Positions 1 to 64,000 of a DNA stretch of 64,000 nucleotides are shown piece after piece. How positions within the stretch are numbered: position 1 is the stretch's first letter; the number at the start of each line of letters is the position of its first letter. Origin of the DNA: Brachyspira hyodysenteriae ATCC 27164 (GTDB lineage Bacteria > Spirochaetota > Brachyspiria > Brachyspirales > Brachyspiraceae); contig NZ_CP015910.2 of NCBI RefSeq assembly GCF_001676785.2, positions 1,922,001 to 1,986,000 on the forward strand. The letters run 5' to 3'. The position numbers and the translations under genes are program-made. Below the pieces are notes generated by a model, which was not told the DNA's origin, did no database searches, and saw only the letters and a program-made list of their open reading frames with translations.

Positions 1-1
1 C

Positions 2-748
2 TTTACATATATAGGACATGCTGCACATTCTTTAATTATAAATGGTAATGTGCAAATATTAATACCAAATGGAATAAGCAAAGGCGAAAAAATAATAACA
101 GGAAAATGGACAGGCATTAAAACTGTTGATGATTTAAGAGGAAAAAACATAGCAACTCATTTTGGTACTTCAGGTGCCACTATGCTTAATGCTGTATTGG
201 AAAACAACAATATAAAATTAGAAGATATAACTTTAACAAATATCAATATTACTAATCTTGCTGATGCTTTAATAAATAAAGAAGTTGATGCTGTATCAAT
301 ATGGGATCCTTATACTAGAAAAATTATTGAACAAATTCCAGATGATTATAAAGTATTAGCTGATATTATAAATTACCGTGATGAAATTATATTAACAAGC
401 AGTTTCGTATCAACGTCAGAATATATTAATAATAATCCAAATACAGTAAAAAAATTTTCAAGAGCAGTATTAAAAGCTATGGATTATAGAAAAAATAATA
501 TATATGAGGCAGCAGAACTCACAGCAAAACTTACTGGAAATGATATAGAATCTGTAAAAAAAGAAATATATACAGGAATATGGTTTTCTTCATCAGATGT
601 AAAAGATGCATGTGATTCAGGAGAAATGCTTAAATGGTATGAAGTGCAACAAAATATATTTTCAGATTCTAATATTATTAGAGAAAAAGTTTCTGTAACA
701 AATTATATACAATTATCAATGCTCACAAATATATTAAATAGTTTATGA
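2..748 (+). CDS. ABC transporter substrate-binding protein, SsuA/NMT1-like (5' partial)
   Basis: The frame is open to the left edge of the window, so the true start and the export signal lie outside it. What is visible is the second half of a periplasmic solute-binding protein. It has a V-D-D-L-R-G-K-N-I-A segment followed by a G-T-S-G-A ligand-loop region, then a stretch ending A-V-S-I-W-D-P-Y, the pattern of the SsuA/TauA/NrtA/NMT1 class that binds sulfonates, nitrate, thiamine precursors or similar small molecules. The substrate cannot be told from this fragment. A GTG at 50 could be mistaken for a start, but residues upstream (Y-I-G-H-A-A-H) continue the domain. The 3' end overlaps the 3' end of the convergent aroA by 6 bp. 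The permease and ATPase partners would be expected upstream, outside the window. Confidence 0.82.
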   Translation, partial: FTYIGHAAHSLIINGNVQILIPNGISKGEKIITGKWTGIKTVDDLRGKNIATHFGTSGATMLNAVLENNNIKLEDITLTNINITNLADALINKEVDAVSIWDPYTRKIIEQIPDDYKVLADIINYRDEIILTSSFVSTSEYINNNPNTVKKFSRAVLKAMDYRKNNIYEAAELTAKLTGNDIESVKKEIYTGIWFSSSDVKDACDSGEMLKWYEVQQNIFSDSNIIREKVSVTNYIQLSMLTNILNSL

Positions 749-2005
749 TACTACTTTAGCACCTATACTTCTAAATTGCTCTATAAAATTGAATGATGAT
801 TTATTGATAGACTCGGCATCATCTATAATTATATCATTATCAGAAACAGCAGAAGCAACGGCAAGTGCCATAGCTATTCTATGATCATTATGAGAAGTGG
901 TATTTCCTCCCTTAAGTCTTTCAACACCTTCTATTAATATTTCATCTTCGCTTACTTCTATATTTGCCCCTATTCTTGAAAAACTATCCATTAAATCATT
1001 CATTCTATCGCTTTCTTTATATCTTAGTCTTCCTGCATTATATAATCTTGTTCTTCCTTTTGCAGTAGCGGCAAGAGTTGTTATTATAGGACCTAAATCC
1101 GGTATATCAGACATATCTATATCAAGAGCATTTAATCTGTTTGTTTTTTTTATTGTGATAGAATTATCATCATTATAAGAAACAGAAGCCCCCATAAATT
1201 TCAATATATTAAGAATTTCTTTATCACCTTGTATAGAATATTTATTAAGACCATATAATGTAGTCTCTCCTCCCAAAGCACCAGCAGCAGCAAAAAAAGC
1301 AGCATGGGACCAATCTGATTCTACTTCATAATCAATACCTGAATATTCCTGATTTCCATATACTTCTATTATATTATTATCATGCCTTAAAGTTTCTATA
1401 TTGGCTGCTTTAAGAGTTTTTAAAGTCATCATAACATAAGGTTCTGACTCTAATTCTCCATCTATAATAATATTAGAATTACCATCAAGCAAAGGCAATG
1501 CAAATAAAAGTCCGCTTAAAAATTGACTGCTTAAATTACCTAATACTTTAAAATTTGATGCTTTTAACTGTCCTGATATTTTTATAGAATCTTCTGAGTG
1601 AATGAACTCAAGTCCCTCTTCTTTCCATATCTTTTTATAAACATCAATAGGTCTTGAAAATAATTTTTTAGAACCTGTAAAAGTACATGTTATTCCAAAT
1701 GCTGACATTATAGGAATTAAAAATCTCAAACTGCTACCTGATTCTTTAACATCTATAACTAATTCTTTTTTATATTCTTTCTTTGGAAAAACTTTAAGAT
1801 TATCATCAATAATTTCTAAATCCGCAAAATTTGATACAGCATTTTTTGTAACTTCTACATCAACACTTACATTATCAATCCAGCGTTTTATAATGCTTGG
1901 AGTCTTAGCTAATGATGATGCTATCAAAGCTCTATGTGCATCACTCTTACTCATTTGAATATAAATAGAGCCGAAAATTTCTGAAGGTTTAATAGTTAAA
2001 GTCAT
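743..2005 (-). CDS. aroA: 3-phosphoshikimate 1-carboxyvinyltransferase (EPSP synthase)
   Basis: This enzyme transfers enolpyruvate from PEP to shikimate-3-phosphate, the sixth step of the cytoplasmic shikimate pathway. At 420 aa it has the normal family length. Recognisable motifs in order are S-K-S-D-A-H-R (residues 19-25, substrate-binding Lys and Arg), E-S-G-S-S-L-R-F (about 89-96, phosphate site), D-I-P-D (about 301), R-Y-K-E-S-D-R (about 329) and N-D-H-R-I-A-M (about 369). In many bacteria the first motif reads S-K-S-x-x-N-R and the second N-A-G-T; the E-S-G-S form here points to a divergent subgroup. It follows ftsY with a 23-bp gap and is probably cotranscribed with it. No other aro gene is nearby. 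Confidence 0.95.
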   Translation of the reverse strand: MTLTIKPSEIFGSIYIQMSKSDAHRALIASSLAKTPSIIKRWIDNVSVDVEVTKNAVSNFADLEIIDDNLKVFPKKEYKKELVIDVKESGSSLRFLIPIMSAFGITCTFTGSKKLFSRPIDVYKKIWKEEGLEFIHSEDSIKISGQLKASNFKVLGNLSSQFLSGLLFALPLLDGNSNIIIDGELESEPYVMMTLKTLKAANIETLRHDNNIIEVYGNQEYSGIDYEVESDWSHAAFFAAAGALGGETTLYGLNKYSIQGDKEILNILKFMGASVSYNDDNSITIKKTNRLNALDIDMSDIPDLGPIITTLAATAKGRTRLYNAGRLRYKESDRMNDLMDSFSRIGANIEVSEDEILIEGVERLKGGNTTSHNDHRIAMALAVASAVSDNDIIIDDAESINKSSFNFIEQFRSIGAKVVS

Positions 2006-2028
2006 AATATAACTCCAATAATTATAAA

Positions 2029-3000
2029 TTACTGTAATATCGAATCAACAAAACTTTCCGCATCAAATTCTTTAAAATCATCAACTTTCTCTCCAAAACC
2101 GCCATAGTATATAGGCAGAGATAAATAATGGGCTATACTTATTGCTACCCCACCCTTAGCTGTACTATCTAGTTTTGAAACTATAGCACCTTGTATATCC
2201 AAAGCATTAGTAAATACCTTAGCCTGTTCTATTCCATTATGACCTACATTTGCATCTAATACTAATATTGGTACAAATTTAAACTCTGTAAATCTCTCTG
2301 TAGCTATCTTTTTCATCTTTTCAAGCTGTCTTACCAAATTCTCCTGATTATGAAATCTTCCTGCAGTATCAACTATAACTATATCAGCATCTGTAGCCTT
2401 TGCTTTATCCAATGCTGAAAATAATACGCTTGCAGGATCTCCAGCTTGCTGACCCTTAACTATAGTTACTGAAAGTCTATTAGCCCATTCTTCTAATTGT
2501 TCTATGGCAGCTGCTCTGAATGTATCTGCTGCCGCTAATATCACCTTATGATCGTTCTTTAATATATTAGCTAATTTTGCTATTGAAGTTGTTTTACCCA
2601 CTCCATTAACACCTACTATAAAAAGTATAGTTTTACCATTAAGTTCTATTTTTCTTGAAATGAATTTAGATATTAAAATTTCTCTTAAATATTTTTTAGC
2701 TTCAGAAGGATCTTTTATATTTTCTTTTTCTATTACATCTCTAAGTTTTGAAATAATATCTTTTGTAGTTTCAACACCAGCATCAGCTGTTATTAATATA
2801 TTTTCTAAACTTGCAAAAAATTCATCATTGATTGATGAAGTATTAAATAGTGATGATAGTGAAAATTTACTTTTAGAACTTGTTAATGAAACTTTAGGTT
2901 TTTTAGATTTTTTCATTAACACCAAAACTAAAATCAAAAGTACTACAAGTACACAGCATGCTATTATTATAATATTCATATACGGCATAGTAGATTGCAT
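2029..3000 (-). CDS. ftsY: Signal recognition particle receptor FtsY
   Basis: FtsY is the GTPase that docks SRP-ribosome complexes at the inner membrane. This 323-aa protein starts with a hydrophobic segment (about residues 8-29) followed by a Lys-rich stretch, so it looks membrane-anchored rather than carrying the long acidic N-domain of enterobacteria. The NG domain shows G-V-N-G-V-G-K-T-T (130-138), D-T-F-R-A-A-A (159-165), D-T-A-G-R (211-215), S-K-L-D (275-278, usually T-K-L-D) and G-F-G-E-K-V-D-D (301-308). A GGAGAA ribosome-binding site sits 8 nt before the ATG at 3000, which supports that start. It lies upstream of aroA on the same strand, 23 bp away. Confidence 0.96.
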   Translation of the reverse strand: MQSTMPYMNIIIIACCVLVVLLILVLVLMKKSKKPKVSLTSSKSKFSLSSLFNTSSINDEFFASLENILITADAGVETTKDIISKLRDVIEKENIKDPSEAKKYLREILISKFISRKIELNGKTILFIVGVNGVGKTTSIAKLANILKNDHKVILAAADTFRAAAIEQLEEWANRLSVTIVKGQQAGDPASVLFSALDKAKATDADIVIVDTAGRFHNQENLVRQLEKMKKIATERFTEFKFVPILVLDANVGHNGIEQAKVFTNALDIQGAIVSKLDSTAKGGVAISIAHYLSLPIYYGGFGEKVDDFKEFDAESFVDSILQ

Positions 3001-3073
3001 TTATCAATTTCTCCAAATATAAAATTTATTTAGAATATTATATAAACTATTAAGATTTTTTCAAGGTATAAAA

Positions 3074-3106
3074 AAAGCATTGATAATAAAATATTATCAA
3101 TGCTTT
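3074..3106 (-). terminator. Rho-independent terminator of the rubrerythrin gene
   Basis: A perfect 15-bp stem (3074-3088 with 3092-3106) with a 3-nt loop. Read on the minus strand it is followed by a run of T. It lies 39 bp past the rubrerythrin stop codon and before ftsY. Confidence 0.85.
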
Positions 3107-3145
3107 CGCCTCTATAAAAAAATTAACGAATCAATTATTTTTTAA

Positions 3146-3754
3146 TTAATTAAAAGCTTGGAATGCACTAGCTGTAGCGTTACATAAAGGACATTTAGCT
3201 GGAGCTGAACCTGCTTCAACATATCCGCAAACAGGGCATAAATAATAAACTGTAGGTAAAGTTTTTTTAGCATTTAAATCCTGCATAGTTTTGTTATATA
3301 ATTCAGCATGTGTTTTTTCAACTGAAGCTATTCTGTTCATTAAATCAGAAACATTTTTATTGTTTTCAGAAGCAGCAACTTTACTGAAAGCAGGATACAT
3401 TTTTGTATATTCATAAGTTTCACCAGCTATACCGCTTTTTAAATTATCAACATCAGTACCAGTTTTAATAGCATTGATTTTAGCTGTTAATGCTTTAGTT
3501 GATAATTTAGAAGATAAAGCCATATCGTTTAAAAGCTTAGCATGTAAAGCTTCTGCAGCAGAAGCTGCTTTAAATAAAGCTGCAACACTTTTGTTTTGAG
3601 CTTTTTTAGCATACTCAGCATAGCTAGCAGATGCATTCATCTCACCATTATAAGACTGCATCATACCATCTAAAGTAGATTTAGCTGTTTGTCCATATAC
3701 AAGACCTGCAAAAACGAATAAGAACAAAATAAATAAACTTGATTTTTTAATCAT
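3146..3754 (-). CDS. Rubrerythrin with an export signal
   Basis: Rubrerythrins reduce hydrogen peroxide at a non-haem di-iron site, using electrons passed through a rubredoxin-like Fe(Cys)4 centre; anaerobes use them against oxidative stress. Residues 23-165 form the ferritin-like bundle with E38, E68-x-x-H71, E112-x-x-E115 and E146-x-x-H149 as likely ligands. The C-terminus carries C173-x-x-C176 and C188-x-x-C191. The unusual part is residues 1-21: two lysines, a hydrophobic core and V-Y-G before Q22, which looks like a cleavable signal peptide. Most family members are cytoplasmic, so this one is probably periplasmic. An AAGGA ribosome-binding site precedes the ATG. The gene is monocistronic, with its own terminator. 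Confidence 0.93.
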   Translation of the reverse strand: MIKKSSLFILFLFVFAGLVYGQTAKSTLDGMMQSYNGEMNASASYAEYAKKAQNKSVAALFKAASAAEALHAKLLNDMALSSKLSTKALTAKINAIKTGTDVDNLKSGIAGETYEYTKMYPAFSKVAASENNKNVSDLMNRIASVEKTHAELYNKTMQDLNAKKTLPTVYYLCPVCGYVEAGSAPAKCPLCNATASAFQAFN

Positions 3755-3945
3755 CTTTTTATCCTTTTTTTTAATATAGAGTTTTTTGTTTTTTTGTTTA
3801 TATGCGAGGCAACATATAGCTAATATAACCTTTAATACATAAAAAAAGTAAAAAATAAATTTTTTTTTTACAAAAAAAATATAATATAGTCAAATAATGT
3901 TAACATATACTAACTTTAATATAAAAAATAATCATATAAAAATAA

Positions 3946-3979
3946 AAAAGGCAGTAATTTTTTACAATCACTGCCTTTT
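3946..3979 (-). terminator. Terminator of the class I/II aminotransferase gene
   Basis: A 10-bp stem (3946-3955 with 3970-3979, core GGCAGT/ACTGCC) with a 14-nt loop. On the minus strand it is followed by T residues. It begins 25 bp past the stop of the gene ending at 4005. Confidence 0.8.
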
Positions 3980-4004
3980 GTTAAAATATTATATAAATTA
4001 TTTT

Positions 4005-5204
4005 TTACTTTCTCATTTTTTCAATAGCTTTTGCTAATATAGATATACCCTTATCAATATCTTCGGGTTTAGAATTAGTGTAATTTAATCTTAAAGTACC
4101 TAAGCCTCTTTTAGCTTCATAGAAAGGTTCTCCTGCTACAACAACAACACCATCCTCAGCAGCTTTTCTTGAAAGCTCAACAGCATCTATTCCCTTAGGA
4201 AGTGTAGCCCATATAAACATACCGCCTTCAGGGTGAGTCCAATGCATATCTTTAGGTAAATATTTATCCATAGCTTCAAGCATATAATTACATTGTCTTC
4301 CGTATAAATCTATTATTTTTTTGATATGCTCATCATAATCGTTATCTTCTAAATACTGACTTACAACTACCTGAGCAAATGTTCCTGTATGTAAATCTAT
4401 AAGCTGTTTATAATCTTTCATCTTAGCATATAATTCTTTTTGTCTGCAAGCAATCCATCCTAATCTCATACCAGGCGCTACAGTTTTTGAGAATGTACCA
4501 AGCAATATAGCTTGTTCTCCTAAATATGTGCCAAATGATTTTTGATGTTCTCCTTTAAATCTCAATTCTCCGTAAGGATTATCCTCTACAAAGAATGTAT
4601 CTTTACCTTTCATTATTTCTGCTATTTTCTCTCTTACAGCATTTGTATATGTTATACCTGTAGGATTTTGGAAATTAGGCACAGAATAAAAGAATTTATG
4701 ATTATATTTATTTATAGCTTCTTTAAACTCATTTATATCAGCACCGTCTTCATTCAAATTAACAGTATGAATCTTAGGATTATATAAGTGAAATGACTGC
4801 AAAGCCGCCAAATAAGACGGATCTTCAACTAAAACATCATCATCAGGATCTATTAAACATGAAGAAATAATATCTAAAGCCTGTTGTGAACCATTAGCTA
4901 TAAGTATGTCGCTAGCTTCAATTTCGATACCTTGTTTTTTATATCTATTTGCAATAAACTCTCTTAAAGGACCATATCCCTCAGTGCTGTTATATTGTAA
5001 AGAATAAGCACCTTTAGTTTCTAAAACTTTATTTGCTGCCGCTTTAATCTCTTCTACAGGAAATGATTCAGGATTAGGCAAACCGCCAGCAAATGATATT
5101 AAATCACCTTTAGCTGCAACTTCAAGCATAATTTTTACAAAACTGCTTTGAAAATCTTCTTTTAATGCTCTTTTTGATAATCTTAATTTCATAATAATAT
5201 CCAT
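4005..5204 (-). CDS. PLP-dependent aminotransferase (2-aminoadipate/LysN type, MocR-like fold I)
   Basis: A 399-aa fold-type I aminotransferase, cytoplasmic, transferring an amino group between an amino acid and a 2-oxo acid. The sequence shows I-S-F-A-G-G-L-P-N-P near residue 40, the N-P-T-G loop at 180-183, the PLP lysine K240 in G-T-F-S-K-T-V-A-P-G and R-L-G-W at 247-250. These features match the branch holding 2-aminoadipate, kynurenine and broad aromatic/branched-chain aminotransferases and the catalytic half of MocR regulators; there is no DNA-binding domain here. The substrate cannot be fixed from sequence alone. Translation may start at the ATG at 5204 or at the one four codons later. 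It stands alone between terminators. Confidence 0.85.
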   Translation of the reverse strand: MDIIMKLRLSKRALKEDFQSSFVKIMLEVAAKGDLISFAGGLPNPESFPVEEIKAAANKVLETKGAYSLQYNSTEGYGPLREFIANRYKKQGIEIEASDILIANGSQQALDIISSCLIDPDDDVLVEDPSYLAALQSFHLYNPKIHTVNLNEDGADINEFKEAINKYNHKFFYSVPNFQNPTGITYTNAVREKIAEIMKGKDTFFVEDNPYGELRFKGEHQKSFGTYLGEQAILLGTFSKTVAPGMRLGWIACRQKELYAKMKDYKQLIDLHTGTFAQVVVSQYLEDNDYDEHIKKIIDLYGRQCNYMLEAMDKYLPKDMHWTHPEGGMFIWATLPKGIDAVELSRKAAEDGVVVVAGEPFYEAKRGLGTLRLNYTNSKPEDIDKGISILAKAIEKMRK

Positions 5205-5305
5205 TTAAAAAATTTGTTATATATTATACACTACTATTAATAATAATGCTATATCATTTTTTGATTTTTTATCAATATATTTTCTTAAAATAAATATATA
5301 AAAAA

Positions 5306-5328
5306 AGGGAGATTTTTTAAATCTCCCT
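5306..5328 (-). terminator. Terminator of the TPR/GreA-module gene pair
   Basis: A perfect 10-bp stem AGGGAGATTT/AAATCTCCCT (5306-5315 with 5319-5328) with a 3-nt loop, followed by T residues on the minus strand, 25 bp past the stop at 5353. Confidence 0.85.
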
Positions 5329-5352
5329 AATTTTTATCTAACTAAAATTTTA

Positions 5353-7560
5353 TTATATCTTCCAATCAGGGAAACGTTTTATAACAGCAGAAATAATATC
5401 TGTTTTATAATGCTGTTCCAAATTAACTAATTTTTGGAATTCTCCGAATATGATTTTTACATCATCTTCCGACTCATTTTCTATAAATTTAAGCAGATAA
5501 GCCTTATCAAATACCAAATCATATACAACCTTCAAAAGTTTTCTAGCCTGTGCAGAAGTTTCTTTTTTATCAACCATTTTTGATAAATGAGGTATTATAC
5601 TAAGCAAACCTATCATAAGAGAATTTTTATTAATATTTATATCTCCTGCAGTTTCATCATAATACTCTCCGTCAAGTATCTTCTGAGCAAAATAAACAAA
5701 TGACTCAGGACATTCTCTATAATGAAGAAATATATCATCTATAGTCTTAGCAAGCATATCAGTTTTGCCGTCTTCAAATAATTTATTTACTATAAGATAA
5801 TTATTTTTAACCTGAGGAGAATAAAGCATTTTAAGTATTATATTATAATAATCATCTCTTCTGCCATCCCAAATAGCTTTTATAAATTTCTCTCTATAAT
5901 TTGAAGAAGGAAGCACCTCATAAACATGAGTATAATCATCAATATTTTTAACTATATCTGAAAGCAAAGGTATACTGCTGTCAACATTAGACTGACTTCT
6001 CAAATATATTGTACTTATTATTCTCTCATCATTAGGAGCTTTTTTATCTTTAGAAATATTAACAAAATAATTATTCATCTCCTTAGCTTCTTCAGAGTTT
6101 AAATTAGGAGTATAAGTTAAATATTCCATATATATTTGATATCTCTCAAAGAAATTATCAGTCTTATTGAATTTAGATAAACTTTCAGCATCATAAGTTT
6201 CAGCTTCCTCATTATAAAGGAAAGTATTTTTATCAAACTTAACTGTAGTAGAAGCTCTTACAGATTTTTTAGCACTCTCTAACCATTTAGTATAAGCAGA
6301 TTCAGCAACTACAACATCAGGTTTTGAAGTTAATTCCTGTTTTAAATCTTTTGTAGTTATTGTCTTTTTATATTTTAAGATAATAGTTAAAAGTTCTGTA
6401 GGATTTTCTTCTGCTATCTTTTTTATTTCATTAAGTTTATAAGCCTTATAAACATTAATATCATCATTAGGCAATGTTGTAAGAGATTGTATTGCCATAT
6501 CAAAAGTCATTTTTCTAACATCTTCCTGAGATACAAATTTTATATTAACATTATTTATATCTATTGACTTTATTTTACCAACACCGAAATTTCTATGTAT
6601 AACATATTTATCAACATCATATTGTATATACTTTTCAAATATTTCTATACAATCCTTAGGTTTTTTATTAACATTTGTAATAGATGATATTTCTTCTATT
6701 TTTTCAAAAAGAGTATGATTTGGATATAAAGCCTTATAAACATCTACAAGTCTATGTCTGAAAAATTTAGCTTTTTTATTATTTTGTGCAACTATATCCT
6801 GCTCATAATTAAGCAAATTTTTAATAGTTTTTAAAGCATCATTATATCTGTTATTCTCAAAATAGTAGAAAAATATTATTTTCCATACATCTATCATTAT
6901 ATTAGAATCAACAAGAGTCTTTAAAGCATTTTCATATTTAAGTAAATAATTATAATTATCAGGCTCATACTCCAATACTTTTTTAATATCGCTTTCTGCA
7001 TTATTTCTTTCTCTAATAAGATTTCTTTCAAAAGCAATTTTATAATAATGCACAGCACTGTTTATATCTCCAGCTAATTCTTTTGTATGTGCTATTTTTT
7101 CAGGGAGTTCAGGATTAGATACATCAAAACGTATAAGTCTTTCCCAAATTTCTAATGCCTCAGAATCTCTATTAGTACTTTGATAATAGCTAGCCAAATA
7201 TCTTAAAGCATAATCGCTTTCATAATATTCATCTAAAATTTTTTGGGATACGAATTCAACTATATTCCACTTTTTAGCATTTTTAAAAATACCTAAAAGT
7301 TTTTCTAAACTCATTTCTGAATAATTTTCTATTTTTAAATTTAAAAATCCATTTGCATATAAAGCTGATATATGATTAGGATTTTTATCTAACTGCATTT
7401 TAGCTGTTTCTATAGCGGAATTTATATCATTAGTATCATTTATATCATTGAGAATACCGGATAAATCAACAAAATACTTAGTAGTATAATTAAGAAGCGG
7501 TCTTCTCGTAAATGTTTCTTCTGAAAATACATTTTCTAATTTTTGTAGAGCTTCTGACAT
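5353..7560 (-). CDS. Large TPR-type protein resembling the N-terminal module of spirochaetal GreA, without a GreA domain
   Basis: A 735-aa soluble protein with no signal peptide. Residues 1-260 are helical, TPR-like repeats, including K-K-W-N-I-V-E and E-I-W-E-R-L-I-R segments. Around residue 315 there is V-I-H-R-N-F-G-V-G-K-I, a beta-barrel signature like the CarD/TRCF RNA-polymerase-interaction fold, followed by K-M-T-F-D-M-A. From memory of the families, this order matches the long N-terminal extension of Borrelia and Treponema GreA (about 900 aa); those proteins end in a GreA coiled coil and FKBP-like domain. Here the protein stops at F-P-D-W-K-I with no such domain. A role around RNA polymerase is therefore inferred, not shown. 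The gene follows a second TPR gene with a 4-bp gap, so the two form an operon. Confidence 0.55.
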   Translation of the reverse strand: MSEALQKLENVFSEETFTRRPLLNYTTKYFVDLSGILNDINDTNDINSAIETAKMQLDKNPNHISALYANGFLNLKIENYSEMSLEKLLGIFKNAKKWNIVEFVSQKILDEYYESDYALRYLASYYQSTNRDSEALEIWERLIRFDVSNPELPEKIAHTKELAGDINSAVHYYKIAFERNLIRERNNAESDIKKVLEYEPDNYNYLLKYENALKTLVDSNIMIDVWKIIFFYYFENNRYNDALKTIKNLLNYEQDIVAQNNKKAKFFRHRLVDVYKALYPNHTLFEKIEEISSITNVNKKPKDCIEIFEKYIQYDVDKYVIHRNFGVGKIKSIDINNVNIKFVSQEDVRKMTFDMAIQSLTTLPNDDINVYKAYKLNEIKKIAEENPTELLTIILKYKKTITTKDLKQELTSKPDVVVAESAYTKWLESAKKSVRASTTVKFDKNTFLYNEEAETYDAESLSKFNKTDNFFERYQIYMEYLTYTPNLNSEEAKEMNNYFVNISKDKKAPNDERIISTIYLRSQSNVDSSIPLLSDIVKNIDDYTHVYEVLPSSNYREKFIKAIWDGRRDDYYNIILKMLYSPQVKNNYLIVNKLFEDGKTDMLAKTIDDIFLHYRECPESFVYFAQKILDGEYYDETAGDININKNSLMIGLLSIIPHLSKMVDKKETSAQARKLLKVVYDLVFDKAYLLKFIENESEDDVKIIFGEFQKLVNLEQHYKTDIISAVIKRFPDWKI

Positions 7561-7564
7561 ATTA

Positions 7565-8545
7565 TCACTCCTTATCTAATATTTTTATGTAGTATTGCAG
7601 CAAATCTTTATCTATTACAGCCATCTTTCTGCCCCACACCTTAACCTCTTCAACATCAGAATCATTTTGCCTCATAATAAGATATGTAGTTAAAAATGCA
7701 TACGAAGATAAAAGTTTAGGTGCTGTAGTCTCTCTCAGCTTTATTTTTCTGTAATCTGCCTCTAATCTGGATATGTTTCTTCTAAGATCAAATTCTTCCT
7801 GTTCATTTAATGGTCTTTTCACATCCAATATGTTCATAAGTTCGCCATAAGCACTCATCCATAATATTATCTCTTCCTGACTATTATTATGGATTCCCCT
7901 TTTTATTATTATATCTCTAATTTCTCTAACTACTTCTATGCTGATATTTTCAAATTCTATACTTAAAGGATCATAAAATAACGCTTCTCTTATATACATT
8001 TTACACTTTTTTTCATCGCCTAATTTATCATAAATCATAGCAATATAACTGAGAGTTCTTGAATTATATGGTTCTATAGTATTTAAATATTCATAAGATT
8101 TTAATGCTCTAGAATAATCCTTTAACTCTATAAAAGCATTAGAAAGTAAATGTAATTCCTCCGTGCCTTCAATATCATTGGTGCTGCGCTGCATTATTAA
8201 CTCTATAATTTTATTATATACATAATAGTGTATAGCGTTAATTGATATTAAATTCTCATCATAAGACTTTCCATGTACGAATACATTGAATTTCTTATAG
8301 GTAGAATCCAAAAGTTTGCAGTATTCTATACAATTTCTCTCTACGCTTTTAAATTTATCAAGTCTGTTAATCCAAAATTTAACACAGGATATATTTTCAT
8401 ACAGATTTGCACATTCAAAATCTTTTGACATAATCCTATCAAAATCTTCCATAGACTCCGTAAAAAGACCCTGCTTTAATTTAGTTTCTATAATGTTGAA
8501 AATATCCTTAACAGACTCTTTTCTAGAAAATAATTCCTCTTCCAT
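7565..8545 (-). CDS. TPR-repeat protein of unknown function
   Basis: A 326-aa, highly charged and helical protein with no signal peptide. Two tetratricopeptide-like units are visible around residues 130-200 (Y-S-R-A-L-K-S-Y-E-Y-L followed by Y-I-A-M-I-Y-D-K-L-G-D). The rest has no motif I recognise. It is the first gene of a two-gene operon with the GreA-module-like protein 4 bp downstream, which suggests the two proteins act together. It should be annotated as hypothetical with a TPR domain. Confidence 0.6.
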   Translation of the reverse strand: MEEELFSRKESVKDIFNIIETKLKQGLFTESMEDFDRIMSKDFECANLYENISCVKFWINRLDKFKSVERNCIEYCKLLDSTYKKFNVFVHGKSYDENLISINAIHYYVYNKIIELIMQRSTNDIEGTEELHLLSNAFIELKDYSRALKSYEYLNTIEPYNSRTLSYIAMIYDKLGDEKKCKMYIREALFYDPLSIEFENISIEVVREIRDIIIKRGIHNNSQEEIILWMSAYGELMNILDVKRPLNEQEEFDLRRNISRLEADYRKIKLRETTAPKLLSSYAFLTTYLIMRQNDSDVEEVKVWGRKMAVIDKDLLQYYIKILDKE

Positions 8546-8684
8546 TATATTTAAAATAAACTACTCCCTTAAAGCTAAAAAACGTACAGAGATATATACG
8601 CATATTCTTATAATATAATCAAATAAACATAAATTGTCAAGAGAAAACAATACTCTTTAGAGTAAAAAAACGATAAAAAATATA

Positions 8685-9917
8685 TTAATTATGATATACG
8701 AGCTCTCCGGATTTAAAAACCATACCGCATAAATTATTATCCATAGTATAAAGTAAGAAATTAAGATTATTACAATTCCATACTATAATATCCGCCTTTT
8801 TTCCAATCTCAATACTTCCTATTTCCTCTCCCCTTTTAATGGCACATGCTGCATTTATAGTAACAGCATTTAATATCTCTTCAGGAGTAAGCCTATATAT
8901 AATATATGCAAGCTTCATTATAAACTGCATATTCAAAGAAGGACTAGAACCTGGATTATAATCTGTAGCCAATGCTATAGGAACTCCTTTATCTATCATA
9001 TATCTAGCTCTTGCATAAGGCATATTCAAATAAAAAGAAGCATTAGGCAAAAGCACAGCTATAACACCTTGATTTTTTATAACATCTATAGATCTGTCAT
9101 CAGACATAATCAAATGCTCTGCACTTATAGCTTTGAATCTTGCTGCCAAATACGAACCTCCGCTTGTTTCTAATTGATCCGAATGAACTTTAATGCCTAG
9201 ATGATGTTCCTGAGCTGCATTAAGAACCTTATGAGTTTCTTCCATATCAAGTCCGCAATTTTCACAAAATACATCGCAAAACTCTGCTATGCCTAATTTT
9301 GATATTTCTGGAATCATTTCATTACATATTAAATTTATATATGAAGCCCTATCATTTTTATACTCCTCAGGTATTACATGTCCGCCCATAAATGTACCTA
9401 CTATATCTATTTTATGATTATCATTAAGTTTTTTCATAACTTTTAATATTTTTATTTCATCTTTAATAGTCAATCCGTAACAGCTTTTACCTTCTACTGT
9501 AGTAGTTCCATGATGAAGCATTTTATCTAATATAGGTATTGATTTCTTATAAAGTGCATTCTCTGTCTGACTTCTAGTATCTTTTACAGTTGATAATATT
9601 CCATAACCTGATTTTATTATATCAGAATAGCTCATATGACCGCTTACTATATTATACATCTCATCTTCTCTTGAACCGCCGTATATAAAATGAGTATGAC
9701 AATCAATCAAACCTGAAGTAACCAATGATCCATTAGCATAAAATGTTTTTTTAGCTTTTTCTTTAATAGAATCACCAATATATTTTATGATGCCATCTTT
9801 TATGCCTATAGAAACATTATTATATAATTTTATCTTTCCTTGATTTTTACCATATAATGATGTAGTGCCTTCTGCTGTTGCAATAGAACCTATATTTTTT
9901 ATAATTACATCTAACAT
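8685..9917 (-). CDS. hutI: Imidazolonepropionase
   Basis: HutI hydrolyses 4-imidazolone-5-propionate to N-formimino-glutamate in histidine breakdown. The 410-aa protein is an amidohydrolase-fold metalloenzyme: D-C-H-T-H-F near residue 73 supplies the first metal ligands, then G-K-S-C-Y-G-L, V-H-S-D-Q-L-E-T (a metal-binding His), A-E-H-L, and L-A-T-D-Y-N-P-G-S with the catalytic-site Asp. Length and motif order fit HutI rather than a generic amidohydrolase. No hutH, hutU or hutG is adjacent; instead it is the last gene of an operon with a TauE/SafE permease, a PHP-domain phosphatase and a kinase-like protein. Confidence 0.9.
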   Translation of the reverse strand: MLDVIIKNIGSIATAEGTTSLYGKNQGKIKLYNNVSIGIKDGIIKYIGDSIKEKAKKTFYANGSLVTSGLIDCHTHFIYGGSREDEMYNIVSGHMSYSDIIKSGYGILSTVKDTRSQTENALYKKSIPILDKMLHHGTTTVEGKSCYGLTIKDEIKILKVMKKLNDNHKIDIVGTFMGGHVIPEEYKNDRASYINLICNEMIPEISKLGIAEFCDVFCENCGLDMEETHKVLNAAQEHHLGIKVHSDQLETSGGSYLAARFKAISAEHLIMSDDRSIDVIKNQGVIAVLLPNASFYLNMPYARARYMIDKGVPIALATDYNPGSSPSLNMQFIMKLAYIIYRLTPEEILNAVTINAACAIKRGEEIGSIEIGKKADIIVWNCNNLNFLLYTMDNNLCGMVFKSGELVYHN

Positions 9918-9941
9918 AATACACTCACAATTTAGTATATA

Positions 9942-10742
9942 TTATATATTAACAGAAAAGTTGTATAAATTGTAAGATGTTATTAATATAATAATTAACA
10001 ATAAAATAATAAATAATTTATCAACTATTTTAGAATTAATTTTTTTATTGATAAATCTTCCTAATATACCGCCGCCTATTCCGCCTATAATCATTACTAT
10101 TAAATAATATATATTAACTTTTAAGGCATCTCCGTCAGCAACACTTATAAATACATTTGAAATCTGAGAAAATAATATAATATAAAGAGAATTTTGAGCT
10201 GCAACTTTAGAATCCATACTAAAGAAAAAATATAAGAAAGCTATATTAAAAGGGCCGCCTCCTATCCCTAAGAATGATGATAAAAGTCCAAGAACTAAAC
10301 CTATCAACACGCATAAAAATATATTTTGTATATGCATAGATTTTATTTTTTTATCACCCATATTCTTTAATGTAAATATTAAAGTAAAAAATGTTAATAA
10401 TATTAAAATGGCTGATTGAAAAATACCTGCTATATTTTCACTATTAAAAAATGCTATAACATAAGAAAAAAGCATTTTTCCAAGTATTCCGCCTATAATA
10501 CCTCCTAAAGCTAAAGGCGTTGCTACTTTAGAATCGACAAGACTATCATGTTTTATCTTAGAAACCACAAATGTATATAAGCTCATAGATAAAACTGTAC
10601 ATGAGGATAAAAAACTTATCTTACTTACTTCAAGCACATTCAAAGAATCAAGTACAGGCTTTATTATAATACCGCCGCCTATTCCGCAAATAGCACCTAT
10701 TACAGATGCTAATAAACTTACAATCAAAAAAAATACTATCAT
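9942..10742 (-). CDS. TauE/SafE-family membrane permease
   Basis: A 266-aa integral membrane protein with about eight hydrophobic segments in two similar halves. Each half carries a glycine-rich motif: G-A-I-C-G-I-G-G-G near residue 17 and L-L-S-S-F-L-G-I-G-G-G-P near 155. This duplicated pattern is typical of the TauE/SafE (DUF81) family, which exports or imports small organosulfur or organic anions such as sulfite, sulfoacetate or taurine. The substrate here is unknown. It starts 2 bp after the PHP gene and ends 24 bp before hutI, so it is cotranscribed with both. Confidence 0.85.
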   Translation of the reverse strand: MIVFFLIVSLLASVIGAICGIGGGIIIKPVLDSLNVLEVSKISFLSSCTVLSMSLYTFVVSKIKHDSLVDSKVATPLALGGIIGGILGKMLFSYVIAFFNSENIAGIFQSAILILLTFFTLIFTLKNMGDKKIKSMHIQNIFLCVLIGLVLGLLSSFLGIGGGPFNIAFLYFFFSMDSKVAAQNSLYIILFSQISNVFISVADGDALKVNIYYLIVMIIGGIGGGILGRFINKKINSKIVDKLFIILLLIIILITSYNLYNFSVNI

Positions 10743-10744
10743 TT

Positions 10745-11446
10745 TTATATACCAAGATATTCCATCAATTTACCATAATCTGCATTTAGTATAAGATCCC
10801 CAGGAAAATCTATAGATAATAATAACTCTATAGAATCTTTAAAATCCCCTATTTTGTATTTTGAATGAGCGTCAGATGTTATTACAATATTAGTTTCATA
10901 TTTTTTGCATTTTAAAGCTACTTCACGGCATATCGGAGCGCTTCCTTTTCTAACTGTAAAAGATGATGAATTAATCTCTATTAATTTATTATATTCTTTG
11001 CATAATTTAACTATATATTCAATATCAAATTCAAATTTAGGATTACCAACATGACCTAAACAATCTATATGAGGATTTTTTATAATTTCCGCATATCCAT
11101 TTGTATGATCTTTTTTGCTTAAAGGCTGTATTGAATCCTCATGATATGAAGCTATAACAAAATCTAAATATTCTAATATATTTTCACTTAAATCTACTTT
11201 TCCGTTATAATCTAAAATATTAGCCTCGCATCCTCTAAGAAATCTGAGTCCATTAATATAATTAGGAAGACTATGCATAGCTTTAAAATGCCCTGATTTA
11301 GCTCCGTCGCTGGAAGCTGGACCATGATCCGTGATGGCTAAAGCTAAAAAACCTTTCTCATTAGCTGAATTCACCATTTCATCAACTGTACTATAAGCAT
11401 GCTCGCTTACTAAAGTATGAGTATGCAAATCGGCTATTATATTCAT
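10745..11446 (-). CDS. PHP-domain metal-dependent phosphatase (YcdX-like)
   Basis: A 233-aa cytoplasmic protein of the polymerase-and-histidinol-phosphatase superfamily. Metal ligands are visible in order: D-L-H-T-H-T (H8, H10), I-T-D-H-G near residue 40, E near 73 (G-C-E-A-N), S-Y-H-E-D near 120, C-L-G-H-V-G near 134, and the terminal S-D-A-H near 192. The length and the G-C-E-A-N segment fit the YcdX branch (trinuclear-metal phosphatases) better than histidinol phosphatase, and there is no his gene nearby. It lies inside a four-gene operon, 13 bp after the kinase-like gene. Confidence 0.85.
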   Translation of the reverse strand: MNIIADLHTHTLVSEHAYSTVDEMVNSANEKGFLALAITDHGPASSDGAKSGHFKAMHSLPNYINGLRFLRGCEANILDYNGKVDLSENILEYLDFVIASYHEDSIQPLSKKDHTNGYAEIIKNPHIDCLGHVGNPKFEFDIEYIVKLCKEYNKLIEINSSSFTVRKGSAPICREVALKCKKYETNIVITSDAHSKYKIGDFKDSIELLLSIDFPGDLILNADYGKLMEYLGI

Positions 11447-11459
11447 AATAAATACCTTA

Positions 11460-12077
11460 TTATAACTTTGACTTAGCTATTTTTTCTATTAATTCTATTG
11501 TATTATCTATGCCTATAAAATCACTATTCAAACAAGCATGATAATTTCTAGCATCTCCCCAATTTTTTCCTGTATAATAATTATAATGTTTTGCTCTTAA
11601 CTTATCTCTTTCTTTTAAGATTTTTTCTATATTCGCACTATCTAATTTATATTCTTCAACAGCTCTTTTTATTTTGTTTTCCATATCAGAATAAATAAAT
11701 ATATTAATACAATTATCCATTCCTTCCAATATATGATTTGCGCATCTTCCAACTATAACGCAAGAATGTTTGGATGCTACTTCTTTTATAACATTACTTT
11801 GGGCAAAAAACATAGTATCCTGTAAAGACTCTCCATTACCAAATACCATATTTCCGGCATAAGAACCTGTTATTGCAAAATTAAAAAGAGAAGCTCCTGT
11901 TAATTTTTGTTCATTTTCTTTAATATATTCCGGAGAAAATCCTGTTTTATCTGATGCCATTTCTATTATAGCTTTATCATAAAAAGGTATATTCAAATCC
12001 TTAGCAACCATTTCTCCAATATATCTTCCGCCGCTGCCGAATTCTCTGCTGATAGTGATAACAATATTTTTACTCAT
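11460..12077 (-). CDS. Cytidylate-kinase-like P-loop protein (AAA_26 type)
   Basis: A protein of about 205 aa beginning M-S-K-N-I-V-I-T-I-S-R-E-F-G-S-G-G. The G-S-G-G loop, F-Y-D-K-A-I-I near residue 30, V-G-R-C-A near 110 and the late Y-Y-T-G segment match the cytidylate-kinase-like family common in Firmicutes and spirochaetes. That family is distinct from the true Cmk, which is encoded separately at 22.1-22.8 kb, so nucleotide kinase activity is uncertain. Two in-frame ATGs exist (12083 and 12077). An AGGAGG sequence lies only 4 nt before the first but 9-10 nt before the second, so I chose 12077. It is the first gene of the kinase-PHP-TauE-hutI operon. Confidence 0.8.
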   Translation of the reverse strand: MSKNIVITISREFGSGGRYIGEMVAKDLNIPFYDKAIIEMASDKTGFSPEYIKENEQKLTGASLFNFAITGSYAGNMVFGNGESLQDTMFFAQSNVIKEVASKHSCVIVGRCANHILEGMDNCINIFIYSDMENKIKRAVEEYKLDSANIEKILKERDKLRAKHYNYYTGKNWGDARNYHACLNSDFIGIDNTIELIEKIAKSKL

Positions 12078-12310
12078 AAGCATATACCTCCTCTTATATT
12101 CATGTTAATAGTTTACCAATATTATCTGTATTTGTCAAATTTAAACAACTTCTTTTCTTATATTATGTATAAATATTTTTATATTATTAGTATTAAATTA
12201 AAAAATAAAAGACTATATTGCTACATTTTATATAATACAATTTCAATAAAAATTAGAAATTATTTATGCTGAAAAGAGTAGATAATTAATATATAATCCA
12301 ATTAATGAAA

Positions 12311-13111
12311 TCAGAAGAAATCAGAAAAAGTTTTTTCTCTGGCATTTTCATCTTGCATTACACCTATATCATATAAGTACCTAGTAACAGCCAATGAAAA
12401 ACCGCCTTTAATAGGAGTTTTAGGGTATAATATTATTATAGGTATTCTTTTTTGAACGGATATCATAACCTTTTCTTCATCGAACAAAACAGGACCTAAA
12501 AGAACTAAATTTATATCAAGAGAAAATTTCGCAGTTACCTTTTTTACTTCTCTATACAAGTTGATAGCCCAATCTATATTTTTTACTTTATTTACTATCA
12601 AATACATCTTATCTGTCATATTATTGACATATATCATTTTCATAAGTCTGTAAAGATCTGTAAGAGCTGTAATTTCAGGATTGGCTACAAGTATTATATC
12701 ATCAGACATTTCATAGAAGCGCATCATAGGCTGAGTAATTCCTGCAGCATAGTCTATAATAACATAATCATATTCCTGTGATAATACTTTCAAATCTTTA
12801 GCTAAATTAGATAAATTGAAATCATTCTCAAACTGAACAAATCTTTGTATATTAACTCCGGCACTTATAACATCTATACCATATTCACTTTTTATAACAC
12901 AATCTTTTAATGTCAAAGTACCTTCAAAATATTCCTGCAGTTTAGACTGAGGCTTTACATGAAGCAATATAAATACATTAGAACAGTTAATATCTATATC
13001 AAAAACTAAAACCTTATATCCTCTAGAAGCTAATTCAGCAGAAAAATTAACAGAGCATAAAGTTTTACCTGCTCCTCCCTTTCCGCTAGAAAATGATATT
13101 ATTCTTCCCAT
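12311..13111 (-). CDS. MinD/ParA-family ATPase
   Basis: A 266-aa deviant-Walker-A ATPase: S-G-K-G-G-A-G-K-T at residues 9-17, V-F-D-I-D near 40 (switch I), and Y-V-I-I-D-Y-A-A-G near 117 (Walker B; usually D-x-A-x-G). Such proteins dimerise on ATP and position other complexes on membranes or nucleoid. The C-terminus lacks a clear MinD membrane-targeting helix, and there is no FlhG-type N-terminal extension, so it is neither certain MinD nor certain FlhG. It starts 2 bp after a 64-codon HEAT-repeat gene, suggesting that small protein is its partner. A 227-bp gap separates it from the next gene. Confidence 0.85.
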   Translation of the reverse strand: MGRIISFSSGKGGAGKTLCSVNFSAELASRGYKVLVFDIDINCSNVFILLHVKPQSKLQEYFEGTLTLKDCVIKSEYGIDVISAGVNIQRFVQFENDFNLSNLAKDLKVLSQEYDYVIIDYAAGITQPMMRFYEMSDDIILVANPEITALTDLYRLMKMIYVNNMTDKMYLIVNKVKNIDWAINLYREVKKVTAKFSLDINLVLLGPVLFDEEKVMISVQKRIPIIILYPKTPIKGGFSLAVTRYLYDIGVMQDENAREKTFSDFF

Positions 13112-13113
13112 AA

Positions 13114-13308
13114 TTATTGTCCCGTATACAATTTTAATACTTGAGCCACTTTAAGACGAACATTTTCATCCCAATCTAATATATGCGGCTTTAAAGCTTT
13201 AATTACAGTAGTTTTATCGGAATTTTCTACATTTTTTGCCAACTCTTCAAGAGCCTCAAGTCTTTTATCAACCTCTTCGCTTTCTAAAAGTGCAAAAATT
13301 TCATTCAT
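13114..13308 (-). CDS. Small HEAT-repeat-like protein
   Basis: A 64-aa protein made of two helical hairpins. The segments E-E-V-D-K-R-L-E-A-L-E-E-L-A and D-W-D-E-N-V-R-L-K-V-A-Q-V-L have the HEAT/PBS-lyase repeat spacing. It has an AAGGAAG ribosome-binding site in front of its ATG and ends 2 bp before the MinD/ParA-type ATPase, which argues that it is a real gene, translationally coupled to it. Two repeats are too few for a stable superhelix, so it may dimerise or cap another protein. Function unknown. Confidence 0.65.
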   Translation of the reverse strand: MNEIFALLESEEVDKRLEALEELAKNVENSDKTTVIKALKPHILDWDENVRLKVAQVLKLYTGQ

Positions 13309-13446
13309 AGTTTCTTCCTTAAAATCTAATAAATAATACTATACTTAGTATATATTATACATTATATAATATTTTTGTCAAAATAAAACTTATTTAATTA
13401 ATTGTAAAATATAATACTGTTAATATTTATATTTTATATAAATTAA

Positions 13447-14412
13447 TTACATTTGAAAAGGCTTTTCCTTAGTAAAATCAGGATTGTAATTGTCAGAACT
13501 TTCCATTTCCTGAACAAGCAAATTTTCAAAACCTAAATCCAAAGCATAATCAACTAAATCATCATACTCTTTTTTATATAATTTTCGGTTTATACTCTCA
13601 AAATTGCAGGCTTTAAATTTAGGATTATATTGCGACATTAAAGATATTGTGGTATTTAAAAAACCCCTCTCTTTAAGTTCTATTAACACATCATAAGAAT
13701 CTGATTCATTATTTGGAAGTATTAAATGCCTTATTATTATACCTTTTTCAGCAATGCCTTTTTCATTAACAATTAAATCGCCTACTTGTTCTTTCATTAT
13801 TTCTATTGCATTTATTGCAGTATTAAAATAATTTTCAGCCTTAGAATATTTAAAAGCTTTGTCATCAAAAACATATTTTAAATCAGGCAAATATATATCA
13901 ACAATACCATCCAAACAATCTAATAATTCTTTAGTATCATAACCATTAGTATTATAAACTATAGGAAGATTAAGACCTTTTTCAAAAGCTATTTTTAAAC
14001 CTTTTAATACAGGATAAATAACATGAGTTGCACTTACAAGATTAATATTTTCTGCACCTTGTTTTTCTAAATCCAAAAAATAATCTGACAATGTTTCAAT
14101 ATCAATTATCTCACCTACTCCGTCTGAACTTATTTGATGATTCTGACAAAACACACAGCTTAAATTACAGCTTGAAAAAAACACCGTACCGCTTCCGCCT
14201 TCGCCTACAAGCATAGGCTCTTCACCGAAATGCAAAGTATGAGAGGCAGTTTTTATATGATTGGTATCTTCAAAAATTTTGCATCTTCCTATTTTGTTTT
14301 TATTGCGATTAACATTGCATATATGTCCGCAGCAAATACACTTGTCATAAAGAAGTTCTGCCTTTACCAAAGCTTCATCTATATTTTTTAAATGTTTTTC
14401 ATTATAGTTCAC
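13447..14412 (-). CDS. Radical SAM protein, PflA-like
   Basis: A 321-aa radical S-adenosylmethionine enzyme. The [4Fe-4S] cluster motif is C82-x3-C86-x2-C89 in S-C-N-L-S-C-V-F-C-Q. Upstream is a Cys-rich stretch (C25, C27, C28, C32, C44) that may bind a second metal centre. The layout, with G-T-V-F-F-S just before the cluster and Y-N-T-N-G-Y near residue 157, matches the group annotated as pyruvate-formate-lyase-activating-enzyme-like proteins. The glycyl-radical or other substrate is not adjacent, so the reaction is unassigned. It is a single gene; its upstream region contains the 303-bp inverted-repeat element. Confidence 0.85.
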   Translation of the reverse strand: MNYNEKHLKNIDEALVKAELLYDKCICCGHICNVNRNKNKIGRCKIFEDTNHIKTASHTLHFGEEPMLVGEGGSGTVFFSSCNLSCVFCQNHQISSDGVGEIIDIETLSDYFLDLEKQGAENINLVSATHVIYPVLKGLKIAFEKGLNLPIVYNTNGYDTKELLDCLDGIVDIYLPDLKYVFDDKAFKYSKAENYFNTAINAIEIMKEQVGDLIVNEKGIAEKGIIIRHLILPNNESDSYDVLIELKERGFLNTTISLMSQYNPKFKACNFESINRKLYKKEYDDLVDYALDLGFENLLVQEMESSDNYNPDFTKEKPFQM

Positions 14413-14434
14413 AGTATAATCCCAATATTTTTTA

Positions 14435-14737
14435 TATACTAAAAATTTTCAAGTTTGTTAAAAACATACTTTTAAATTTAGGTTATTTGTGGGGACTAGC
14501 CCCCACATCCCCAGTTCTTTTGCGACCGAAAAAAGTACCTTTAGGTATGACACAGGCGAAGCCCGCCTGCGGCGAGAACCAAAAAGACTGCATTTTGACT
14601 TAAATTTAGTAATTTATCTTACATGTAAAATATAATTAGTATGATTTAACACTAATTTTATATTCGCACTTTTTGGTTCTTTTTGCGGCGGGAAAAAGAA
14701 CAACAAAAAATTGACAAAGTTAAAAATTTTTAGTATA
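14435..14737. repeat. MITE-like intergenic element, copy 1, with terminal inverted repeats and GC-rich stems
   Basis: A 303-bp element filling the 364-bp gap between two minus-strand genes. Its ends, 14435-14461 and 14711-14737, are inverted repeats matching at 24 of 27 positions (outer sequence TATACTAAAAATTTT). Inside are a GTGGGG/CCCCAC hairpin with a 6-nt loop (14489-14506), an 11-bp long-range stem GAACCAAAAAG/CTTTTTGGTTC (14576-14586 with 14669-14679), and a 9-bp hairpin GTTCTTTTT/AAAAAGAAC (14676-14684 with 14693-14701). The GC-rich islands stand out from the surroundings. No ORF of substance is present. A related element is at 43.9 kb. Confidence 0.75.
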
Positions 14738-14776
14738 AATTAAAAATAATATTTTTTAATTAATCAAATTTTATTA

Positions 14777-15925
14777 TCATTTATTATTTTCTAAATATTT
14801 AATAGCCCATTCGCTCATCAAAACAGGAGGCTGATATAATTTTGATTCATCTATCTCAAATTTACTATTATGATGAGCTATATTCTTTTCTGTAGCAGTT
14901 GAAAATAATATAAAAGCTCCGTCAATCTTCTCTAAATAATCCGCAAAATCTTCACCAGCCATTGATAAACTATAATGAGATGCTTTTTTAAATCCAAGTT
15001 CATTACAAACTTCATTTAACTGTTCATATATTTTTTCATTATTAACAACAGGTGCACCTCTTCTTTTTATAACAACTTCAGCCTTAGCTCTGTTAGCTGC
15101 TGCAATTGATTCTGCCACCTCTTTTATTCTCTCTGTTATAAATGCTCTATTCTCTTCACTGAAAGTTCTGAAAGTACCTTCAATATTTACTTCAGTAGGT
15201 ATAACATTATACTGAGTTCCGCCATGAATCATACATATAGATATTATTACAGGATCTGTTGCAAGTATCTCTCTGCTTTTGATATTATAAATACCCTGTA
15301 CTATTTGGCTTGCTGTAAGCATAGGATCAATAGAAAGATGAGGATATGCTCCATGTGCACCTTTTCCTATAACTTTAATAAATACTCTGTCATTAGAAGC
15401 CATTAAAGGCCCTTCTTTCAATACAAACTCTCCGCTTGGTGTACCTGCTGCCAAAGTACCTATATGAGTACCTACTATAGCTTTAACTCCTTCAAGAAGT
15501 CCTGAATTAAGCATATTATGTGCACCAACTGCCAATTCTTCCGCAGCCTGAAATACCAATCTTACCTTTCCTTTCAATCTTGATTCATTTTCTTTTAAAT
15601 AATGAGCAGCACCTAAAAGACATGCAGTATGTGCATCATGTCCGCATGCATGCATATTACCATTTTTAGAAGCGTATTCACATCCTGTTTCTTCCTGTAT
15701 AGGCAAAGCGTCCATATCTGCTCTTATAGCAACTACATTATCACCGCTTCCTATATCGCAAACTAATCCGCTGTCAAGTGAAGATTCTTTATATGAAAGT
15801 CCTAATTCTTTTAATTTATTTATAACATAATTTTTTGTTTGAGGAAGTTCTGTACCAACTTCAGGAATTTGATGCAAATCTCTTCTCATAGAAACTATAA
15901 TATCATTTAATTTTTTGTAATCCAT
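14777..15925 (-). CDS. M20-family amidohydrolase (N-acyl amino acid / hippurate hydrolase type)
   Basis: A 382-aa zinc/manganese metallohydrolase that removes acyl groups from amino acids; close families include hippuricase and N-acetyl-diaminopimelate deacetylase. Visible features are H-Q-I-P-E-V-G-T-E near residue 18, R-A-D-M-D-A-L-P near 70, H-A-C-G-H-D-A-H near 96, F-Q-A-A-E-E near 130, and S-M-A-G-E-D-F near 342. The dimerisation domain (about 180-290) is intact. There is no signal peptide, so it is cytoplasmic. It is monocistronic, between the repeat element and the nifS terminator. The exact substrate is not decidable from sequence. Confidence 0.88.
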   Translation of the reverse strand: MDYKKLNDIIVSMRRDLHQIPEVGTELPQTKNYVINKLKELGLSYKESSLDSGLVCDIGSGDNVVAIRADMDALPIQEETGCEYASKNGNMHACGHDAHTACLLGAAHYLKENESRLKGKVRLVFQAAEELAVGAHNMLNSGLLEGVKAIVGTHIGTLAAGTPSGEFVLKEGPLMASNDRVFIKVIGKGAHGAYPHLSIDPMLTASQIVQGIYNIKSREILATDPVIISICMIHGGTQYNVIPTEVNIEGTFRTFSEENRAFITERIKEVAESIAAANRAKAEVVIKRRGAPVVNNEKIYEQLNEVCNELGFKKASHYSLSMAGEDFADYLEKIDGAFILFSTATEKNIAHHNSKFEIDESKLYQPPVLMSEWAIKYLENNK

Positions 15926-16053
15926 TTTATCTGCCTTAATAATTATTTTTTATTAGTATATAGATATTAACTATTAAGTCAATAAGTAAAAAGTTTATTT
16001 TAATAAATAATAAAGAAATATATTTAGTACTATTTAAGACTAAGTATAAAATT

Positions 16054-16082
16054 AAAGCCTGCCATAAAATATGACAGGCTTT
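16054..16082 (-). terminator. Terminator of the iron-sulfur (nifU-nifS) operon
   Basis: Stem AAAGCCTG/CAGGCTTT (16054-16061 with 16075-16082) plus an inner CAT/ATG pairing. Transcribed on the minus strand it ends in TTTAATTTT. It lies 21 bp past the nifS stop codon. Confidence 0.8.
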
Positions 16083-16103
16083 TTAATTTCAAAATATTAA
16101 TTT

Positions 16104-17270
16104 TTAATTTCTATAAGGAGATATATCCCTTAATCTTTTAACAATCTTTTCTATAGCATCAGCAGTATACATTATTTCTTCCATAGTGTTGTCCAATGAT
16201 AAAGAAAATCTTGTAGAACTATGTGCATATTCAAAAGGCACGCCCATAGCTTGAAGTACGGGGGAAGGTTCTAATGTACCAGATGAACAGGCACTTCCGC
16301 TTGAAGTACAAATTCCATATCCGTCTAATAAAAGAAGTATGGCTTCGCCTTCTATATTTTTAAAACTAATATTTGCTGTATTGCTTACTCTATTAGCACC
16401 TCTACCATTTATTTTAACATCAGTTATTCTTTTTAAAACTTCATCTTCTAAAGTATCTCTAAGTTTAGCTGTATGCTCCATAAACCTAGGAAGTTCTGCT
16501 TTAACCATAGAAGCAGCTTTACCCAAACCAATAATATAAGGCACATTCTCAGTACCGGCACGGCGTCCTCTTTCCTGATGGCCTCCTGTTTGAACAGTTC
16601 TTAATTTAGTACCCTTTTTGATATATAAAACTCCAATACCTTTAGGTGCATGTATTTTATGACCTGCTATTGTAAGCATATCAATATAAGGTTCATCTTT
16701 CATATTAAGAGGTAATTTACCTGCAGCCTGAACAGCATCAACATGGAATACTGCTCCTGCATTTTTTACTATCTGTCCTATCTCTTTTATAGGATAAATA
16801 ACTCCTGTCTCATTATTGGCATACATTATAGATACTATAGCTGTATTTTCATTAATAGCATTTTTTAATTCGTCAATATTTATATTTCCGTCATTATCAA
16901 CAGAAAGATAAGTAACTCTATAACCATGTCGCTCTAAAGATTTGCATGTCTCTATAACTGCCGGGTGTTCTATTTTTGTAGTTATAATATGATTCTTAGT
17001 AGGATATGCTTCTATAGTTCCTCTAATAGCCATATTATCTCCCTCACTTCCGCAAGAAACGAAACATACTTCTATAGGATCGCATCCAAGAAAATCAGCA
17101 ACCTGTTCTCTTGCTTTCTCCATCTCCTTATGTACTGCTCCTGCCGGAGTATACATACTAGAAGGATTAAAGTATTGATCTTTGAAATAAGGAAGCATAG
17201 CCTCCAATACTTCAGGATATACTCTAGTTGTGGCATTATTATCCATATATATTATTTTTTTCTCTTCCAT
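16104..17270 (-). CDS. nifS: Cysteine desulfurase NifS
   Basis: NifS takes sulfur from cysteine and passes it as a persulfide to the scaffold NifU. The 388-aa protein shows D-N-N-A-T-T at the N-terminus, H102 in K-I-E-H-P-A-V (stacks on PLP), the PLP lysine K205 in A-G-H-K-I-H-A-P-K-G, and the active-site C338 in S-S-G-S-A-C-S-S-G-T. The short loop around the catalytic Cys is the NifS/IscS (group I) type. The gene starts 18 bp after nifU, so the two are one operon. No nitrogenase gene is near; in anaerobes lacking ISC or SUF such NifUS pairs serve general Fe-S assembly. Confidence 0.95.
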   Translation of the reverse strand: MEEKKIIYMDNNATTRVYPEVLEAMLPYFKDQYFNPSSMYTPAGAVHKEMEKAREQVADFLGCDPIEVCFVSCGSEGDNMAIRGTIEAYPTKNHIITTKIEHPAVIETCKSLERHGYRVTYLSVDNDGNINIDELKNAINENTAIVSIMYANNETGVIYPIKEIGQIVKNAGAVFHVDAVQAAGKLPLNMKDEPYIDMLTIAGHKIHAPKGIGVLYIKKGTKLRTVQTGGHQERGRRAGTENVPYIIGLGKAASMVKAELPRFMEHTAKLRDTLEDEVLKRITDVKINGRGANRVSNTANISFKNIEGEAILLLLDGYGICTSSGSACSSGTLEPSPVLQAMGVPFEYAHSSTRFSLSLDNTMEEIMYTADAIEKIVKRLRDISPYRN

Positions 17271-17288
17271 ATATCAACTCCGTATCAA

Positions 17289-18122
17289 TCAAACACCTAC
17301 AACTTCTAAATCTTTAGAAACAAGTTCCTGCAATTTAGGCTCAACAAAACCTTTCAAAGTATTTTTTGAAGAAGCACAAGCTGAACAAGCTCCTTTAAAC
17401 TCTATCATAACTTTATTACCGTCAACATCTACAAGTCTGCAGCTTCCGCCGTCCATTTTTAGCATAGGATTGATAACTCTCTCCAAAGCTTCTTCTATCT
17501 TCTTAATCTTCTGAACTGTAGTCATCGGAGCATTTTTAGCTTCTCTCTCCATATCTGCCAATTCTTCATTAAGAATATCTTCGATCTTAACCTTACAAGC
17601 TCCGCATCCGCCGCCAGCTTTAGTGTAGAAAGTAACTTCATCTACAGTTTTTAAGTTATTTTCTCTGATTGCTCTTTTTATTTTAGTATCTGTTATACCA
17701 AAACATTTACAAATAATAGCTCCTTCATCATGCTCATCATCTTCTGTAGCGATTCCTCTGTAATTGTTAATGGCTTTTTCTAAAGTTTCCATTCCCATAA
17801 CAGAACAATGCATCTTCTCCTCAGGAAGACCTCCTAATTCCAAAGCTATATCTCTGTTAGTAATTTTTGAAGCTTCATCAAGAGTTTTACCCTTAATCAT
17901 CTCCGTTAATATACTGCTGCTTGCTATAGCTGAAGCACAGCCAAATGTTTGAAATTTAGCATCTTCTATAACTTCAGTATCTTTATTTATTTTTAATGTT
18001 AATTTTAGTGCATCTCCGCACACGATACTTCCTGTCATAGCTTCTGCATCAGGGTTTTGTATTTCCCCTACATTTCTAGGATTAATAAAATGATCCTTTA
18101 CTTTATCTGTATATTCCCACAT
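17289..18122 (-). CDS. nifU: Fe-S cluster assembly scaffold NifU (three-domain)
   Basis: A full-length modular NifU of 277 aa. The N-terminal IscU-like scaffold has cluster cysteines C35, C62 and C106; the central Bfd-like domain has C138, C140, C173 and C176 holding a permanent [2Fe-2S]; the C-terminal Nfu domain has C246-x-x-C249. These spacings match the Azotobacter protein almost residue for residue. An upstream in-frame ATG at 18149 exists, but a GGAGGT ribosome-binding site lies about 9 nt before the ATG at 18122, and the family starts M-W-E-Y-T-D-K-V, so 18122 is the better start. It precedes nifS and follows the small [2Fe-2S] gene. Confidence 0.95.
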   Translation of the reverse strand: MWEYTDKVKDHFINPRNVGEIQNPDAEAMTGSIVCGDALKLTLKINKDTEVIEDAKFQTFGCASAIASSSILTEMIKGKTLDEASKITNRDIALELGGLPEEKMHCSVMGMETLEKAINNYRGIATEDDEHDEGAIICKCFGITDTKIKRAIRENNLKTVDEVTFYTKAGGGCGACKVKIEDILNEELADMEREAKNAPMTTVQKIKKIEEALERVINPMLKMDGGSCRLVDVDGNKVMIEFKGACSACASSKNTLKGFVEPKLQELVSKDLEVVGV

Positions 18123-18208
18123 GTTCCTACCTCCATCTAAGTTAATCATTTAATATAAATATATTAAATAATTTTGGGATATAAAAATAATATTTTTTAT
18201 TTTTTAAA

Positions 18209-18385
18209 TTATTTATTCATTTCATCTAATATTTGTTTTATAGCAACTTGACATCCGCCGCATCCAGTACCGGCTTTAGTTGCATTAGAAACTTCTTCTA
18301 CTGTTTTTAATTTTTTTGATTTGATAGCATCTCTAATTTGATTCTCAGTTACTGCCATACAAAAACATATTGTCTTATCAGCCAT
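18209..18385 (-). CDS. Small Bfd-like [2Fe-2S]-binding protein
   Basis: A 58-codon gene that standard length cut-offs would miss. The product starts M-A-D-K-T-I-C-F-C and has C7-x-C9 and C42-x-x-C45 (T-G-C-G-G-C-Q), the four cluster cysteines of the bacterioferritin-associated-ferredoxin/NifU-central-domain fold. An AGGAGA ribosome-binding site precedes the ATG at 18385 and the gene ends with TAA at 18209. It resembles the middle domain of NifU, which begins 86 bp downstream on the same strand, so it looks like a duplicated and freed domain in the same operon. Likely role: electron or cluster carrier for NifU/NifS (inference). Confidence 0.85.
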   Translation of the reverse strand: MADKTICFCMAVTENQIRDAIKSKKLKTVEEVSNATKAGTGCGGCQVAIKQILDEMNK

Positions 18386-18564
18386 TTTTAGATTCTCCTA
18401 TTATCTAATTAATTTTAAGAAAATAGAAAAATATGAATATCACATTAATCTATTTTATAACCTTCCATTGTTAGAATATTATAACATTTTAATAAATAAA
18501 TATCAAGCATATTTTATATATATAATTGATTTTTTAATATACGGGTATATATTGTATTTTTTAA

Positions 18565-19035
18565 TTAATTTTGATTGACTGTTTCTATCAAAATTGCTTC
18601 TGATTTATTGCTTTCTATATTTTCCAAATCTATCATTCTGAAATTATCTCTGACAGCATAGAATCTTATATTAGCATTAGGAGGAAGATCATTATTTTTT
18701 TCATATAAAGATAATATTAAATCAAATTTCTGATAAGAATAATTTTCTTCAAGAATTTTTTTTAAAGACATAAACATTTTTAAAGAAAGATTAAGAACTT
18801 CTTTAACATTCAAACTATTTGAAATATATATCTCATTATTTTCCCATTCAAAATCTGTTAAATTTTTTCCAACAAAAGAAGTTCTGCATAAAGTACAGTC
18901 TGTTTCATTACTTATAACCCAATATTTTTCATTTTCAGAATTTTCTCTTTCAAATATAGAATAATAATTTTTTAATTCTATATTTGATAAATCTATATCA
19001 GAAATCAATTCTTTCATCTTTGCATTAGTAATCAA
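18565..19035 (-). CDS. Hypothetical protein
   Basis: A 156-aa acidic protein with no signal peptide or membrane segment. I do not recognise a family. Two cysteines form a C-T-L-C pair near residue 47, within E-T-D-C-T-L-C-R-T-S-F, which could bind metal or be redox-active. Codon use resembles its neighbours. It is 61 bp upstream of the glycosyltransferase gene on the same strand and may be cotranscribed with it, but nothing else links it to a function. Confidence 0.55.
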   Translation of the reverse strand: MITNAKMKELISDIDLSNIELKNYYSIFERENSENEKYWVISNETDCTLCRTSFVGKNLTDFEWENNEIYISNSLNVKEVLNLSLKMFMSLKKILEENYSYQKFDLILSLYEKNNDLPPNANIRFYAVRDNFRMIDLENIESNKSEAILIETVNQN

Positions 19036-19096
19036 TATATTAACCTCTTTAATTGATGAGATATTTTTTATATATTATTTTATTATAAAAAAGATT

Positions 19097-20230
19097 TTAT
19101 TTATTTTCTGAGTCTTTATACAATTCATCAGCAATATATTTAACTATCTTTTCTCTTACATCTCTGCCGTAATAATCGAATTGCTTTTCTCTCATTTTTA
19201 CTAGATTCTCTCTATTATTAGCAACAAGTAAATCTATTTTATTAAATATATCATCTGTAGAACTAGTATCATATCCTAAACCATTATTATCAATATATAT
19301 AGGGTTTTCTTCTTCCTGACCAGGTAAAGCTCCCATAGATACAATAGGAATTAAACAGTTAATAGCTTCTATAATAGCTGTAGGACCTGATCTTGTTATT
19401 AATATATCATTCTCATGAAATAATCTAGGTAATTCTTGAGTGTATCCCATTATAATAGGTTTATTTTCTCTAGAAGAATAAACTTTGTTTAATTTATTAA
19501 ATGTTTTTTCATTTCTTCCGCATACAACAGTTACTTCGCATTTATATCTTTCATATAAACCGTCTATTATATACATAAGTCTTTTAGTTCTTTCAGAATT
19601 ATTAAGCAGAAGTATTTTCAATGTATTATTAATATTTGTATTTTTTATTACTTCTTCTTTAGTTTTATATAAAGCATTAAATCCTTCTCTAACAGGCAAG
19701 CCAAATGTAATAATTCTTTCTTTATCTACTCCATTTTTCATCATATATTCAGAAGCTTCATAAGAAGGGCTTATAATTTTATCAGCTCTGTTATCAAACC
19801 ATAATTTGCTTATTGTAATTAAATCTGTTATTATAATAAAAAATTTTGTATTTATCTTTTTCTTTTTTAAAATACTTAGAAGGCTTCCGCTAAACATTGG
19901 GTGAACATTAACTATTATATCAGGTTTATATTCTTTTAAAAGCTTTAAAAATTTTCTTTTAACATGAATGGCATTATTTTTATTTATAATATCTCTATTT
20001 TTAAAAGAGAACCTAAAAATTTTATACCATAATTTAGGAGCATATTTTATACAGCTATTATAAAGTCTTTCAGCAGCCATAAGATCAGGACCGCCAAGTG
20101 TAAAGCCATTTACAACCTTACATTCTATTTCTTCTGAGTATAATGATTTGAAACCTTGTAAAAGTGAAGTGTGAACGCTTTTATGACCATGACCTGTATA
20201 TTCTGATGATATAATAAGAATCTTTTTCAT
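19097..20230 (-). CDS. GT28-type glycosyltransferase, MGDG-synthase/UgtP-like
   Basis: A 377-aa GT-B-fold enzyme. The N-terminus E-Y-T-G-H-G-H-K-S-V-H matches the G-G-G-H-x-x-A-A lipid-acceptor motif of monogalactosyldiacylglycerol synthases and processive diacylglycerol glucosyltransferases. The C-terminal half has the nucleotide-sugar site: V-V-C-G-R-N-E near residue 237, M-G-Y-T-Q-E-L-P-R-L-F near 262 and T-R-S-G-P-T-A-I-I-E-A near 279. It likely adds sugar to diacylglycerol at the inner membrane to make glycolipids, a prominent spirochaete membrane component. Donor sugar is unknown. A single ATG start is followed directly by the K-K-I-L-I-I-S strand. Confidence 0.8.
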   Translation of the reverse strand: MKKILIISSEYTGHGHKSVHTSLLQGFKSLYSEEIECKVVNGFTLGGPDLMAAERLYNSCIKYAPKLWYKIFRFSFKNRDIINKNNAIHVKRKFLKLLKEYKPDIIVNVHPMFSGSLLSILKKKKINTKFFIIITDLITISKLWFDNRADKIISPSYEASEYMMKNGVDKERIITFGLPVREGFNALYKTKEEVIKNTNINNTLKILLLNNSERTKRLMYIIDGLYERYKCEVTVVCGRNEKTFNKLNKVYSSRENKPIIMGYTQELPRLFHENDILITRSGPTAIIEAINCLIPIVSMGALPGQEEENPIYIDNNGLGYDTSSTDDIFNKIDLLVANNRENLVKMREKQFDYYGRDVREKIVKYIADELYKDSENK

Positions 20231-20350
20231 AATATACCTTCTAAAAATTAATATTACTTAGAATAATTAGTATGAATTATACTTTAATTAGTTCATTTGT
20301 CAATAAATATTTGAAATATTATTATATATAATAATATTAAAATCAATAAA

Positions 20351-20381
20351 AAATCCTAATACCATAAAGATATTAGGATTT
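20351..20381 (-). terminator. Terminator of cmk-rpsA
   Basis: Perfect 11-bp stem AAATCCTAATA/TATTAGGATTT (20351-20361 with 20371-20381) with a 9-nt loop, T-rich on both strands. It lies 27 bp past the rpsA stop codon on the minus strand. Confidence 0.85.
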
Positions 20382-20407
20382 TTTATTTCAAATAATTATT
20401 TATTTAA

Positions 20408-22072
20408 TTAATTGTTTATATTGTCAAAAGGATTATAAGTCAAAGAAGTAGGCTCTGCTTTAGAAATATAATTTTGTGTTTCTTTCTTGTTTTGAGCTTC
20501 CATGTATTCTCTTCTTGACAATGAAATTCTTCTCTTGCTTTGATTAACTTCTCTTACAACAAAAGGATAAGTTTCTCCTACTTTAACTACTTCTTCTAAA
20601 GTACTTCCTTTAGGAATTTCAACTTGAGAAACATGCATATAACCTTCCAAATCATCTTCCAAAGAAACAATAGCACCAGAATCAACTATAGCTTTTACAG
20701 TACCATCAACTATAGAACCTTGAGGATGTGCTTTTTCAAATAATCTCCAAGGGCTGTCTTTAGTATGTTTATAGCTTAATTTAATTCTTTGTTTATCTCT
20801 GTCTATAGACATGATAACCATATTAACTTCTTCGCCTTCTTTTACATAATCTTTCATATTAACGATATTGTTTCTCCAATCAAAATCGCTTATATCACAT
20901 ATACCTTCCAAACCATTAGGAAGTTCAAATACAGCAAAGTTTTTAATGATTCTTTTTACTTTACATTTTACAGCAGATTTAACAGGGAAATCTTTTTCAA
21001 CTGTATCCCAAGGATTTTCTTTAACTTGTTTTAATCCTAAAGTAAGTTTTCTCTCAGCAGCATTCATATCAAGTATTTTGCACTCTAAGAAAGCACCTTT
21101 TTTAACAAAATCACTAGGATTATTAACATGAGAATTCCAGCTTAAATCTGAAACATGAACAAGTCCTTCTATACCATCAGCAACTTTTACAAAAGCACCG
21201 AATTTTTTAACATTAGTAACTTCTCCATTGATAATATCGCCTATATGATATTGCTCTACAAATTTACCCCAAGGATCTTCATCCAATTGCTTAAGACCTA
21301 AATCAACTTTACGATTTTCTTTATCAATGTGAAGAACTTTGAACATTCTTTCTTCACCTTTTGATATTACAGACTTAGGATTTACAACTTTATCCCAAGA
21401 CATATTAGGTATGGCAAGGAATCCATCAAAACCTGGTGTAATTTCAATAAAAGCACCGAATTTTTCAATATTTTTTACTTTACCATTGATTATATCATTT
21501 TCTTTAAGATTATTTAAGAATGTTTCTATTCCGGCATTTTGAGTTTCTTCTAATAATACTCTTCTAGAAACAACAACATCTCTTCCGTTTTTCTTGATTA
21601 CTCTAAACTCATACTCTTTACCTATATAATCAGCTTCTTTAATTCCTCTTGCTAAATCTATTTGAGAAAAAGGACAGAATGCCTGATGTCCCATTATAGA
21701 TACTTTAAATCCGCCTTTGATAACTTCTTTAACAACACCTGTAATTGCAGTATTATTTTTTACAGCATTATCTATTAATTCCTGAGATTTTCTCTTATCT
21801 ATTTCACTCTTAGACAATATAACATAACCTTTATCATCTTCGCCTGAAACAATAGCTTCTATTTCCTCTCCAATAGTAGGTTCTTTATCAAATTCACTTC
21901 TTTTAATTTTACCTTCAGATTTAGAATCAAAATCTATAAAAACATCAGTATCATCAAACTGAACTACTTTGCCTTTAACGATTTTTCCTCGGCTTAAAAA
22001 TGTATTATCACTTTCCTCTAAAGCCTTGCGAAATTCAATTTCATCATTTGATAAATTTTTATTATCTTCCAT
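20408..22072 (-). CDS. rpsA: 30S ribosomal protein S1
   Basis: S1 binds mRNA and helps load it on the 30S subunit. The 554-aa protein has six OB-fold S1 domains. The first two (about 28-92 and 108-175) are divergent, ribosome-binding types; the next four follow with the repeated signatures N-G-K-V-K-N-I-E-K-F-G-A-F, G-E-V-T-N-V-K-K-F-G-A-F, K-R-I-I-K-N-F-A-V-F and G-T-V-K-A-I-V-D-S-G-A-I, each ending near G-L-K-Q or S-Y-K-H followed by P-W. An AGGAGGGAG ribosome-binding site precedes the ATG. It lies 49 bp downstream of cmk, a conserved pairing in bacteria. Confidence 0.96.
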   Translation of the reverse strand: MEDNKNLSNDEIEFRKALEESDNTFLSRGKIVKGKVVQFDDTDVFIDFDSKSEGKIKRSEFDKEPTIGEEIEAIVSGEDDKGYVILSKSEIDKRKSQELIDNAVKNNTAITGVVKEVIKGGFKVSIMGHQAFCPFSQIDLARGIKEADYIGKEYEFRVIKKNGRDVVVSRRVLLEETQNAGIETFLNNLKENDIINGKVKNIEKFGAFIEITPGFDGFLAIPNMSWDKVVNPKSVISKGEERMFKVLHIDKENRKVDLGLKQLDEDPWGKFVEQYHIGDIINGEVTNVKKFGAFVKVADGIEGLVHVSDLSWNSHVNNPSDFVKKGAFLECKILDMNAAERKLTLGLKQVKENPWDTVEKDFPVKSAVKCKVKRIIKNFAVFELPNGLEGICDISDFDWRNNIVNMKDYVKEGEEVNMVIMSIDRDKQRIKLSYKHTKDSPWRLFEKAHPQGSIVDGTVKAIVDSGAIVSLEDDLEGYMHVSQVEIPKGSTLEEVVKVGETYPFVVREVNQSKRRISLSRREYMEAQNKKETQNYISKAEPTSLTYNPFDNINN

Positions 22073-22121
22073 TGTTCCTTCTCCCTCCTGTACTTTGACA
22101 GGTTAAAAAATAATCTAATAT

Positions 22122-22793
22122 TTAATTAGACTTTATATTAAAAATCACATTAGCGATTTTTTCAACCACTTCATCAATAGTCATACTTGTAGTGTCTATT
22201 ATATTTGCATTTTCAGGCACCACCAATGGACTATCCTCTCTATTCGAGTCAAACTCATCTCTTTTTCTTATACTTTCCCTAACCTCTTCATAAGTAATAT
22301 TTTTACCTTTAGATAATTCCTCATTATATCTTCTTTTAGCTCTTTCATCTAAAGATGCATCCATATAAAACTTATATTTGGAATTAGGAAATACTACACT
22401 GCCTATGTCTCTACCATCTACAACATAATTACCGCCTTCTGCTATTTTTCTTTGTAGAGATACCATATTCTGTCTTACAATGCTTATAGAAGAAACCTTA
22501 GAAACCAGATTAACAACTTCCATACTTCTTATAGCTTCTGTTACATCTTCATTATCTAAATATATTCTTCCATCATTATCAAAATTAATATTTAAATTAT
22601 TAAGAGCTGATATGACTTCACTATTATTATTTATATCAATATTATGTTTTATCATATATAGGGTTACAGCTCTGTACATAGCACCTGTATCTAAGTATTT
22701 AAAAGATAATTTCTTCGCTAATAATTTAGCTATTGTACTTTTACCTGCCCCTGAAGGACCATCTAGAGTTATTATTTCGTATGTACTTGACAC
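22122..22793 (-). CDS. cmk: Cytidylate kinase
   Basis: Cmk phosphorylates CMP and dCMP with ATP. The 223-aa protein has the P-loop D-G-P-S-G-A-G-K-S-T (residues 10-19), Y-L-D-T-G-A-M-Y-R-A near 35-44 (CMP binding), V-V-D-G-R-D-I-G-S near 132 and the lid-region R-R-Y-N-E. The start appears to be GTG at 22793, with an AAAGG sequence 6 nt upstream; no ATG fits in front of the first beta strand. It heads the cmk-rpsA operon. The other cytidylate-kinase-like gene at 11.5-12.1 kb belongs to a different family. Confidence 0.95.
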   Translation of the reverse strand: MSSTYEIITLDGPSGAGKSTIAKLLAKKLSFKYLDTGAMYRAVTLYMIKHNIDINNNSEVISALNNLNINFDNDGRIYLDNEDVTEAIRSMEVVNLVSKVSSISIVRQNMVSLQRKIAEGGNYVVDGRDIGSVVFPNSKYKFYMDASLDERAKRRYNEELSKGKNITYEEVRESIRKRDEFDSNREDSPLVVPENANIIDTTSMTIDEVVEKIANVIFNIKSN

Positions 22794-22930
22794 CTATAAC
22801 CTTTTTAATTAATATAATTTTCTGTACAGTATATCATAAATAATTATAATTTGCAAATATTTATCTTAATAAAAAACAAACTTTATTAGATTTTTTAAAT
22901 ATTTTCTAATAAATAATTCATACTATAAAG

Positions 22931-23413
22931 CTAAAAATGGAAATAAATACCAAGCAATATATTTGTATCAGTATAAAATCTAGAATAAGATGCAGATAAA
23001 TCTCTTATCATAGTATTGTAATTAATATTCATTGAACTTGAATATGTAAAAAAGGCTGATACCTTTCTATTGCCCAAAAAGTACCATTCTATAGTTTTTA
23101 AAGTTCTGAAAAAATTTAAATAACTTACAGAAGTTTCTACATTTTTATCATATCCCATAAACTCATATAAATTTAAAAATATTGATAATATAGGAATTTT
23201 ACTTTGAACCATAAAAAAAGTACTTAATTTAGGAAAATCAATAGTGCTGAGATTAATAGAATAATCTTCAAAAACTAGATCATTTATATCTGTTATACCA
23301 TCATTAACAGAAGTTATGCTATAAAAACTATCAGAAATCTTGACACTAGTAATACAATATAAATTAAATGAAAATATAAACAAAATACATAATATGTATT
23401 TATAAATATACAT
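22931..23413 (-). CDS. Hypothetical exported protein
   Basis: A 160-aa protein with a hydrophobic N-terminus (residues 4-20) ending near a Cys (L-Y-C-I-T), which looks like a signal peptide; the Cys context is not a good lipobox. The mature part is rich in Ser, Tyr and Phe, with alternating polar and hydrophobic residues, and ends in an aromatic residue (I-Y-F-H-F), the kind of C-terminus seen in outer-membrane beta-barrels. That is only suggestive. It is flanked by gaps of 86 and 137 bp and has no clear operon partner. Confidence 0.5.
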   Translation of the reverse strand: MYIYKYILCILFIFSFNLYCITSVKISDSFYSITSVNDGITDINDLVFEDYSINLSTIDFPKLSTFFMVQSKIPILSIFLNLYEFMGYDKNVETSVSYLNFFRTLKTIEWYFLGNRKVSAFFTYSSSMNINYNTMIRDLSASYSRFYTDTNILLGIYFHF

Positions 23414-23499
23414 TTTTTACAAACCCTAATAATTCAACAAAATTAAATATACATTAAGGATATATAATATAATTATTTTTACAATATGTAAATATCAAT

Positions 23500-24492
23500 T
23501 TATTCAAAAGATTTATATTTCTTTACAGAAAAATTAGCTACTCTCTTGAATTTAGTCATTATTCTAATAATTCCATAAAAAAATCCAAGACCATAAAAAA
23601 AATGTGTTATAAAAAACATAAAAGGATATACAAATATACCTCGAATTTTTGATATAATACCTTTATCAGAAAAAGAATATAAAATTCCTGCTAACGATGT
23701 CATTATTATGTAAACTAATAATGGAAGAAAATAAAATTTTAATACACTTAATTGAGAAAAATGATAAGCACATAATACTATAGGGGTTAAAATTACATAA
23801 TTAGCAAATAATGAAGGCAATATAAATATTAAATTTTTAATATTAAAATCTCTAAATAATTGTTCAAATCTGCCCCTACCATAATTAAGCAGCATTTTTA
23901 TATAAGATTTTAAATTTGATCTAGGAGGCCTTTGAACTATTATTTTAGGATTATATATTAATTTATAACCAAGGGATAATATTTTATCTATTAAAGCATT
24001 CTCTTCATTAGGGTATAAATTTTCATTGAAAAGTCCTGCCTCAAATAATACATTTCTCCTTACAAATAAATTGCAAAGTATAACATCTCGGTCGCTTCCT
24101 TCTTTTACATCATTATTATCAAATCTATATCTATTAGCTATAGGACCTACTGCATAATAGGCTCTCATACATCTATCTATATACATTTCAACCAAAGAAT
24201 TAACTTGATGTACAGCAGGACCTCCTACTATCGCTATTTTTTCATCAGACTCAAATATGATACTAGCTTCCTTAATATTATCCGGACTTACAATAGAATC
24301 ATTATCTATAAAATATATAATATCCCCTAAAGACTGCTTAATACATTCATTTCTCTGAACAGTAGGATGAGTTCCTTCTGCCTGAAAAATTTCAATATTC
24401 TCCTTAGGGTAATTAGATAGATATACCCCTTCTAAAGTCTTTTCTATGTTTTCACCAACTCGGTGCGGTATTATAATAGTAAATTTCAACAA
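23500..24492 (-). CDS. Family 2 glycosyltransferase with C-terminal membrane segments
   Basis: A 330-aa GT-A enzyme. Residues 1-220 carry the GT2 fold: I-I-I-P-H-R-V-G-E-N at the start, Y-F-I-D-N-D-S near residue 62 (the D-x-D-type metal/nucleotide site) and Y-P-N-E-E-N-A-L near 160 (the catalytic E-D-x/E-N region). After about residue 210 come three or four hydrophobic segments, so it is anchored in the inner membrane. Such enzymes add sugars to lipid carriers in surface-glycan synthesis. It follows galT with a 3-bp gap and is translationally linked to it; UDP-galactose supply by GalT may matter for it (inference). Confidence 0.82.
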   Translation of the reverse strand: MLKFTIIIPHRVGENIEKTLEGVYLSNYPKENIEIFQAEGTHPTVQRNECIKQSLGDIIYFIDNDSIVSPDNIKEASIIFESDEKIAIVGGPAVHQVNSLVEMYIDRCMRAYYAVGPIANRYRFDNNDVKEGSDRDVILCNLFVRRNVLFEAGLFNENLYPNEENALIDKILSLGYKLIYNPKIIVQRPPRSNLKSYIKMLLNYGRGRFEQLFRDFNIKNLIFILPSLFANYVILTPIVLCAYHFSQLSVLKFYFLPLLVYIIMTSLAGILYSFSDKGIISKIRGIFVYPFMFFITHFFYGLGFFYGIIRIMTKFKRVANFSVKKYKSFE

Positions 24493-24495
24493 ATT

Positions 24496-25470
24496 CTACA
24501 TTCCCATATATCTGATATATGCTGTTCTTAATTGAGCAGCCATTTCCTCAGGACTTGTAGGATTGCAAGGTGCCCAAGCTCCTGTTTCTGAAGAAGCATT
24601 GAATTTTTGTTTTTCTTTACTTCTCATAGGAGGGAAAAATTCTATATGATAATTCCATATATCACTGTAATTAAAACCATCATTTACAGGAGCACTATAC
24701 ATACACATCATATAAGGAAATTTCATATCGAATAATAAATCCAATGTAGAAGTAGCTTTTTTCAAGGCATCTGCTAGAGATAAACTTTCTTCTTTATTAA
24801 AATCAGTAATAGAATTTTTCTGTTTTTTAGACATTATCATTATACCATAAGGATATTCTGATGCAAAAGGCAAGAAACATATAAAATGATCATTTTCAAA
24901 TATAACTCTCTTATTATATTCAATTTCCTGTTCAATCATATCTAAAAATAGATTTCTGCCATTAACACTATAATAACTAGAAGCCATCTCAATTTTTCTT
25001 TTAACTCTCAAAGGAATCCAACTGTAACCGTATATCTGTCCATGAGGATGAGGCATTGTTACACCAACTACCTCGCCTTTATTTTCAAATGGCATAATAT
25101 ATTTTATCTTTTTATTTTCTGATATAACTTTCATTCTTTCCTGCCATAAAGCCACTAATTTAGCAATATGATCTACAGGAAGCTCAGGTAAAGTAGTATT
25201 ATGATCTGGAGAGTATAAAATAACCTCGCATTTACCTATAGATGGAGCTGTTCTAAACAATTTTCCATTATCAACTTCATCAGGATAAGGAGGTTCAAAA
25301 GATAAAGCAGGAAAGTCATTATCATAACAAAGAACCTCATAACTATCTGGTACTTTTCCGCTGCCAGGACAAAATGGGCAATAGTCTTTAGGCATCTGAG
25401 GACGTGCCTGCCTATGACTAGCTATCATAACATAATCTCCAAGCAATGGATTATAACGCAATTCTGCCAT
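24496..25470 (-). CDS. galT: Galactose-1-phosphate uridylyltransferase
   Basis: GalT exchanges UMP between UDP-glucose and galactose-1-phosphate in the Leloir pathway. The 324-aa protein has a zinc-site C-P-F-C-P-G at residues 31-36 and the catalytic H-P-H-G-Q loop near 158, where a histidine forms the uridylyl intermediate; the I-E-F-F-P-P region near 281 fits the C-terminal HIT-like half. Length and motif spacing agree with the bacterial family. It is the first gene of a pair with a GT2 membrane glycosyltransferase. No galK or galE is in this window. Confidence 0.92.
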   Translation of the reverse strand: MAELRYNPLLGDYVMIASHRQARPQMPKDYCPFCPGSGKVPDSYEVLCYDNDFPALSFEPPYPDEVDNGKLFRTAPSIGKCEVILYSPDHNTTLPELPVDHIAKLVALWQERMKVISENKKIKYIMPFENKGEVVGVTMPHPHGQIYGYSWIPLRVKRKIEMASSYYSVNGRNLFLDMIEQEIEYNKRVIFENDHFICFLPFASEYPYGIMIMSKKQKNSITDFNKEESLSLADALKKATSTLDLLFDMKFPYMMCMYSAPVNDGFNYSDIWNYHIEFFPPMRSKEKQKFNASSETGAWAPCNPTSPEEMAAQLRTAYIRYMGM

Positions 25471-25822
25471 ATTAATTCTCCTTAAATTTCATTTAATAAA
25501 AATATAGTTTTAATTTATAGGTATATTATATACCTTTTTTAATAATAAACAATATATAAAACAAGTATAATTCAAAAATATAAAATTATTATTTAATTGC
25601 TGATTTACTATATACTAAATAAATTTATTTTTATGTCTTTGTATATGTATAGATAGTTTTAGACTGATATTTTTATTATTGATAATAACTTTGTAAAATT
25701 ACTTCTAAACATTAGAACTTATCATTTTATATTAAGTTTTAACAATAAAAATATAAAAATCGTTTATTTTTTATTATTATAATATATAATCTAATAATCA
25801 AAAAAATAGGAATATTATAATT
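25471..25822. other. 352-bp divergent intergenic region with a 17-bp palindrome
   Basis: This gap separates galT (minus) from the glycan locus (plus). It is almost pure A/T. At 25519-25535 lies the palindrome AGGTATATTATATACCT followed by T residues, about 50 bp upstream of galT. No plus-strand gene ends before it, so an operator is as likely as a terminator. I see no RNA gene or ORF here and no convincing promoter for the plus-strand genes. Confidence 0.4.
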
Positions 25823-26731
25823 ATGAAAAAGAAAATTGCTCTGCTTTTATGCTCAACAGGAAATGAGGCATTCGCTGTTGGAAATATAATAATAGGAGCT
25901 AAAAAATACCTATTTCAAAATTTAAAAGATGAAGAATATGATATTATATTCTATACAAATAAATTAGAACAAAATGATGAAAAAGCTTTAAAAACAATTT
26001 TCCCTAGAATAATCATAAAAATATATGAATCCCCATTCTCCAAAAAGATGATGGAATTAAATGAATTAAATAATTTTAGCGTATTTACATATGCCAGATT
26101 TGAAGCTTTTAAATTGCTTGATGATTATCAAAAAATATTCTACGTTGATACTGATATTGTAATACAAAAAGATATTTCAGAAATACTTAATATTAATACA
26201 GAAATGGCTATATGTTATTTTACAAATGGAATGGCAGTATCAGGAAATTTTAATGAAGAAAATATTAATTTAGTAAAAAAATATGATTTAAATAAAGTAT
26301 CAATAGCTGCCGCTGTTTTTTTAATAAATGATAATTTGAAAGATTATAATAAAATGTATAAATGGTGCTATGAAAAATCAGAAGAATATCAAACCAATGA
26401 TCAATCAATACTTTGCCTTTTAATACAGGAATTCAATATAGAAGTTTATGATTTAACAGAAAGTTATGGAGCATATCCTAATTCAAATATAGCTAATGAA
26501 GCACATATAGTACATGCTATAGGACCTGCTAAATTTTGGAGAGGTACTTACAATAAATTCTGGGAAGAAAATAATAAAATATGGATAGAAGCCGGCGGAA
26601 ATCAAACTTATGAAGAAAGCAATGCTAAAAGAAAAAAAATAGATAAAATTGTTTGGTGGATACCAACTTTCAAATTACGCGATAAAGTTAGAAGATATTT
26701 ATTAAAAAAATCAGGATTAAGCGGAAGATAA
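25823..26731 (+). CDS. Family 8-like glycosyltransferase
   Basis: A 302-aa GT-A retaining-type glycosyltransferase. It starts K-K-I-A-L-L-L-C-S-T-G-N and has Y-A-R-F-E-A near residue 93 and F-Y-V-D-T-D-I-V-I near 107, where D-T-D is the metal-binding D-x-D. The late H-A-I-G segment (about 233) is a further GT8-type metal/phosphate contact. There is no signal peptide; the last 35 residues are basic and carry I-V-W-W-I-P-T-F-K-L-R, a tail motif shared with neighbouring enzymes of other families. It starts the plus-strand glycan locus and ends 3 bp before the next gene. A close relative is at 32.2-33.1 kb and a decayed one at 30.2-30.7 kb. Acceptor and donor are unknown. Confidence 0.82.
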   Translation: MKKKIALLLCSTGNEAFAVGNIIIGAKKYLFQNLKDEEYDIIFYTNKLEQNDEKALKTIFPRIIIKIYESPFSKKMMELNELNNFSVFTYARFEAFKLLDDYQKIFYVDTDIVIQKDISEILNINTEMAICYFTNGMAVSGNFNEENINLVKKYDLNKVSIAAAVFLINDNLKDYNKMYKWCYEKSEEYQTNDQSILCLLIQEFNIEVYDLTESYGAYPNSNIANEAHIVHAIGPAKFWRGTYNKFWEENNKIWIEAGGNQTYEESNAKRKKIDKIVWWIPTFKLRDKVRRYLLKKSGLSGR

Positions 26732-26734
26732 AAT

Positions 26735-27673
26735 ATGTTTAATACTCCTATATTATTAATTATTTTTAAAAGAAAATATACTGCATTAAAAGTTTTAGAT
26801 ACAATAAGAAATGTAAAACCCAAAAAATTATATATAGCAGCTGATGGCTGGAGAAATGAAGAAGAAAAAACAAAATGTATTGATACAAGAGAAGCTGTAT
26901 TAGAAGCTGTAGATTGGGAATGCGAAGTAAAAACTTTATTTCAAGATAAAAATTTAGGATGCTGTTATGGTCCTGTAAATGCTGTAAATTGGTTATTTGA
27001 AAATGAAGAACAAGGAATAATACTTGAAGATGATGTTATAGCTGAAACTTCTTTTTTTTATTATTGCGAGAAATTACTTAACTATTATAAAGATAATGAA
27101 AAAATTATGCATATTTCTGGTGATTCTCCTTTAGATAGGAAAGTTGGAGATGCTAGTTATTATTTTGCTACTGTTCAACATTGCTGGGGGTGGGCTACTT
27201 GGAAAAGAGCTTGGAAATATTTTGATGTAACTATGGAAAGTATAAATTTTGAAGATGTAAAAAAAACAATTAGAAAAAGATACAAAGATTTTAATATAAA
27301 AGATTACTGGCAAAGATGGTTTCCTAGAATAAAAAAAGAGCATTCTTCTGTATGGGATTATCAATGGACTTACTGTATTATCTCAAAAAATGGAATATGC
27401 ATTAATCCAAGTATAAATTTAACTTCTAATATAGGATTTGGAGAAGATTCTACCCACACTACAAATGAAAATGATGAAAATATAAATAGTAAAACATACC
27501 CTATGGATACTGAAAATATTATTCATCCTAAAGAAATAAAATGTGATGAAAGAGCTGATTTTGAAATAGCTATTAAAAGATTTAATATAAAACCTTTCTC
27601 TTTAACATCTAATATAACCAGAGAAGTTAAAAGAATTATAAAACAAATAAAAAACTTATTTATCAAAAAATAA
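26735..27673 (+). CDS. Nucleotide-diphospho-sugar transferase, HlpA-like
   Basis: A 312-aa GT-A-fold protein: N-terminal P-I-L-L-I-I-F-K-R, Y-I-A-A-D-G-W-R near residue 31, G-C-C-Y-G-P-V-N-A near 73, and I-I-L-E-D-D-V-I-A near 94 as the metal-binding acidic motif. H-C-W-G-W-A-T-W-K-R near 150 is highly characteristic. Proteins of this kind are often named hemolytic protein HlpA-like; the fold indicates a sugar transferase and the haemolysin label has no support in the sequence. The C-terminus is Lys-rich. It follows the GT8-like gene by 3 bp and is cotranscribed with it. The (AGCCA)14 tract begins about 80 bp after its stop. Confidence 0.78.
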   Translation: MFNTPILLIIFKRKYTALKVLDTIRNVKPKKLYIAADGWRNEEEKTKCIDTREAVLEAVDWECEVKTLFQDKNLGCCYGPVNAVNWLFENEEQGIILEDDVIAETSFFYYCEKLLNYYKDNEKIMHISGDSPLDRKVGDASYYFATVQHCWGWATWKRAWKYFDVTMESINFEDVKKTIRKRYKDFNIKDYWQRWFPRIKKEHSSVWDYQWTYCIISKNGICINPSINLTSNIGFGEDSTHTTNENDENINSKTYPMDTENIIHPKEIKCDERADFEIAIKRFNIKPFSLTSNITREVKRIIKQIKNLFIKK

Positions 27674-27755
27674 TTTGCAAATTAATAAAATTTAATATAT
27701 ATTAATAAATATTATGAAAAATGTATACTGTAAAATATATCTTGTATCTATAACA

Positions 27756-27825
27756 AGCCAAGCCAAGCCAAGCCAAGCCAAGCCAAGCCAAGCCAAGCCA
27801 AGCCAAGCCAAGCCAAGCCAAGCCA
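27756..27825 (+). repeat. Perfect pentanucleotide microsatellite (AGCCA)14
   Basis: Fourteen uninterrupted AGCCA units (70 bp) in otherwise AT-rich intergenic DNA. An ATG at 27714 reads into the tract in one frame (S-Q-A-K-P repeats) and stops at 27831-27833, just after it. The GT8 remnant downstream is open in a different frame. Because the unit is 5 bp, gaining one unit or losing two would join them. Confidence 0.95.
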
Positions 27826-27882
27826 AAAATTAAAAACATTAAATATATTACATTTATAATTTACATAAAATCATTACCAGCA

Positions 27883-28230
27883 TACATAAAAATTAATATA
27901 TACATATATCTATATAATAATTATATTTCATATTCAATATCAGCTGTTACATCAATTTTAGAAAATGAAAAATTAGTATTCAATTTAATAAATGCTGAAA
28001 TAAAGAAAAAAATATTAGATATAAAAAATATAAAAGAATGCGAAATTAATTTTTATACTCCAGACATAAAAATGTACGATGAATGGTTTGAAAAATATTC
28101 TTGTAAAGCACATTTATCTGCGGCTATGTTTTACAGATTTTCAATATCAAATATCATACCATCTAATATATATAAAATATTATATTTAAATTCAGATTTA
28201 ATAGTTACTGGAAGTTTAAAAGAATTATAA
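27883..28230 (+). pseudogene. Decayed, truncated GT8 glycosyltransferase copy
   Basis: The frame aligns without gaps to the first 27 residues of the intact GT8 gene that follows (remnant I-K-I-N-I-Y-I-Y-L-Y-N-N-Y against I-K-M-N-I-C-L-A-S-D-N-N-Y). With two short deletions it continues to residue ~120. From I-K-E-C-E-I-N onward the two are nearly identical. Defects: no start codon, the metal-binding D-S-D changed to N-S-D, and a stop right after S-L-K-E-L, so two thirds of the enzyme is missing. The reading frame is open upstream through the whole (AGCCA)14 tract to a stop at 27751. It is a tandem duplicate of its downstream neighbour. Confidence 0.85.
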
Positions 28231-28258
28231 GTCAAATAAAATGGGATAATAAACATAA

Positions 28259-29287
28259 ATGATTAAAATGAATATTTGCTTAGCATCTGATAACAATTAT
28301 GCTCCGTATATGGGTACAGCTATTGCATCTATATTAAAAAATAGTTCAGAAGATGAAAAAATCATATTCCATTTAATAGATGGCGGAATAACTAAAGAAA
28401 ATAAAGAAAAAATAATTTCATTAAAAAATATAAAAGAATGCGAAATTAATTTTTATACTCCAGACATAAAAATGTATGATGGATGGTTTGAAAAAACTTC
28501 TTGTAAAGCACATTTCTCTGCTGCAATGTTTTACAGACTTTCAATAGCAAGTATTATACCATCTAATATAGATAAAATATTATATTTAGATTCAGATTTA
28601 ATAGCTACTGGAAGTTTAAAAGAATTATTTTTAATGGATATAGAAAATCATTATGCTATAGTTATTAAACATAGCACCAATGAAAAAAATAAATGGTCAA
28701 TTGATGGTATAAATGATTATTTCAATTCTGGGGTATTATTAATTAACAATAAATTATGGATAAAAAATAATATAGAAGATCAATTTAACAAATTCTATAA
28801 TAATAATTATAAAACTTGTTTTGGAGATCAAGATGTTTTAAATAATGTATTAATTGGAAAAGTAAAATATGCTGATATGCGATATAATGTTTATGCTGAA
28901 AAAGGATATTATAATACTGAAAATGATATAGAAAATCCTATTATTATACATTACCTTAGCCCTGAAAAGCCATGGAAAGAAAACTGTAGAGGAACATTAT
29001 TCATAGATGAATTTTGGAGATACTATCAATATACACCTTGGTTTAGAGATGAGCCTATAACAGCTTTTCAAACTATATTAAAACAAAAATTTTATGATTA
29101 TGATGATGTACGTTTAAAAGGAAACTGGATAAAACTATTTGGTATTTACAGCAGTGATAAAGTACTTCAAATAGTTATATTTGGAATACAAATTAATATA
29201 TCTATAGATTATAAAAAAAGACGAGATTTAGGAAGACTCATACCAATAAAAAAATGGCGTGATAGATTCAGAGAAAAATTTAGATAA
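28259..29287 (+). CDS. Family 8 glycosyltransferase (LPS glucosyl/galactosyltransferase-like)
   Basis: A 342-aa canonical GT8 enzyme. Motifs in order: N-I-C-L-A-S-D-N-N-Y at the N-terminus, R-L-S-I near residue 92, Y-L-D-S-D-L near 110 (D-x-D), Y-F-N-S-G-V-L-L-I near 157, G-D-Q-D-V-L-N near 190 and I-I-H-Y-L-S-P-E-K-P-W near 228. These are the donor-binding and catalytic contacts of bacterial LPS 1,2-glucosyl/galactosyltransferases. After the catalytic part comes a beta-rich tail (I-V-I-F-G-I-Q-I-N-I) and a basic end, R-L-I-P-I-K-K-W-R-D-R-F-R. ATGs at 28259 and 28268 are both possible starts; no strong ribosome-binding site separates them. It is followed after 17 bp by a methyltransferase. 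Confidence 0.88.
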   Translation: MIKMNICLASDNNYAPYMGTAIASILKNSSEDEKIIFHLIDGGITKENKEKIISLKNIKECEINFYTPDIKMYDGWFEKTSCKAHFSAAMFYRLSIASIIPSNIDKILYLDSDLIATGSLKELFLMDIENHYAIVIKHSTNEKNKWSIDGINDYFNSGVLLINNKLWIKNNIEDQFNKFYNNNYKTCFGDQDVLNNVLIGKVKYADMRYNVYAEKGYYNTENDIENPIIIHYLSPEKPWKENCRGTLFIDEFWRYYQYTPWFRDEPITAFQTILKQKFYDYDDVRLKGNWIKLFGIYSSDKVLQIVIFGIQINISIDYKKRRDLGRLIPIKKWRDRFREKFR

Positions 29288-29304
29288 TTAAAAAAGGAGT
29301 AAAA

Positions 29305-30126
29305 ATGAATAAAATAATAAATGATATAGTTTGGTATATACCATTCAAAAAATTAAGAAATGCTTTAAGAAATTATTTAACTAAATTAGCAGAACCTCAA
29401 CAAATAGAACATGAAGCTTTATTATATCTTTTTAAAAATAAAAATATGGAGTTGACAGTTCAATATTCAAATTTTCAAGGAATGAAATATATAGATACTA
29501 CAAATTTCGGAGCTATATATCATAAACTATTAGGTTCATATGAAGAACCTATAGAAAATTGGATCTATGAAATAAAAAATAAAAATTATGATGTTATAAT
29601 TGATATAGGATGTTCTGAAGGTTATTATGCTGTTGGATTTGCTTATAAAGGTTTTGCAAACAAAATCATAGCTTATGATATAGATACTAGTGCAATAAAT
29701 ATGGCTAAAAGATTACAATCTATAAATGAATTAAAATCAGAATTAATATTTATAAATTCAGAATGCACATTTAATGATATAGAAAATATAATTAAAGCAT
29801 CAAAAAAAGTATTAATTTTCTGTGATATAGAAGGCGGAGAAGTATATCTTTTAGATAATGAAAAATGTAAAGCTTTAAATAAAGCAGATATAATATTAGA
29901 ATCACATGATCTATTTTTTAATGAAAATAGATATGTAACAGAAACTATTAAAAAAAGATTTCAAAATACACATAAAATAGAAATGATACAAGATTATAAA
30001 AGAGATGAATCTAAATATCCTATTATCAAAGATTTAACAATAGAACAAAAATATAAGATATTGTATGAAAATAGAGGCGTAGACAATATGATATGGATGC
30101 GTTTAACTTCTGATGAACACTTATAA
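29305..30126 (+). CDS. SAM-dependent methyltransferase
   Basis: A 273-aa class I methyltransferase. Motif I is V-I-I-D-I-G-C-S-E-G-Y-Y near residue 92, with an acidic end of strand 2 at A-Y-D-I-D near 119 and I-F-C-D-I-E-G-G-E near 172. The last resembles the FkbM-type pattern, in which a sugar hydroxyl is methylated. The first 24 residues are basic and carry I-V-W-Y-I-P-F-K-K-L-R, the same tag found at the C-terminus of neighbouring glycosyltransferases. A strong AAGGAGT ribosome-binding site precedes the ATG. Position in the locus suggests it methylates a surface glycan (inference). Confidence 0.8.
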   Translation: MNKIINDIVWYIPFKKLRNALRNYLTKLAEPQQIEHEALLYLFKNKNMELTVQYSNFQGMKYIDTTNFGAIYHKLLGSYEEPIENWIYEIKNKNYDVIIDIGCSEGYYAVGFAYKGFANKIIAYDIDTSAINMAKRLQSINELKSELIFINSECTFNDIENIIKASKKVLIFCDIEGGEVYLLDNEKCKALNKADIILESHDLFFNENRYVTETIKKRFQNTHKIEMIQDYKRDESKYPIIKDLTIEQKYKILYENRGVDNMIWMRLTSDEHL

Positions 30127-30248
30127 AAAATATACAAATAAATTCTTTATATTTCAAATACAAAACAATATTTTAAGAACAATATTATACTGAAACTTAT
30201 ATTATGATTGCAAATAATAAAATATAAAAAACATAAAGGTTTCAAGTT

Positions 30249-30688
30249 ATGGAAAAGAAAAATTAGCAGTAGTTTTATGCTCAACATCCAACCAGATGTT
30301 TGCTGTTGGAAATGTACTAATAGGATTGAAAAAATATTTTTCATTATCTTAAAAAGATTATGATGTAATACTATATATAGGCGGTACTATAAATCCAAAA
30401 GATGAAAATGCTTTAAAACAAATATATAGAAATATCATAATAAACCATTATAAATCACCATTAGAAAAAAGTATGAAAAATGCTAACTGTACATTGATGT
30501 GGAGTTTAATGACTTTTGCTAGATATGAAATCTTTGACTTATTGAATAAATACAATAAAACACTTTATTTAGACACGGATGTACTAATACAAAAAGATAT
30601 AATAAAATTATCAGATATAAATAAAGATATTTTCGTATACTATGCAAAATATATTAATATAAAAGTAAATATAGTCTTTTTAACATAA
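30249..30688 (+). pseudogene. Decayed GT8-like glycosyltransferase
   Basis: This is a broken relative of the GT8-like gene at 32.2 kb: L-A-V-V-L-C-S-T-S-N-Q-M-F-A is shared exactly, then L-I-G-L-K-K, K-D-E-N-A-L-K, A-R-Y-E-I-F and Y-L-D-T-D-V-L-I-Q-K-D-I (D-T-D still intact). Three lesions are visible. The ATG at 30249 is out of frame; one extra A in the A run at 30258-30262 would restore it. There is an in-frame TAA at 30350-30352. The C-terminal half is missing, with a stop at 30686-30688. The segment from ATG 30473 remains open but encodes only a fragment. Confidence 0.85.
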
Positions 30689-30740
30689 AACTCTAATTCT
30701 CAATATATATTTCTTAATATAATTAAATATAATAATTTTA

Positions 30741-31793
30741 CTATAATATAATTGAGTTTTTTCTTAATTGTTTAAGTATAAATTGAGGAAATATTTTAGT
30801 AACAATTTTATATTTTAAAAATATATTTTCAAATTCTTTTATGCTTTTCTTATTAAGTAAACAATTATACATATTTTTTAACATTGTTATAACAGGACAT
30901 ACATTATTTCTATCTAATACAATATTTATCATATTATTAGAAAGTTCTCTATAAAATATTTCTTTATTCTCTATCTTATCATATAATTTATATAATTCTA
31001 TAAGAAATCTATCCAAAGCATATCCTATATTTTGATAAGATTTTTCATAATATATATTAAATATTCTATCAAACATAGCAGTATAATTCTTTATATCGGC
31101 ATATACAGAACGTTTTGAACGACCAGCAGAAGTTAAAATCTTTCTATCATAATATTTAGCATTATTATTGACTGACATATTTGGAGTATAAATAATACTT
31201 TCCAATAAAAATACTAAATCCTCAAAATAATTGGAATTAATAAATGTAATATTATTTTTTATTAAAAAATCCTTACGCCAAATTTTACCCCAAACTTCCC
31301 AAGGCCATAATTTATCACTATAAAGTCCTTTTTCAGAATATAAATAAAAATATGAAGGAAGAGTATAATCAATTACATAATCATCTTTTATATTACCATC
31401 AATGACAATATTATAATCCTCTTTTTCTCTAAATATAGTATTAGTATAAGATATATCAGAATTATATTTTTTAGAAGTAGAAAATAAATCATATAAAAAA
31501 TTTGGGGAATAGAAATCGTCATTATCTATAAATGCCAAATACTCACCTACAGCTTTTTTTATACCAATATTTCTATTTTTGCCTATCCCTTGGTTTGTTT
31601 CATTTCTTAAAACAACTATTCTATTATCTATTTTTTTATACCTTTCTAATATTGAATGGCTGTTATCTGTAGAACAATCATCTATACAAATTATTTCTAT
31701 TTCTTTTAAAGTTTGATTTATTACACTGTCAAGACATTTTTCAATGTATTTTTCAGCATTGTATACTGGTATTATCACACTCACTTTTATCAT
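30741..31793 (-). CDS. Family 2 glycosyltransferase (soluble, EpsE/CpsJ-like)
   Basis: A 350-aa GT-A enzyme: K-V-S-V-I-I-P-V-Y-N-A-E-K-Y-I at the N-terminus, I-I-C-I-D-D-C-S-T-D-N-S near residue 34 (first acidic site) and F-I-D-N-D-D-F-Y near 92 (the D-x-D metal site). The second half (residues 200-350) is helical, with no membrane segment, ending in the basic L-K-Q-L-R-K-N. It is the only minus-strand gene inside the glycan locus and therefore has its own promoter. A (TGCT)15 microsatellite and a 9-bp-stem hairpin (31833-31852) lie in its upstream region, 40-150 bp before the ATG. Sugar specificity unknown. Confidence 0.87.
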   Translation of the reverse strand: MIKVSVIIPVYNAEKYIEKCLDSVINQTLKEIEIICIDDCSTDNSHSILERYKKIDNRIVVLRNETNQGIGKNRNIGIKKAVGEYLAFIDNDDFYSPNFLYDLFSTSKKYNSDISYTNTIFREKEDYNIVIDGNIKDDYVIDYTLPSYFYLYSEKGLYSDKLWPWEVWGKIWRKDFLIKNNITFINSNYFEDLVFLLESIIYTPNMSVNNNAKYYDRKILTSAGRSKRSVYADIKNYTAMFDRIFNIYYEKSYQNIGYALDRFLIELYKLYDKIENKEIFYRELSNNMINIVLDRNNVCPVITMLKNMYNCLLNKKSIKEFENIFLKYKIVTKIFPQFILKQLRKNSIIL

Positions 31794-31879
31794 AATTTTA
31801 CACCGTTAATATTTTAAAACAAAATATGATAAACCTATTAAGATTAATAGGTATATGTGAGTAATATTTTTTAAAACTA

Positions 31880-31941
<62 letters not shown>

Positions 31942-32231
31942 TTAATGATAAAAAGCTATTAAATAAATGACAGACATAATTAATCATATATAATATTATA
32001 CATTATAATTATAAAAAAACAAGCAGAGTCTATTTTACAATATAATTTATAAATTCTCATTTAATTTAACTTAAAAATAACAATATATAAAAATACTTGA
32101 TGTTATTTAAATATATTTTATAATATAATGAATATTTGGAAAATTAAAATGAATCATCAATATAAAAATTACAACATAAATCTAGTTATTATTTTTAATG
32201 ATATAATATAATTTCATTTTCGGAGAATAAT

Positions 32232-33134
32232 ATGTCAAATATTTATAATATAAAAAAGTTAGCAGTAGTTTTATGTTCAACTTCAAATCAGATGTTTGCA
32301 CTTGGTAATACACTAATAGGTCTAAAAAAACATTTTTCAATGCAAGAAAATGAATATGATATAATAATTTATACTGATGTAAAAATAAATATAAAAGATG
32401 AAAATGCATTAAAAAAGATATATCCAAATATTATTATAAATATATTTAATTTTGAAAATAAATTTACTAAATCTTTCCTTAGCTCTGAAAATGTATCATA
32501 TTATTCAATAATGGCATATTCCAGATATGAGATATTTACTTTTTTGAATAAATATGAACAAATATTGTATATTGATACTGATATTTTAATACAAAAAGAT
32601 ATAATTCAATTTACATCTATGAAAGATAAAAATATATATGCATGTAAATATAAAGATATACTTAAAGATAATAAGTTAAAATATTCTGAATCTTTCAACT
32701 CAGGTATGATGTTATTTAATAGTAATATTGAAAATGCAGATAAAATATACAATGAATTATATAGGTACTCTATTGAAAGTCTTAATGCTGATGAGGTAGT
32801 TTTAAATACTGTATTAGCTAAATTTAATGTAACTTTTGGATATTTAGATAGCAGATATAATTGTTTTAATGTAAGTGATATTGAATCACAAAAAAATGCG
32901 TATATAATACATGCTTCCGGAAGTAATAAATTTTGGGATTTAGAAAATAATGATGAATGGAACGAAAATAATAAAAAATGGATTGAACTTGGTGGAATAA
33001 AATACGACAAAGAATTGATTAATAAAAAAAAGAAACTTATAGAAAAACTTTTATGGTTTATACCTAGTATAAAATTAAGAAGTAAACTAAAAGTGAAATT
33101 GGGTAAAAAATTTGGATTTAGATGGACTTTATAA
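32232..33134 (+). CDS. Family 8-like glycosyltransferase
   Basis: A 300-aa enzyme of the same subgroup as the first gene of the locus: L-A-V-V-L-C-S-T-S-N near the start, Y-S-R-Y-E-I-F near residue 97, Y-I-D-T-D-I-L-I near 115 (D-x-D), F-N-S-G-M-M-L-F near 156 (donor site) and I-I-H-A-S-G near 222. The last 30 residues are basic and contain L-L-W-F-I-P-S-I-K-L-R. A GGAGAAT ribosome-binding site precedes the ATG. Its 3' end overlaps the next gene by 13 bp. The preceding 291 bp between the microsatellite and this gene hold no other gene I can support. Confidence 0.82.
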   Translation: MSNIYNIKKLAVVLCSTSNQMFALGNTLIGLKKHFSMQENEYDIIIYTDVKINIKDENALKKIYPNIIINIFNFENKFTKSFLSSENVSYYSIMAYSRYEIFTFLNKYEQILYIDTDILIQKDIIQFTSMKDKNIYACKYKDILKDNKLKYSESFNSGMMLFNSNIENADKIYNELYRYSIESLNADEVVLNTVLAKFNVTFGYLDSRYNCFNVSDIESQKNAYIIHASGSNKFWDLENNDEWNENNKKWIELGGIKYDKELINKKKKLIEKLLWFIPSIKLRSKLKVKLGKKFGFRWTL

Positions 33135-34342
33135 TTATGTATAGTGTATGTCAATGTGAAGAATGTAAAAGCGGTAAATATAATCCTTTAGATTATATTA
33201 TAAAAGATGAAGATATTAAAAAGTTAGATGAAGAAAGACCATTAGGAATATCTGGTCATTTAAGAGTAAAAAATGAATCTATGTCTATCGCTCAATCTAT
33301 AGATTCATGTATAGATGCTTTAGATGAACTTATAATAACATATAATACATCAGAAGATAATACAGAAGAAATTTTAAAAGAATATCAAAAAAAATATCCT
33401 GACAAAATAAGACTTTATCATTATCAACCTAATATTATTAATTATATATCTACAAAAGAAGAATTAGAAGAATTTAAATCAAAAAATATGTCATATGAAA
33501 CAAACAGTATACATAGTTTAGCTAATTATTATAATTTTGGATATACAAAAATTAAATACCAATATTATATGAAAATAGATGCTGATCAAATTTATTTTAC
33601 AGAAAAATTATTGGAAACAAGAAAAGCATTACTTTATAATTTATATAATATAAAAGAAATACCAAATATAAAAGAAATATTAAAATATATCAACTATATT
33701 TCATTTATGGAAAAAATAGCTTGGATTATACCATTGAAATCTTTAAGAGAAAAATTTAGATTTTGGTATAAAGCAAAATTATATAGAAATATTATTACTA
33801 ATTTAGGTACTTTTGAACTTGTTATTTTACATAAATTAAAGAATAATAATAAATGTTCTTTTGTATTAGGAGGAATAGAAAGCATATTATATGATGATAA
33901 AATTAGTGTTGTATTCAGAGATTTGAATATAAATAAAAAAAGAATGGATATAAAGATCTTTATGGGATGTGTAGGAGACCATACTATATGGATGCCTACT
34001 TCAAAAGAAAAATACTATACAGTTAATGGATCTCCATCAGAAGGAATATCTACTAATGGGTTTATTTCAGAAATAGGTTTGTATTGGGTGCATGTAGGAT
34101 TGATAAAAAGAAAAAAATATATTGATGATAGAAATTTAGTAGTACCATTGGAAAATATTAATAAGATAAACTACAATGATATAAAAAAATTTCATTTTGA
34201 TGCCATAAATGAAAACACATCTAGAACAATTTCATATTGGGCTAAAACATTTTTAGATTATGATAAAAAATATATAACCAAATACTTTATCGATAAATAT
34301 TTTAATGATATTTTAGAGTATGCATTAAAAAATTATAAATGA
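33122..34342 (+). CDS. Putative GT-A glycosyltransferase with a Cys-rich N-terminus
   Basis: A 406-aa protein. The glycosyltransferase core is indicated by G-H-L-R-V-K-N-E-S near residue 43, L-D-E-L-I-I-T-Y-N-T-S-E-D near 68 and Y-M-K-I-D-A-D-Q-I near 149, a GT2-like acceptor/donor and D-x-D layout. The first 20 residues contain C-Q-C-E-E-C, unusual for the family and possibly a metal site. A basic I-A-W-I-I-P-L-K-S-L-R segment interrupts the middle (about 198-208). Start could be the ATG at 33122, overlapping the previous gene by 13 bp, or the ATG at 33137; neither has a good ribosome-binding site. The function is less certain than for the other transferases. Confidence 0.65.
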   Translation: MDFIIMYSVCQCEECKSGKYNPLDYIIKDEDIKKLDEERPLGISGHLRVKNESMSIAQSIDSCIDALDELIITYNTSEDNTEEILKEYQKKYPDKIRLYHYQPNIINYISTKEELEEFKSKNMSYETNSIHSLANYYNFGYTKIKYQYYMKIDADQIYFTEKLLETRKALLYNLYNIKEIPNIKEILKYINYISFMEKIAWIIPLKSLREKFRFWYKAKLYRNIITNLGTFELVILHKLKNNNKCSFVLGGIESILYDDKISVVFRDLNINKKRMDIKIFMGCVGDHTIWMPTSKEKYYTVNGSPSEGISTNGFISEIGLYWVHVGLIKRKKYIDDRNLVVPLENINKINYNDIKKFHFDAINENTSRTISYWAKTFLDYDKKYITKYFIDKYFNDILEYALKNYK

Positions 34343-34356
34343 CAAAAATACTTACT

Positions 34357-35214
34357 CTATACTATATCCAAAGGAATCTTTTTATCAGGCTTAGGAAATT
34401 CTTTGTTAAGCATTTCTATATCTTCATCTGTTAATACAATATTCTGACTCAAAATATTCTCAGAAAGACGTCTTCTGCTCACACTTTTAGGAATAGGTAT
34501 ATAATTAGCAACTTGCATAATAAATGCCAATGCTATTTGAGCAGCCGATGCATTATGTTTCTTAGCTATTTCAAGAACCGTATTATTTCTAAAAATATTT
34601 TTGCTTAGCTCCCCTGCTCTTCCTAAAGGGCAATAAGCCATTAATGCTATATTTCTCTTTTTCATATATGGAGCCAAATCAAATTCAACACCCCTAGAAC
34701 CTAAATAATATAATACCTGATTAAGAACACATTTATCTCCGTCTTTTAATAATTCAAGTTCCTTCATATCATCTGTATCAAAATTTGAAACACCCCAATC
34801 TTTTATTAGTCCTTCCTTTTTAGCTTCTTCCATACATTCAACAGTTTCACTTAAAGGTATTCTTCCTCTCCAATGAAGCAAATACATATCTAAATAATCT
34901 AATCCCAAACGTTTCAATGATTCTTTTAAACTGTCAAATATTTTATTTCTTCCAGCATTATGTGGATATACTTTAGAAACTATAAAAATCTCATCTCTAT
35001 TTATATTAACTGTTTTTAAAGCCTCTCCTATTATTATTTCAGCCTCGCCATTTCCATACATTTCAGCAGTATCTATTAACCTCACACCATTATTCAAAGC
35101 AAATACTATAGATCTTATTTCTTTCTCTTTTTTCTCTTCATTCTCTCCCAATCCCCAAGTTCCTATACCAAATTTAGGTATTTTATTATTAGATTTTAAT
35201 AATGTATAATCCAT
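34357..35214 (-). CDS. Aldo/keto reductase
   Basis: A 285-aa NADPH-dependent TIM-barrel oxidoreductase. The catalytic tetrad is recognisable: D and Y in L-I-D-T-A-E-M-Y-G near residue 48, K in I-V-S-K-V-Y-P near 79 and H in L-L-H-W-R-G near 113. The phosphate-binding segment near the end is P-I-P-K-S-V-S-R. It resembles the bacterial 2,5-diketo-gluconate-reductase/YtbE branch; the substrate is probably a small aldehyde or ketone. It is convergent with the glycan locus, 14 bp from its last gene, and 28 bp downstream of the MscS gene on the same strand. Confidence 0.9.
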   Translation of the reverse strand: MDYTLLKSNNKIPKFGIGTWGLGENEEKKEKEIRSIVFALNNGVRLIDTAEMYGNGEAEIIIGEALKTVNINRDEIFIVSKVYPHNAGRNKIFDSLKESLKRLGLDYLDMYLLHWRGRIPLSETVECMEEAKKEGLIKDWGVSNFDTDDMKELELLKDGDKCVLNQVLYYLGSRGVEFDLAPYMKKRNIALMAYCPLGRAGELSKNIFRNNTVLEIAKKHNASAAQIALAFIMQVANYIPIPKSVSRRRLSENILSQNIVLTDEDIEMLNKEFPKPDKKIPLDIV

Positions 35215-35242
35215 AAATAATCCTTAAAAATTATTTTATTTA

Positions 35243-36280
35243 TTATTCTTTACTTATATATAAAGTCCTAGAAGGGAAAGCAAATCCAACACCTAATTTA
35301 TTAAACTCATCTATTATTTTATAATTAATATCCTCTACTATTTTAACAAATTCTGCATAATCAGGTATAGTTACATGATATATAACCTCAAAATTAAGAG
35401 AAGAATCAGCAAATTCTATAAATCTTGCACTATAAAATTCTGTATTATTAGTACTTTCTATTACTGACTGTATGATACTAGGTATAACTTTTAATTTTTC
35501 TAATGGAGTAGAATATTCAACACCTAATACCATGTACTGTCTTCTCTTTTCTAATATTCTATAATTTTGTATTCTTGAAGAAAGAAGATTAGTATTTGAT
35601 ATTAAAAGCTGCTCTCCTGTATTTCTTCTTATACGAGTAGATTTTATACCAATATATTCAACAACACCTTTATCTGCATCTACTTGTATGAAATCACCTT
35701 TCAAAAAAGGCTTATCAAATACTATAACGAAATAATTGAAAAGATCAGCTATTATACTCTGTGCAGCAAAAGCTACAGCTACACCTCCTACCCCAAGTCC
35801 TGTTATAAAAGTATTAACATTAACACCCAAATTTGAAAGTATAGTTAAAAATCCTATTACCCATACCAACACTTTTAATATTGTAACAATACCATCAGAT
35901 ATAACAACATCTTTTTTCTTTGACAAATAATTATTAGTAAAATTAGTAATCACATCGCATATAAACAATGTACTAAAAACTATTATAAAAACTACAACTA
36001 CTTTTCCAAAATATCCGCTGGCTTCTTTTGGGAGATTAAGTCCTATTCTTGCTATTGCTAATGAAGATATAAATATAATCGGTTTTGTTCTGCTTTTAAT
36101 ACTCTTTGTTAAATCTACAACAAAAGGACTTTGAAATCTAGTATTTAATTTTAATAAAATTTTTAATAGAAATATTAATGCTAAACGCATAGAAACTATA
36201 CTAATAATTAATATTCCTATGGCTATTAAATACTGAAATAATGTATTATTCCAAAACACTGTATCTTTAAGATATTGCAT
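35243..36280 (-). CDS. Mechanosensitive channel, MscS family
   Basis: A protein of about 345 aa with N-terminal membrane segments (about residues 15-40, 65-80, 95-115), then the pore helix G-V-G-G-V-A-V-A-F-A-A-Q-S-I and the MscS beta domain with F-L-K-G-D-F-I-Q-V and G-I-K-S-T-R-I-R. This is a small-conductance osmotic safety valve of the inner membrane. The open frame extends to 36418, but the ATG at 36280 has GGAGAA 8 nt upstream, whereas the longer form would overlap the divergent lipoprotein gene. I therefore chose 36280. It is probably cotranscribed with the aldo/keto reductase. Confidence 0.9.
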   Translation of the reverse strand: MQYLKDTVFWNNTLFQYLIAIGILIISIVSMRLALIFLLKILLKLNTRFQSPFVVDLTKSIKSRTKPIIFISSLAIARIGLNLPKEASGYFGKVVVVFIIVFSTLFICDVITNFTNNYLSKKKDVVISDGIVTILKVLVWVIGFLTILSNLGVNVNTFITGLGVGGVAVAFAAQSIIADLFNYFVIVFDKPFLKGDFIQVDADKGVVEYIGIKSTRIRRNTGEQLLISNTNLLSSRIQNYRILEKRRQYMVLGVEYSTPLEKLKVIPSIIQSVIESTNNTEFYSARFIEFADSSLNFEVIYHVTIPDYAEFVKIVEDINYKIIDEFNKLGVGFAFPSRTLYISKE

Positions 36281-36349
36281 GTATTCTCCAATATTACTAA
36301 TTTTAATTATATTAATTTTACTATATAATATTAATTTTTCAAATATAAT

Positions 36350-36378
36350 TTGACATAAAATGAATAGTATATTAGTAT
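36350..36378 (+). promoter_or_regulatory. Sigma-70-type promoter for the lipoprotein gene
   Basis: TTGACA at 36350-36355 and TAGTAT at 36373-36378 with a 17-bp spacer; the start codon is 31 bp past the -10 and has GGAG in front of it. The -10 is imperfect. Confidence 0.5.
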
Positions 36379-36409
36379 TATAACAATAAAAAAATAATGG
36401 AGTCAAATA

Positions 36410-37171
36410 ATGAAACAAATTATTAGTATTATTATCGTATCTATTTTATTTATCGCTTGCGGAGGTCAAAAAACAGAAACTGCTGCACCTGCTGACACAA
36501 ATACAAATGCTGCATCAACAGAAGCTGGAACATTAACAATAGATTTCCAAGCTATTATAGGAGATACAAATAACAATGTAATAAGCAGTAATTCATATTT
36601 AAAAGTAACAGGTACTTACGGTGATATAGACGGAAAAATAGATGCTACTACAGCTGCCTCTACTCCTTCTAGAACACCTGATCTATTAAACAAATACAGA
36701 TCAACAGATAATAATGTATTAAATAATAGAATGGAAGTAAGTATGGGACAGTTTTTACTATTCGGTACTGCTAATGCTGCTAGATATATAGATGACGGTA
36801 TGTCTGGTTCTGGAATAGCTCAAAGAACTGTTGAAGGAAAAACAGGTCCTAAAGTTACAGGTACAGGCATTACAAAAGGAGATGACGGAGTTATAACAAT
36901 AAGATTTGTACATGCTGGCGGTAAAACAGTAGATCCTTATGTTTTCGAAATGAAATCAGATGCTAATGGAATTTTCAAAATAGGCGGCGGCACTGAAAAC
37001 TTTAAAAGAACTGAAGCTGTAGTTACAAATGATTTTGATTTCAATACTGATGCTGCTTCTTTAATAGTTGATAAAGCTAAAGAAGGTACTCCTTATTGGA
37101 AAGGAGATTTACAAGCTACTTTTGAAAATAATATAATCAAAATTACAGGTACTTTAACTGAAACAAAATAA
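36410..37171 (+). CDS. Lipoprotein of unknown function
   Basis: A 253-aa protein with a lipoprotein signal: K2, a hydrophobic core and the lipobox L-F-I-A-C-G-G, so it should be lipidated at C17. A Thr/Ala-rich linker follows, then a Gly-rich beta-type domain with no motif I recognise; there are patterns such as G-T-Y-G-D-I-D-G-K and W-K-G-D-L-Q-A-T-F-E-N-N. Orientation is divergent from MscS. It has its own promoter and terminator, so it is monocistronic. A surface or periplasmic location is likely. Confidence 0.75.
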   Translation: MKQIISIIIVSILFIACGGQKTETAAPADTNTNAASTEAGTLTIDFQAIIGDTNNNVISSNSYLKVTGTYGDIDGKIDATTAASTPSRTPDLLNKYRSTDNNVLNNRMEVSMGQFLLFGTANAARYIDDGMSGSGIAQRTVEGKTGPKVTGTGITKGDDGVITIRFVHAGGKTVDPYVFEMKSDANGIFKIGGGTENFKRTEAVVTNDFDFNTDAASLIVDKAKEGTPYWKGDLQATFENNIIKITGTLTETK

Positions 37172-37193
37172 TATTTATTTAATATGAATTATA

Positions 37194-37223
37194 AAAGAGC
37201 ATGGTATTTTTACTATGCTCTTT
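37194..37223 (+). terminator. Terminator of the lipoprotein gene
   Basis: A 13-bp stem with one G-T pair (37194-37206 with 37211-37223, AAAGAGCAT.../...ATGCTCTTT) and a TTTT loop, followed by T-rich sequence on the plus strand. Confidence 0.85.
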
Positions 37224-37254
37224 ATTTTTAAAATAATTTTAAGGAAAATCAATT

Positions 37255-37602
37255 ATGAATATAAAAAAAGTAAAAATAGAAATATATATACCTGAAGAAT
37301 ATACTCAAAAACTTAGAGAAGCTTTAAATGATATAGGTGCATTAGGTGTCGGAAATTATGATAATGTAATGTCTGTAACAAAAATCACAGGTTATTGGCG
37401 TCCTTTAGAAAATGCTAATCCATTTGACGGAAAAGTTAATGAAATATCGAAAGCTCCTGAAGATAAAGTAGAGTTTTCAACAGATGCTAAAAACATAGAA
37501 AATATTATAAAAGTTATGAAAGAAGTTCATCCTTATGAAGAGCCTGTAATAAACATTATTCCGATTTTAAATGATAGATTTGATGTTAATTTGAATTATT
37601 AA
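37255..37602 (+). CDS. YqfO/NIF3-insert-like (PII-fold) protein
   Basis: A 115-aa stand-alone version of the small domain inserted in NIF3/YqfO proteins, which has a PII/CutA-like ferredoxin fold. Typical features are I-Y-I-P-E-E-Y-T-Q-K-L-R-E-A-L near the start, G-A-L-G-V-G-N-Y-D near residue 28, G-Y-W-R-P-L near 46 and V-H-P-Y-E-E-P-V near 91. The family may bind metal or nucleotide; the cellular role is not settled. An AAGGAAA ribosome-binding site precedes the ATG. It stands alone between two terminators. Confidence 0.8.
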   Translation: MNIKKVKIEIYIPEEYTQKLREALNDIGALGVGNYDNVMSVTKITGYWRPLENANPFDGKVNEISKAPEDKVEFSTDAKNIENIIKVMKEVHPYEEPVINIIPILNDRFDVNLNY

Positions 37603-37609
37603 TAAAAAA

Positions 37610-37650
37610 TAAACTAGACTTTTATAAGCTATATATAAAAATCTAGTTTA
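37610..37650 (+). terminator. Terminator after the YqfO-like gene
   Basis: TAAACTAGA/TCTAGTTTA (37610-37618 with 37642-37650), one mismatch, then TTTTATA/TATAAAA (37620-37626 with 37634-37640). It sits between convergent genes and may act on both strands. Confidence 0.65.
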
Positions 37651-37685
37651 TCATAATTCATTACAAAATTTTTAAAATCAATTTT

Positions 37686-38906
37686 TTATTCTGCTGCAGG
37701 CTTTACCATCCAATTTTTGCCTTTTAATATTCTAGATAAAAGCATTCCAGCTCCTACATCATTTGTAGCATTTATAGTTGTTGCCGGAGCATCTGTTATA
37801 GTACCTATAAGCACCATAATAGGAATAGCCTCTGGCGGAAAATTGAAAGCTGATATTATAAATATTTCACCAACATATCCACCGGCTGGTATTGCTCCCA
37901 TCACTGAAGATGCTAAAACTGATACAATTATAGCCGTTATCATATTCTGAGGCTCAAGAATATTTACATTAAACATAGAACACATAAATGTTATTTTTAA
38001 TATAGTTATCAATGTAGCCCCTGCTTTATGCAAATTGCATCCCATTGGTATTGTTAAATCATTAATATCATCTGGTATACCTATTTTTTTACCAGCTATT
38101 AGATTAGTAGGTATTGTAGCAGCTGAAGAGCATGTTCCAAGCGATACCAATGAAGGCGGTATAATATATTTCCAAAATAATTTTACTCCATTCATACCTG
38201 CAGATAAATATGCAAATATTGTATTTGAAGCAAAATAGAATATTGCAGCTGCAATAAAATATATTATCAAAGCTCTAGATAACGGTCCTGATATTGCAGA
38301 ACCATTTGTACCTACAAGAGAAGCAAAAAATGCTCCCAATCCTATAGGTGCTATGTACATAACATATGAAACAACTTTTGATATTATAGTTGTTAATGAT
38401 GCAAATAAATTTACAACAGGTTTTCCTGCTTCTCCAGATTTTACAACAGCAATACCTACAATTATAGCAAATACTATTAAAGCCATTAAATTTTGTCTTG
38501 ACCATAAAAGAGGAAAATCATTTACAGTAAACATACCAAGTATATTTGAATTACTTGTAATATTACTTATTGTTTCATTCATAGCTATATCTACACCCTC
38601 AGCAGGATTAAAAATTATAGTTATAACAAGCATATAAATAGCTGCTAAGGTTTCTGTAACTATAAAAATTAAAATCATAATAAATAAAACTTTTCCTATC
38701 TTACTTGTATTTTCCATATTTGCTATCGAATATACAAGAGAAACAAATATCATAGGAACTACACAGCAATAAAGTAAATTCAAAAATATATCAGCAATAG
38801 GCTGCAAAACAACTGCCTTTTCTCCAAAAACTACTCCGATTATAGAACCTACAATCATTCCAAAAATTAATATAAACGAAAACTTATAATTTTTTAAAAT
38901 ATTCAT
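37686..38906 (-). CDS. Dicarboxylate/amino acid:cation symporter (DAACS family)
   Basis: A protein of about 406 aa in the GltP/DctA/SstT superfamily, importing glutamate, aspartate or C4-dicarboxylates with Na+ or H+. It has about eight membrane helices, the S-S-A-A-T-I-P re-entrant-loop motif near residue 270, and the N-A-T-N-D-V-G-A-G substrate/cation-site segment near the C-terminus. A TTG at 38942 would give a longer form, but the ATG at 38906 begins exactly at the cytoplasmic start of helix 1 and is preferred; its ribosome-binding site is weak. Another member of the same family lies directly upstream, separated by a terminator. Confidence 0.85.
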   Translation of the reverse strand: MNILKNYKFSFILIFGMIVGSIIGVVFGEKAVVLQPIADIFLNLLYCCVVPMIFVSLVYSIANMENTSKIGKVLFIMILIFIVTETLAAIYMLVITIIFNPAEGVDIAMNETISNITSNSNILGMFTVNDFPLLWSRQNLMALIVFAIIVGIAVVKSGEAGKPVVNLFASLTTIISKVVSYVMYIAPIGLGAFFASLVGTNGSAISGPLSRALIIYFIAAAIFYFASNTIFAYLSAGMNGVKLFWKYIIPPSLVSLGTCSSAATIPTNLIAGKKIGIPDDINDLTIPMGCNLHKAGATLITILKITFMCSMFNVNILEPQNMITAIIVSVLASSVMGAIPAGGYVGEIFIISAFNFPPEAIPIMVLIGTITDAPATTINATNDVGAGMLLSRILKGKNWMVKPAAE

Positions 38907-38940
38907 ATTCTTTTTCTGAATCAACAAATTTATTAAATAC

Positions 38941-38981
38941 AATATACGATTTTTTATATGAATTATAAAAAATCGTATATT
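38941..38981 (-). terminator. Terminator of the upstream symporter gene
   Basis: A 17-bp stem (38941-38957 with 38965-38981, core ATACGAT/ATCGTAT) with a 7-nt loop and an A/T-rich lower arm, 9 bp past the stop at 38990. It separates two paralogous symporter genes. Confidence 0.75.
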
Positions 38982-38989
38982 GTATAATT

Positions 38990-40225
38990 TTAATTATTAC
39001 TTACAATTCTATTTTTAAACCAATCTTTTCCTTCTACTATTCTAGAAACCAACATTCCTGCAACATTATCACCAACAGAGTTTACCATAGTAGCAGGAGG
39101 ATCAACAAGTATACCTATAGTAGCTATTAGAGGGAATGCCTCTGGAGGGAATCCATATATAGAAACTATAAGCATTTCACTAATAAGTCCGCCGCCAGGT
39201 ATAGCACCATTAGCCATTCCAGCAAGAGTAACAAATATTATAGAACCTATCCAAACATCAATACCTGTAAAGTTCATACCAAATACACCATAAAGGAAAG
39301 CTATTTTTAATATACCGCTTAAACAAGTACCATCCATATGAGCTGTTGCTCCTATTGGTAAAACAATATTTCTTACATCTTCGCTAACACCTATTTTTTC
39401 AGATGCTTCTAAGTTTATAGGCAATGTTGCTATAGAACTCTGAGTTGATAAAGATGTAATCATAGGAGTTATTAAATACTTCATAGATTTTACACCATAT
39501 TTTCCGGCAGCAATATAACCGTATATAGGGAAGAAAATAAAGAAATATAAGAATGCAGCAGGATAATAAACTGCACAAGCTCTTGCATAAGTACCTATCA
39601 ATTCAGGTCCGAACTTTCCTACCAAATTGGCAAAATAAGCACCTAAACCTATAGGAGCATAATACATTATAATACTAACCAATTTCATTAAGGCTAATGT
39701 TGCAGCTTCAATGACTGGAATTATAGGTTTAGCTTTCTCTCCAACCAACTTTATAGAAAAACCAAAGAATAAAGAAAATACTATAAGAGGAAGCATATTA
39801 CTTATAGAAAGCAAATCTTTAAAATCTGTAACTGTTACCATTTTTACCAATTGCTCTGATATTTTAGGAGGATTAGGATCTTCCACTTGTGTAACAGGCA
39901 TAGTAAAACCTTCTGCAGGATTAAATACTCTTACTGTTATTATCATAACAGCAGCTGCAATAAGTCCTGTAATAATAAATACAATAAACATTGAAGCTAC
40001 TATTTTACCTAATCTTTTCATATTATCCATTTGAATAATAGAATTGGTAATAGACAAAAATATTAAAGGAACAACTACAGTAAAAAGAACATTAATAAAT
40101 ATATCACCAAAAGGCTTTAAAACTGCAGCTTTCTCTTTAAGTATTATACCTAATATACTTCCAACAATTACTCCAGAAACTAAGAGTATAGGAAACCTAT
40201 AATTTTTCCAAAAAGAACTTTTCAT
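38990..40225 (-). CDS. Dicarboxylate/amino acid:cation symporter (DAACS family), second paralogue
   Basis: A 411-aa integral inner-membrane protein with the same layout as its neighbour. It has the loop motif S-T-Q-S-S-I-A-T-L-P near residue 263, G-A-T-A-H-M-D-G-T near 300 and P-P-A-T-M-V-N-S-V-G-D-N near 383, where the family usually has R-T-x-x-N-V or N-x-x-x-D. The two copies are diverged, so they probably differ in substrate. It begins with M-K-S-S-F-W-K-N after an AGGAGG-type ribosome-binding site and follows the PatB-like lyase with a 15-bp gap. That operon link to a C-S lyase suggests amino acid uptake (inference). Confidence 0.87.
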   Translation of the reverse strand: MKSSFWKNYRFPILLVSGVIVGSILGIILKEKAAVLKPFGDIFINVLFTVVVPLIFLSITNSIIQMDNMKRLGKIVASMFIVFIITGLIAAAVMIITVRVFNPAEGFTMPVTQVEDPNPPKISEQLVKMVTVTDFKDLLSISNMLPLIVFSLFFGFSIKLVGEKAKPIIPVIEAATLALMKLVSIIMYYAPIGLGAYFANLVGKFGPELIGTYARACAVYYPAAFLYFFIFFPIYGYIAAGKYGVKSMKYLITPMITSLSTQSSIATLPINLEASEKIGVSEDVRNIVLPIGATAHMDGTCLSGILKIAFLYGVFGMNFTGIDVWIGSIIFVTLAGMANGAIPGGGLISEMLIVSIYGFPPEAFPLIATIGILVDPPATMVNSVGDNVAGMLVSRIVEGKDWFKNRIVSNN

Positions 40226-40240
40226 ATTTCCTCCTTTTTA

Positions 40241-41440
40241 TTATTTATAATTTTTATTTTTTAATTGTGAACTTACTTTATTTACAAATTCTTCTATATA
40301 TTTAAAATCTGTAGCAAGATTTACTCTTATAAAGCCTTTGCAATTATCAGAGAACCATTCTCCAAAGTCTATAGCTATTTTACAATCATCCTGTATAAAC
40401 TCTTTAACTCTATCAGGATTAACAACTTTTCTTAAATCCATAAAAGCCAAATATGTTCCTTCTAAAGGAGTTGTTATTATATCAGGAACTTTTGCTTTCA
40501 ATTCATCTCTCATATATTCATAATTGCGTTTTAATGTTTTTAATAATCCATCAAGCCAATCTGATCCGTATTTATATGCTGCCTCTGTAGCAACCATACC
40601 TAAAAGACTTAATTCTGTTCTATTAACTGTATTAACATATTTGTTATATATATCTCTCATTTTTTCATCTGGTATAACAATATGAGAATTTAAAAGACAT
40701 GCTAAATTGAATGTTTTTGAAGCAGAAGTTAAAACAATCAATTTATCAATATATTTATCTTTATTTTTTATAGAAAGTGCTGAAATGAAAGGTCTTACAC
40801 CTAAATTTATATCCTGGTGAATTTCATCAGAAATAATATATACATTATGCTTTTTACATATATCGAAAGTTTTATCTATTTCCTCATCAGTCCATACTCT
40901 TCCGGCAGGATTATGAGGATTACAAAATATCATCAATTTAACATTATTTTTTACTATATCATCTTCTAATTTATTAAAATCTATGCTAAATACTCCATTA
41001 TCATTTTTAAGTTCGCATTTTACTAATTTTCTTTCATTGTCCTTAACAGCATTATGAAAAGGATAATAAACAGGAGTAAGTATAACAACGCTATCTCCTT
41101 TATTAGTGAAAGCATTAACAAGCCAATACAAAGCTGTAACAACACCAGTAGAAAAAGATATCCATTCTTCTTTCAAATCAATATTATATCTGCTTTTCTG
41201 CCAATTGAAAAATGCTTCAAAATAACTATCCCATAAAACTGTATAACCAAAAACTCCATGAGCTACTCTTTTATTCAAAGCATCAAGAACTTCATCAGGA
41301 GCTTTAAACTCCATATCAGCAACCCACATAGGTAAAAGTCCATCAACTTTAAATCTCCTATCTTTTAAAGTTTCCCATTTTTGAGAGTTGGTTCCTTCTC
41401 TAGTTACCAAATATTTGCTGTTAAATTCTTCTACGGTCAT
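40241..41440 (-). CDS. PatB/MalY-type cystathionine beta-lyase (aminotransferase class I/II fold)
   Basis: A 399-aa PLP enzyme. The early L-P-M-W-V-A-D-M-E-F-K-A-P near residue 35 is diagnostic of the MalY/PatB group, which cleaves C-S bonds in cystathionine or cysteine. Further motifs are V-I-L-T-P-V-Y-Y-P-F near 119, N-P-H-N-P-A-G near 173, I-S-D-E-I-H near 206 and the PLP lysine in S-A-S-K-T-F-N-L-A near 241. The product would be homocysteine or sulfide plus pyruvate and ammonia. It is the first gene of an operon with the downstream symporter, which may deliver its amino acid substrate. Confidence 0.88.
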   Translation of the reverse strand: MTVEEFNSKYLVTREGTNSQKWETLKDRRFKVDGLLPMWVADMEFKAPDEVLDALNKRVAHGVFGYTVLWDSYFEAFFNWQKSRYNIDLKEEWISFSTGVVTALYWLVNAFTNKGDSVVILTPVYYPFHNAVKDNERKLVKCELKNDNGVFSIDFNKLEDDIVKNNVKLMIFCNPHNPAGRVWTDEEIDKTFDICKKHNVYIISDEIHQDINLGVRPFISALSIKNKDKYIDKLIVLTSASKTFNLACLLNSHIVIPDEKMRDIYNKYVNTVNRTELSLLGMVATEAAYKYGSDWLDGLLKTLKRNYEYMRDELKAKVPDIITTPLEGTYLAFMDLRKVVNPDRVKEFIQDDCKIAIDFGEWFSDNCKGFIRVNLATDFKYIEEFVNKVSSQLKNKNYK

Positions 41441-41590
41441 AAAATAATCCTTTATAATATAATTATGGTATATATATTAGTATATATATTTATTAAGAGA
41501 TATCAATAAAATTAGTATTTTATATTAATTTATTTTATAAAGAATAAAAAATATATGAAAGTTTTTATATTTTAAATTGAATAATATAAT

Positions 41591-42370
41591 CTATATAGAA
41601 AATATATCTTTTATAATATAAACAAAATCATTCTTTGGAAACTTATTCATATTTATTACATTTTCTATTGCATCAGCGAAATACAATTTATTTTGACTAG
41701 GTAAATATGATATGCTGAATATTTGTGCATTGCTGTTTAATAATTTTTCTTTTGTATATCCATATTCAGACATTTCGATCATTCGGCTTGGTATATTATC
41801 ACCATAGAAAAGAAAAACGGCATGATTATATAATTTAGCTTTTACTATTTTGTCTTTATCGTTATCATCTTTTTTGAAAAGTTTTTGATTATCATCTACA
41901 TATAAATCAAATATTTCATTAAGTTCATTTCTTATATTGTTTAGAACAGCCTCTCCGTCTTTATCAATATCAACTAGAAAAAAATAGTAAGCATGTATTA
42001 TAATAGATTTTTTATTTTTTATAACATCAGCATTTATAAAAACTCTTGATGAATTAATTGAATACATACTATAACCAAAATATCTTAATCTGTCTATTAT
42101 ATTTTCTTTGCTTACTGTTTTATTTATATTATGCTCTAATATAGAATTATTTTTTATGAATAATAATTTTCTTTTATTAATATTAGAAGCATCAATATAT
42201 AAAAATACGAGTGTTATTATTTCAAGTATTATTAAAATTATAGTTATATATATTTGATTATTGTTATAGATTGAAAAGAAAATTAAGTTGGCAAACGCTA
42301 TGGCTATTACACCATAAACGCTTGCCCTTAATAACTCTTTTTTGAAGGAGAACAGCTTATTATTGTTCAT
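41591..42370 (-). CDS. Two-transmembrane protein of unknown function, downstream of fliE
   Basis: A 259-aa protein with two hydrophobic helices (about residues 16-34 and 40-59) followed by a soluble domain of about 195 residues. I do not recognise the family. The soluble part is predicted cytoplasmic if the Lys-rich N-terminus stays inside. It follows fliE by 26 bp on the same strand, so it is in the flgB-flgC-fliE operon, where fliF is found in many other bacteria. That position makes a link to flagellar assembly possible, but nothing in the sequence shows it. Confidence 0.6.
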   Translation of the reverse strand: MNNNKLFSFKKELLRASVYGVIAIAFANLIFFSIYNNNQIYITIILIILEIITLVFLYIDASNINKRKLLFIKNNSILEHNINKTVSKENIIDRLRYFGYSMYSINSSRVFINADVIKNKKSIIIHAYYFFLVDIDKDGEAVLNNIRNELNEIFDLYVDDNQKLFKKDDNDKDKIVKAKLYNHAVFLFYGDNIPSRMIEMSEYGYTKEKLLNSNAQIFSISYLPSQNKLYFADAIENVINMNKFPKNDFVYIIKDIFSI

Positions 42371-42396
42371 TATTACTAATTTATTTGATGAATTTA

Positions 42397-42768
42397 TTAT
42401 CTATAAGTAGTTACTTCTTGATAAGCTCTTACAGCTCTATCAATTACAGCCTTTGTAAAGCTAAGAGATAATTCTGCTTCAGCAATGGCGTTCATTACAT
42501 CTGATACATCAACCTGATCCGGTCTAATACCAGCTTGAACTATTATATTATCTCTGTCAACCTGCTTCTGATTTACAGCATCAATAGCATCGCTTAACAT
42601 TGTACCGAAATTGCTTATTAAATCATTGCTTGAACTTCTTCTTAACTGCTGAGCAGGTCCATAATGTCTAGGGTCAGTAGTTTTTAGTACGAATCCGTAA
42701 TTATCTCCTACATTACCTGTTCTTGTATTGTTCATACTATAAGCATTCATTACATTATTAATATTCAT
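42397..42768 (-). CDS. fliE: Flagellar hook-basal body protein FliE
   Basis: FliE joins the MS ring to the proximal rod. The 123-aa protein has a variable N-terminus and a C-terminal helical part: F-G-T-M-L-S-D-A-I-D-A-V-N-Q-K-Q near residue 53, then D-V-M-N-A-I-A-E-A-E-L-S-L near 87 and V-I-D-R-A-V-R-A-Y-Q-E near 109, the usual family signature. It lies 37 bp after flgC in the rod operon and would be exported into the periplasmic flagellar basal body. Confidence 0.93.
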   Translation of the reverse strand: MNINNVMNAYSMNNTRTGNVGDNYGFVLKTTDPRHYGPAQQLRRSSSNDLISNFGTMLSDAIDAVNQKQVDRDNIIVQAGIRPDQVDVSDVMNAIAEAELSLSFTKAVIDRAVRAYQEVTTYR

Positions 42769-42805
42769 AAAAATATCCTTAAAATATTATTGCTGTCGTA
42801 AAAAA

Positions 42806-43267
42806 TTAATATCTTATTATATTCAAAGCACTTCCAAACATAGTTTTAGCTGACTGAATCATAGTAGAGTTTGCCTCATAAGCTCTTGAAGCTTCCATCA
42901 TATCAACCATTTCTGTAACAGGGTTAACGTTTGGCATTTCTACATAACCAGCTTTTTCACCATATTTGATAGCATCAGGGTGAGAAGGATCATATACGAA
43001 TCTAGTTGCAGTTTCCATATCCTTTTCTATGCTGAATACTCTTACTCCTGTACCAACATTAGGCTGTAAAGCATCTGGTAAAAATGGGCTTCTGTATTTA
43101 TTGCCGTCATCTCTAGGCTTGAATATTACTCTGCTTCTTCTAAAAGCTCCGCCCTCTGTAGTTCTTGTTGTATTAACATTTGCTATATTATCAGCTATAA
43201 CATCTAATCTAGTTCTTTGAGCAGTTAAACCGCTTCCTGATGTATTTATAATTGAAAATATTCCCAT
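42806..43267 (-). CDS. flgC: Flagellar basal-body rod protein FlgC
   Basis: A proximal rod subunit, 153 aa. The N-terminus has the rod/hook helix pattern S-G-L-T-A-Q-R-T-R-L-D-V-I-A-D-N-I-A-N-V-N-T-T, and the C-terminus has V-N-P-V-T-E-M-V-D-M-M-E-A-S-R-A-Y-E-A-N, both diagnostic for FlgC. Residues between them carry the variable domain. It follows flgB by 35 bp and precedes fliE by 37 bp. The spirochaete flagellum is periplasmic, so this rod stays inside the outer membrane. Confidence 0.96.
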   Translation of the reverse strand: MGIFSIINTSGSGLTAQRTRLDVIADNIANVNTTRTTEGGAFRRSRVIFKPRDDGNKYRSPFLPDALQPNVGTGVRVFSIEKDMETATRFVYDPSHPDAIKYGEKAGYVEMPNVNPVTEMVDMMEASRAYEANSTMIQSAKTMFGSALNIIRY

Positions 43268-43302
43268 TTCTGTTACTCCTTTAAGAATTTAAATAATACT
43301 AA

Positions 43303-43731
43303 TCAAGCATTACCTATCATTCTTCTGATTTCTCTATATTGAGCATTAACTATTTGTGTAAACATTTGATATCTTAAAGTGTTTTTAGCTTCTTCAGCCA
43401 TTTCTTTATCTATATCAACATTGTTTTTATCATTTCTATAGCTAGTATCATAATCTACTGTAATAGTAGGTGAAACTTGTTTATAATCCATAGGCATATG
43501 AAAAGGAAAATGTCTTGAATCAGTTCTTTTAGCTTCCATACCATTATAATTTTCACTATCTAAAGCTCTAGCAAGCTGATATTCAAAAGTTACATCGCTT
43601 CTTTTGAAATTAGGTGTAGATACATTTGCTATATTATCGGCTATAACCTCAGCTCTAAGTCCATAAACATTTAAAAGCTTCTTGGCTACTGTCATAGTTT
43701 TAGCATAGGTTGTATCAGCAAACATACTCAT
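43303..43731 (-). CDS. flgB: Flagellar basal-body rod protein FlgB
   Basis: A proximal rod subunit, 142 aa. The N-terminal A-E-V-I-A-D-N-I-A-N-V-S-T-P-N-F-K-R segment is the rod-protein signature, and the C-terminal D-K-E-M-A-E-E-A-K-N-T-L-R-Y-Q fits FlgB. It is the first gene of the flgB-flgC-fliE operon. The upstream region holds a sigma-28-like sequence and an alternative TATAAT box, and beyond them the second GC-rich repeat element. Confidence 0.95.
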   Translation of the reverse strand: MSMFADTTYAKTMTVAKKLLNVYGLRAEVIADNIANVSTPNFKRSDVTFEYQLARALDSENYNGMEAKRTDSRHFPFHMPMDYKQVSPTITVDYDTSYRNDKNNVDIDKEMAEEAKNTLRYQMFTQIVNAQYREIRRMIGNA

Positions 43732-43754
43732 AGTTATAACCTCTAAATTATAAA

Positions 43755-43797
43755 ATTATACTTATGAATATTGTCGGTTTAATGAAAAAGTGCTTTA
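43755..43797 (-). promoter_or_regulatory. Candidate promoter(s) of the flagellar rod operon
   Basis: On the minus strand, TAAA (43794-43797), a 15-bp spacer and ACCGACAA (43771-43778) match the sigma-28 consensus TAAA-N15-GCCGATAA at all 4 plus 6 of 8 positions. A TATAAT (43755-43760) lies further down, but no good -35 stands 17 bp before it. Either could drive flgB; the sequence alone does not decide. Confidence 0.35.
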
Positions 43798-43869
43798 ATA
43801 TTTTTTTAGGATTATATTATGTAAATTATATAGGTATATACCTAAACAACTATATTTTGCCAATTTTAA

Positions 43870-44191
43870 TTTTATTGTTTGTGGTGGCTTTACCCACCAC
43901 TCTGCGTACTTCGTAACATCCACACTTCTTTTGCCGACACTGTGCGTGCCTTCGGCAGGCGAGAAGCTTATATCATCGATAAACTCGGATACGCTTCGCG
44001 AAAGGCTACATTTGGATTTAATTTAATAAAATATCTTACATGTAATACAATTTTAATATAATTTACTACTAATTTTATACTTGCACTTTCGCGAAGCGTG
44101 CCTGCGGCAGCAACTTTGACGAAGTCCACCTGCGGTGTGCGGCGGGAAAAAGTTGAATAAAAAAATTGACAAACTTAAAAATTTCAGTATA
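43870..44191. repeat. GC-rich intergenic element, copy 2
   Basis: This is a relative of the element at 14.4 kb in the 533-bp gap between flgB and the TPR gene. Shared segments include ATCTTACATGTAA, CTAATTTTATA, GCGGCGGGAAAAAG and the right end TTGACAAA-C-TTAAAAATTT...AGTATA (44166-44191). It has a 7-bp hairpin GTGGTGG/CCACCAC with a 6-nt loop (43881-43900) and a perfect 13-bp long-range stem CGCTTCGCGAAAG/CTTTCGCGAAGCG (43992-44004 with 44086-44098). The left terminal repeat is not evident. A GC-rich stretch of about 45 bp (about 44099-44145) has no clear match in copy 1. Outside it, at 43831-43844, is the perfect palindrome TAGGTATATACCTA. Confidence 0.72.
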
Positions 44192-44264
44192 TATTAATTT
44201 AACAATCAATATCGTAAAATACTATTTTATAAAATGTATTATAATTAGATTAAATTTTATATTT

Positions 44265-45347
44265 TTATTTGAAATACAAACTATTCATAACTTCTTTAGC
44301 GAATGATATTAAATTACTGCTTACTATAACAGTTGATGATATTGTAAGTATGATAGATTCTTCACCCTTACCCACTACAGTTATGGCATTAAAGAAATCA
44401 TTTTTATTTATCTTTGAAATGAATATATACTCTGCAAATAGATCATTATATTTTTCTCTTTGTCTTATGGATATAGGTGTAATTATAGAGTAAAGCTCCC
44501 CTCTTCTGCTTCTAAATCCGTCAAAAAGCTCTTTTATAGCAGCTTCATCATATTTTTTATCGCTATAGCTGATGATTATTGATATTCTCTTATCAGGACT
44601 TTCTATTTTTAATAAAGATCCTTCTATAGAGGCATCGAAATTTTCCGGAACTAATAAATTAAATCTGTCAGGATTAGCCTGTATTGCTGTTAATCTTCCT
44701 GTATCAAATTTTGAATTATCTATTAAATATTTTATATTATTTATTCTGTTTATTATGTTTGAATCATTTTTATTTATAGTTAATGCTCTGTCTAAAATAT
44801 TTAAAGCATCATCATATTTATATAATGCCCTATAAGCTACAGACATATTAATCATAGATAAAACATCTTCATTATCTATAGATATTGCTTTTTTATATTT
44901 TTCTATAGCCTCATTATGTTTTCCTTCTATAGAAAGAAGAATTCCATACTGTCCGTAAACACTAGAATCAGCATTTCCGAAAGATATTAGCTTTTCTATT
45001 ACATTCTTTGCTTCTTCATATTCATAAGTGCTTATAAGTGCCTCTATCTTATTTTCAAGTAAATCCTTATCATCTTTTATAAAATTAAGAGCATTATCAA
45101 TCAATTCTATTACTGATTTGAAATCATTTTCTTCATAATATATATCTATTAAAACTAAATATCCATATTTATATTGATTATCTTTTTTTATAAGTTCTAA
45201 AGCTAATTTTTTGGCATAAGAAATATTATTTATATCTATAAGTTTGTTAATTTTTTCTGCAATAATATCATTATTTTCTTTTATTATATCTTTAATATCT
45301 TCATCTATTGCTGCATTATCATAGATATTATTAATATTTTCAGTCAT
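44265..45347 (-). CDS. TPR-repeat protein
   Basis: A 360-aa soluble protein. Residues 30-215 contain about five tetratricopeptide repeats; the clearest are Y-G-Q-Y-G-I-L-L-S-I-E-G-K-H-N-E-A-I-E-K and M-S-V-A-Y-R-A-L-Y-K-Y-D-D-A. Residues 230-360 form a beta-rich domain of unknown family (L-L-V-P-E-N-F-D then I-S-I-I-I-S-Y). No signal peptide is present. It starts 1 bp after the HAD phosphatase stop codon, so translation is probably coupled. A protein-interaction role is likely; the partner is unknown. Confidence 0.7.
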   Translation of the reverse strand: MTENINNIYDNAAIDEDIKDIIKENNDIIAEKINKLIDINNISYAKKLALELIKKDNQYKYGYLVLIDIYYEENDFKSVIELIDNALNFIKDDKDLLENKIEALISTYEYEEAKNVIEKLISFGNADSSVYGQYGILLSIEGKHNEAIEKYKKAISIDNEDVLSMINMSVAYRALYKYDDALNILDRALTINKNDSNIINRINNIKYLIDNSKFDTGRLTAIQANPDRFNLLVPENFDASIEGSLLKIESPDKRISIIISYSDKKYDEAAIKELFDGFRSRRGELYSIITPISIRQREKYNDLFAEYIFISKINKNDFFNAITVVGKGEESIILTISSTVIVSSNLISFAKEVMNSLYFK

Positions 45348-45348
45348 A

Positions 45349-46008
45349 TTATCTCCAATTAACTATAGTAAAACCTTTATCTTTATTTTTTAAAGCATGC
45401 TCTTTTAATCTATTATCAGGATTAACGCATACTTTAGTGTCGGCAAAATCAAAAAGAGGTAAATCACTTATAGAATCACTATAAGCTATATTTTTATCGC
45501 TATGATGAGGAAAAAAATGTTCAGTAAATAATCTGTATCTTTTAGCCTTGCCATAACAATTCTTTCCATACATATATCCTGTGTATTTTCCTCTGAAAGT
45601 CCATAATTCAGTGCCCATACATCTGTCAAAACCTAAATTCTCTGCTATATATTTTGCATAAATCTCAAAACTAGCAGTTACTAAAATCAATGTATAGCCT
45701 TGATTTTTTAATTTCTTTATTTCATCTAAGGCATCTTTATAATATAATTTAGGAACAATTTCATCAGCAAATTCTTTACCTATTTTATCACCGAATTCTA
45801 TATCTATATTTTTGAATATATGCGCTATTTGGTATTTTATGCTTTGATTATCTATTATTTTTAAACAAAACAATAAAAAATAAGGTATCAAGGCTATATA
45901 ATGCATTATACTTGAAGGATTCTTTTTTAAATAGAACATCATAAATGGAAATATGGAATCTTTATTTAATATAGTTTTATCCAAATCGAAATATGCAACT
46001 CTCATCAT
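45349..46008 (-). CDS. HAD-superfamily phosphatase, subfamily IB (SerB-like)
   Basis: A 219-aa phosphohydrolase: nucleophile motif F-D-L-D-K-T near residue 7, motif II T near 107 in L-I-L-V-T-A-S-F-E, the lysine in Y-G-K-A-K-R-Y near 147 and motif III A-Y-S-D-S-I-S-D-L-P near 175. The helical cap with hydrophobic residues 25-55 is the IB type, which includes phosphoserine phosphatases and phospholipid-linked phosphatases. The hydrophobic stretch in the cap could associate with membrane. Substrate undetermined. It heads a two-gene operon with the TPR protein and is divergent from def. Confidence 0.83.
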   Translation of the reverse strand: MMRVAYFDLDKTILNKDSIFPFMMFYLKKNPSSIMHYIALIPYFLLFCLKIIDNQSIKYQIAHIFKNIDIEFGDKIGKEFADEIVPKLYYKDALDEIKKLKNQGYTLILVTASFEIYAKYIAENLGFDRCMGTELWTFRGKYTGYMYGKNCYGKAKRYRLFTEHFFPHHSDKNIAYSDSISDLPLFDFADTKVCVNPDNRLKEHALKNKDKGFTIVNWR

Positions 46009-46102
46009 AAAATGTATTCTACTACAAAAAAATCATTTGTCAAAGGAATTTTAAGATTTTAACTTATAATTAACAAAAAAATTATGTAAACTAAAAAATC
46101 GC

Positions 46103-46131
46103 TTGACTATAAATAAAAAATTTAATATTAT
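46103..46131 (+). promoter_or_regulatory. Sigma-70-type promoter for def-gph
   Basis: TTGACT (46103-46108), 17-bp spacer, TATTAT (46126-46131), 69 bp upstream of the def start codon, which has AGGAGA in front of it. Confidence 0.65.
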
Positions 46132-46200
46132 ATATTAGATTTAATATTAATTAATAATAATTGTAAATAACTTTTATAGATATATAATTTAGGAGATAAT

Positions 46201-46764
46201 ATGCTAAGAGAATTAGTTATATACGGAGATGAAAGATTACAGAAAGTATCTGAAAAGATAGAAAAGATAGATGATGAAATACTTACTTTAATAGATGATA
46301 TGTTTGAAACTATGTATAAAGAGAGAGGAGTAGGACTTGCTGCTGTTCAGATAGGAGTATTAAAGAGACTCGTAGTTATATCTGTTCCTGATTTTGATGA
46401 TGAAGAAAAACCTGATTTCAAATTAGCCTTAATAAATCCAGAGATAATATGGCATAATGATGAAACTGAAAGTTTAGAAGAAGGATGTCTTTCTTTCCCT
46501 GAAATAAGAGATGATGTTGCCAGATATACTCAAATTAAAGTAAAATATTTAGACAGAGACGGTAATGAACAGATACTTGAAGCTGAAAATTATATAGCTA
46601 AAGTGCTTCAGCATGAAATAGATCATACAAATGGAATATCTTTTATAGACAGATTGGAATCATATCAGAAAAGAAGATTAAAAAGAGAATTGAAAGAACT
46701 TAGAAACAATACCGTTAGAGGCATAAAAAAAGTTAATAACAGAGAAATGTTAAAAAATAGCTGA
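46201..46764 (+). CDS. def: Peptide deformylase
   Basis: Removes the formyl group from nascent N-formyl-methionyl proteins. The 187-aa enzyme has all three active-site motifs: G-V-G-L-A-A-V-Q-I-G (residues 43-52), E-E-G-C-L-S-F-P with metal ligand C96, and Q-H-E-I-D-H with metal ligands H138 and H142 and catalytic E139. The last 30 residues are a basic tail (K-R-R-L-K-R-E-L-K). It has a good AGGAGA ribosome-binding site and its own promoter. The gph-like gene starts 6 bp later. Confidence 0.97.
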   Translation: MLRELVIYGDERLQKVSEKIEKIDDEILTLIDDMFETMYKERGVGLAAVQIGVLKRLVVISVPDFDDEEKPDFKLALINPEIIWHNDETESLEEGCLSFPEIRDDVARYTQIKVKYLDRDGNEQILEAENYIAKVLQHEIDHTNGISFIDRLESYQKRRLKRELKELRNNTVRGIKKVNNREMLKNS

Positions 46765-46770
46765 TTAATT

Positions 46771-47433
46771 ATGATAAAAAATATAATATTCGATTTAGAC
46801 GGAACTTTAGCTGATTCTATATCAGACATATATAATTGTGTAAATACTTCATTAAAACATTTCAATTTACAAGCTATATCCATTGAAGATACTCATAAAT
46901 TCGTTGGAAATGGAGCAAAACTTCTTATAAAAAAAGCTGTTAATAAATATAGTAATAATGAAGAAATTGAAGAAGAAGTATATAAATTCTATATAAAATA
47001 CTATGAAGAACATTGTGTAGACAACACTAAAGCTTATGACGGAGTTTATGAAACTTTAGAACTATTATATAATAACAATATAAATATGTTTGTAATAAGT
47101 AATAAACCTAACAAAATGGCTATAAAAACAGTAGAAAAATTAAATATAACAAAATATTTTAAAGCAGTTATAGGAGATGGTGTTTATCCATACAGGAAGC
47201 CTGATGTTAATATATGGCATAGCTTAAAAAAAGATTATGGTTTAATAGAAGATGAAACTATTATGGTTGGAGACGGAATACCTGATTATGAATTTGCATG
47301 CAATTCAAGTATAAAATGTTTGTTAGTTCTATATGGAATAACTGATAAAAACATTTTGTTAGAATTAAATAACAATTATTATTTAAATTCATTCAATGAG
47401 ATTGCCGATTATATAACTAAGAAAAAATTTTAA
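46771..47433 (+). CDS. gph: HAD phosphatase, phosphoglycolate-phosphatase-like
   Basis: A 220-aa subfamily IA haloacid-dehalogenase-type phosphatase: F-D-L-D-G-T-L-A-D-S (residues 7-16, nucleophile D7 or D9), helical cap residues 18-80, motif II V-I-S-N-K near 110, K near 143 in P-Y-R-K-P-D, and motif III M-V-G-D-G-I-P-D near 166. The closest functional match is phosphoglycolate phosphatase; pyrophosphatase PpaX is an alternative. Cotranscribed with def (6-bp gap). Confidence 0.82.
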   Translation: MIKNIIFDLDGTLADSISDIYNCVNTSLKHFNLQAISIEDTHKFVGNGAKLLIKKAVNKYSNNEEIEEEVYKFYIKYYEEHCVDNTKAYDGVYETLELLYNNNINMFVISNKPNKMAIKTVEKLNITKYFKAVIGDGVYPYRKPDVNIWHSLKKDYGLIEDETIMVGDGIPDYEFACNSSIKCLLVLYGITDKNILLELNNNYYLNSFNEIADYITKKKF

Positions 47434-47451
47434 TTAAAAAAAATTATATAC

Positions 47452-47480
47452 TTGACAATACTATAAAATATTTGTATATT
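47452..47480 (+). promoter_or_regulatory. Strong sigma-70-type promoter for the LysM/M23 gene
   Basis: Consensus TTGACA (47452-47457), 17-bp spacer and TATATT (47475-47480), 51 bp upstream of the start codon at 47532. Confidence 0.75.
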
Positions 47481-47531
47481 AGAATAAATTATTTATTAGT
47501 AATAAACAAGTATTAATTTAACAGTAACAAT

Positions 47532-48773
47532 ATGAAAAATAACAAATTTAAGTACACCAAAATACGTAATAACAATAATATTATCTCTTATATGGAAGAT
47601 ATATTATTCAAAATCAAGTCTAAATTTATAAAATCAAATAATATTCAAAGAATAAGAACAACTTATGTTCATTCTACAAGATATACAGGAAATGATAAAA
47701 AAAATAATATATTCTTAACAATAATTAAAAAGTTTTCATTAGCTGTAGTGTCATTATCACTATTTATGATTTTAGCTAATTTTTTAATAATAAATATGCG
47801 TCATACTTCCAAAGAAGTGGTTGTAGAAGATAAAATGCTTGCTAATAATGCATATTCTAAAATATTAGATGAAATATCTCCTGAGCAAGTAAGTTATAAT
47901 ACTTCAAGCATATCTGAAGTACCTACAGTAACATCAGCAGTAACTTTAGAAAATGCCACAGATATATTTTATAATTCTATAACTTCTGATAATACTTTAG
48001 TAGGAGACGGTACTATAGGTATGAAATATGATGAATATATTATAGAAGAAGGAGATAATCTTACTACAATATCAAGGAAAATAGGTGCTAACTTAGATAC
48101 TTTGGTTAGTGTTAATAAAATCACTAATGCTAATAGATTAAGACCAGGACAAAAAATTGTAATACCAAATCGTAACGGATTATTATATACAATAAAAAAA
48201 GATGAATCTATAGAAGAAATAGCTGAAAGATATGATGTATCATTAAACAGAGTTCTTTCTTTCAATAAAATAAGTGATCCTAATGATATTGAAGTTGGAG
48301 ATGATATATTCTTACCAGGAGCTAAATATACTTTAGATGAAAGAATAGATAAATTTGGACAGATGTTCAGTATTCCTACAACTATAACTAGAATAAGCAG
48401 TGTATTCGGATACAGAGTACACCCTATAACAGGTGTTAGAACTAAACATATGGGGGTTGATATACCTGGAAGACTTAATACTCCTGTATATGCTGCTAGA
48501 AAAGGAAAAGTAATATTTGCAGGATACAGCGGCGGTTATGGTAATTTAGTAATAGTTCGTCATGATAAAGGTTATACTACATATTACGGACACCTTAATT
48601 CTATAACTACAAGAGCAGGTGCTACTGTAGGTGTTGGTGTAATGATAGGAAGAATGGGAAGCACAGGAAGATCTACAGGAAGCCATTTACATTTTGAAGT
48701 TAGAAGAAATGGTGTGGCATTAAATCCTGCTGATTTTATACCTATAAAGAAATTCTTAAGAGGAAGAAGATAA
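47532..48773 (+). CDS. Membrane-anchored LysM/M23 murein endopeptidase
   Basis: A 413-aa envelope protein. A basic cytoplasmic N-terminus of about 65 residues precedes one membrane helix (about 71-91). Two LysM peptidoglycan-binding repeats follow (about 173-217, Y-I-I-E-E-G-D-N-L-T-T-I-S, and 222-265, Y-T-I-K-K-D-E-S-I-E-E-I-A), then an M23 lysostaphin-type domain. The M23 zinc site is visible as H-M-G-V-D-I-P and the terminal H-L-H-F-E-V, with Y-Y-G-H-L-N between them, so the enzyme should be catalytically active on peptidoglycan cross-links in the periplasm. It is monocistronic, with promoter and terminator. Confidence 0.92.
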   Translation: MKNNKFKYTKIRNNNNIISYMEDILFKIKSKFIKSNNIQRIRTTYVHSTRYTGNDKKNNIFLTIIKKFSLAVVSLSLFMILANFLIINMRHTSKEVVVEDKMLANNAYSKILDEISPEQVSYNTSSISEVPTVTSAVTLENATDIFYNSITSDNTLVGDGTIGMKYDEYIIEEGDNLTTISRKIGANLDTLVSVNKITNANRLRPGQKIVIPNRNGLLYTIKKDESIEEIAERYDVSLNRVLSFNKISDPNDIEVGDDIFLPGAKYTLDERIDKFGQMFSIPTTITRISSVFGYRVHPITGVRTKHMGVDIPGRLNTPVYAARKGKVIFAGYSGGYGNLVIVRHDKGYTTYYGHLNSITTRAGATVGVGVMIGRMGSTGRSTGSHLHFEVRRNGVALNPADFIPIKKFLRGRR

Positions 48774-48797
48774 TAAATATTTAATAGTTAATAAAAT

Positions 48798-48825
48798 TAA
48801 GGGATTCTTATATGAGAGTCCCTTA
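48798..48825 (+). terminator. Terminator of the LysM/M23 gene
   Basis: Stem TAAGGGATTCT/AGAGTCCCTTA (48798-48808 with 48815-48825, one wobble pair) followed by a T run. Confidence 0.85.
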
Positions 48826-48851
48826 TTTTTATATTTTATAAATATTAGTAT

Positions 48852-48879
48852 TTGAAATAAATTTTTATTTTTGTATAAT
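48852..48879 (+). promoter_or_regulatory. Promoter of the GGDEF gene, very close to its start codon
   Basis: TTGAAA (48852-48857), 16-bp spacer, TATAAT (48874-48879). The start codon is at 48888, so transcription should begin within about 3 nt of it. Confidence 0.55.
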
Positions 48880-48887
48880 GTTTTGCT

Positions 48888-49715
48888 ATGAATGATATTA
48901 TTAAAGTAATAAATATATTAAATGATATACCAGAACCTTTTTCTGTAGATGGAATAATAAAAACTTTTGAAGCAAGCTCTAAAGATTTTATAAAAAGTTT
49001 TGCTGTTTATTTTTATAAGGAAGGCAGTGAAGAAGCCAGATTATGGTATACATCTAAAAATAAATTAGTTATTAATGATAAAAAAAATAATAGAGAATAT
49101 ACTTTATTTGCCAGAGGTAATAAATTTGGTTATATAATAGTTAATGCAGATAAAAATAAAGATGAAATGGAAGTACTTATAAATTATCTGTCAATAATAT
49201 TATATAGTGAAAAGCTCTCATTTTTGGCAAATAGAGACAAACTTACAGGTTTATACAATCGCGGATATATAATAAAATATTTGCAGGAAAAAGAAACTAC
49301 AAATGAAATATATTCTATAGTAATAGTAGATTTAGATAAATTCAAACATTATAATGATACTTACGGACATAATATAGGAGATCATGTATTAAAATTAATT
49401 TCAAAGGTAATGAAAGATTCTTTAAAAAATATAAAATATAAATCTGTATTGGCAAGATATGGAGGAGAAGAATTTATTATAGTAATTGATATTAATAATA
49501 AAAATGATCTTTTTAATGCTATGGAAGAAATAAGAAACTCAATAATAGAAACTGATTTATCTACAGAAGAATATTCTCTAAAAGCAACAGCATCTTTAGG
49601 AGGTGCTATAAAAGAGGAAAATACAACTTTAAGAACTTTTATAAATAAAGCAGATCAATCATTATATAATGCTAAAGAAACAGGAAGAAATAAATCCGTT
49701 ATATTAGATTTTTAA
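48888..49715 (+). CDS. Diguanylate cyclase (GGDEF domain)
   Basis: A 275-aa cytoplasmic protein that should make cyclic di-GMP from two GTP. Residues 1-110 form a sensor-like region of unknown family. The GGDEF domain starts at D-K-L-T-G-L-Y-N-R (117-125) and shows D-L-D-K-F-K (148-153) and the active-site G-G-E-E-F (192-196), so it is predicted active. No R-x-x-D inhibitory site is present at the usual place just before it. There is no EAL domain. It is monocistronic; the promoter -10 box is only 8 bp before the ATG and no ribosome-binding site fits, suggesting a nearly leaderless mRNA. Confidence 0.92.
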   Translation: MNDIIKVINILNDIPEPFSVDGIIKTFEASSKDFIKSFAVYFYKEGSEEARLWYTSKNKLVINDKKNNREYTLFARGNKFGYIIVNADKNKDEMEVLINYLSIILYSEKLSFLANRDKLTGLYNRGYIIKYLQEKETTNEIYSIVIVDLDKFKHYNDTYGHNIGDHVLKLISKVMKDSLKNIKYKSVLARYGGEEFIIVIDINNKNDLFNAMEEIRNSIIETDLSTEEYSLKATASLGGAIKEENTTLRTFINKADQSLYNAKETGRNKSVILDF

Positions 49716-49747
49716 ATTAATTTTTATTGTAAACTAGAAATAATAGT

Positions 49748-49789
49748 CACTTTTATTTAGCTTTATTAAATTAAAGCTAAATAAAAGTG
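49748..49789. terminator. 18-bp perfect hairpin between convergent genes
   Basis: CACTTTTATTTAGCTTTA (49748-49765) pairs perfectly with 49772-49789; loop 6 nt. It lies between the GGDEF and antiporter 3' ends. Neither side has a long T run, but the A/T-rich arms could act as a bidirectional terminator. Confidence 0.6.
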
Positions 49790-49862
49790 GGAGATTATTT
49801 ATGAAAAATACTATATAATATAACCATTCATAGAAACTATAGTAAAAAATAAATATAAAAAA

Positions 49863-51458
49863 TTAAACATCTCTAAGGAGCACTATATCTTTATATTTAA
49901 TAGTTGTATTTCCTCTAGGTATAACAGTTCCGCCTTCCCTCTTTATCATAACTATTAAATTATTTTTAGGCAAATTTAAATCTTTTAATTGCTTATCTTT
50001 CCAAGGATGACGATTATTAATATGTATCTCTCTAAGACTAATATCATAATATTTAGTTTTTTTAGCATTAAGTATAACAACATCCCCCTGCTCTATTACA
50101 GTTTTACCATGAGGAATAATAGTACTATCTCCCCTTTCTACTGTTACTATAATAGATTCTTCAGGAAGTTCTATTTCCATAATAGGTCTTCCCACCCAAT
50201 GATGTGTAGGAGGTATTTTTACCTGTATAAGCTCCATATCTGAATCATCAACATAGTCGTTGAAAGTTTTAAGTACATCTTCATCAGAGTCTACCAAATC
50301 AAGCTTTTTAGCTATTATAGGAAGCAATGTACCCTGAAGCAATACAGATATTATAGCTAGGAAAAATACCACATGAAATATATCATAACTTATAGAATTA
50401 TTATTAACTATTACAAATATAGCAAATACTATTGAAGCTGCTCCTCTAAGTCCTGCTGCCATAACAAGAATCTGTTTTTTAAATGATATTTTAAATGGTG
50501 TTAATATGGCAAATACAGCTATAGGTCTTGCTGCTAATGTTACAAATAATGCCACATAAATAGAAGTTGGTGCTACACTTAATATTCTTGAAGGAAAAGA
50601 TAAAAGTCCAAGTAAGAAAAACAGAACCATTTGCATAAGCCCAGTGACACCGTCAAAGAAATGAACTAAAGCAACTTTATTTTTAATCTTTGTATTTCCC
50701 AAAACTATACCAACTACATAAACAGTTAAATATCCGTTTCCTCCTATAACAGAAGAAAGAGAATATGAAAGCAATGCCACAGCAAGTACAAATATAGTAT
50801 CAAGTCCATTAATAGGAAATCTGAACCTTTTTAACATATTATAAGCCATAAAAGATACAGCTGCTGCAACTGCCAAAGCAAAAACTATTTGAGAAAAAAC
50901 CATATAGGCAATAGCTAAAGGAGATGTAAGAGTCTTTCCTATAAGCCCTAAAAATATAACTGTAAGCATATAAGACATGGGGTCATTACTTCCGCTTTCA
51001 AGCTCAAGCAATGAAGCAAGTCCGTCTTTAAGGTTTAAACTCCTAGAACGAAGTATTGAGAACACTGAAGCAGCATCAGTTGATCCTACAACAGAACCTA
51101 TTAAAAAACTTTCAAAAAAATTTAATTTAAGCAAATAATGGCATAATAATCCTGTAATCATAGATGTTATAAAAGTACCTACAAATGAAAGAAGAAATGC
51201 CTGCTTTGCTACAGGTTTTGCAGCTTTCCAATTAGTGCCGAATCCTCCGTAAAACATAATGAATATCAATGTTATAGTACATAGTTCTTCAGCAATTTTA
51301 TAATCATTAAACTCTATTTTTAAAATACCATCTGTACCAAAAACCATTCCCAAAACTAAAAAGAGTAAAAGAGATGGTACACCTACTTTAACCGAAATTT
51401 TGCTTACTATTATGCATAGTATAATTATTATAGAAGATAACAATATAGATGAATTCAT
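49863..51458 (-). CDS. Potassium/proton antiporter, NhaP2/CvrA type
   Basis: A 531-aa cation/proton antiporter of the CPA1 family. About twelve membrane helices span residues 1-385, with the ion-binding region G-S-V-V-G-S-T-D-A-A near 122 and E-S-G-S-N-D-P near 151. Two C-terminal RCK-C/TrkA-C-like domains follow (about 405-465 and 470-531, V-I-P-H-G-K and V-I-P-R-G-N), which bind ligand to regulate transport. This architecture matches NhaP2/CvrA K+/H+ antiporters rather than plain Na+/H+ exchangers. It is monocistronic. Confidence 0.88.
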   Translation of the reverse strand: MNSSILLSSIIIILCIIVSKISVKVGVPSLLLFLVLGMVFGTDGILKIEFNDYKIAEELCTITLIFIMFYGGFGTNWKAAKPVAKQAFLLSFVGTFITSMITGLLCHYLLKLNFFESFLIGSVVGSTDAASVFSILRSRSLNLKDGLASLLELESGSNDPMSYMLTVIFLGLIGKTLTSPLAIAYMVFSQIVFALAVAAAVSFMAYNMLKRFRFPINGLDTIFVLAVALLSYSLSSVIGGNGYLTVYVVGIVLGNTKIKNKVALVHFFDGVTGLMQMVLFFLLGLLSFPSRILSVAPTSIYVALFVTLAARPIAVFAILTPFKISFKKQILVMAAGLRGAASIVFAIFVIVNNNSISYDIFHVVFFLAIISVLLQGTLLPIIAKKLDLVDSDEDVLKTFNDYVDDSDMELIQVKIPPTHHWVGRPIMEIELPEESIIVTVERGDSTIIPHGKTVIEQGDVVILNAKKTKYYDISLREIHINNRHPWKDKQLKDLNLPKNNLIVMIKREGGTVIPRGNTTIKYKDIVLLRDV

Positions 51459-51601
51459 AAAAACCTATTATTAAAAAATATATTTATATAAAGTATATAA
51501 ATATATATGGTTTTTAAAAAAATACAAATATTATTTTTTAATTAGTAATAAAAATATAATTGAATATATTATTTCAATTTTATTTACAAAAAACTAATTG
51601 A

Positions 51602-51630
51602 TTTACAATTGATTTTTTGTTTGTTATAAT
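51602..51630 (+). promoter_or_regulatory. Promoter of lipoprotein array gene 1
   Basis: TTTACA (51602-51607), 17-bp spacer, TATAAT (51625-51630), 43 bp before the start codon at 51674. The other array promoters have TTGAAA as -35. Confidence 0.65.
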
Positions 51631-51673
51631 TTATCATTCCATAAAAAATAACAATACATATATAGAGTACTAT

Positions 51674-53626
51674 ATGAAAAATATTATTTCTATAATTGCA
51701 GCATTTATTTTAATGACTGCTGTAATTTCATGCGGAGGCGATAACAGCGGTAACAAAGAAACAAGTCAATCAGAAAAAAATGCTCAAACTAATCAAACAT
51801 CACAATCTCAAAATATTCAAACTAATACTTCACAAACAAATAATCAAAAAGAATTCTTTGATATGAAATATGTTTATAAAGGCATTAGAGTAGATAAAGC
51901 TAAATTTGATGAATATCTTAAAAATGAAAGAGAAAATGATGAATATGCAAAAAGGAATTTTGATTTTCTTAATAGTAAATTTGCAAATGATGATGAAAGA
52001 AAAAAATATTCTATAGAGTATATATCAAATGTTAATTATGAACCTTTTGTAATACCATTATATAGCTATGATAGATATAATGAAGACTTGACAGAATATT
52101 ATGTATCTGAATATTTATATGTTGATCAAAATTTAGCATTAAAAAAAGCAAGAGAGGAATTATTAAAATTAAATAAAAAAGATGCTGATGTTTATTTAGC
52201 TTTGTTCTTATCACATTTTGCTATAGATTCGCTTTACTATTTTGAAGAAGAAAAAAAGTATTTAACAGAATGGAAAAAGGCAGGCGGAACTAATATAGCT
52301 ATGATAATAACAAGTTATGATGATGATAATGCTTACAGCAATAAAATGAAATTAGTTGATTATATAATAGAAGCCCCTAGTTCTTTAAGGGCAGAGAAAT
52401 TAGTTATTGATGCCTATAATAATGGTTTTTATAAATATATTGTAAAAAATGAAGGCTATATAGATGTATTTAATGAAAATAATTATTCTTTAACTTCAAT
52501 TGTATATGATGGTACAGCAAATATAGCTTCATTAATGATAGTACCAGAAATAGTTAATACAAATATAATAAACAAATATATAAGAACTTATATAAAAAAT
52601 AGGTTAACAGATGATAATATAAATGAGTATTTAGCATATTATGATCTTGATACCTATGATGCCTATAATGGATGGAACGATCTTAATTTACTTGAGTTTA
52701 AGAAAAATACATTTTTAATTGAAAGCACTATGAACGGACCAGTAAATATACATTATTATAATCCTGAGTTCATAAAAGATAATTTATATGCTTCATTTGA
52801 AGAGATAAAAAATTATAATTTCAGACTTGGCAATATAAATAATATAGAATCTGCCAAAATTAATTTAATTTCTACAAATGATTTGAAAGATTATACCAAA
52901 GACTCTAAATTTATAAGTTTTGGTAAATTTAATGAAGAAGAATATTCAGATTATGTAAGAGAAGCAATGTATTCGCGTTGGTCTTTGTATTCTCCATCTT
53001 TCTTCTTATGTGATATCAATAATGACGGAAAAGAAGAATTAATGGTTTCAAGCGAGTATCACTATACAGGAGGAAGAGGCGGTGTAGTACATTATACTTT
53101 ACTTTTGAAAGATAATTTGGAAGTAGATTTTGATTCAGAAATGGGAAAGCTCATCAATAATAATGATTTTCAAAATTTAGAATGTATTCAAAAAATATAT
53201 ACTGAATACGGTAAAAATAAAATGTTTTTATTAAATGAAACTGCTAATGAGGCTTTGGATATATTCGTTGATAATAATGAAATAAAGAATGCTGAACATT
53301 TTAATTATATTACATATAGTTATCATCCTAAATTGGAATGGAAAGGAAGTATACTTGATGGAGTACCTGAAGGAGCTTTAAAAACTGATGCAAGTTTTGA
53401 TATGTCTAAAGCAGAAAATGCATCAGATAAAGCAATAGTGTCAGACAGAACTTTGAGAATGGCTGATAAACTTATAAGCGATACATATTTTGCTAAAAAA
53501 GCTACTTTGGATAAACAAGGTCAGGAAGAATTATTGGAGCAAAGAAGATCAGAAATAAAAGCTATTCAGGAAGCAAAAGGAGATATTAAAGCAATAGAAG
53601 CTGATATGCTTAAAAATATACAATAA
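51674..53626 (+). CDS. Array lipoprotein 1, FG-GAP-like motif and C-terminal LprI-like domain
   Basis: A 650-aa lipoprotein. The frame extends to 51617, but M-K-N-I-I-S-I-I-A-A at 51674 is the signal start, matching all paralogues, and TATAAT lies upstream of it. The lipobox A-V-I-S-C-G-G is followed by a Gln/Asn/Thr-rich linker (to about residue 58). A helical region of about 350 residues follows. Near residue 450 there is F-F-L-C-D-I-N-N-D-G-K-E-E-L, a Ca-binding FG-GAP-type loop. The last 85 residues (S-F-D-M-S-K-A-E-N onward) resemble the LprI/DUF1311 domain with its cysteines replaced. A surface or periplasmic location is likely; function unknown. Confidence 0.75.
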   Translation: MKNIISIIAAFILMTAVISCGGDNSGNKETSQSEKNAQTNQTSQSQNIQTNTSQTNNQKEFFDMKYVYKGIRVDKAKFDEYLKNERENDEYAKRNFDFLNSKFANDDERKKYSIEYISNVNYEPFVIPLYSYDRYNEDLTEYYVSEYLYVDQNLALKKAREELLKLNKKDADVYLALFLSHFAIDSLYYFEEEKKYLTEWKKAGGTNIAMIITSYDDDNAYSNKMKLVDYIIEAPSSLRAEKLVIDAYNNGFYKYIVKNEGYIDVFNENNYSLTSIVYDGTANIASLMIVPEIVNTNIINKYIRTYIKNRLTDDNINEYLAYYDLDTYDAYNGWNDLNLLEFKKNTFLIESTMNGPVNIHYYNPEFIKDNLYASFEEIKNYNFRLGNINNIESAKINLISTNDLKDYTKDSKFISFGKFNEEEYSDYVREAMYSRWSLYSPSFFLCDINNDGKEELMVSSEYHYTGGRGGVVHYTLLLKDNLEVDFDSEMGKLINNNDFQNLECIQKIYTEYGKNKMFLLNETANEALDIFVDNNEIKNAEHFNYITYSYHPKLEWKGSILDGVPEGALKTDASFDMSKAENASDKAIVSDRTLRMADKLISDTYFAKKATLDKQGQEELLEQRRSEIKAIQEAKGDIKAIEADMLKNIQ

Positions 53627-53642
53627 TTTTAATAGTTTTAAT

Positions 53643-53685
53643 AAAAGGCAAGCATTATATGTATGCACTTTTTTTATTGTAAAAA
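53643..53685 (+). terminator. Terminator of array lipoprotein 1 (degenerate family form)
   Basis: AAAAG...GCAT pairs with ATGC...CTTTT and runs into seven T. It is an imperfect version of the GTGCAT/ATGCAC terminator repeated after the other array genes. Confidence 0.65.
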
Positions 53686-53703
53686 TATCCAAATTTAATA
53701 AAC

Positions 53704-53732
53704 TTTACTTTTATAATTATTTTTTGTATAAT
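53704..53732 (+). promoter_or_regulatory. Promoter overlapping the start of the Rpn-family gene
   Basis: TTTACT (53704-53709), 17-bp spacer, TATAAT (53727-53732). The ATG at 53739 is 6 bp past the -10, so the transcript should start at or next to the AUG. Confidence 0.6.
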
Positions 53733-53738
53733 AATATT

Positions 53739-54656
53739 ATGAAAGATTTAGATAAATTAAAACAAATATTAAATGAACCTGTTACAATCGAAAATTTAAA
53801 TAGAATTAATGATTATTTTGTACGCTATTTATTTTCACATACGGGTAATGAAAATATAGCTTTAAATTTTATTAATGCTGTATTTAAAGATTTAAATTTT
53901 GAAACTTTTCAAAAAATAGAAATACTTAATCCATTTAACATAGCAGAAAATTATGATGAAAAAGAATCTATAGTTGATATAAAAGCTACTACAGAATCAG
54001 GAATAACGGTTTTAATAGAAATACAATCCAGAGGCAATGAAGATTTTATAAAAAGAGCTTTATATTATTGGGCTTATAATTATAGTTCTAGTTTAAATAG
54101 AGGTTCTTTTTATGATGAATTAAAGCCAACTGTAAGTATAAATATTACAAACTTTATACTAACAGATGAAGATAAAGTACATAGCTGCTATATATTAAAA
54201 GAATTAAATAATAATAAAATCTTAACAGATCATTGTCAGTTACATTTTGTAGAATTACCTAAATCCAATTTAAAAAATATTTCTGAAATAGAAAGTTTAG
54301 ATAATACACATAAAGAATTCATTTCTTGGGTTAAGTTTTTTAAGGGGGAAGATATGTCTATTTTAATGAAAGAAAATACTATATTTGAAGAAGTAGAAAG
54401 GAAATGCCGTACTTTTGTTAATGATAGTCCTGTAATGGATAAATATAAAAAACGAGAAGTAGATACATATTTCTTGAATAAGAGTATGGAGTTAGATATA
54501 AGGAAGGCTAAAGAAGAAGGTATTAAAGAAGGTATTAAAGAAGGTATTAAAGAAAATCAAATATCTATGGCAAAAAATATGAAGAAAGACAAAGTAGATT
54601 TTAATATTATTTCTAAATATACAGGATTGAGTATAGAAGAAATAAAAAAATTATGA
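53739..54656 (+). CDS. Rpn/PD-(D/E)XK nuclease-family protein (putative transposase)
   Basis: A 305-aa protein of the Rpn/PDDEXK transposase-like family. The domain opens with F-V-R-Y-L-F-S-H-T-G-N-E. The catalytic core is D in S-I-V-D-I-K-A near residue 83 and E-I-Q-S-R in V-L-I-E-I-Q-S-R near 97, i.e. D-x(n)-E-x-Q. The C-terminus contains three copies of G-I-K-E encoded by a perfect 12-bp tandem repeat (54519-54554), a common feature of these genes. Start: ATG at 53739; an upstream TTG is less likely. No ribosome-binding site is visible. It sits between two copies of the array terminator, as if inserted in the lipoprotein array. Confidence 0.82.
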   Translation: MKDLDKLKQILNEPVTIENLNRINDYFVRYLFSHTGNENIALNFINAVFKDLNFETFQKIEILNPFNIAENYDEKESIVDIKATTESGITVLIEIQSRGNEDFIKRALYYWAYNYSSSLNRGSFYDELKPTVSINITNFILTDEDKVHSCYILKELNNNKILTDHCQLHFVELPKSNLKNISEIESLDNTHKEFISWVKFFKGEDMSILMKENTIFEEVERKCRTFVNDSPVMDKYKKREVDTYFLNKSMELDIRKAKEEGIKEGIKEGIKENQISMAKNMKKDKVDFNIISKYTGLSIEEIKKL

Positions 54657-54791
54657 GCATATAACAAATTCACAGAAGTCGGACAGAGTCATTTGTTATA
54701 TATTTTACCGAAGGTACATATAGTGAGCAAATAATTTTTGATGAATAGATTAAAGAAATAGAAAAATTATAATAAATATAAAAGTTATAAT

Positions 54792-54828
54792 AAAAAAGTG
54801 CATGCATTATATACGTATGCACTTTTTT
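54792..54828 (+). terminator. Array-type terminator after the Rpn-family gene
   Basis: AAAAAAGTGCAT (54792-54803) with ATGCACTTTTTT (54817-54828), 13-nt loop. The 135 bp between the Rpn stop and this hairpin hold an ATATAACAAAT/ATTTGTTATAT inverted repeat (54659-54669 with 54691-54701) and no gene. Confidence 0.85.
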
Positions 54829-54849
54829 TATTGCGAAAATATTTTATAA

Positions 54850-54878
54850 TTGAAATTTTAATTATTTTAATTTATTAT
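54850..54878 (+). promoter_or_regulatory. Array promoter of the ankyrin lipoprotein
   Basis: TTGAAA (54850-54855), 17-bp spacer, TATTAT (54873-54878), near-identical to the promoters of the other array genes. Confidence 0.7.
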
Positions 54879-54910
54879 AAAAAATAACAATACATGCAGA
54901 GGGTAAAAAC

Positions 54911-56578
54911 ATGAAAAATATTATTTCCATTATCTCTATTTTTGTTTTAATGGTTTCAATAATTTCCTGCGGAGGCGGAAACAAAGAGACAGAACAAACA
55001 GAAAATACTCAAACTAATCAAACAGAAACTAATAAAGTATATGTCAATCCAACAAGTACAAATGAAAATCATAATACAGATATTGATATTAACTTTGATA
55101 CAACTAAATATACCAATGAATATATTCAAGGTACAGAAATGGATCCTATGCCTACAGGATATAAAAAAATAGATGAAATACTCAATGAACATAAATATAA
55201 AGCACCAATATACGAAATATCAGAATTATTAGCAGAGGAAGGACTAGAAGGAAAAATTACTGAAATGACAAATTTTGGTGATAAATATATATTTAAAGAT
55301 TCTACTCCTTTGTTTTTAGCAGTACAATTCGGATATAATGATTTAGCAAAAGAGCTTATAAAAGAAGGTGCTGATGTTAATGCCAGAGTAGATAATATGG
55401 AAACAGAAGGCGGTATTGATATGCTTTACTATGCTGTTATAAATAATAATCCTGAAATGACTAAAATCTTAATTGATAAAGGACTTGATAAAAACAGAGA
55501 TTATGGTTATGAATATTCTACTTATTTGACAGATATTGCTATTGGCAACAACAATCTTGATATACTTAAACTTCTTGTAAAAAGAGGAGATTCAAAAGAA
55601 ACTTTAATTCCAAAAGCAGTACAAGAAAATAATATAGAAATGGTTAAATATTTATTATCTATAGGACAAGATATAGATGCACAAAGATTTTTTGACGGTT
55701 TTTGGGTTGATTCTCCTTTGAAAGTAGCAGCTGAAAACGGATATATAGAAATGGCTAAATTTTTAATTGATGAAGGAGCAAATTTAAACTCAGCTGATGA
55801 TTATATGCTTTATGCATATAATAATTATGATATAACTAAATTATTAGTAGATAATGATGTTTTTAATCTTAATACTAATACAACTAGAGAAGAAGCTATA
55901 AAATTAGTAAAAGACGGCAAATATTATGAAATAGAAAAATTATTATTAAGTGAAGATTCAAATAATATAGACGGATATGATGAATTAATGAATGCTATAT
56001 CTAAAGGTGATATGAAAGCATTAGAAAAACTTGTAAAAGATGATACTGATTTGAATAAACAATATGATAAGATTACGCCTCTTGGTTTAGCTGCTGCTAG
56101 AAATGATAAAGAGATGGTTAAATTCCTAGTAGAGAAAGGTGCTGATATAAATTTAGAAGACGGATACGGATATACTCCTTTAATAATAGCAATGAAGTAT
56201 CGTAATATTGGTTTAGCTAAAGATATTATTGATTTGAAGCCGGATTTAAATGCTATATGTTCAGCAACAGGAGATACTCCTTTAACATATTTAGTAGATA
56301 AAGTGAAATTTGGATCAGATATTTGTTATTATTTGATAAAAAATGGTGCTGATGTAAATAAAAAAAATAATAACGGAGATACTCCATTAATAGTTTCCGT
56401 ACAAAATTTTATTTTAAGTTATGGTATGTTAGGAGTTCTTATAAATATGGGTGCTGATTATAACATTAAAAACAAAGAAGGAAAAACAGCTATGGATATT
56501 GTTATAGAAAAAGATGACAAAGCAACACTTCATCATTTAAATAATCCTGATGATTTAGAATACTATCTTACTATATAA
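54911..56578 (+). CDS. Ankyrin-repeat lipoprotein
   Basis: A 555-aa lipoprotein. The signal M-K-N-I-I-S-I-I-S-I-F-V-L and lipobox S-I-I-S-C-G-G-G-N-K-E are nearly the same as in the neighbouring paralogues, but the mature part is unrelated. After a Gln/Thr/Asn linker it carries about a dozen ankyrin repeats, for example T-P-L-F-L-A-V-Q-F-G-Y-N-D-L-A-K, S-P-L-K-V-A-A-E-N-G-Y-I-E-M-A-K and T-P-L-G-L-A-A-A-R-N-D-K-E-M-V-K. Ankyrin stacks bind proteins, so it may display a binding surface in the periplasm or outside. AGAGGG ribosome-binding site 7 nt before the ATG. Confidence 0.88.
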   Translation: MKNIISIISIFVLMVSIISCGGGNKETEQTENTQTNQTETNKVYVNPTSTNENHNTDIDINFDTTKYTNEYIQGTEMDPMPTGYKKIDEILNEHKYKAPIYEISELLAEEGLEGKITEMTNFGDKYIFKDSTPLFLAVQFGYNDLAKELIKEGADVNARVDNMETEGGIDMLYYAVINNNPEMTKILIDKGLDKNRDYGYEYSTYLTDIAIGNNNLDILKLLVKRGDSKETLIPKAVQENNIEMVKYLLSIGQDIDAQRFFDGFWVDSPLKVAAENGYIEMAKFLIDEGANLNSADDYMLYAYNNYDITKLLVDNDVFNLNTNTTREEAIKLVKDGKYYEIEKLLLSEDSNNIDGYDELMNAISKGDMKALEKLVKDDTDLNKQYDKITPLGLAAARNDKEMVKFLVEKGADINLEDGYGYTPLIIAMKYRNIGLAKDIIDLKPDLNAICSATGDTPLTYLVDKVKFGSDICYYLIKNGADVNKKNNNGDTPLIVSVQNFILSYGMLGVLINMGADYNIKNKEGKTAMDIVIEKDDKATLHHLNNPDDLEYYLTI

Positions 56579-56591
56579 AAAATAATAAAAT

Positions 56592-56628
56592 AAAAAAGTG
56601 CATGCATTATATATGTATGCACTTTTTT
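56592..56628 (+). terminator. Array terminator after the ankyrin lipoprotein
   Basis: AAAAAAGTGCAT (56592-56603) with ATGCACTTTTTT (56617-56628); near-copy of the terminator at 54792. Confidence 0.88.
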
Positions 56629-56650
56629 TATTGTTAAAAATATTTTTTAA

Positions 56651-56679
56651 TTGAAATTTTAATTATTCTAATCTATAAT
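56651..56679 (+). promoter_or_regulatory. Promoter of array lipoprotein 2
   Basis: TTGAAA (56651-56656), 17-bp spacer, TATAAT (56674-56679); 32 bp to the ATG, with an AGAGGG ribosome-binding site. Confidence 0.72.
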
Positions 56680-56711
56680 GCGAAAACGACAATACATACA
56701 GAGGGTACTAT

Positions 56712-58664
56712 ATGAAAAATGTTATTTCTATAATTGCAGCATTTATTTTAATTACTGCTGTAATTTCATGCGGAGGCGGAAACAAAGAAACGGATCAAAC
56801 ATCACAAAACAACAATACACAATCTCAAAATATTCAAACTAATACTTCACAAACAAATAATCAAAAAGAATTCTTTGATATGAAATATGTTTATAAAGGT
56901 ATTAGAGCAGATAAAGCTAAATTTGATGAAAAGCTTAAAAAATTAAGAGAAAATAATGAATATGCAAAAAGGAATTTTGATTTTCTTAATAGGAAATTTT
57001 CAAATGATGATGAAAGAAAAAAATATTCTATAGAGTTTATATCAAATGTTAATTATGCTGCATTAGATCTAGAATTCTTAATAAGCTGGGGAAGCTGGGG
57101 GATATATAGTGAAGTTGAAGATTATTATGCTGTTGGATATTTATATGTTGATCAAAATTTAGCATTAAAAAAAGCAAGAGAAGAATTATTAAAATTAAAT
57201 AAAAAAGATGCTGATGTTTATTTAGCTTTATTCTTATCTCATTTTGCTTGCGATTCGCTTTATTATTTTGAAAAAGAGAAAAAATATTTAACAGAATGGA
57301 AAAAAGCAGGCGGTACTAATATATCTATGATGATAGCAAAGTATGATGATGATAATGCTTACAGCAATAAAATGAAATTAGTTAATTATATAATAGAAGC
57401 TCCTGATTCTTTAAGAGCAGAAAAATTAGTTGCTGATGCTTATAAAGATAATTTCTATAGATACATTGTAAAAGATAATGGATATATAGATTTATTCAAT
57501 GAAAATAATTATTCTTTAACTTCAATTGAATTGGAAGGTACAGCCCGTTTATCTTCAGTAAAAATAGCAGAAGAAATAGGCAATACAAATATAATAAACA
57601 AATATATAAAAACTTATATAAATAATAGATTAGCTAATGATGATATACAAGACTATTTAGAATATTATCAAAATTATTACAATATTAATGCCGTTTATTG
57701 TTATGACGGTTGGAATAACCTTAATTTACTTGAGTTTAAAAAGAATACATTTTTAATTGAAAGCACTATGAAAGGATTAGTAAATATGCATTATTATAAT
57801 CCTGAGTTTATAAAAGATAATTTATATGCTTCATTTAAAGAAATAAAAAATTATAATTTCAGACTTGGAGATATAGATAAAGTAAAATCTGCTGAAATTA
57901 ATTCAATTTCTACAAATGATTTGAAAGATTATACTAAATACTCCAAATTTATAGATTCAGGCAGCTTTGATATAAAACAATATTCATCTCATGTAGCTAG
58001 CAACATGTATTACCCTTTGCATAGCGTATCTTTCTTCTTATGTGATATCAATAATGACGGCAAAGAAGAATTAATGCTTTCAGGAGAATATACGAGTTCT
58101 GCAGGAAGAGGCGGTATAGCACATTATACTTTACTTTTAAAAGATAATTTGGAAATAGATTTTGATTCAGAAATAGGACAGTTTATTAATTATCGCAGTT
58201 TTCAAGATTTGGGATGTACTCAAAAAATATACACAGAAAATGGTAAAAATAAAATGATTTTATTGGATACTCTTAATAATGAAGCATATGATATATTTAT
58301 TGATAATAATGAAATAAAGAATGCAGAAGTTTTTGATTATATTACATATAGTTATCAGCCAAAATTGGAATGGAAAGGAAGTATACTTAATGGAGTACCT
58401 GAAGGAGCTTTAAAAACTGATGCAAGTTTTGATATGTCTAAAGCAGAGAATGCATCAGACAAAGCAATAGTGTCTGACAGAACTTTGAGAGTAGCTGATA
58501 AACTTATAAGCGATGCGTATTTTGCTAAAAGGGCTACTTTAGATAAACAAGGTCAGGAAGAATTATTGGAGCGAAGAAGAGCAGAAATAAAAGCCATTCA
58601 GGAAGCAAAAGGAGATATTAAAGCAATAGAAGCTGAAATGCTTAAAATTTTGGGTATACAATAA
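56712..58664 (+). CDS. Array lipoprotein 2
   Basis: A 650-aa paralogue of array lipoprotein 1. The signal M-K-N-V-I-S-I-I-A-A and lipobox A-V-I-S-C-G-G-G are kept, as are F-F-D-M-K-Y-V-Y-K-G at the start of the mature domain, the C-D-I-N-N-D-G-K-E-E-L loop and the LprI-like end (F-D-M-S-K-A-E-N-A-S-D-K-A-I-V). The segment around residues 114-140 (L-I-S-W-G-S-W-G) and the loop near 425-455 differ most from the others, so variation is local. Ends I-L-G-I-Q. It has its own promoter and terminator. Confidence 0.75.
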   Translation: MKNVISIIAAFILITAVISCGGGNKETDQTSQNNNTQSQNIQTNTSQTNNQKEFFDMKYVYKGIRADKAKFDEKLKKLRENNEYAKRNFDFLNRKFSNDDERKKYSIEFISNVNYAALDLEFLISWGSWGIYSEVEDYYAVGYLYVDQNLALKKAREELLKLNKKDADVYLALFLSHFACDSLYYFEKEKKYLTEWKKAGGTNISMMIAKYDDDNAYSNKMKLVNYIIEAPDSLRAEKLVADAYKDNFYRYIVKDNGYIDLFNENNYSLTSIELEGTARLSSVKIAEEIGNTNIINKYIKTYINNRLANDDIQDYLEYYQNYYNINAVYCYDGWNNLNLLEFKKNTFLIESTMKGLVNMHYYNPEFIKDNLYASFKEIKNYNFRLGDIDKVKSAEINSISTNDLKDYTKYSKFIDSGSFDIKQYSSHVASNMYYPLHSVSFFLCDINNDGKEELMLSGEYTSSAGRGGIAHYTLLLKDNLEIDFDSEIGQFINYRSFQDLGCTQKIYTENGKNKMILLDTLNNEAYDIFIDNNEIKNAEVFDYITYSYQPKLEWKGSILNGVPEGALKTDASFDMSKAENASDKAIVSDRTLRVADKLISDAYFAKRATLDKQGQEELLERRRAEIKAIQEAKGDIKAIEAEMLKILGIQ

Positions 58665-58681
58665 TTTTTAATAGTTTCAAT

Positions 58682-58718
58682 AAAAGTGCTTGCATATTTT
58701 TTATATGTATGCACTTTT
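58682..58718 (+). terminator. Array terminator after lipoprotein 2
   Basis: AAAAGTGC (58682-58689) with GCACTTTT (58711-58718), plus inner GCATAT/ATATGT pairing, then T residues. Confidence 0.85.
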
Positions 58719-58735
58719 TTATTAATATTTTATAA

Positions 58736-58764
58736 TTGAAATTTTGATAATTTTAATTTATTAT
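58736..58764 (+). promoter_or_regulatory. Promoter of array lipoprotein 3
   Basis: TTGAAA (58736-58741), 17-bp spacer, TATTAT (58759-58764); 32 bp to the ATG at 58797. Confidence 0.7.
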
Positions 58765-58796
58765 ACAAAAATCAAAATACATATGGACGGTTTACT

Positions 58797-60728
58797 ATGA
58801 AAAATGTTATTTCTATAATTACAGCATTTATTTTAATGATTGCTATAATTTCATGCGGAGGCGGAAACAAAGAAGCAAATCAAACATCACAAAATACCAA
58901 CTCTCAAACTTCATCAGACAATCAAACTAAACAAACAGATAATCAAAAAGAATTCTTTGATATGAAATATGTTTATAAAGGTGTTAGAGTAGATAAAGCT
59001 AAATTTGACGAAGAGCTTAAAAATTTAAGAGAAAATGATGAATATGCAAAAAGGAATTTTGATTTTCTTAATAAGAAATTTGCAAATGATGATGAAAGAA
59101 AAAAATATTCTATAGAGTTTATATCAAATGTTAATTATGATCCATTTAGTGAAACATTCAGCACTTGGGATAAATATAATGAAGATTTGACAGATTATTA
59201 TGCTGATGAACATTTATATGTTGATCAAAATTTAGCATTAAAAAAGGCAAGAGAAGAATTATTAAAATTAAATAAAAAAGATGCTGATGTTTATTTAGCT
59301 TTGTTCTTATCTCATTTTGCTTGCGATTCGCTTTATTATTTTGAAGAAGAAAAAAAGTATTTAACAGAATGGAAAAAAGCAGGCGGTACTAATATATCTA
59401 TGATGATAGCAAAGTATGATGATGATAATGCTTACAGCAATAAAATGAAATTAGTTGATTATATAATAGAAGCTCCTGATTCTTTAAGAGCAGAAAAATT
59501 AGTTGCTGATGCTTATAACAATGGTTTCTCTAGATATATTGCAAAAAATAATGGATATATAGATTTATTTAATGAAAATAATTATTCTTTAAGTTCAATT
59601 GAATTGGAAGGTACAGCTAAAGTAGCTTCAGTAAATATAGTACCGGAAATACTTAATACAAATATAATAAATAAATATTTAAAAACTTATGTTACAAATA
59701 GACTCAGCGATGATAAATTATATTTTGATGATGCGGAGTATTTTAGAAATTATTATGATCATAATAATGAAGATGCTTATGACGGATGGAATGGACTTAG
59801 TTTTCTTCAGTTTAAAAAAAATACATTCTTAATTGAATCAAGAGTAAATATGCATTATTATAATCCTGAGTTTATGAATGATCATATATATGCTTCATTT
59901 GAAGAGGTAACAACTTATAATTTCAGACTTGGAGATATAGATGAAGTAGAATCTGCTAAAATTAATTCAATTTCTACAAATGATTTGAAAGATTATACTA
60001 AAGGCTCCAAATTTATAAGTTTCGGTAAATTTGATGGAGAAAAATATTTGGAGTATATAGATGAAACAATGGGTTGGCGTATATATTTTCCATCTTTCTT
60101 TTTATGCGATATCAATAATGACGGTAAAGAAGAATTAATGCTTTCAGGGGATTATGATTATGGCGGAGGAAGAGGCGGTACAGTGAATTTTACTTTACTT
60201 TTGAAAGAGAATTTGGAAGTAGATTTTGATTCAGAAATAGGACAGCTTATTAATAATAAGGATTTTCAGGATTTAAATAGAATTCAAAAAATATATACTG
60301 AAGACGGTAAAAATAAAATGTTTTTGTTAAATGAAGCTTCTAGTGAGGCTTTGGATATATTCATTGATAATAATGAAATAAAGAACGCAGATTATTTTAA
60401 TTATATCACGTATAGTTATCAGCCTAAATTAGAATGGAAAGGAAGTATACTTGACGGAGTACCTGAAGGAGCTTTAAAAACTGATGCCAGCTTTGATATG
60501 TCTAAAGCAGAAAATGCATCAGACAAAGCTATAGTATCAGACAGAAGTTTGAGAATGGCTGATAAACTTATAAGCGATGCATATTTTGCTAAAAAGGCTA
60601 CTTTGGATAAACAAGGTCAGGAAGAATTATTGGAGCAAAGAAGAGCAGAAATAAAAACTATTCAGGAAGCAAAAGGAGATATTAAAACAATAGAAGCTGA
60701 GATGCTTAAAATTTTAAACATACAATAA
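58797..60728 (+). CDS. Array lipoprotein 3
   Basis: A 643-aa paralogue. Signal M-K-N-V-I-S-I-I-T-A-F-I-L-M-I-A-I-I-S-C, with the lipidated Cys at residue 20. The linker is shorter and contains S-S-D-N-Q-T-K-Q. From K-G-S-K-F-I-S-F-G-K (about residue 402) to the end it is almost identical, in DNA as well as protein, to array lipoprotein 4, whereas residues 115-135 and the 330-350 region differ. It lacks the short S-T-M-N-G-P segment present in copies 1 and 4 (S-T-M-K-G-L in copy 2; here S-R-V-N-M-H), an internal deletion of about 7 residues. Own promoter and terminator. Confidence 0.75.
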   Translation: MKNVISIITAFILMIAIISCGGGNKEANQTSQNTNSQTSSDNQTKQTDNQKEFFDMKYVYKGVRVDKAKFDEELKNLRENDEYAKRNFDFLNKKFANDDERKKYSIEFISNVNYDPFSETFSTWDKYNEDLTDYYADEHLYVDQNLALKKAREELLKLNKKDADVYLALFLSHFACDSLYYFEEEKKYLTEWKKAGGTNISMMIAKYDDDNAYSNKMKLVDYIIEAPDSLRAEKLVADAYNNGFSRYIAKNNGYIDLFNENNYSLSSIELEGTAKVASVNIVPEILNTNIINKYLKTYVTNRLSDDKLYFDDAEYFRNYYDHNNEDAYDGWNGLSFLQFKKNTFLIESRVNMHYYNPEFMNDHIYASFEEVTTYNFRLGDIDEVESAKINSISTNDLKDYTKGSKFISFGKFDGEKYLEYIDETMGWRIYFPSFFLCDINNDGKEELMLSGDYDYGGGRGGTVNFTLLLKENLEVDFDSEIGQLINNKDFQDLNRIQKIYTEDGKNKMFLLNEASSEALDIFIDNNEIKNADYFNYITYSYQPKLEWKGSILDGVPEGALKTDASFDMSKAENASDKAIVSDRSLRMADKLISDAYFAKKATLDKQGQEELLEQRRAEIKTIQEAKGDIKTIEAEMLKILNIQ

Positions 60729-60745
60729 TTTTTAATAGTTTTAAT

Positions 60746-60782
60746 AAAAGTGCATGCATATTTTTTATATGTATGCACTTTT
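60746..60782 (+). terminator. Array terminator after lipoprotein 3
   Basis: AAAAGTGCAT (60746-60755) with ATGCACTTTT (60773-60782), followed by T residues. Confidence 0.87.
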
Positions 60783-60805
60783 TTTATTGTTAAAAATATT
60801 TCTAA

Positions 60806-60834
60806 TTGAAATTTTAATTATTCTAATTTATAAT
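60806..60834 (+). promoter_or_regulatory. Promoter of array lipoprotein 4
   Basis: TTGAAA (60806-60811), 17-bp spacer, TATAAT (60829-60834). Confidence 0.72.
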
Positions 60835-60866
60835 GCGAAAACAATAATACATACATGGGGTACTAT

Positions 60867-62840
60867 ATGAAAAATGTTATTTCTATAATTACAGCATTTA
60901 TTTTAATGATTGCTATAATTTCATGCGGAGGCGGAAACAAAGAAACAAATCAATCAGAACAAAATACTCAAACTAATCAAACATCACAAAACAACAATGC
61001 ACAAAATACTCAAACCAATACTTCACAAACAAATAATCAAAAAGAATTCTTTGATATGAAATATGTTTATAAAGGTGTTAGAGTAGATAAAGCTAAATTT
61101 GATGAAGAGCTTAAAAATTTAAGAGAAAATAATGAAAAGGCAAAAAGAAATTTCGATTTTCTTAATAGGAAATTTGCAAATGATGATGAAAGAAAAAAAT
61201 ATTCTATAGAGTTTATATCAAATGTTAATTTTAATTATTATCCATTTAGTGAAACATTCAGCAGTTGGGAGATATATAATGAAGATTTGACAGATTATTA
61301 TGCTGATGAATATTTATATGTAGATCAGAATTTAGCATTAAAAAAGGCAAGAGAAGAATTATTAAAATTAAATAAAAAAGATGCTGATGTTTATTTAGCT
61401 TTGTTCTTATCGCATTTTGCTTGCGATTCGCTTTATTATTTTGAAGAAGAAAAAAAGTATTTAACAGAATGGAAAAAAGCAGGCGGAACTAATATATCTA
61501 TGATAATAGCAAAGTATGATGGTGATAATGCTTACAGCAATAAAATGAAATTAGTTGATTATATAATAGAAGCTCCTGATTCTTTAAGGGCGGAAAAATT
61601 AGTTGCTGATGCTTATAACAATGGTTTCTCTAGATATATTGCAAAAAATAATGGATATATAGATTTATTTAATGAAAATAATTATTCTTTAAGTTCAATT
61701 GAATTTGGAGGTACAGCTCATATAGCTTCAGTAAATATAGTACCGGAAATACTTAATACAAATATAATAAATAAATATTTAAAAACATATGTTACAAACA
61801 TACTCAGCAATGATAAATTATATTTTGATGATGCGGAGTATTTTAGAAATTATTATGGAATTGATTTGATGGAGTATTATGACGGATGGAATAGACTTAG
61901 TTTTCTTCAGTTTAAGAAAAATACATTCTTAATTGAAAGCACTATGAATGGACCAGTAAATATACATTATTATAATCCTGAGTTTATGAATGATCATATA
62001 TATGCTTCATTTGAAGAAATAAAAACTTATAATTTCAGACTTGGAGATATAAATAAAGTAGAATCTGCTGAAATTAATTCAATTTCTACAAATGATTTGA
62101 AAGATTATACTAAAGGCTCCAAATTTATAAGTTTCGGTAAATTTGATGGAGAAAAATATTTGGAGTATATAGATGAAACAATGGGTTGGCGTATATATTT
62201 TCCATCTTTCTTTTTATGCGATATCAATAATGACGGTAAAGAAGAATTAATGCTTTCAGGGGATTATGATTATGGCGGAGGAAGAGGCGGTACAGTGAAT
62301 TTTACTTTACTTTTGAAAGAGAATTTGGAAGTAGATTTTGATTCAGAAATAGGACAGCTTATTAATAATAAGGATTTTCAGGATTTAAATAGAATTCAAA
62401 AAATATATACTGAAGACGGTAAAAATAAAATGTTTTTGTTAAATGAAGCTTCTAGTGAGGCTTTGGATATATTCATTGATAATAATGAAATAAAGAATGC
62501 AGATTATTTTAATTATATCACGTATAGTTATCAGCCCAAATTGGAATGGAAAGGAAGTATACTTGACGGAGTACCTGAAGGAGCTTTAAAAACTGATGCG
62601 AGCTTTGACATGTCTAAAGCAGAAAATGCATCAGACAAAGCAATAGTGTCCGATAGAACTTTAAGAATGGCTGATAAACTTATAAGCGATGCATATTTTG
62701 CTAAAAAGTCTACTTTGGATAAACAAGGTCAGGAAGAATTATTGGAGCAAAGAAGAGCAGAAATAAAAACTATTCAGGAAGCAAAAGGCGATATTAAAGC
62801 AATAGAAGCTGAAATGCTTAAGATTTTGAACATACAATAA
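60867..62840 (+). CDS. Array lipoprotein 4
   Basis: A 657-aa paralogue, last of the array. An ATG at 60855 is in frame, but the signal M-K-N-V-I-S-I-I-T-A at 60867 matches all copies, and a GGGG-type ribosome-binding site lies about 7 nt before it. Lipobox A-I-I-S-C-G-G-G. The linker is longer than in copy 3, with two N-T-Q-T-N repeats. The mature part shares Y-L-K-T-Y-V-T-N and D-K-L-Y-F-D-D-A-E-Y with copy 3 only, which marks these two as the newest duplicates. C-D-I-N-N-D-G-K loop and cysteine-less LprI-like end are present. Confidence 0.75.
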   Translation: MKNVISIITAFILMIAIISCGGGNKETNQSEQNTQTNQTSQNNNAQNTQTNTSQTNNQKEFFDMKYVYKGVRVDKAKFDEELKNLRENNEKAKRNFDFLNRKFANDDERKKYSIEFISNVNFNYYPFSETFSSWEIYNEDLTDYYADEYLYVDQNLALKKAREELLKLNKKDADVYLALFLSHFACDSLYYFEEEKKYLTEWKKAGGTNISMIIAKYDGDNAYSNKMKLVDYIIEAPDSLRAEKLVADAYNNGFSRYIAKNNGYIDLFNENNYSLSSIEFGGTAHIASVNIVPEILNTNIINKYLKTYVTNILSNDKLYFDDAEYFRNYYGIDLMEYYDGWNRLSFLQFKKNTFLIESTMNGPVNIHYYNPEFMNDHIYASFEEIKTYNFRLGDINKVESAEINSISTNDLKDYTKGSKFISFGKFDGEKYLEYIDETMGWRIYFPSFFLCDINNDGKEELMLSGDYDYGGGRGGTVNFTLLLKENLEVDFDSEIGQLINNKDFQDLNRIQKIYTEDGKNKMFLLNEASSEALDIFIDNNEIKNADYFNYITYSYQPKLEWKGSILDGVPEGALKTDASFDMSKAENASDKAIVSDRTLRMADKLISDAYFAKKSTLDKQGQEELLEQRRAEIKTIQEAKGDIKAIEAEMLKILNIQ

Positions 62841-62848
62841 AATAAATC

Positions 62849-62895
62849 AATCCCTTATATTTTAATATTAAACTATATTAATAATATAAGGGATT
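62849..62895. terminator. Hairpin between array lipoprotein 4 and the XRE gene
   Basis: AATCCCTTATATT (62849-62861) pairs with AATATAAGGGATT (62883-62895); 21-nt loop. It is unlike the other array terminators and may serve both convergent genes; there is no long T run. Confidence 0.5.
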
Positions 62896-62921
62896 AATTA
62901 TGCTAAAATATATAAAAAAAT

Positions 62922-63347
62922 TCAATCTATTATATTTTTCAAATCCTTTATTATAGTATCTATATTCGATAACTGCAAAGCAGAATAATTCTTCAATTTA
63001 TTTGCTATATATAAAAGCTTCTTAGTTTTCTCTATATGATCATAACTAAATAATATGCCTATAGGTACATTTAAAGCATTAGCTATTTTATTTAAATTTG
63101 TTATAGATATATTTCTTTTTCCTACCTCAACACTTTGAAGATATTTAGCTGATATTCCTGACATTTCTGCTATTTCAGATATTGTTTTAGTCTGTGATTT
63201 TCTTATAGCTCTTATATTATTTCCTACAGAAGATATAAGTTCATCATCATCTCTCAGTCTCTCTTTATTAGCATTATTTTCTTCTTTACTATCACTTAGA
63301 ATATTATTATAAAAAGGTTTCTTCAAATTCGTAGTAAGCATACTCAA
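62922..63347 (-). CDS. XRE-family transcriptional regulator
   Basis: A 141-aa DNA-binding protein. Residues about 43-100 form a Cro/C1-type helix-turn-helix domain (N-I-R-A-I-R-K-S-Q, then T-I-S-E-I-A-E-M-S-G-I-S-A-K-Y-L and N-L-N-K-I-A-N-A-L-N-V-P). The N-terminal 40 residues are polar, and the C-terminus has a helix that may dimerise. No metabolic or protease domain is attached. Its ATG overlaps the radC stop codon (ATGA), so the two are translationally coupled. Target unknown; autoregulation is possible. Confidence 0.88.
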   Translation of the reverse strand: MSMLTTNLKKPFYNNILSDSKEENNANKERLRDDDELISSVGNNIRAIRKSQTKTISEIAEMSGISAKYLQSVEVGKRNISITNLNKIANALNVPIGILFSYDHIEKTKKLLYIANKLKNYSALQLSNIDTIIKDLKNIID

Positions 63348-64000
63348 ACCTCCGCATTATGTCTGTATTTATCAAACATACCATCTTCTCTAAAACTATA
63401 AAAAGAATTGCCAGCAACTATAATATGATCAAGCATTTTTATATCCACCATTAAAAATGCTTTATATAAAACCTTTGTAATTTCAATATCTTCTTTTGAA
63501 GGTTTGGATATACCAGATGGGTGATTATGAGATATTATAACATAACTTGCTCCTAGTGATAATGATTTTTCTACTAAATCTCTTGGATATATAGTGGCAG
63601 AATCTATTGTGCCTCTGAATATATGATCCATAGATATGAATCTTTTATTACATCTAAACATATAATAGAAAAAGTTTCGAATTTTAATTTTCCTAATTTT
63701 ATAATAAGATAATTAATTAAATCTTTTTTCTTTATATGAGGAGAAGCAATTTTTAAACTGCTGAGTAAATAATATTCCAAAATAGAAGGAATACTTTTTA
63801 TCAGATTAATCTTTTTTGAATTAAGACCTTTAACTTTTGACAGTTCCTCTTCTGAAGCATTGACTATATTATGCAGATTGTAGAAATTATAATAAAGCTT
63901 TTCTACTATAGTATTCGCCTTATCTAAAGATATGCCATTGGATATAATTGAGGCTAATATTTGCTTTTCATTTGTTATATCGGCATTGGGATTTTCTAAG
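63344..64000 (-). pseudogene. radC: RadC (UPF0758/JAB domain), frameshifted and cut by the window edge
   Basis: The minus strand from 64000 encodes the helix-hairpin-helix half of RadC (A-S-I-I-S-N-G-I-S then E-L-S-K-V-K-G-L) into the start of the JAB domain (F-E-T-F-S-I-I-C-L-D-V). There the frame breaks: the rest, N-K-R-F-I-S-M-D-H-I-F-R-G-T, is one base out. The shift lies at about 63649-63651, where one missing base would restore D-V-N-K-R. The remaining JAB domain has an intact metal site H-N-H-P-S-G-x4-S-x-x-D. An ATG at 63661 gives a 105-aa open fragment, but it lacks the domain's first strand. The 5' end is beyond the window. It could be a true mutation or a sequencing error. Confidence 0.8.

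Follow-up and report, generated by a model that had tools for sequence, protein, structure and literature searches.

It is known that in S. gallolyticus a (GCAGA)n repeat in a leader-peptide gene sets the read-through of a premature terminator at the pil1 and pil3 loci (Danne et al. 2014, PMC3894217), and this mechanism was proven there genetically with variants, chloramphenicol and mutants (PMC3894217). Two further systems bear a partial likeness to the loci described below. In Neisseria and Haemophilus (the opa CTCTT genes and the LPS tetranucleotide genes), slippage of 4-5 nt flips the reading frame and the targets belong to surface glycosylation, with the repeat lying inside the effector coding sequence. 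In the trp-type attenuators, the position of the ribosome on a leader ORF decides whether the terminator forms, with the amino-acid supply as the input.

Here we analyse a window of 64,000 nucleotides of Brachyspira hyodysenteriae ATCC 27164 (NZ_CP015910.2, positions 1,922,001 to 1,986,000) together with repeat tracts across the genus, and the results suggest that in Brachyspira surface-modifying genes are switched by the miscounting of repeats in a leader. Like pil1, the Brachyspira loci have a predicted promoter, a short leader ORF with a repeat (of 5 nt in pil1) and a gene with its own RBS, and where a stem-loop terminator is predicted, the unit number modulo 3 would place the leader stop either before the hairpin or inside or after it; judged from the sequence, they have the anatomy of the pil1 type, with a predicted terminator in a part of the loci only. 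By contrast, while S. gallolyticus has two pilus operons, with an RBS before the leader and the terminator always present, in Brachyspira there are dozens of loci genus-wide, with the units AAGC, AAGCC, CAACA, ACAGC and CAGAC, the leader ATG of the AAGC class would be leaderless, many loci are terminator-free and end on the next start codon, and the genes that follow are those of surface glycosylation and of putative surface proteins rather than of pili. The loci differ from those of Neisseria and Haemophilus in that the repeat lies mostly in a separate leader ORF (the exceptions being L143 and L147), and from the trp type in that the input would be a heritable repeat number, the tract peptide being identical in all frames. 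In a literature search, with most subscription papers outside its reach, no description of phase variation by repeats was found for Brachyspira, and leader peptides go unmentioned in a review of phase variation from 2025.

The locus under study lies on the forward strand of the window and has the following features.

27675-27703, plus strand: predicted sigma-70 promoter (TTGCAA at 27675-27680, 17-bp spacer, TATATT at 27698-27703)
27714-27833, plus strand: leader ORF in its current frame, predicted OFF (ATG at 27714, TAA at 27831-27833)
27754-27826, plus strand: pentanucleotide tract (CAAGC)14.6, perfect, 73 bp, stop-free in every frame
27829-28230, plus strand: the other, long frame of the leader, with 133 open codons (TAA at 28228-28230, offset +401)
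27889-28227, plus strand: remnant of the 5' portion of a GT8 gene, decayed (no start codon, NSD in place of DSD, two deletions of 12 nt that keep the frame)
28259-29287, plus strand: intact GT8 gene, 342 aa (PF01501, E=2.2e-46)

Scored with an 18-bp spacer, the predicted promoter has 5/6 matches in its -10 box and 4/6 in its -35 box, and the ATG follows 10 nt downstream. In the current frame the leader ORF translates the tract into a repeated five-residue peptide and stops at offset +4 past the tract, while the long frame has no stop from the beginning of the tract onwards and ends 28 nt short of the start of the intact GT8 gene, which is the next intact gene 3' of the tract and the sole candidate target. 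That the tract is not a chance occurrence is seen with the reversed pattern as the control: in the same genome (G000; 3.07 Mb in two contigs), (AAGCC)4 has 43 overlapping matches in five tracts and the reversed pattern has none. The initial annotation took the tract for a frame switch placed before a GT8 sequence. Re-reading of the frames bears out that the ATG at 27714 leads into the tract and to the stop at 27831-27833, and that the downstream frame is open back through the tract to 27754 and forward to the stop at 28228-28230; the arithmetic that one unit gained or two units lost (5 bp each) would join the ATG with this downstream frame also holds. The placement stands; in the relatives of the tract, described below, the repeat lies in a separate leader ORF in place of the GT8 fusion that had been supposed.

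That the downstream GT8 copy is decayed, as had also been noted, is evident from the loss of its start and of the DxD motif and from its end near residue 125 of 342. It aligns with the 5' region of the intact gene at 28259-29287 and with the orthologues in G019, G005 and G004, and in Pfam its frame matches GT8 (PF01501, E=3.6e-9) over profile positions 2-118 of 253 only. Since the copy is both truncated and mutated, the frame behind the tract makes no working GT8 at any unit number. On the remnant's own branch there are 38 non-synonymous and 13 synonymous changes; when the same substitutions are placed at random, 3.95 stops are expected in the frame and none occurs in 1.3% of the cases (P=0.013). 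The open frame may thus go beyond the neutral expectation, which is suggestive only, because some of the divergence is probably older than the decay (synonymous changes number 13 vs 7.1 at random).

Based on these features, the tract at 27754 appears as a worn member of the set and is at present predicted to be OFF, being either a relic or a switch that now acts on the intact GT8 gene at 28259. No terminator is detectable between the tract and 28259, where the best hairpin has -1.7 kcal/mol (p=0.57 vs shuffles), and because of this, and of the long frame falling 28 nt short of the GT8 gene, the activity of the tract is doubtful. We give nearly an even chance to the view that the tract is a pure relic, its leader and the GT8 copy having decayed together so that nothing is controlled at this place, the genus-wide system itself being real. 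The dead GT8 copy and the missing terminator are in line with this, as is the orthologous place in G012, which has neither tract nor remnant; by contrast, a tract that is perfect and long, a 133-codon frame that is free of stops where about four are expected (some changes may predate the decay) and two deletions that are both in-frame speak against it. We nevertheless consider it probable that the tract is one of a genus-wide family of phase-variable leader switches, where the unit number would determine the attenuation or the coupling of the next gene, and we turn now to that family.

We took one genome per species, 26 Brachyspira genomes in all, and collected the (AAGC)n and (AAGCC)n tracts with a length of 20 bp or more. 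Tracts of (AAGCC)4 or longer occur in 13/26 of these genomes vs 0/221 of the others in the phylum sample, and those of (AAGC)5 or longer in 10/26; G000 has five AAGCC tracts and three AAGC tracts. At every tract with a resolvable downstream gene the sense strand is AAGC(C), and nearly all loci with flanks have a non-triplet repeat in a short ORF 5' of an intact gene. The order common to the AAGC/AAGCC loci is promoter, leader ATG, about 40 nt, tract, and then either a terminator or the next gene. The TATAAT-like -10 box ends mostly 6-9 nt (about 7) before the leader ATG, which puts the ATG close to where transcription is predicted to begin and would make it leaderless, and from there the frame is open into the tract, which usually begins 35-49 nt on. 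A promoter with an ATG open into the tract is present in 20/24 independent leaders vs 0.58 expected from dinucleotide shuffles under a strict definition, the criteria for this class having been fixed after its inspection. The gene starts of this class were placed manually, on the basis of reading frames and ribosome-binding sites. In 17 of the 23 flanks that are independent at a cut of 65% identity, and may still share deep ancestry, the end of one leader frame falls between -20 and +15 nt from the next gene start (4.64 expected, P=1.5e-10). ATGA overlaps are found at the coupled ends of three L081 copies and of L084, L087, L090, L091, L097 and L104. A terminator stronger than 95% of the shuffles is present in 8/23 flanks of the class (P=1e-5), and four of the six flanks that have no coupled end have strong terminators (L089, L108, L115 and L116). 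The coupled ends and the strong terminators elsewhere therefore point to two layouts, one of read-through at a terminator and the other of delivery of the ribosome to a start codon.

It is noted that a further rule, that both OFF frames stop within 15 nt, holds in 8/23 flanks vs 6.8 expected, which is no more than chance alone gives. In one leader family there is no excess of synonymous changes in the leader codons (76 vs 77.8 expected), and selection at the peptide level on the long leader frame is therefore unsupported, so that we claim only its openness. Note also that GCTT or GGCTT, complementary to the first unit, is present in the last 30 nt before the tract in 13/24 independent leaders (2.9 expected), among most AAGC/AAGCC loci and at a second tract of the window at 31880, with its frame not fixed; it could be a pause hairpin or an aid to slippage. 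A hairpin formed by this GCTT and the tract start has a barely significant folding energy (4/24) and is kept as an oddity only.

These flanks bear on the neisserial CTCTT-type geometry that the initial annotation had proposed, in which the repeat would lie in the 5' coding sequence of the GT8 gene and the unit number would decide whether the ATG at 27714 and the GT8 frame are joined. The frame arithmetic, the true in-gene CAACA tracts that exist in the genus (L143 and L147) and the long leader frame of L096, which is fused to its gene, agree with such a locus. Against it, the GT8 frame is truncated and has lost its start and DxD, in the 17 coupled flanks the long frame reaches only to the start of the gene and is out of frame with it, and the relatives' genes have starts of their own. 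Intact GT8 genes behind tracts, which the initial annotation had thought might occur in other strains, do exist in other species, five of them (L097, two in L098, L104 and L116; assigned by Pfam for L104 and judged by the N-terminal sequence and sequence matches for the others), each with its own start codon and none fused to the leader. We regard an in-gene contingency locus here as very improbable; with the repeat in a separate leader ORF and the frame ending at the next start or at a terminator, the design is that of a pil1-like leader switch and not of a neisserial CTCTT locus.

It may also be conceived that the repeat number alters the distance between promoter elements or the position of a site for a regulator. 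Simple sequence repeats in the promoters of other bacteria act via spacing, and the tract does lie upstream of a gene. As it is located downstream of the -10 box and of the leader ATG, however, its length cannot change the spacing between the -35 and -10 boxes, and such a variation would leave the frame split and the coupling to the gene start unexplained, so that we consider it very unlikely.

After this picture had been formed from the AAGC/AAGCC loci, (CAACA)n tracts were sought and used as a held-out class, with gene starts set by a fixed rule. They occur in 18/26 Brachyspira genomes; the set comprises 27 further regions plus L120, from 17 genomes, with G009 and G001 omitted in part or whole. 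The leader ATG touches the tract in 14/16 independent flanks (4.3 expected), a significant terminator is present in 6/15 (P=5e-5) and coupled ends in 6/15 (2.7 expected, P=0.02), the signal of the latter being weaker than in the AAGC class. Among the terminator loci of both classes, one frame stops before the hairpin and another inside or after it in 16 of 16 (10.1 expected, P=2e-4). The tract itself encodes one cyclic peptide in all three frames and a stop in none. The anatomy, its statistical excess, its replication in this second class of repeats and the frame logic are direct readings of the genomes. That they should arise from neutral microsatellites gathering in the intergenic DNA of glycosylation islands, which are in flux in an AT-rich genome, is very improbable in view of an orientation and a layout of leader ATG, promoter, terminator and frames that are uniform over independent flanks and a second class, and of the specific GC-containing units in AT-rich DNA.

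Some loci of the set have particular forms. In L143 (2551) and L147 (2461) the CAACA tract follows directly after the start codon within the coding frame, which is the classical in-gene form, and L156:2525 is without a long frame. The loci 2525 and 3861 of L156 have near-identical downstream flanks with the units ACAAC and ACAGC, respectively, and L089 and L112 have near-identical downstream flanks with AAGC in one and CAAG plus GCAG in the other; from near-identical flanks with different units it follows that the unit has been replaced over time. The gene at 26735-27673, which precedes the locus under study, has orthologues in G012 and G019 that each stand behind a (CAACA)n leader of their own (L120 10376-10458; L133 4632), which carries a terminator-like hairpin, CCCCATAT...ATATGGGG. 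The window is without this leader, which implies that the island exchanges switches.

In the mechanism that we infer from the layout, down to the activity of the promoter, the translation of the leader, the attenuation or coupling and the switching of cultured cells, transcription from the promoter would give an mRNA that opens with a short leader ORF, with the ATG about at the predicted transcription start in the AAGC/AAGCC class. The ribosome would then pass the stop-free repeat, and because neither of the unit lengths, 4 and 5 nt, is divisible by three, the unit number would set the frame in which it exits. In the OFF state, that of one or two of the frames, the ribosome would stop at once, and either the intrinsic terminator would form or the next start would not be reached. 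In the ON state, that of the other frame or frames, it would enter or pass the hairpin, or reach the next start codon (often at an ATGA), giving read-through or translational coupling. Slipped-strand changes of the unit number would flip the state. We propose tentatively, at somewhat less than even chance, that the AAGC/AAGCC class is a distinct, terminator-free phase switch, in which a leaderless leader frame delivers the ribosome by termination-reinitiation, in parallel at many surface-glycosylation genes throughout the genus.

Brachyspira are pathogens and commensals of the pig, bird and human gut. If the model is true, surface variability would have a possible explanation in genus-wide leader switches before genes for glycosyltransferases, sugar methylation and putative surface proteins, and the pil1 mechanism, so far the case of a single species, would become a recurrent design. 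Isolate genomes that already exist allow the tracts to be called, and thus the ON and OFF states can be directly tested.

A second switch of the window, on the reverse strand, has the following features.

31995-32022, minus strand: predicted promoter (TTGTTT, 16-bp spacer, TATAAT), with the leader ATG 7 nt further on
31877-31987, minus strand: leader ORF, predicted OFF (ATG at 31985-31987, TAG at 31877-31879 directly after the tract)
31880-31941, minus strand: tetranucleotide tract (AAGC)15.5, 86 nt before an intact GT2 gene
31834-31851, minus strand: weak terminator-like hairpin, CCTATTAATCTTAATAGG then TTTATCAT (-4.9 kcal/mol, p=0.06 vs shuffles)
31798-31808, minus strand: stop codons that end the leader in its two other frames (at 31806-31808 and 31798-31800)
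30741-31793, minus strand: intact GT2 glycosyltransferase, 350 aa, the target of the switch (PF00535, E=4.4e-40)

Both of these frames run beyond the hairpin and leave 12 and 4 nt, respectively, to the GT2 start codon. The switch at 31880 is better preserved than that at 27754, and it is also predicted to be OFF. Over the loci, the states predicted by the frame rule are mixed, with about 35 ON and 27 OFF. The copies at 6162 and 7447 of L081 are alike in the 110 nt upstream and in the downstream flank as far as into the gene, and they have 10.8 and 11.8 units, for which the frame rule predicts ON and OFF, respectively.

Among the downstream genes examined, Pfam assigns GT8, GT2, CgtA-like, FkbM and TylF methyltransferase and radical SAM proteins, and other targets with no Pfam match (e.g. 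L093) have hydrophobic, lipoprotein-like starts; from their sequences the examined targets would be glycosyltransferases, methyltransferases and putative surface proteins. A tag like IVWWIPFKKLR, N- or C-terminal, is common to unrelated enzymes (methyltransferases, radical SAM and GT8-like proteins) and is found in the window at 29305-30123, 26650-26731 and 33122-34342 and in the L081 genes; it may be a segment that they share for docking or membrane binding. Dead gene copies number at least two in the island, the GT8 remnant and a decayed copy, at about 30250-30690, of the glycosyltransferase at 32232-33134.

In the contig collection, AAGCC tracts were found at only one other Brachyspira locus, in a MAG, and there were no plasmids from the genus with them. 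The viral contigs that carry AAGCC tracts are unrelated, with a GC of 0.45-0.66; in one of these (L127 3542-3596, GC 0.45) the AAGCC tract comes soon after an ATG and before the apparent start of a DNA methylase.
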